Below are positions 1 to 15,628 of a stretch of 15,628 nt of DNA, piece after piece; the first letter of the stretch is position 1, and the number at the start of each line of letters is the position of its first letter. The DNA is from Solirubrobacterales bacterium (GTDB taxonomy: Bacteria; Actinomycetota; Thermoleophilia; Solirubrobacterales; Solirubrobacteraceae). The translations under genes were made by a program, and so were the position numbers. The stretch lies in the NCBI GenBank assembly GCA_013695395.1, contig JACDAP010000614.1:1-15628 (forward strand), in the 5' to 3' direction. The notes beneath the pieces were generated by a model. The model saw nothing but the letters and a program-made list of their open reading frames with translations, did no database searches and had not been told where the DNA came from.

Positions 1-121
1 GCATCGTGCTGGCGCAGGCGCGTCCCGGTGACCGGGCTCACGGGGCTCGCGGGGGACGCCTGCGGCGGGGAGGCCATACCGCCCATCCTGCCACTCGAGC
101 GCGGCCGGGGACGCCCGTCGC

Positions 122-505
122 TCAAGCGGCCGCGTCGCGCAGCGAGCGCTCACGCAGAGCACCGCTGAGGGCCGCGCCGGCCCCCGGGGCCAGGGACTCG
201 TCGGCCACCAGGAGATCAGGCTCGCGCTCCCCGAGATCGATGGCGCCGACGGCGACGACGCGCTCGGTCCCGCCGACGAATGCGGTTGCGCAGGCCACGA
301 CGCGCTCGCGGGGCGCGAACCGCAGCGCTCGGACCAGATCCAGGTCGCGGGTCTCCAGGCCGAGCCCGAGCAGCAGCGCGCGCACCCCGGCGCGATCGGC
401 GCGGTGGGGCAGCCGGAGGCGCAGGCGGGCGCCGTCGGAGAGCGCGGTGGTGGCGTTGAGGAGCATGGGCGGGAGGTCAGTACCTGGTGCGGGCCCCGCC
501 CACAC
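122..505 (-). CDS. Small acetyltransferase-like (GNAT-type) protein
   Basis: A 127-residue minus-strand reading frame with codon use like the rest of the chromosome. From about residue 27 it shows a pattern familiar from GNAT-like proteins: RLRLPHRADRAGVRALL (first strand and helix), then two beta-strand-like stretches, RVVACATAFV and RVVAVGAIDL, and a LLVADESLAPG segment. It ends early for a full GNAT fold and I do not see a clear acetyl-CoA P-loop (Q/RxxGxG/A), so it may be degenerate or only the N-terminal half of the fold. The GTG start at 505 is uncertain; ATG at 466 (PPMLLNATTAL) is the alternative, and neither has a convincing ribosome-binding site. It lies downstream of rarA on the same strand after a 141-base gap containing a possible hairpin, so it is probably a separate unit. 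Substrate unknown. Confidence 0.5.
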   Translation of the reverse strand: MWAGPAPGTDLPPMLLNATTALSDGARLRLRLPHRADRAGVRALLLGLGLETRDLDLVRALRFAPRERVVACATAFVGGTERVVAVGAIDLGEREPDLLVADESLAPGAGAALSGALRERSLRDAAA

Positions 506-572
506 CAGGGACCGCGCGCTGTGCGCGACCTCACGGAGGCGACGGGTGAATCGTCAGGCTTCTGACCACTTC

Positions 573-595
573 AACCCCGGGTGGGCACCCTGGTT
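573..595 (-). terminator. Possible hairpin terminator downstream of rarA
   Basis: An imperfect dyad: AACC and GGTT outer arms enclose GGGTG and CACCC inner arms, with a small internal asymmetry. It lies about 50 bases past the rarA stop. There is no clear T-tract in either direction, so this is only a candidate, as is common in GC-rich actinobacteria. Confidence 0.3.
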
Positions 596-646
596 TCGGT
601 ATTCACCCCGTCCGGGCGCGTTCCTGCGTCCGGTTTCACGCCTCGT

Positions 647-1918
647 TCACACCGTCTGCCTGCCGCGCGCGCGGCGCACCGCAGCGAGTCGCTCGGCCTG
701 CTGTGGCTCGGCGCCCTCCGGCGCGTAGAAGCGGGTGCCGACGAGTGCCGCAGGCAGCAGCTCCTGGGGCGAGACGTGGCCCGGGCGATCGTGCGGGTAG
801 TCGTAGCCGACCCCGCGGGCTCCGGGTAGCAGCGGCTCCGGCGGAGCCTCGACCCCGTGCTCGCGGACGTGCTCCCGCGCCGCGTTCAGCGCGGCGTAGG
901 ACGCGTTCGACTTCGGTGCGCAAGCCAGGTAGGTCGCGCACTGGGCCAGCGCGTGGGCGCCCTCCGGCATGCCGACGAGCTGCACCGCCGCGGCGGTCGA
1001 GGTCGCGACCTGCAGCGCCTGGGGGGCCGCGTTGCCGATGTCCTCGCTGGCCAGGATGACCATGCGCCGGGCGATGAACCGCGGATCCTCGCCCGCCTCG
1101 AGCATCACGGCCAGGTAGTAGAGCGAGGCGTCGGGGTCGGAGCCTCGCGTCGCCTTGATCCAGGCGGAGATGAGGTCGTAGTGCGCGTCGCCCTTCTTGT
1201 CGTAGCGGACCGCGCGGCGCTGGAGGGCGTCCTCGGCGACCGCCAGCGTCACGTGGCCCTGAGCCGCCGCGAGCTCCAACGCGCCGAGTGCGGCGCGCGC
1301 GTCGCCGCCGGTCCGGGCGCTGAGAAAGGCGAGCGCGCCATCTTCGGCCGTCGCATGGTCACCCTCACCGTCACCCGGGAGCTCCAGGAGCGCCTTCTCG
1401 AGCACCCCGCGGACGTCGTCCGGCTCGAGCGCCCGCAGCTCGTAGAGCGCGCACCGCGAGAGCAGCGCGGCGTTGACCTCGAAGCTCGGGTTCTCCGTCG
1501 TCGCGCCGATCAGGGTCACCAGGCCCGCCTCGACCGCGGGCAGCAGCGCGTCCTGCTGGGCCTTGTTGAAGCGGTGGATCTCGTCGAGGAAGAACACGGT
1601 CGCGCCGGATCGGTGGCGCGCCCGCTCCATCACCGCGCGCACCTCCGCGCGCCCGGCCTCCACCGCGGAGAGCTCCTCGAAGGTCGCCTCGGCGGCGGCG
1701 GCGACCAGGCGCGCGAGCGTCGTCTTCCCGGTGCCCGGCGGGCCGTGCAGGATCATCGAGTGCGGGCGCCCGAGCTCGATCGCCGCCCGCAGCGCGGAGC
1801 CCTCCGCGAGCAGGTGGTCCTGGCCCACCACCGCCTCGAGCGAGTCGGGGCGCAGCCGGGCGGCCAGGGGCGCGGGGCGGGAAGGCGCGGGTTCGAAGAG
1901 CTGGTCCACGCGAGACAT
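647..1918 (-). CDS. rarA: Replication-associated recombination protein A (RarA/MgsA), AAA+ ATPase
   Basis: A 423-residue protein of the RarA/MgsA/WRNIP1 family, a clamp-loader-like AAA+ ATPase that acts at stalled replication forks. Seen in sequence: Walker [10 protein letters not shown] at residues 59-67, Walker [10 protein letters not shown] at 108-116, sensor-1 region GATTENPSF at 138-146, a likely arginine finger in LLSRC (R155), and sensor-2 [12 protein letters not shown] near 204-215. The C-terminal half carries the family hallmarks [19 protein letters not shown] and [12 protein letters not shown], and the end has GYDYPHD. I chose the start giving [10 protein letters not shown], which matches how family members begin; an in-frame ATG 12 codons upstream (1954) is possible. 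Neither start has an obvious Shine-Dalgarno. It is divergent from the transporter operon, with about 100 bases between them. Length is normal for the family. Confidence 0.95.
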
Positions 1919-1928
1919 CGTGGCGACG

Positions 1929-1942
1929 CGTTCGGACGAACG
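1929..1942. repeat. Short dyad between rarA and livF
   Basis: CGTTCG-GA-CGAACG is an inverted repeat with 6-base arms and a 2-base centre in the divergent region. It is not the actinobacterial/Bacillus-type LexA box, which has CGAAC on the left and GTTCG on the right. It may be a regulator site or chance. Confidence 0.2.
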
Positions 1943-2003
1943 GCCGGTCCACATTTCTTACCAGGAGTTCTGTCGGTCGTTTCTGGGAAGGTTCAGGGAC
2001 GAG

Positions 2004-2012
2004 AGGAGGTGA
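2004..2012 (+). promoter_or_regulatory. Strong Shine-Dalgarno that fixes the livF TTG start
   Basis: AGGAGGTGA is a near-perfect anti-16S match ending 4 bases before TTG at 2017. No ATG or GTG is similarly placed, so livF very probably initiates at this TTG. Confidence 0.8.
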
Positions 2013-2016
2013 GAGG

Positions 2017-2853
2017 TTGGCGAAGGGTCGAGCCGAAGAGCGGAAAGGCTCCGAGGAACTGCTGTCGGTGAAGGGTCTGGAAGTGGTCTACGACGACCTC
2101 GCGCTCGTGCTGCGCGGGGTCTCGCTCGACGTCGCCCGCGGCGAGATCGTCGCGCTGCTCGGTGCCAACGGCGCGGGCAAGACGACGCTGCTGCGGGCCA
2201 TCACCGGCCTGCTCGACATCCACAACGGCAAGCCCACGAAGGGCAGCGTGCTGCTCGACGGCGATCCGATCGAGCGGCTCGACCCGCCCGCGATCGTCCG
2301 CCGCGGGATCGCCCAGGTCATGGAGGGACGGCGGATCTTCGCCGAGCTCACCGTGGACGAGAACCTCAAGACAGGCGCCTTCACCCGGAAGGGGCGAACC
2401 GAGATCGCCGAGAGCTACGCGCAGGTCCTCGACCTCTTCCCGGTCCTCAAGGAGCGCGGCTCCTCGATCGCCGGCTATCTCTCCGGCGGCGAGCAGCAGA
2501 TGGTCGCGATGGGCCGTGCGCTGATGGCCGCACCGAAGCTCCTGCTGCTCGACGAGCCCTCGCTCGGGCTCGCCCCGAAGATCGTCCAGCAGATCCGCGA
2601 CATCATCGTCGAGGTCAACCGCCAGGGCACGAGCGTGCTGCTGGTCGAGCAGAACGCCTCGATGGCCCTCGGGATCGCCGACCGCGGCTACGTCATGGAG
2701 ACCGGCCGGATCGTCAAGGAGGGTGCGGCCTCCGCGCTCCTGGCCGACGAGGACATCAAGGAGTTCTACCTCGGCACCGGCGGCGGCGACGCCGACCGGG
2801 TGAACTTCCGGGACGTCAAGAGCTACCGGCGCAAGAAGCGGTGGGCGGCATGA
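2017..2853 (+). CDS. livF: Branched-chain amino acid-type ABC transporter ATPase LivF
   Basis: A 278-residue cytoplasmic ATPase of the LivF family, one of the two nucleotide-binding subunits of a HAAT-type importer. Walker A GANGAGKTT is at 49-57, the signature LSGGE at 155-159, and Walker B LLLLDE at 175-180. The switch-region sequence LLVEQNA has Q/N where most ABC ATPases have His, which is typical of LivF and separates it from LivG. The start is TTG, supported by a strong ribosome-binding site. The protein is about 40 residues longer than a minimal LivF because of an N-terminal lead of about 13 residues and a basic C-terminal tail from about residue 253 ending SYRRKKRWAA. The stop overlaps the livG start by ATGA, so the two are probably translationally coupled. 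First gene of the operon; I see no clear promoter in the 98 bases separating it from rarA. Confidence 0.93.
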   Translation: MAKGRAEERKGSEELLSVKGLEVVYDDLALVLRGVSLDVARGEIVALLGANGAGKTTLLRAITGLLDIHNGKPTKGSVLLDGDPIERLDPPAIVRRGIAQVMEGRRIFAELTVDENLKTGAFTRKGRTEIAESYAQVLDLFPVLKERGSSIAGYLSGGEQQMVAMGRALMAAPKLLLLDEPSLGLAPKIVQQIRDIIVEVNRQGTSVLLVEQNASMALGIADRGYVMETGRIVKEGAASALLADEDIKEFYLGTGGGDADRVNFRDVKSYRRKKRWAA

Positions 2854-3662
2854 CGGAGACCGTGAGCCCGGATGCGACCGACGCACCCGCAGCGGAGCAG
2901 AAGGCGCTGCTCGAGGTCTCCGGCGTCGTCCTGCGCTTCGGCGGCGTCACCGCCCTCGACGGGGTCGACTTCGACGTCCGGCGCGGGGAGCTCTTCGCCG
3001 TCATCGGCCCGAACGGCGCGGGCAAGACCTCGATCTTCAACTGCCTGAACGGGGTCTACACGCCGCAGGAGGGCTCGATCACGCTCGACGGCACCGACCT
3101 GCTCAAGAAGGCACCCGCGCAGATCGCCGGGCTCGGTGTGGCGCGGACCTTCCAGAACCTCGGCCTGTTCGAGAACCTGACCGTCGTCGACAACCTGATG
3201 CTCGGCCGCCACACGAAGATGCGGACGGGCTTCCTGGCCGGGATGGCCTGGTGGGGGCGCGCCAAGCGGGAGGAGATCGAGCACCGCGAGGCGGTCGAGC
3301 GGGTGATCGAGCTGCTCGAGCTCGAGCCCTACCGCGGCCAGCCCGCGGGCAAGCTCCCCTACGGCGTGCAGAAGCGTCTCGAGCTCGGTCGCGCGATCGC
3401 GATGGAGCCCAAGCTGCTGCTGCTCGACGAGCCCGTGGCCGGCATGCACCTGGAGGAGTCCCAGGACATGGCCCGCTACATCCTCGACGTCCGCGACCGG
3501 CTCGACCTCGCGATGATCCTCGTCGAGCACCAGATGGCCCTCGTCATGGATCTCGCCGACCGGGTCATGGCGATGGACTTCGGCGTCCCGATCACCGTCG
3601 GCACCCCGGAGCACGTGCAGAACGACCAGCGCGTCATCGACGCCTACCTCGGGGCCGGATGA
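2850..3662 (+). CDS. livG: Branched-chain amino acid-type ABC transporter ATPase LivG
   Basis: A 270-residue partner ATPase of LivF. Walker A GPNGAGKTS is at 53-61, Walker B LLLLDEP at 189-195, and the switch histidine in VEHQM is H227. LivG family features are visible: ARTFQNLGLFENLTVVDNL at 98-116, then the insert containing HTKMRTGF that separates LivG from LivF. The signature is LPYGVQ (169-174), where most LivG proteins have LPYGQQ or LSYGQQ, so the usual glutamine is valine here. I chose ATG at 2850, which overlaps the livF stop as ATGA; an in-frame GTG three codons earlier (2841) is less likely. The stop overlaps the next gene, again by ATGA. Confidence 0.93.
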   Translation: MTETVSPDATDAPAAEQKALLEVSGVVLRFGGVTALDGVDFDVRRGELFAVIGPNGAGKTSIFNCLNGVYTPQEGSITLDGTDLLKKAPAQIAGLGVARTFQNLGLFENLTVVDNLMLGRHTKMRTGFLAGMAWWGRAKREEIEHREAVERVIELLELEPYRGQPAGKLPYGVQKRLELGRAIAMEPKLLLLDEPVAGMHLEESQDMARYILDVRDRLDLAMILVEHQMALVMDLADRVMAMDFGVPITVGTPEHVQNDQRVIDAYLGAG

Positions 3663-5467
3663 GCACCGCCACCGACCCCGCCGCACCGGCCGGGACCGCG
3701 GCCGTGGCCTCGCTCCCCGGCCACGTCCTCCGCCACGCCGCCGAGCGTCCCAAAGCCGTCGCGCTCCGCGACAAGCACCTCGGCCGCTGGCGGGAGACCA
3801 CCTGGAAGGGGTACGCCGACCGCATCGCTCGGGTCGCCGCCGGGCTGCGGGAGCTCGGGGTCGGGACCGGCGACCGGGTGGCCATACACGCCGAGAACCG
3901 ACCCGAGTGGGTCGTCGCCGACCTGGCGATCCAGGCGCTCGGCGCGATCAGCGTCGGGATCTACCCGACGAGCCCCGAGGCGGAGGTCTCCTACCTGCTC
4001 GGCCACTGCGGCGCCAAGGTCCTGATCGCCGAGGACGAGGAGCAGCTCGACAAGGCCCTGGCCGTTCGGGACGAGCTGCCCGCGCTCGAGCACCTCATCG
4101 TGGTCGAGCCGCGCGGAGTCCGCGCGCAGGGCATCGGCCTGTGGAGCGAGCTGGAGGAGACCGAGCCGCTCGACCTCGAGCAGGCGGTCGCTGCACTCGA
4201 CCCGCAGGCGACCGCGATCCTCGTCTACACGAGCGGCACGACCGGCCCGCCGAAGGGCGGGATGCTCTCCCACGCGAACCTCGTCTTCGCCGGGGAGGCC
4301 TCGAGCGCCGCGTTCGTCACGAGCCCGCAGGACTCGAGCCTCAGCTACCTGCCGCTCTGCCACGTCGCCGAGCGCCTGGCCAGCGTGATCGACGCCGTCC
4401 ACGCCGGCTACACGGTCCACTTCGGCGAGGGCCCGGAGACCTTCCCGCGCGACCTGCGCGAGGTGCAGCCGACGGTGTTCCTCGGGGTCCCGCGCGTCTG
4501 GGAGAAGATGCTCGCGGGCGTCGAGCTCCGGATGGCCGACGCCACCTGGCTCAAGCGGAAGGTCTACGCCCGGGCGCTCGCCCGGGGGCGGAAGGTCGCG
4601 CCGAAGCGCATGGCCGGCGGGCGCTCCGGGCCCTCACGCCTGGCCGACGCCTTCTGGGGTGCGGTCCTCTACCGCCCGCTGCGCGAGAAGCTCGGCCTGC
4701 TGCGGGTCCGCGCCGCGATCTCCGGCGCCGCCCCGATCGCGCCGCAGGTGCTCGAGTACTTCTGGGCGATCGGCGTGCCGGTCCGGGAGGGCTACGGGAT
4801 GACCGAGAACACCGCGTGCGGCACCTACACCCGCGAGGGAGATGTGCGGATCGGCTGGGTCGGCCCGGCCCTCGACGGCGTCGAGCTGAAGCTCGCCGAG
4901 GACGGCGAGATCCTCACCCGCTCGCCCGGCGTCTTCCAGGGCTACTGGGAGAACCCCGAGGCCACGGCCGAGACGGTTGATCCCGACGGTTGGCTGCACA
5001 CCGGCGACGTCGGCGAGCTCTCCGAGGACGGCTTTCTCAAGATCACCGACCGCAAGAAGGACATCATGATCACCGCCGGCGGCAAGAACGTCGCCCCGAG
5101 CGAGATCGAGAACCGGCTGAAGGTCTCCCCGTACGTGCGCGAGGCGATCCTGCTCGGAGACGGCCGCAAGCACCTCGCCGCGCTCATCGGGATCGAGGCC
5201 GACACGGTCGGGGACTGGGCCGCCCGGCAGGGCCTCGCCTACACGACCTACAGCGATCTCGCGGGCAAGGACGAGGTCCGTGCCCTCGTGCAGGCGTGGG
5301 TCGACGAGGTCAACACCGAGCTCGCCCAGGTCGAGGAGGTCAAGAAGTTCGCGCTGCTGAGGGCTGAGCTCGACCACGAGGACGGCCAGCTCACCGCCAC
5401 CCAGAAGGTCAAGCGCTCGGCGATCGCCGAGCAGTTCTCCGACGAGGTGGAGGCCCTCTATGGATGA
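3659..5467 (+). CDS. fadD: Long-chain acyl-CoA synthetase (AMP-forming)
   Basis: A 602-residue ANL-superfamily ligase that activates a carboxylic acid with ATP to the acyl-adenylate and then to the acyl-CoA. Seen: the P-loop TSGTTGPPKG at 191-200, YGMTE at 379-383, TGD at 448-450 with the hinge region ITDRKKDIMITAGGKNVAP after it, and a C-terminal TATQKVKR whose K583 is the likely second-half catalytic lysine. The segment around residues 298-345, rich in Arg and Lys, is the insert of long-chain fatty-acyl-CoA ligases (FadD15/FAA1 type) as opposed to acetyl-CoA synthetases. Actual substrate chain length, or an aromatic acid, cannot be told from this. ATG at 3659 overlaps livG by ATGA; the open frame continues upstream but only as a shadow of livG. 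Its position inside the liv operon suggests it acts on the imported substrate. Confidence 0.93.
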   Translation: MSTATDPAAPAGTAAVASLPGHVLRHAAERPKAVALRDKHLGRWRETTWKGYADRIARVAAGLRELGVGTGDRVAIHAENRPEWVVADLAIQALGAISVGIYPTSPEAEVSYLLGHCGAKVLIAEDEEQLDKALAVRDELPALEHLIVVEPRGVRAQGIGLWSELEETEPLDLEQAVAALDPQATAILVYTSGTTGPPKGGMLSHANLVFAGEASSAAFVTSPQDSSLSYLPLCHVAERLASVIDAVHAGYTVHFGEGPETFPRDLREVQPTVFLGVPRVWEKMLAGVELRMADATWLKRKVYARALARGRKVAPKRMAGGRSGPSRLADAFWGAVLYRPLREKLGLLRVRAAISGAAPIAPQVLEYFWAIGVPVREGYGMTENTACGTYTREGDVRIGWVGPALDGVELKLAEDGEILTRSPGVFQGYWENPEATAETVDPDGWLHTGDVGELSEDGFLKITDRKKDIMITAGGKNVAPSEIENRLKVSPYVREAILLGDGRKHLAALIGIEADTVGDWAARQGLAYTTYSDLAGKDEVRALVQAWVDEVNTELAQVEEVKKFALLRAELDHEDGQLTATQKVKRSAIAEQFSDEVEALYG

Positions 5468-6356
5468 GTTCCTCCAGCTCTGCTTCAACGGCACGGCGCT
5501 CGGCGCGCGGTACGCGCTGGTCGCGCTCGGCTTCGTGATCATCTACCGGGCCACCGGGGTCATCAACTTCGCGCAGGGCGGGCTCGTCGCTCTCGGTGCC
5601 TACCTGGCCTACGCGCTCGGCGACACCGCGACCCTGCCGTTCCTGCTCGCGGTGATCGGGGCCGTTCTCCTCTCCGGCCTGATCGCTGCGGGCACCGAAC
5701 GGGTGGTCCTGCGGCGGATGGTCGGCCAGCCGGTCTTCGCGGTCCTCATGGTGACGATCGGGCTGCTGTTCATCCTCGAGCAGCTCGTCACCTCGATCTG
5801 GGGCTTCCGTGCGCTGAACCTGGGCGACCCGTGGGGCGTGCAGACGGTCGACGCGGGCGGCGTCGTGCTCGCCACGAAGGACCTGTGGACGATCGGCATC
5901 ACCGCCGGCGTGCTCGCCGCGTTCTTCGCGTTCTTCCGCTTCTCCAAGCTCGGGGTCGCCATGCGGGCGACCGCCTTCGACCAGGAGGCTGCGCTGGCCC
6001 AGGGAATCTCCGCCCGGCGGGTCTTCGCGGTCTCCTGGGGGATCTCGGGAGCCCTGGCCTGCCTGGCCGGCGTCACCCTGGCGGCCGGTCCGGCGGCGCT
6101 CACCCCCGGCATCGGCGCGATCGCGCTCGTGGCCTTCCCGGCGATGATCGTCGGTGGCCTCGACTCCCCGATCGGCGCCGTGCTCGGGGGCCTGATCATC
6201 GGCCTGACGCAGGCGCTCACCTCCGGCTACCAGGAGGACCTCTTCCCCTGGGCCGGGGCGAACCTCTCCCAGGTCATGCCCTACATCGTCATGGTGCTGA
6301 TCCTGCTCATCAGGCCCTACGGCCTGTTCGGCACGAAGGAGGTGCGGCGCATATGA
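5460..6356 (+). CDS. livH: Branched-chain amino acid-type ABC transporter permease LivH
   Basis: A 298-residue integral membrane protein with about eight hydrophobic segments. Family landmarks are GVINFAQGG at 33-41, the cytoplasmic coupling loop around 165-183 (GVAMRATAFDQEAALAQGIS), the AMIVGGLDSPIGAVLGG region at 228-244, and the terminal RPYGLFG at 285-291. It forms the translocation pore with LivM. The start ATG lies 8 bases inside the end of the acyl-CoA synthetase gene; GAGGTGGAG just upstream is the ribosome-binding site. Its end overlaps livM by ATGA. Length is normal for LivH. Confidence 0.93.
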   Translation: MDEFLQLCFNGTALGARYALVALGFVIIYRATGVINFAQGGLVALGAYLAYALGDTATLPFLLAVIGAVLLSGLIAAGTERVVLRRMVGQPVFAVLMVTIGLLFILEQLVTSIWGFRALNLGDPWGVQTVDAGGVVLATKDLWTIGITAGVLAAFFAFFRFSKLGVAMRATAFDQEAALAQGISARRVFAVSWGISGALACLAGVTLAAGPAALTPGIGAIALVAFPAMIVGGLDSPIGAVLGGLIIGLTQALTSGYQEDLFPWAGANLSQVMPYIVMVLILLIRPYGLFGTKEVRRI

Positions 6357-7459
6357 GGGCCCGGACCCACGGCCTCATGACGCGCAAGTACAGCGACGAC
6401 CTCCGGCTCTTCGGCTCGACGAACGCCAAGCTCGGGTTGCTCGCGATCCTCCTGCTCTACGCGTTCGTCCCCGTCTTCGTGCAGAGCGCGTTCTGGCTCT
6501 CCGTGCTCGACTACGCGGGGATCGCGGCGGTCGGCGCGCTCGGCCTGAACCTGCTGACCGGCTACACGGGGCAGGTCTCGCTCGGGCACGCGTTCTTCAT
6601 CGGGATCGGCGCCTACGCGGCGGCCAAGCTCGGCGGCCCGGACGACGTCGGCCTGCCGCTCCCGCTCTGGCTGCTTGGGGCGACGCTGATGGGCGCGTTC
6701 GTGGGCGCACTCATCGGCCCGTTCGCGCTGCGCCTCCGGGGGAACTACCTGGCGATCGTCACGCTCGGGTTGGTCTTCCTCGGGGAGCACGTCTTCCGCA
6801 ACGCGAAGGAGATCACCGGCGGGAACTCGGGGACCAGCGTGCAGACCGCCTCCACGTTGCTCGGGGCGGACTTCAAGGACCTTCAGTTCCTCGGCCAGAA
6901 CTTCTCGTTCAACCAGGGCTACTTCTGGCTGATCTGGGGGATCGTCGGGATCGCCGCGTTGCTCTGCAAGAACCTCGTGCGCACCCGGCCGGGCCGGGCG
7001 ATGCAGGCGGTGCGCGACCGGGACGTCGCCGCGGAGGTGATCGGGGTGCAGCTCGGCCGCTACAAGGTCGGGGCCTTCGCGATGAGCTCGGGCCTCGCCG
7101 CCCTCGCGGGCGCGCTGCTCGGCAGCTACCAGCAGTTCGTCACGCCGGAGCAGTTCAACCTGTTCCTGTCGATCCAGTACATCGCGATCATCATCGTCGG
7201 GGGGGTCGGCACGATCTTCGGCTCGATCCTCGGCGCGCTCGTGCTCGGCGGGCTGCCCGGCCTGATCGACCAGTACTCGGCCTCGATCCCCGGCGTGACG
7301 ACCGGCTCGGGCGACTCCGGGTTCATCTCCGTCTTCTCCCTGAACCAGGCGATCTTCGGGCTCCTGATCGTCCTGTTCCTCGTGTTCGAGCCGCGCGGCC
7401 TGGCCGCGCTGTGGCTCCGCGTGAAGGCGTACTTCAAAGCTTGGCCGTTTTCGTACTGA
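6353..7459 (+). CDS. livM: Branched-chain amino acid-type ABC transporter permease LivM
   Basis: A 368-residue multi-pass membrane protein, partner of LivH. Landmarks: GYTGQVSLGHAFFIGIGAY at 70-88, the coupling loop RPGRAMQAVRDRDVAAEVIG at 212-231, IIVGGVGTIFGSILGA at 280-295, and the terminal FEPRGLAALW at 345-354. I chose ATG at 6353, which overlaps the livH stop as ATGA and has GGAGGTG 8 bases upstream. The frame is open further upstream only as a shadow of livH. There is an N-terminal lead of about 25 polar residues before the first membrane segment. Confidence 0.93.
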   Translation: MRARTHGLMTRKYSDDLRLFGSTNAKLGLLAILLLYAFVPVFVQSAFWLSVLDYAGIAAVGALGLNLLTGYTGQVSLGHAFFIGIGAYAAAKLGGPDDVGLPLPLWLLGATLMGAFVGALIGPFALRLRGNYLAIVTLGLVFLGEHVFRNAKEITGGNSGTSVQTASTLLGADFKDLQFLGQNFSFNQGYFWLIWGIVGIAALLCKNLVRTRPGRAMQAVRDRDVAAEVIGVQLGRYKVGAFAMSSGLAALAGALLGSYQQFVTPEQFNLFLSIQYIAIIIVGGVGTIFGSILGALVLGGLPGLIDQYSASIPGVTTGSGDSGFISVFSLNQAIFGLLIVLFLVFEPRGLAALWLRVKAYFKAWPFSY

Positions 7460-7481
7460 TGGCCTTCTGTCCCACACCCCA

Positions 7482-7487
7482 GAGGAG
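7482..7487 (+). promoter_or_regulatory. Ribosome-binding site deciding the livK start
   Basis: GAGGAG lies directly against an ATG at 7488 but 9 bases before the ATG at 7497. The second start has workable spacing and gives a clean lipoprotein signal, so I used it. Confidence 0.65.
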
Positions 7488-7496
7488 ATGCAGCAC

Positions 7497-8780
7497 ATGA
7501 GAGGCATGAGAACACTGACGATCGCCGGAGCGACCGTGGCACTGGCTTTGGCCGGCTGCGGCGGCGCCGACGAATCGGAACCTGCCGCCGACGGCGGCAC
7601 CGACGCCGGGGCCAGCGGCGGAGCGCCACCGAACGCGCCCGGCTTCGACGGCACGACGATCAAGGTCGGGGCGCTCTCACCGCTCTCCGGGCCGGTCGCC
7701 GTCATTGGCAACCCGCTGACCAACGGCAACAAGGTCTTCTTCGACGCGTTGAACGCCAAGGGCGGGATCGCGGGCAAGTACAAGGTCGAGCTCGTCCAGG
7801 ACGACACCCAGTACAAGCCGGACGTCGCCGTCCAGCGCTACAACCGGCTGAAGGGCGACGTGGTCGCCTTCACCCAGGTGCTCGGCACCGCGGTCACGCT
7901 CGGCGTCCTGCCGCAGCTCAAGCGCGACGAGATCCTCGCCGCGCCCGCATCGCTGGACGCGTTCTGGGTCCGCGAGCCGAACCTGCTGCCGGTCGGCAAC
8001 CCCTACCAGGGGCAGGCGATCAACGGGATCGACTACTACCTCAAGAACGGCGGCGAGGGGAAGAACATCTGCTCGCTCTCCCAGGATGACGCCTACGGCG
8101 AGGCCGGCAAGGAAGGCGTCGACTTCGTCGCCGAGAAGGAGGGCTTCAAGCTCGCCTCCGCCCAGAAGTTCACGCAGGGCGACAAGGACGTGACCGGCCA
8201 GATCCAGTCGCTGGCCGGGGCGAAGTGCGACGCGGTCTTCGTGACCTCGCTGCCGACCGACTCGGGCACGATCTGGGGCACCGCCGCCAAGCTCGGCTTC
8301 GCACCCCAGTGGATCGCGCAGTCGCCGGCGTGGATCGACGAGCTCGGCGCTTCCCCGCTCAAGGACTACCTCGCCAAGAACGTGTGGGTCGTCGCGGAGG
8401 GCACGGAGTGGGGTGACGAGTCGGTCGAGGGCATGAAGCAGATGGTCGCCGACGTCGAGCAGTTCGATCCGAACCAGGACCCGGACTACTACTTCGCCTT
8501 CGGCTACGTGCAGGGCGAGGCGATGTCCGCGGTCCTCGAGAAGGCCGTCGAGAACGGTGACCTGTCGCACAAGGGCGTGCTCGACGCCTCGAAGGAGCTC
8601 GGCAACGTGAGCTTCGACGGGCTGTTCGGCGATTACGAGTACGGCGACGCGGAAGCTCGCACGCCGCCGTCGGCCTCGACGATCTTCGAGGTCGACACCG
8701 ACAAGCCGTACGCGCTCGGGACGCTCGAGAAGGACTACACGTCCGAGGCGGTCAGCGAGTTCGAGTACAAGGCGCGCTGA
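7497..8780 (+). CDS. livK: Substrate-binding lipoprotein of the Liv-type ABC transporter
   Basis: A 427-residue exported protein of the periplasmic-binding-protein type 1 fold (Peripla_BP_6), the extracytoplasmic receptor for LivFGHM. It starts with a short basic n-region, a hydrophobic stretch and a lipobox LAGC (18-21), so it should be lipid-anchored at C21. A Gly/Asp/Ala-rich linker follows. The mature domain begins with TIKVGALSPLSGPVA, then GNKVFFDALNAKGGIAG and LVQDDTQYKPDVAVQ, which are characteristic of the family. It lies 37 bases after livM and probably belongs to the same operon. The ligand cannot be read from sequence: LivK-like receptors also bind aromatic and aliphatic carboxylates, and the embedded acyl-CoA synthetase makes such a ligand plausible. 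Confidence 0.92.
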   Translation: MRGMRTLTIAGATVALALAGCGGADESEPAADGGTDAGASGGAPPNAPGFDGTTIKVGALSPLSGPVAVIGNPLTNGNKVFFDALNAKGGIAGKYKVELVQDDTQYKPDVAVQRYNRLKGDVVAFTQVLGTAVTLGVLPQLKRDEILAAPASLDAFWVREPNLLPVGNPYQGQAINGIDYYLKNGGEGKNICSLSQDDAYGEAGKEGVDFVAEKEGFKLASAQKFTQGDKDVTGQIQSLAGAKCDAVFVTSLPTDSGTIWGTAAKLGFAPQWIAQSPAWIDELGASPLKDYLAKNVWVVAEGTEWGDESVEGMKQMVADVEQFDPNQDPDYYFAFGYVQGEAMSAVLEKAVENGDLSHKGVLDASKELGNVSFDGLFGDYEYGDAEARTPPSASTIFEVDTDKPYALGTLEKDYTSEAVSEFEYKAR

Positions 8781-8793
8781 GCGCCTGCAGGTC

Positions 8794-8823
8794 GGGAGCG
8801 TCGCGGAGGTTCGCGGCGCTCCC
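8794..8823 (+). terminator. Hairpin terminator after livK
   Basis: GGGAGCG-T-CGCG, a 6-base loop, then CGCG-G-CGCTCCC: twelve consecutive pairs if the T/G is counted as a wobble. It begins 14 bases past the livK stop. No T-tract follows; instead a second C-run/G-run hairpin (8822-8835) overlaps it. Strong stem, so end of the liv operon is likely here. Confidence 0.55.
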
Positions 8824-8865
8824 CCCGGTCGGGGGTGGGAGAACGGGACGGGCGCGCGAGTGCCC

Positions 8866-8884
8866 TAACATGAAACGCGTTCAC
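8866..8884 (+). promoter_or_regulatory. Candidate fadAB promoter -10 with KstR-like operator
   Basis: TAACAT (8866-8871) fits a TAnnnT -10 box, though I see no good -35. Overlapping it and the expected transcription start, 8871-8884 matches seven of the eight fixed positions of the mycobacterial KstR consensus TnnAACnnGTTnnA, and contains the perfect palindrome AACGCGTT. A TetR-family repressor of lipid catabolism is a reasonable reader. No such regulator is encoded in this window. Confidence 0.4.
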
Positions 8885-8918
8885 CTCCCCTCCCCGATCT
8901 AGATTGAGGACACCTCAC

Positions 8919-10136
8919 ATGGCCACGTCCGAAGCGCTCGTCTTCGATGCCATCCGCACCCCCCGCGGCAAGGGCAAGTTCAACGGCTCGCTGCACAACA
9001 CCAAGCCGGTCGACCTCGTGGTCGGCCTGATGCACGAGACGCTCGTGCGCAACGAGAAGCTCGACCCGAACCTCATCGACGATGTGGTCCTCGGCTGCGT
9101 CTCACCGATCGGCGACCAGGGCGGCGACATCGCCAAGACCGCCGCGATCAAGGCGGGCCTGCCGGACACCGTCGCGGGCGTTCAGCTCAACCGCTTCTGC
9201 GCTTCCGGCCTGGAGGCCGTGAACGTCGCGGCCCAGAAGGTCGCCTCCGGCTTCGAGGATCTCGTCTTCGCCGGCGGCGTCGAGTCGATGTCGCGTGTCC
9301 CGATGGGCTCCGACGGCGGCGCCTGGGCGATGGACCCGGAGACGAACTTCGACACGGGCTTCGTTCCGCAGGGCATCGGCGCCGACCTGATTGCGACCGT
9401 CGAGAACTTCTCGCGCGACGACGTCGACGCGTTCGCCGCCCGCTCGCAGGAGCGCGCCTGGGCCGCGCAGGAGAAGGGCTACTTCAAGGACTCGGTCATC
9501 CCGGTCAAGGACCTGAACGGCCAGGTCGTCCTCGACAAGGACGAGTTCATCCGCCCCGGCACGACGGTCGAGACGCTCGCGCAGCTGAAGCCCTCCTTCG
9601 CGGCGATGGGCGACATGGGCGGCTTCGACGCCGTCGCGCTCCAGAAGTACCACTGGGTCGAGAAGATCAACCACGTCCACCACGCGGGCAACTCGTCGGG
9701 CATCGTCGACGGCGCGGCCCTCGTGACCATCGGCAACGCGAAGATGGCGGAGCGCTTCGGCCTCACGCCGCGCGCCCGGATCGTCGCCACCGCGCTCTCC
9801 GGCGCGGACCCGACGATCATGCTGACGGGCCCCGGCCCCGCCTCCAAGAAGGCGCTCAAGAAGGCCGGCCTCGAGGCCTCCGACCTCGACCTCATCGAGA
9901 TCAACGAGGCGTTCGCCGCCGTCGCCCTGCGCCTGGTGCAGGATCTCGACGTCGACATGGAGAAGGTCAACGTCAACGGCGGGGCGATCGCCATGGGCCA
10001 CCCGCTCGGCGCGACCGGCGCGATGATTCTCGGCACCCTGATCGACGAGCTGCACCGCACCGGCGGCAAGTACGGCCTCGCGACGCTCTGCGTCGGCGGC
10101 GGTATGGGCATCGCGACGATCGTCGAGGCGATCTGA
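8919..10136 (+). CDS. fadA: Acetyl-CoA acyltransferase (thiolase), FadA
   Basis: A 405-residue thiolase, the beta subunit of the fatty-acid oxidation complex, which cleaves 3-ketoacyl-CoA to acetyl-CoA and a shortened acyl-CoA. Active-site residues are in place: C94 in [11 protein letters not shown]361 in GHPLG, and C391 in [13 protein letters not shown] is at 329-333, and the substrate-loop region [14 protein letters not shown] is around 254-267. I chose ATG at 8919, 8 bases after GAGGA; a TTG five codons upstream is less likely. It is immediately followed by fadB with no intergenic base, so the two are co-transcribed and probably form an alpha2beta2-type complex. Degradative rather than biosynthetic thiolase is inferred from the FadB neighbour. 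Confidence 0.94.
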
Positions 10137-12320
10137 ATGGCCTCGACCATCCGCTGGGAGGACGCCGGCGACGGCGTCGTGAACCTGGTCCTCGACGACC
10201 CGAGCCAGTCCGCGAACACGATGAACGCGGACTTCATCGCGTCGCTGAAGGAGACCGTCGACCGCCTGGAGGCCGAGAAGGACTCGATCTCCGGCGTCGT
10301 GCTCACCTCCGCGAAGAAGACCTTCTTCGCCGGCGGTGACCTGAACGACCTGATCAAGGCCACGCCCGAGATGGCGGAGGAGTTCCAGGAGGGCTTCGAA
10401 GGCCTGAAGGCCGACATGCGCCGCCTGGAGACGCTCGGCAAGCCGGTCGTCGCCTGCATCAACGGCGCGGCGCTCGGCGGCGGCCTGGAGATCACGCTGG
10501 CCTGCCACCACCGCGTCTGCCTGGAGAAGGGCCCGGTCCTCGGCTTCCCCGAGGTCCAGCTCGGTCTGCTCCCCGGCGCCGGCGGCGTCGCCCGCACGGT
10601 CCGCATGTTCGGGATCGTCGACGCGATGATGCAGCTGCTCCTCCAGGGCACACGGCACAAGCCGGCCAAGGCGCTCGAGATGGGCCTGGTCGACGAGCTC
10701 GTCGCCACGCAGGATGAGCTCGTCCCGGCCGCGAAGAAGTGGATCGCGGAGAACCCGGAGGCCGTTCAGCCCTTCGACGTGAAGGGCTACAAGATCCCGG
10801 GCGGCACGCCGTCCAACCCGAAGCTCGCCATGAACCTGCCGGCGTTCCCCTCGAACCTGCGCAAGCAGCTCAAGGGCGCGAACTACCCGGCGCCCAAGGC
10901 GATCATGGCCGCGGCCGTCGAGGGCGCGCAGGTGCCGTTCGACAACGCCCTGGTGATCGAGGGCCGCTACTTCACCTCGCTGGCCACGGGCCAGGTGGCG
11001 AAGAACATGATCCAGGCGTTCTTCTTCGACCTCCAGCAGGTGAACGGCCTGCGCGGCCGCGACAAGAACGCGGAGCGCTACCAGCCGAAGAAGGTCGTCG
11101 TGCTCGGCGCGGGCATGATGGGCGCGGGCATCGCCTACCAGTGCGCGAAGTCCGGCATCGAGGTCGTGCTCAAGGACGTCTCCCAGGAGGCGGCCGACAA
11201 GGGCAAGGGCTACTCGGAGAAGCTCGTCGAGAAGGGCGTCTCCCGCGGGAAGGTCACGCAGGAGAAGGGCGACGCGCTGCTCGCGCGCATCACCGCGACC
11301 GACGACGCCTCCAAGGCGGAGGGCGCCGACCTCGTCATCGAGGCGGTCTTCGAGGATCCGAAGGTCAAGGAGCAGGTCTTCGCCGAGATCGAGCCTTACC
11401 TCGCCGAGGGTGCGCTGCTCGGGTCGAACACCTCGACGCTCCCGATCACGGGGCTCTCCGAGTACGTCTCCCGCCCCGAGGACTTCATCGGGCTGCACTT
11501 CTTCTCCCCCGTGGACAAGATGCCGCTCTTGGAGATCATCAAGGGCGAGAAGGGCTCGCAGGACACGCTGAACCGGGCGCTCGACGTGGCCAAGGTGATC
11601 GGGAAGACCCCGATCGTCGTCAACGATTCGCGCGGCTTCTACACCTCGCGCGTCATCGGCACGTTCATCAACGAGGGCATCGCGATGCTCGCCGAGGGGA
11701 TCTCTCCGGTGAGCATCGAGCAGGCCTCCTCGCAGGCCGGCTACCCGGCGCCCGTGCTCCAGCTCTCCGACGAGCTGAACATGGAGCTGATGACGAAGAT
11801 CCGCAAGGCGTCCAAGGAGGCCGTCGAGGCCGAGGGCGGCACTTGGGACGACCACCCGGCCTTCGCGGTCATCGACACGATGATCGCCGAGGGGCGCCCG
11901 AGCCGCCTGAAGGGCGCGGGCTTCTACGAGTACGCAGACGGCAAGCGCACCGGCCTCTGGCCCGGCCTCGCCGAGAAGTTCCCGATCAAGGGTGACCCGA
12001 CCCAGGTCTCGCTCAGGGACCTCGAGGAGCGGATGATGTTCGCCGAGTCCCTCGAGACGATCAGGTGCATGGACGAGGGCGTGATCGAGTCGGTCGCCGA
12101 CGCGAACATCGGCTCGATCATGGGGATCGGTTTCCCCGGCTGGACCGGCGGTGTGCTCCAGTACATCAACGGCTACGAGGGCGGCGTGTCGGGCTTCGTG
12201 GCCCGCTCGCGTGAGCTCGCCCAGCAGTACGGCGAGCGCTTCGAGCCGCCGGCCTCGCTGGTCGCCAAGGCCGACGCCGGCGAGACGTACACCGACGCAC
12301 CGGCGCTCGCCACCGCGTAG
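10137..12320 (+). CDS. fadB: Fatty-acid oxidation complex alpha subunit: enoyl-CoA hydratase / 3-hydroxyacyl-CoA dehydrogenase, FadB
   Basis: A 727-residue bifunctional protein. Residues 1-300 are a crotonase domain with the two catalytic glutamates E118 (GGGLEIT) and E139 (FPEVQLG) and oxyanion-hole glycines in FFAGGDL (63-69) and NGAALGGG. From about 317 begins the 3-hydroxyacyl-CoA dehydrogenase: NAD-binding GAGMMGAG at 324-331, SNTSTLPI at 430-437, GLHFFSPV with catalytic H454, and E466 twelve residues later as the paired glutamate. The rest is two C-terminal dimerisation-type helical repeats. Together the domains hydrate 2-enoyl-CoA and oxidise the product to 3-ketoacyl-CoA for FadA. The ATG begins at the base after the fadA stop. 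Full length, no damage seen. Confidence 0.95.
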   Translation: MASTIRWEDAGDGVVNLVLDDPSQSANTMNADFIASLKETVDRLEAEKDSISGVVLTSAKKTFFAGGDLNDLIKATPEMAEEFQEGFEGLKADMRRLETLGKPVVACINGAALGGGLEITLACHHRVCLEKGPVLGFPEVQLGLLPGAGGVARTVRMFGIVDAMMQLLLQGTRHKPAKALEMGLVDELVATQDELVPAAKKWIAENPEAVQPFDVKGYKIPGGTPSNPKLAMNLPAFPSNLRKQLKGANYPAPKAIMAAAVEGAQVPFDNALVIEGRYFTSLATGQVAKNMIQAFFFDLQQVNGLRGRDKNAERYQPKKVVVLGAGMMGAGIAYQCAKSGIEVVLKDVSQEAADKGKGYSEKLVEKGVSRGKVTQEKGDALLARITATDDASKAEGADLVIEAVFEDPKVKEQVFAEIEPYLAEGALLGSNTSTLPITGLSEYVSRPEDFIGLHFFSPVDKMPLLEIIKGEKGSQDTLNRALDVAKVIGKTPIVVNDSRGFYTSRVIGTFINEGIAMLAEGISPVSIEQASSQAGYPAPVLQLSDELNMELMTKIRKASKEAVEAEGGTWDDHPAFAVIDTMIAEGRPSRLKGAGFYEYADGKRTGLWPGLAEKFPIKGDPTQVSLRDLEERMMFAESLETIRCMDEGVIESVADANIGSIMGIGFPGWTGGVLQYINGYEGGVSGFVARSRELAQQYGERFEPPASLVAKADAGETYTDAPALATA

Positions 12321-12346
12321 GAGAGATGCTCACGCCGTTCTGATTC

Positions 12347-12365
12347 GGGCCCGCGCAGCGGGCTC
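12347..12365. terminator. Shared convergent terminator between fadB and the minus-strand genes
   Basis: GGGCCCGC-GCA-GCGGGCTC forms an 8-pair stem (one G/T wobble) with a tight loop, 26 bases past the fadB stop and 3 bases past the minus-strand stop at 12369. The position suits a bidirectional terminator for two converging units. No T-tract. Confidence 0.5.
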
Positions 12366-12368
12366 CGG

Positions 12369-12697
12369 TCAGGACGGCGTACGTCCGGGCTCAAGCCGAT
12401 AGCGAGGGAGTCCGAGCTCCGTGGGGCCGGGCAGACCTGGCTGCCGCATCACCCATGCCTCGAAGTCGTGCTTGAGGTCGATTGGTTCGCCGACCGCTGC
12501 GGGTGGGGATTCGTGAGCGACACGGATCAGCAGGTCGCCGGGCACCAGAAGCAGAGGCCGCTCCAACGTTGCACCACATCGTCCGTCGCGCAGCATGCTG
12601 GGGGAAGAACGTCGCGATGAGATCACCGTCAGGCATAAGAATCGCGATCACCGGCGTGGGGCACTCGCTGGTCCTCGAGCAGGGGCAGGACGGTCAC
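12369..12697 (-). pseudogene. Unrecognised gene with disrupted reading frame, downstream of fic
   Basis: I do not recognise this gene. The minus strand starts with a GTG at 12697 that overlaps the fic stop as GTGA, giving 22 residues (VTVLPLLEDQRVPHAGDRD...) before a stop at 12629-12631. Coding character then continues in a second frame (from about 12640: MPDGDLIATFFPQHAARR) and, from about 12566, in a third (PLLLVPGDLLIRVAHESPP ... DFEAWVMRQPGLPGPTELG) to a stop at 12369. In each stretch the chosen frame has mostly G/C third positions and a protein-like composition, whereas the alternatives do not. The simplest reading is one gene of about 110 codons with two frameshifts; sequencing error is the alternative. 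A terminator-like stem follows its stop. The 373 bases between fadB and fic hold nothing else I can support. Confidence 0.45.
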
Positions 12698-13755
12698 TCG
12701 CTCGCCCGTCGAACTCGATGCCAGCGCGTCCCGCGACCGGCTCCACGCATCTCCACGAGTTCTTCTGCTCGGAACTCCCGGAGGAGCTTCCCGAGGTAGT
12801 CGCGGCTAACCGGCACCGAGTCGAGCACCTCGCCGACCGCGAACCCCTCGCGACCTGAGGTTTCGATGAACGCGCGAACGAGCTCGCGCTTGTCGGTTGA
12901 CTTGGCCGGCATCGCGTCGATCCGCTCCTCGAACTCCCGATACGCGGCCACGATCACGCCGAGCAGGTAGCGAGTCCACGGCAGCAGGTCATGGCGGTTC
13001 TCATGCCAGCTCTCCGTCGAGGCGGCGAGGGCGTCGTAATAGTCGACCTTGGTGTCGGCCACGATGCGCTCCAAGCTGATGTAGCGGCCGACACCGAATC
13101 CCCCGCGGTAGAGGAGCCAGAGCGTGATGAGGCGGGCCATGCGCCCGTTGCCGTCGGTGAACGGGTGGATCGTGAGGAAGTCGAGGACGTAGGCGGCGCA
13201 CAGCAGCGGATAGGGAATCTCGTCAGCCCGCTCCGCCGCAGTGAAGCGCTGGTGTAGCTCCTCCATGGCTGCGGGCGTCCGCTGCGCGTCGACCGGAGTG
13301 AACCGGACGACGACGGCACCGTCGGACGCTCGCTCGACCACCTTGTTGTCGGTGCGCTTGAACGATCCGGCGTGGCGCGCGCCTGTGAAGCGATAGAGAT
13401 GGCCGTGTAGCTGCAGGACGTAGCGTGGCTCGAACGGGATGTCGAGCCCCTGCTCGTGGATCTCGCCGAGGACGAACCGGTACCCCGCGATCTCCTGCTC
13501 GGGTCGATCTCGTGGCGTGACCTTCTCGGTCGCAAGCTTCCTGATGCGTGCCGACGGAGCGTGGATGCCCTCGATCGCGTTTGACGTCTCGATGCTCTGA
13601 ACCACGGCGATCTCGCGAAGGGTGGCGAGCTCGTGCGGTCTCCGCACTCGAGCCGCCGTCTCCGCCCCCCGGCCTTCCCCGAGCGAGACGAGTTGAGCCA
13701 CCACGTCGAGAGAAAGCTCTGAGAAGTGACGTGTCAGGTCGCGGAAGGACTCCAT
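12694..13755 (-). CDS. Fic-family protein (protein AMP-transferase), class II
   Basis: A 353-residue Fic/DOC protein. The Fic motif HPFTDGNGR is complete at 197-205, including the catalytic histidine H197 and the nucleotide-binding arginine. An N-terminal inhibitory-helix motif (S/T)xxxE(G/N) is present as SNAIEG at 58-63, which puts it in class II, where E62 blocks the ATP gamma-phosphate position and keeps the enzyme restrained. The C-terminal 60 residues (GFAVGEVLDSVPVSRDYLGKLL...) look like a winged helix-turn-helix. Fic enzymes transfer AMP to hydroxyl side chains of target proteins; some act as toxins, others as regulators, and the target here is unknown. ATG at 13755 was chosen; an in-frame ATG at 13797 is possible. 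Neither has a Shine-Dalgarno, so leaderless or weak initiation is possible. Divergent from the cas operon. Confidence 0.9.
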   Translation of the reverse strand: MESFRDLTRHFSELSLDVVAQLVSLGEGRGAETAARVRRPHELATLREIAVVQSIETSNAIEGIHAPSARIRKLATEKVTPRDRPEQEIAGYRFVLGEIHEQGLDIPFEPRYVLQLHGHLYRFTGARHAGSFKRTDNKVVERASDGAVVVRFTPVDAQRTPAAMEELHQRFTAAERADEIPYPLLCAAYVLDFLTIHPFTDGNGRMARLITLWLLYRGGFGVGRYISLERIVADTKVDYYDALAASTESWHENRHDLLPWTRYLLGVIVAAYREFEERIDAMPAKSTDKRELVRAFIETSGREGFAVGEVLDSVPVSRDYLGKLLREFRAEELVEMRGAGRGTRWHRVRRASE

Positions 13756-13779
13756 GTCGTGCAAGCGTAAGCCGATCCC

Positions 13780-13807
13780 AACGTACGAAACAAGCATTCT
13801 GCAGCAA
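13780..13807 (-). promoter_or_regulatory. Weak candidate fic promoter
   Basis: On the minus strand, TTGCTG (13802-13807) and TACGTT (13780-13785) are 16 bases apart and would start transcription about 18 bases before the fic ATG. Only three bases match in each hexamer, so this is tentative. Confidence 0.25.
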
Positions 13808-13809
13808 GG

Positions 13810-13833
13810 TTCATGCAAGTCGGAAGGACATGA
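13810..13833 (+). promoter_or_regulatory. Protospacer-like target between fic and cas promoters
   Basis: TTC at 13810-13812 is followed by a 21-base stretch (13813-13833) that matches the leader segment 13952-13972 at 18 of 21 positions; the mismatches are at positions 6, 12 and 18 only. TTN is a known type I-U/I-G PAM. The site lies 17 bases before the cas -35 box and next to the candidate fic -35. It also has an imperfect dyad (CAAGTC and GACATG), so a protein operator is the alternative reading. Confidence 0.5.
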
Positions 13834-13850
13834 GTTCCGATCTAGTTCGC

Positions 13851-13880
13851 TTGACAAGGGGCCATTCTCCGCACTAGCGT
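13851..13880 (+). promoter_or_regulatory. Promoter of the cas operon and its leader RNA
   Basis: A perfect TTGACA -35 (13851-13856), 18-base spacer, and TAGCGT -10 (13875-13880, TAnnnT). Transcription would begin near 13887, leaving an untranslated leader of about 150 bases before csb1. This is the best promoter match seen in the window. Confidence 0.65.
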
Positions 13881-13885
13881 CGGAG
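13867..13885. repeat. Dyad over the cas -10 box, possible operator
   Basis: CTCCG and CGGAG arms 9 bases apart enclose the -10 hexamer. The left arm plus flank (CTCCGCACT) recurs as a direct repeat at 13899-13907, 32 bases on. Placement suits repressor binding; chance cannot be excluded for 5-base arms. Confidence 0.3.
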
Positions 13886-13915
13886 TTGTCAGACATTGCT
13901 CCGCACTGACGACAC

Positions 13916-13951
13916 ACCTGCCAAGCGCACTCGGCAGGTCTCCGTAGACGC
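13916..13951 (+). repeat. CRISPR-repeat-like element 1 in the csb1 leader
   Basis: A 36-base unit: a perfect 7-pair stem ACCTGCC/GGCAGGT (13916-13922 and 13933-13939) with a 10-base loop, then a 12-base tail beginning CTCCGTA. Length and layout are those of a type I CRISPR repeat. The second copy (13993-14023) has the same tail start and a covarying stem. Confidence 0.5.
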
Positions 13952-13992
13952 ATGCAGGTCGGGAGGACCTGAACGAGGCAGTCCCTGTTCGC
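13952..13992 (+). ncRNA. Guide-like segment of a putative CRISPR-resembling regulatory RNA
   Basis: Lies between the two repeat-like hairpins and is 41 bases long, near spacer size. Its first 21 bases match the site at 13813-13833 except at positions 6, 12 and 18; after position 21 the similarity stops. Partial pairing of this kind is how known CreA/CreR-type RNAs repress promoters through Cascade without cutting. One caution: bases 13955-13971 form a hairpin of their own (CAGGTC and GACCTG, 5-base loop), which is unusual for a guide seed. Would be transcribed from the cas promoter and could be processed by the Cas6-type activity of Csb2. Confidence 0.42.
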
Positions 13993-14023
13993 AGCCGCCG
14001 TCCCGGCGGCTCTCCGTACCCCA
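13993..14023 (+). repeat. CRISPR-repeat-like element 2 in the csb1 leader
   Basis: A 7-pair stem AGCCGCC/GGCGGCT (13993-13999 and 14005-14011) with a 5-base loop, followed by CTCCGTA and five more bases. Compared with element 1, pairs 2 and 4 of the stem differ on both sides so pairing is kept. The loop is shorter (5 against 10). The 3' arms of the two elements are exactly 72 bases apart. Confidence 0.45.
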
Positions 14024-14031
14024 CCCGAGAG
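14010..14031 (+). promoter_or_regulatory. Possible hairpin that hides the csb1 ribosome-binding site
   Basis: CTCTC (14010-14014) can pair with GAGAG (14027-14031), the core of the csb1 Shine-Dalgarno GAGAGGA. It shares bases 14010-14011 with the stem of repeat-like element 2, so the two folds compete. Five pairs with a 12-base loop are weak. Confidence 0.25.
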
Positions 14032-14037
14032 GATCCA

Positions 14038-15126
14038 GTGCTGCCCATCGACGTACTCCGTGCCGGCCTGTCCGCCACGCCTTCTGCGCACCGCCCCGCG
14101 GGGATCGAGGTGCGACAGGAGCTCGCACCCGCCGCTGGCGCGCCCGTCAGCCCGCCCTCCTACCTGGGGGAGCTCGAGATTCATGCCCGCCATGTCGACG
14201 GCCAGGTCCGCGACGTGATCGAGCTGGATTCCGTCGGCTCGAGCGCCAACCGGATCGAGGAGGCCCTCCTCGTGGAACATCGCGAGGGTCGGTACCCGCT
14301 TCCGTTGACCAGTACGGCGATCGAGAGCGCGGGGCAGCGCTTCGACATCACGACGCTCGAGGCGCCGCACCGGCTCTTCGACGCCTGGATCCGGCTCTCC
14401 TCGCTGCCCGACGAAGAGCGAGCCTTCGAGCAGTCTGAGCGTGGTCACGAGCTGAGCCTCGCGCACCTGGGCGCGCTCGATCCGATCCTCGAGGCCTCGA
14501 GCCACGACCTGCTCCTCGGGGTCTGGGACTCGCACCGCACCGGGCCGAGCGGGCAGGTCCGTATCGCACGGAGCTTCGTCAGCACCGTGCTCGGTTTCGA
14601 CCCCTTGAAGGTCGACACGCGAGCGGCTCGCGTGGATCCGCTGAACCTCGGCGAGGCCGCGCAGCTCAAGGGGCCCGATGTGAAGCGACTCTCGGAGCGG
14701 GGGCTCAGCTCGATCCCACCGCAGGTACGCCGACCGGGCGTGTCGATCAGCGCGGCGCGGTTCGTGGGGTTCGTCTCCTTCGCCTCGCTGCGGCGCCTGC
14801 GCTTCGACCGCTACGACGACACCGACGTCCGGGTCGCGCTCGCTGCGCTCTGCCTGCACGGGCTGATGCTGCGTGAGTCGGCAGGGTGGAGCCTGCGCTC
14901 GGAGTGCGACCTGGTCCCGACGGGTGACCTCGCGTTGAGCGTCGTCCGCGGGGGCGGCGCTCCGCCGGAGGCGCTTCCGTTGACGCTCGAGGACACCCGC
15001 GCGCTGCTCGACGAGGCCGTCGGGAAGGCGGGGATCGCCGACCGGGGACTGCGGCTCGTCGGCGGTCCGACGCTCATGCCGCTCGTCGAACGCGGGCTCG
15101 CCGCGAGCGTCGCGCGGGAGGGCTAA
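14038..15126 (+). CDS. csb1: Type I-G (I-U) CRISPR-associated protein Csb1 (Cas7)
   Basis: A 362-residue member of the Csb1/GSU0053 family, the Cas7-like backbone subunit that coats the guide RNA in type I-G (formerly I-U) Cascade. Family landmarks: DSVGSSANRIEEALL at 64-78, DITTLEAPHRLFDAWIR at 103-119, LAHLGALDPI and SSHDLLLGVWDSHR at 141-167, ARSFVSTVLGFDPL at 177-190. A Gly-containing RRLRF segment follows at 252-256. The start is GTG at 14038, 4 bases after GAGAGGA. Full length for the family. It follows a long structured leader and is followed after 5 bases by csb2, so the two are in one operon. The assignment is by recognised sequence pattern, not by a search. Confidence 0.88.
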   Translation: MLPIDVLRAGLSATPSAHRPAGIEVRQELAPAAGAPVSPPSYLGELEIHARHVDGQVRDVIELDSVGSSANRIEEALLVEHREGRYPLPLTSTAIESAGQRFDITTLEAPHRLFDAWIRLSSLPDEERAFEQSERGHELSLAHLGALDPILEASSHDLLLGVWDSHRTGPSGQVRIARSFVSTVLGFDPLKVDTRAARVDPLNLGEAAQLKGPDVKRLSERGLSSIPPQVRRPGVSISAARFVGFVSFASLRRLRFDRYDDTDVRVALAALCLHGLMLRESAGWSLRSECDLVPTGDLALSVVRGGGAPPEALPLTLEDTRALLDEAVGKAGIADRGLRLVGGPTLMPLVERGLAASVAREG

Positions 15127-15131
15127 GCGCT

Positions 15132-15628
15132 GTGCTCGCCGTGGTGCTGCGTTTTCCGCTGGGTGTCTACCACGCGCAGGCGCAGGACGACTTCGCGCGG
15201 CCGGAGTGGCCGCCGCATCCGGTCCGGCTGGTCGCCGCACTCCTCGCGGCTGCGCATACACGTGGGGTAGATGTGGCAGCAGCGCGGTCCGTCCTCGCCC
15301 GGCTGTCGGCCGCCGACCCGCCGGTGATCCTCGCGCCGCGGGCTCGCGACGAGGTGCCGGCCAGCGAGCGTGACGCGCCGACCGACGAACCGCTCGTCGC
15401 GTCGCTCCGCGGGGCGTCGCGGTGGGCTCCCCGCAATCACGAGCTCTCCGAGCTGAGGAGGGATGGTGTCTACCCCCGTGAACTCGGTCGCAAGCGGGCG
15501 GAGGTCCACAAGGTCGGCGTGGCGATCGGCGATCAATCGGTCGCGTTCTCCTGGCCCGAACTAGAGCTCACCGCCGACCAACTCGCCGTGTTCGAGGAGT
15601 TGGTGGAGGACGTGGCGTTCCTGGGAAC
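15132..15628 (+). CDS. csb2: Type I-G (I-U) CRISPR-associated protein Csb2 (Cas5/Cas6-type), cut by window end
   Basis: The frame from GTG 15132 is open for 165 codons to the end of the window. The start LAVVLRFPLGVYHAQ... followed by EWPPHPVRLVAALLAAAH (near 25-42) is the N-terminal pattern of Csb2/GSU0054 (strand, then WPPxPxRLxxALxAA helix). Csb2 combines a Cas5-like part with a Cas6-like RNase part in type I-G systems; only the first third or so is visible, so the catalytic Cas6 region is outside. GGGAGGG sits 9 bases before the GTG and 5 bases separate it from the csb1 stop. Cas3, the large subunit Csx17, and adaptation genes would be expected beyond the edge. Confidence 0.82.
   Translation, partial: MLAVVLRFPLGVYHAQAQDDFARPEWPPHPVRLVAALLAAAHTRGVDVAAARSVLARLSAADPPVILAPRARDEVPASERDAPTDEPLVASLRGASRWAPRNHELSELRRDGVYPRELGRKRAEVHKVGVAIGDQSVAFSWPELELTADQLAVFEELVEDVAFLG

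What the first reader, a model, noticed from the sequence alone, without database searches (positions are those of the whole stretch)
13810..14023. Putative self-targeting guide RNA in the cas leader with mismatches at every sixth position
Two 22-base copies, 13812-13833 and 13951-13972, differ at exactly three bases: 13818, 13824 and 13830. If the upstream copy is a protospacer after the TTC at 13810-13812, these are positions 6, 12 and 18, the positions that type I Cascade flips out and does not read. Every read position from 1 to 21 matches, and then similarity ends. The downstream copy is preceded by ACGC, not TTN, and sits between two repeat-like hairpins. This is the layout known from CRISPR-resembling regulatory RNAs (CreA in CreTA modules, CreR for cas autorepression), where partial pairing lets Cascade bind a promoter without cleavage. 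A full-length effector on this site would cover 13813-13848, ending two bases before the cas -35 box, and its PAM side abuts the candidate fic -35. I know of no such RNA described for type I-G.
Basis: partly seen in the sequence, partly recalled or inferred. Interest (0 to 1): 0.93.

Follow-up and report, generated by a model that had tools for sequence, protein, structure and literature searches.

The report
CRISPR guide targeting its own promoter
In front of a type I-G CRISPR operon lies a degenerate one-spacer mini-CRISPR whose guide matches a site beside the operon's own predicted promoter at every base the effector reads, and other bacteria carry the same arrangement with different guides, so some of these defence systems probably switch themselves down with an RNA guide.

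Summary
In detail: 13812-13833 and 13951-13972 differ only at 13818, 13824 and 13830. The same assembly carries the end of a CRISPR array whose repeats end CTCCGTAGAAGC. The leader has CTCCGTAGACGC ending at 13951, so the guide start (13952) is fixed without using the target. From there all read positions 1-21 match the TTC-flanked target at 13813; the misses are 6, 12 and 18. In 53 type I-G loci, 132 guides defined only by repeat-like ends gave seven loci with at least 13 of 15 read positions matched to a nearby TTN target; twelve shifted starts gave one, 371 guide swaps none. Thermus is an eighth case; two more are probable. Six of these targets lie on, beside or just downstream of candidate cas promoters. 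Related loci change guide and target together. Best reading: a type I-G version of CreR, the cas-autorepressing guide RNA, here inside the leader of the message it should repress. Co-repression of the divergent fic gene is open. There are no RNA or expression data, 46 of 53 loci show no module, and the rest of the operon was not found in the bin.

The parts
12694..13755 (-). fic: Fic/DOC-family protein (353 aa), divergent neighbour; start at 13755 is my choice
   Evidence: PF02661 E 6.9e-16; translation
13802..13807 (-). weak candidate -35 of fic (TTGCTG, 16 nt, TACGTT at 13785-13780)
   Evidence: 6 of 12 consensus matches; inference
13810..13812 (+). PAM, TTC
   Evidence: sequence; type I-G uses TTN (PMC9638904, passage read)
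13813..13848 (+). target (36-nt protospacer); 13813-13833 matches the guide except at 13818, 13824, 13830
13851..13856 (+). candidate cas -35, TTGACA, 2 bp beyond the protospacer
   Evidence: not reported by the stricter scan
13875..13880 (+). candidate cas -10, TAGCGT (spacing 18)
   Evidence: weak hexamer (3 of 6)
13916..13951 (+). degenerate repeat 1 (psiR1): hairpin 13916-13939, then CTCC, then 8-nt handle GTAGACGC (13944-13951)
   Evidence: one mismatch to the last 13 nt of the assembly's own repeat; fold
13952..13987 (+). guide (36 nt); first 21 nt address the target
   Evidence: bounded by psiR1 and psiR2
13988..14023 (+). degenerate repeat 2 (psiR2): hairpin 13993-14011, then CTCC (14012-14015), GTACCCCA
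   Evidence: CTCTCCGTA shared with the cognate repeat; fold z -3.2
13944..14015 (+). predicted mature RNA, 72 nt (8-nt handle, 36-nt guide, 28 nt of psiR2)
   Evidence: inference from the Csb2 cut 4 nt 3' of the hairpin base (PMC9638904, passage read)
14038..15126 (+). csb1 (cas7g), GTG start
   Evidence: PF09617 E 6.5e-30
15132..15628 (+). csb2 by position, cut by the contig end
   Evidence: open frame; no Pfam hit for the fragment

Best explanation
The csb1 leader holds a minimal degenerate CRISPR (psiR1, guide, psiR2). Its transcript is cut by Csb2 to a crRNA-like RNA (inferred). That RNA loads into type I-G Cascade, which binds 13813-13848 beside the cas -35 box (sequence shown, binding inferred). 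Pairing over read positions 1-21 of 36 allows binding but presumably not destruction. Cascade on this site blocks the cas promoter, so expression falls when idle Cascade is plentiful and rises when real crRNAs or anti-CRISPR proteins take Cascade away. This is a CreR-type autorepressor of type I-G. Because the only plausible plus-strand promoter lies upstream of the guide, the guide is part of the leader of the message it represses. The target also lies beside a weak candidate fic promoter, so fic may be co-repressed; this is open.
For: Cognate repeat in the same assembly fixes the guide start at 13952. Published type I-G rules fit: TTN PAM, Csb2 cut 4 nt past the hairpin leaving an 8-nt handle, every sixth base flipped out (PMC9638904 passages). 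A scan that ignored repeats singled out the window, L014 and one real array (L019) among 54 loci; in the first two the chosen guide follows a repeat-like end. Repeat-first survey: 7 of 53 loci with at least 13 of 15 read positions at the true start, against one locus in twelve shifted starts and 0 of 371 guide swaps. Phase control: blindness to 6n gives seven loci, two without a mismatch; other phases four or five loci, none without. The Thermus guide starts right after CGTTGCAGG, the end of its array repeat. Six targets lie on, next to or just downstream of candidate cas promoters. Co-variation.
Against: No RNA, binding or expression data. The cas -10 is weak and the stricter promoter scan did not report it; it found only a minus-strand candidate at 13892-13864. 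Minus-strand candidates as good as the cas ones also overlap the target in L025 (10 of 12) and L016 (9 of 12), so there Cascade could act on the guide RNA's own promoter instead. The rest of the operon (cas3, cas8g) was not found in the bin with L014 queries and the contig ends in csb2. The guide is itself a dyad (CAGGTC-N5-GACCTG) that could fold on itself. 46 of 53 loci show no module at the threshold. In L014 and L103 the target is not at the best cas promoter candidate. Type I-G Cascade was reported to bind linear dsDNA stably only with Cas3 present (PMC9638904), so repression without cutting is not a given.
Confidence: 0.85

Rival explanations
1. CrePA/CreTA-like guard: the guide's main job is to repress the divergent fic gene, which is released when Cascade is lost or inhibited.
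For: The target lies between fic and cas, and its PAM is 2 bp from a weak fic -35 candidate. fic is not a core gene of the genus: of 7 other genomes, 2 have a match, both only 29% identical. CrePA, a protein toxin held down by a CRISPR-resembling RNA, exists (PMC12737573, section read).
Against: Fic carries SNAIEG, which fits the recalled self-inhibition motif (S/T)xxxE(G/N), so it is not an obvious two-part toxin. fic is not beside csb1 in L014 or L015 (neighbours read by eye). Several other modules sit at candidate cas promoters. The fic promoter candidate is poor.
Confidence: 0.12
2. Two operators of a dimeric transcription factor: both copies are dyads CAnGTC-N5-GACnTG, with differences at the centre and at the symmetric pair.
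For: Perfect 6+6 dyad in the downstream copy, imperfect in the upstream one. Differences at 6 and 18 are symmetric about 12. Fic's C-terminal part looks like a winged helix by eye and could bind DNA.
Against: Does not explain the repeat-derived boundary at 13951, the PAM, matches outside the dyad (positions 1-3 and 21), or the same anatomy with other guide sequences elsewhere. Only these two places in the assembly match the seed pattern exactly.
Confidence: 0.05
3. A decaying array remnant with an accidental self-targeting spacer, without function.
For: Degenerate repeats; pairing ends at 21 of 36; patchy occurrence, with no module at the threshold and no upstream DNA similarity in L139 although its csb1 is 97% identical to that of L103.
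Against: A new self-spacer would match all 36 nt. Decay would hit read positions too, yet in ten modules positions not divisible by 3 are mismatched in 3 of 110 cells up to position 16, against 15 of 20 at 6 and 12 (the pairs were chosen for matches at read positions). Compared loci show compensated changes.
Confidence: 0.06

Closest known systems
CreR, cas-regulating RNA (Liu et al. 2023, Cell Host Microbe, doi 10.1016/j.chom.2023.08.005; not held, seen only as a citation and as described in PMC12737573)
   Same: crRNA-like RNA that guides the effector to the promoter of its own cas operon; expected to sense free effector (PMC12737573, passages).
   Different: From memory, shown for types I-B, I-E and V-A; the review says type I and V-A. 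Here the subtype is I-G, and in the window the guide lies inside the leader of the repressed message.
CreTA (CreA/CreT)
   Same: One or two degenerate repeats with one guide that directs Cascade to a promoter (PMC8501985 and PMC9458426: start of abstracts, passages).
   Different: CreA represses a small toxic RNA; none was identified here, and none was searched for.
CrePA
   Same: A crRNA-like RNA keeps a protein-coding gene silent until Cascade is inhibited (PMC12737573, section read).
   Different: CreP typically contains a KilA-N domain; here the neighbour is Fic and its repression is untested.
Ordinary type I-G crRNA (PMC9638904)
   Same: Handle length, hairpin offset, TTN PAM, 5+1 reading (passages).
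   Different: Degenerate repeats; the target is the cas promoter region, matched over only 21 of 36 nt.

Membership tests
CreR | Ectopic, degenerate repeats flank a single guide near the cas operon | tested here: met
   psiR1 and psiR2 against the assembly's own array repeat
CreR | Guide has limited complementarity to a PAM-flanked site in the cas promoter region | tested here: met
   18 of 18 read positions 1-21 with TTC PAM, 2 bp from TTGACA; the promoter itself is a prediction
CreR | Small RNA is made and processed by the system's own Cas6 | not testable with these tools
   no RNA data; sequence fits the published Csb2 cut
CreR | Effector with this RNA represses cas transcription | not testable with these tools
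   needs reporters
CreR | Guide-target pairing kept by selection across relatives (my criterion, not one taken from a paper) | tested here: met
   compensated changes in five comparisons between other type I-G loci, some assuming homologous modules; not possible for close relatives of the window itself
CreTA | Target promoter drives a small toxic RNA | not tested
   the target abuts a candidate promoter reading into csb1; no toxic-RNA gene was searched for
CrePA | Target promoter drives a protein toxin, typically KilA-N | tested here: inconclusive
   divergent gene is Fic; toxicity and repression untested
Type I-G effector | csb1 with csb2, cas3 and cas8g | tested here: inconclusive
   csb1 found; csb2 cut by the contig end; cas3 and cas8g not found in the bin with L014 queries

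The most novel reading that the evidence does not exclude
One guide RNA, cut out of the cas message's own leader, parks Cascade exactly between two divergent -35 boxes. It thereby holds down both the CRISPR effector and a Fic enzyme. When an anti-CRISPR protein takes Cascade away, both are released at once: a combined CreR and CrePA switch, in which each cut that makes the repressor also trims the message it represses.
Probability: 0.18. Interest if true: 0.88.

Novelty: new variant of a known kind. Interest (0 to 1): 0.7.

Why it matters
It would extend RNA-guided cas autorepression to type I-G, which the abstract of PMC9638904 (seen in the listing) calls the least well understood type I subtype. 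It would also give a natural evolutionary record of which bases Cascade reads. Thermus thermophilus strains carry a probable module, so the idea can be tested in a cultivable host. Type I-G is being used for genome engineering (PMC10482374, abstract and passages), where a built-in repressor would matter.

Tried and rejected
Operator, toxin-guard and dead-remnant readings are weighed under rivals. A Rfam search of 13700-14100 found nothing at E up to 1. The whole-leader fold is no more stable than shuffles (z 0.05), so a riboswitch or attenuator reading got no support. A viral-contig scan with the csb1 alignment found no relative.

Ectopic repeats without an accepted target: L092 (13 of 13 nt identical end at 1372; no convincing target found) and L089 (minus 9377; best target has PAM TAA, 13 of 15). 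Plasmids: of 21 records with csb1 I fetched 11 loci. Seven were scanned; those of Rhodothermus, Streptomyces (two), Azotobacter and Methylomagnum gave no pair beyond shuffles. The other four are Thermus and were only aligned. The locus of G812 was not added to the survey.

Rows dropped. L019 was left out because a real array lies in its upstream region; it also filled nine of the 25 rows shown. In one search, with no PAM demanded, 13 of 132 guides reached 13 of 15: seven have TTN (the seven loci kept) and six were set aside (L027 three times, two of these being the two arms of one inverted repeat; L028, L089 and L101, not examined further). In one search, 12 of 373 guides reached 13 of 15. Nine were set aside because the guide looks like the palindromic repeat of a real array read backwards (L143 two, L138 one, L145 six; judged by eye). 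Three were kept: L131, L142, and L050, which is the L103 locus again. No shuffles were run for L131 and L142. The shifted-start rate (1 in 1584) makes a chance hit among 373 guides in longer regions not negligible, so these two are called probable. The Thermus pair alone does not beat 60 shuffles (14 against a maximum of 16; 15 against 15); it counts because the guide starts at the array repeat's end.

Limits. The survey mixes two collections; duplicate genomes between them were not checked beyond L014 and L015. csb1 starts in the survey are script estimates. Promoters are consensus matches. DNA similarity upstream of csb1 was found between L131 and the L103 locus only outside the guide, and not for L142, so those co-variation counts assume homologous modules.

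Full report
Observation. The two 22-base copies are exactly as described, with differences only at 13818, 13824 and 13830. None of 2000 dinucleotide shuffles of 13760-14037 gave a 22-mer pair this good. The window is the whole of contig C26 of an assembly of 637 contigs, 87% complete. csb1 is 14038-15126 (PF09617) and fic is on the minus strand (PF02661). csb2 is cut by the contig end.

The guide's start is fixed without using the target. A pattern search of the assembly for CTCCGTAGAMGC found three places: the leader (13940-13951) and two on contig C571. C571 begins with the end of a CRISPR array, repeat CCATCAGGCTCCTTCCGGGAGCCTCTCCGTAGAAGC: two copies, slightly different, and a degenerate last one, with spacers starting directly after GAAGC. 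The relative Patulibacter (L015) has repeats ending CTCCGTAGAAGC and CTTCGTAGAAGC. The leader copy CTCCGTAGACGC therefore ends a degenerate repeat at 13951 and the guide begins at 13952. That is the very base that the TTC at 13810-13812 predicts. PMC9638904 (passages read) reports for type I-G a TTN PAM, Csb2 cleavage 4 nt past the hairpin base leaving an 8-nt handle, and Cas7 subunits that each flip out the sixth base. The leader fits all three: hairpin 13916-13939, CTCC, handle GTAGACGC, guide (for the folds). The second repeat, 13988-14023, repeats hairpin plus CTCTCCGTA, leaving a guide of 36 nt.

With that guide fixed, 18 of 18 read positions up to 21 match the target; the rest of the window offers at most a run of 6. 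Against shuffles of 13700-13950 the score is 18 of 20; shuffles reach 14 at most in 3000.

Survey. I used 54 type I-G loci: the window, 28 and 25 (prepared). First, a scan of 450 bp upstream of csb1 that knew nothing of repeats, for a TTN-flanked target and a plus-strand guide, scored blind to every sixth base. Three of 54 loci had no shuffle in 100 as good: L019, where the pair is a real array, the window and L014 (a Conexibacter assembly). In the last two the guide chosen by the scan follows CTCCGTAGACGC and CCTCGTTGAAGG; the L014 array repeat read in that direction ends CTCCGTTGAAGC. Second, guides were defined only by repeat-like ends on either strand within 800 bp. Of 132 guides in 53 loci (L019 dropped), one in each of seven loci reaches at least 13 of 15 read positions in the first 17: window 15, L016 15, L018 14, L025 14, L014 13, L037 13, L103 13. 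Starts shifted by 1 to 6 bases either way gave one such hit in twelve shifts, L025 at -1. Blindness to 6n found seven loci, two without a mismatch; blindness to other phases found four or five, none without a mismatch. Guides tried on other loci's regions reached at most 12 in 371 trials. Without a PAM demand, seven of the 13 guides at or above 13 have TTN. The remaining 46 of 53 loci show no module at this threshold.

Further cases. In Thermus thermophilus plasmids the best pair has its guide right after CGTTGCAGG, and the array repeat of that system is GTTGCATCCAAGCTTCACAGCTTGGCTACGTTGCAGG. The PAM there lies 2 bp from TTGACA-17-TATGCT. The pair score alone is not beyond shuffles. Strain HB5018 (L124) lacks the TTGACA box and has an altered target. 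In the family of L103's genome, 16 of 51 genomes have csb1, and two more loci, L131 and L142, have a probable module. L139, whose csb1 is 97% identical to that of L103, shows no upstream similarity to that locus and no module at the threshold.

What the pairs show. In the ten modules, positions 6, 12 and 18 are mismatched in 25 of 30 cells; 12 and 18 in all ten. Without L131 and L142 the figure is 21 of 24. Up to position 16, positions not divisible by three are mismatched in 3 of 110 cells. The pairs were chosen for matches at read positions, so the low figure there is partly selection; the sixth positions were not used in the choice. Compared loci change both sides together: L018 against L025 at 1, 10, 15, 19; L016 against L037 at 7, 8, 10, 13, 14, 16; L103 against L131 at five positions, against L142 at six; L131 against L142 at five. 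One-sided changes also occur, most in comparisons with L142. csb1 of L018 and L025 is 79% identical, of L016 and L037 73%.

Place of the target (all promoters are consensus matches). Window: 2 bp from TTGACA. Thermus: PAM 2 bp from TTGACA. L018, L025 and L037: over the best plus-strand -35 candidate. L016: just downstream of TTGACA-17-TATGCT. L014: over a weak TAGAAT, with another candidate promoter downstream of the mini-array. L103: unclear. In L025 and L016 a minus-strand candidate, which could serve the guide RNA, overlaps the target too. Three layouts occur: divergent (L016, L018, L025, L037), same strand and upstream of the cas promoter (Thermus), and inside the leader of the message (window, because the only plausible plus-strand promoter lies upstream of the guide).

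Mechanism. Shown: repeats, guide, PAM, target, pairing pattern, recurrence, co-variation. Inferred: transcription from 13851-13880, Csb2 processing to 13944-14015, Cascade loading, binding without destruction, repression. The site could also silence fic, whose weak -35 candidate is 2 bp from the PAM. Fic has the HPFTDGNGR motif and SNAIEG (read by eye; the self-inhibition motif is recalled), which argues against a simple toxin.

Literature. Searches covered the open library. PMC12737573 (passages and one section) describes CreTA, CreR and CrePA; the terms I-G and I-U do not occur in its main text. I-G does not occur in PMC8501985, nor I-U in PMC9458426. The primary CreR paper is not held, so I cannot say that its survey lacked type I-G.

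Noticed in passing
ten modules listed: Of 11 mismatches at read positions 1-16, eight fall at 3, 9 or 15, the middle of each six-base Cas7 segment (binomial p 0.0004, post hoc, loci not independent; with one locus per clade 3 of 5). This may mark a second tier of tolerance in type I-G reading.
   Followed up: partly
ten modules listed: Positions 12 and 18 are mismatched in 10 of 10 modules, more than the three quarters expected of free drift; position 6 in 5 of 10.
   Followed up: no
window 13955-13971: The guide is a perfect dyad, CAGGTC-GGGAG-GACCTG, and the target an imperfect one.
   Followed up: partly
L092 1337-1372: Ectopic repeat with a 13-nt end identical to the array repeat, 148 bp before csb1, but no convincing target within the region searched; it may regulate something elsewhere.
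   Followed up: partly
L089 9377 (minus): Ectopic repeat-like end whose best partner site has PAM TAA (13 of 15 read positions).
   Followed up: no
L015 1900-2482: By eye, a PIN-domain (VapC-like) gene lies directly upstream of csb1, and two arrays with diverged repeats flank the operon.
   Followed up: no
L124 upstream of csb1 (1866): This Thermus strain lacks the TTGACA box and has an altered target while keeping a diverged guide: a natural loss case for expression studies.
   Followed up: no
window 13892-13864 (minus): Promoter-like CTGACA-17-GAGAAT on the opposite strand inside the leader, reading towards fic.
   Followed up: no
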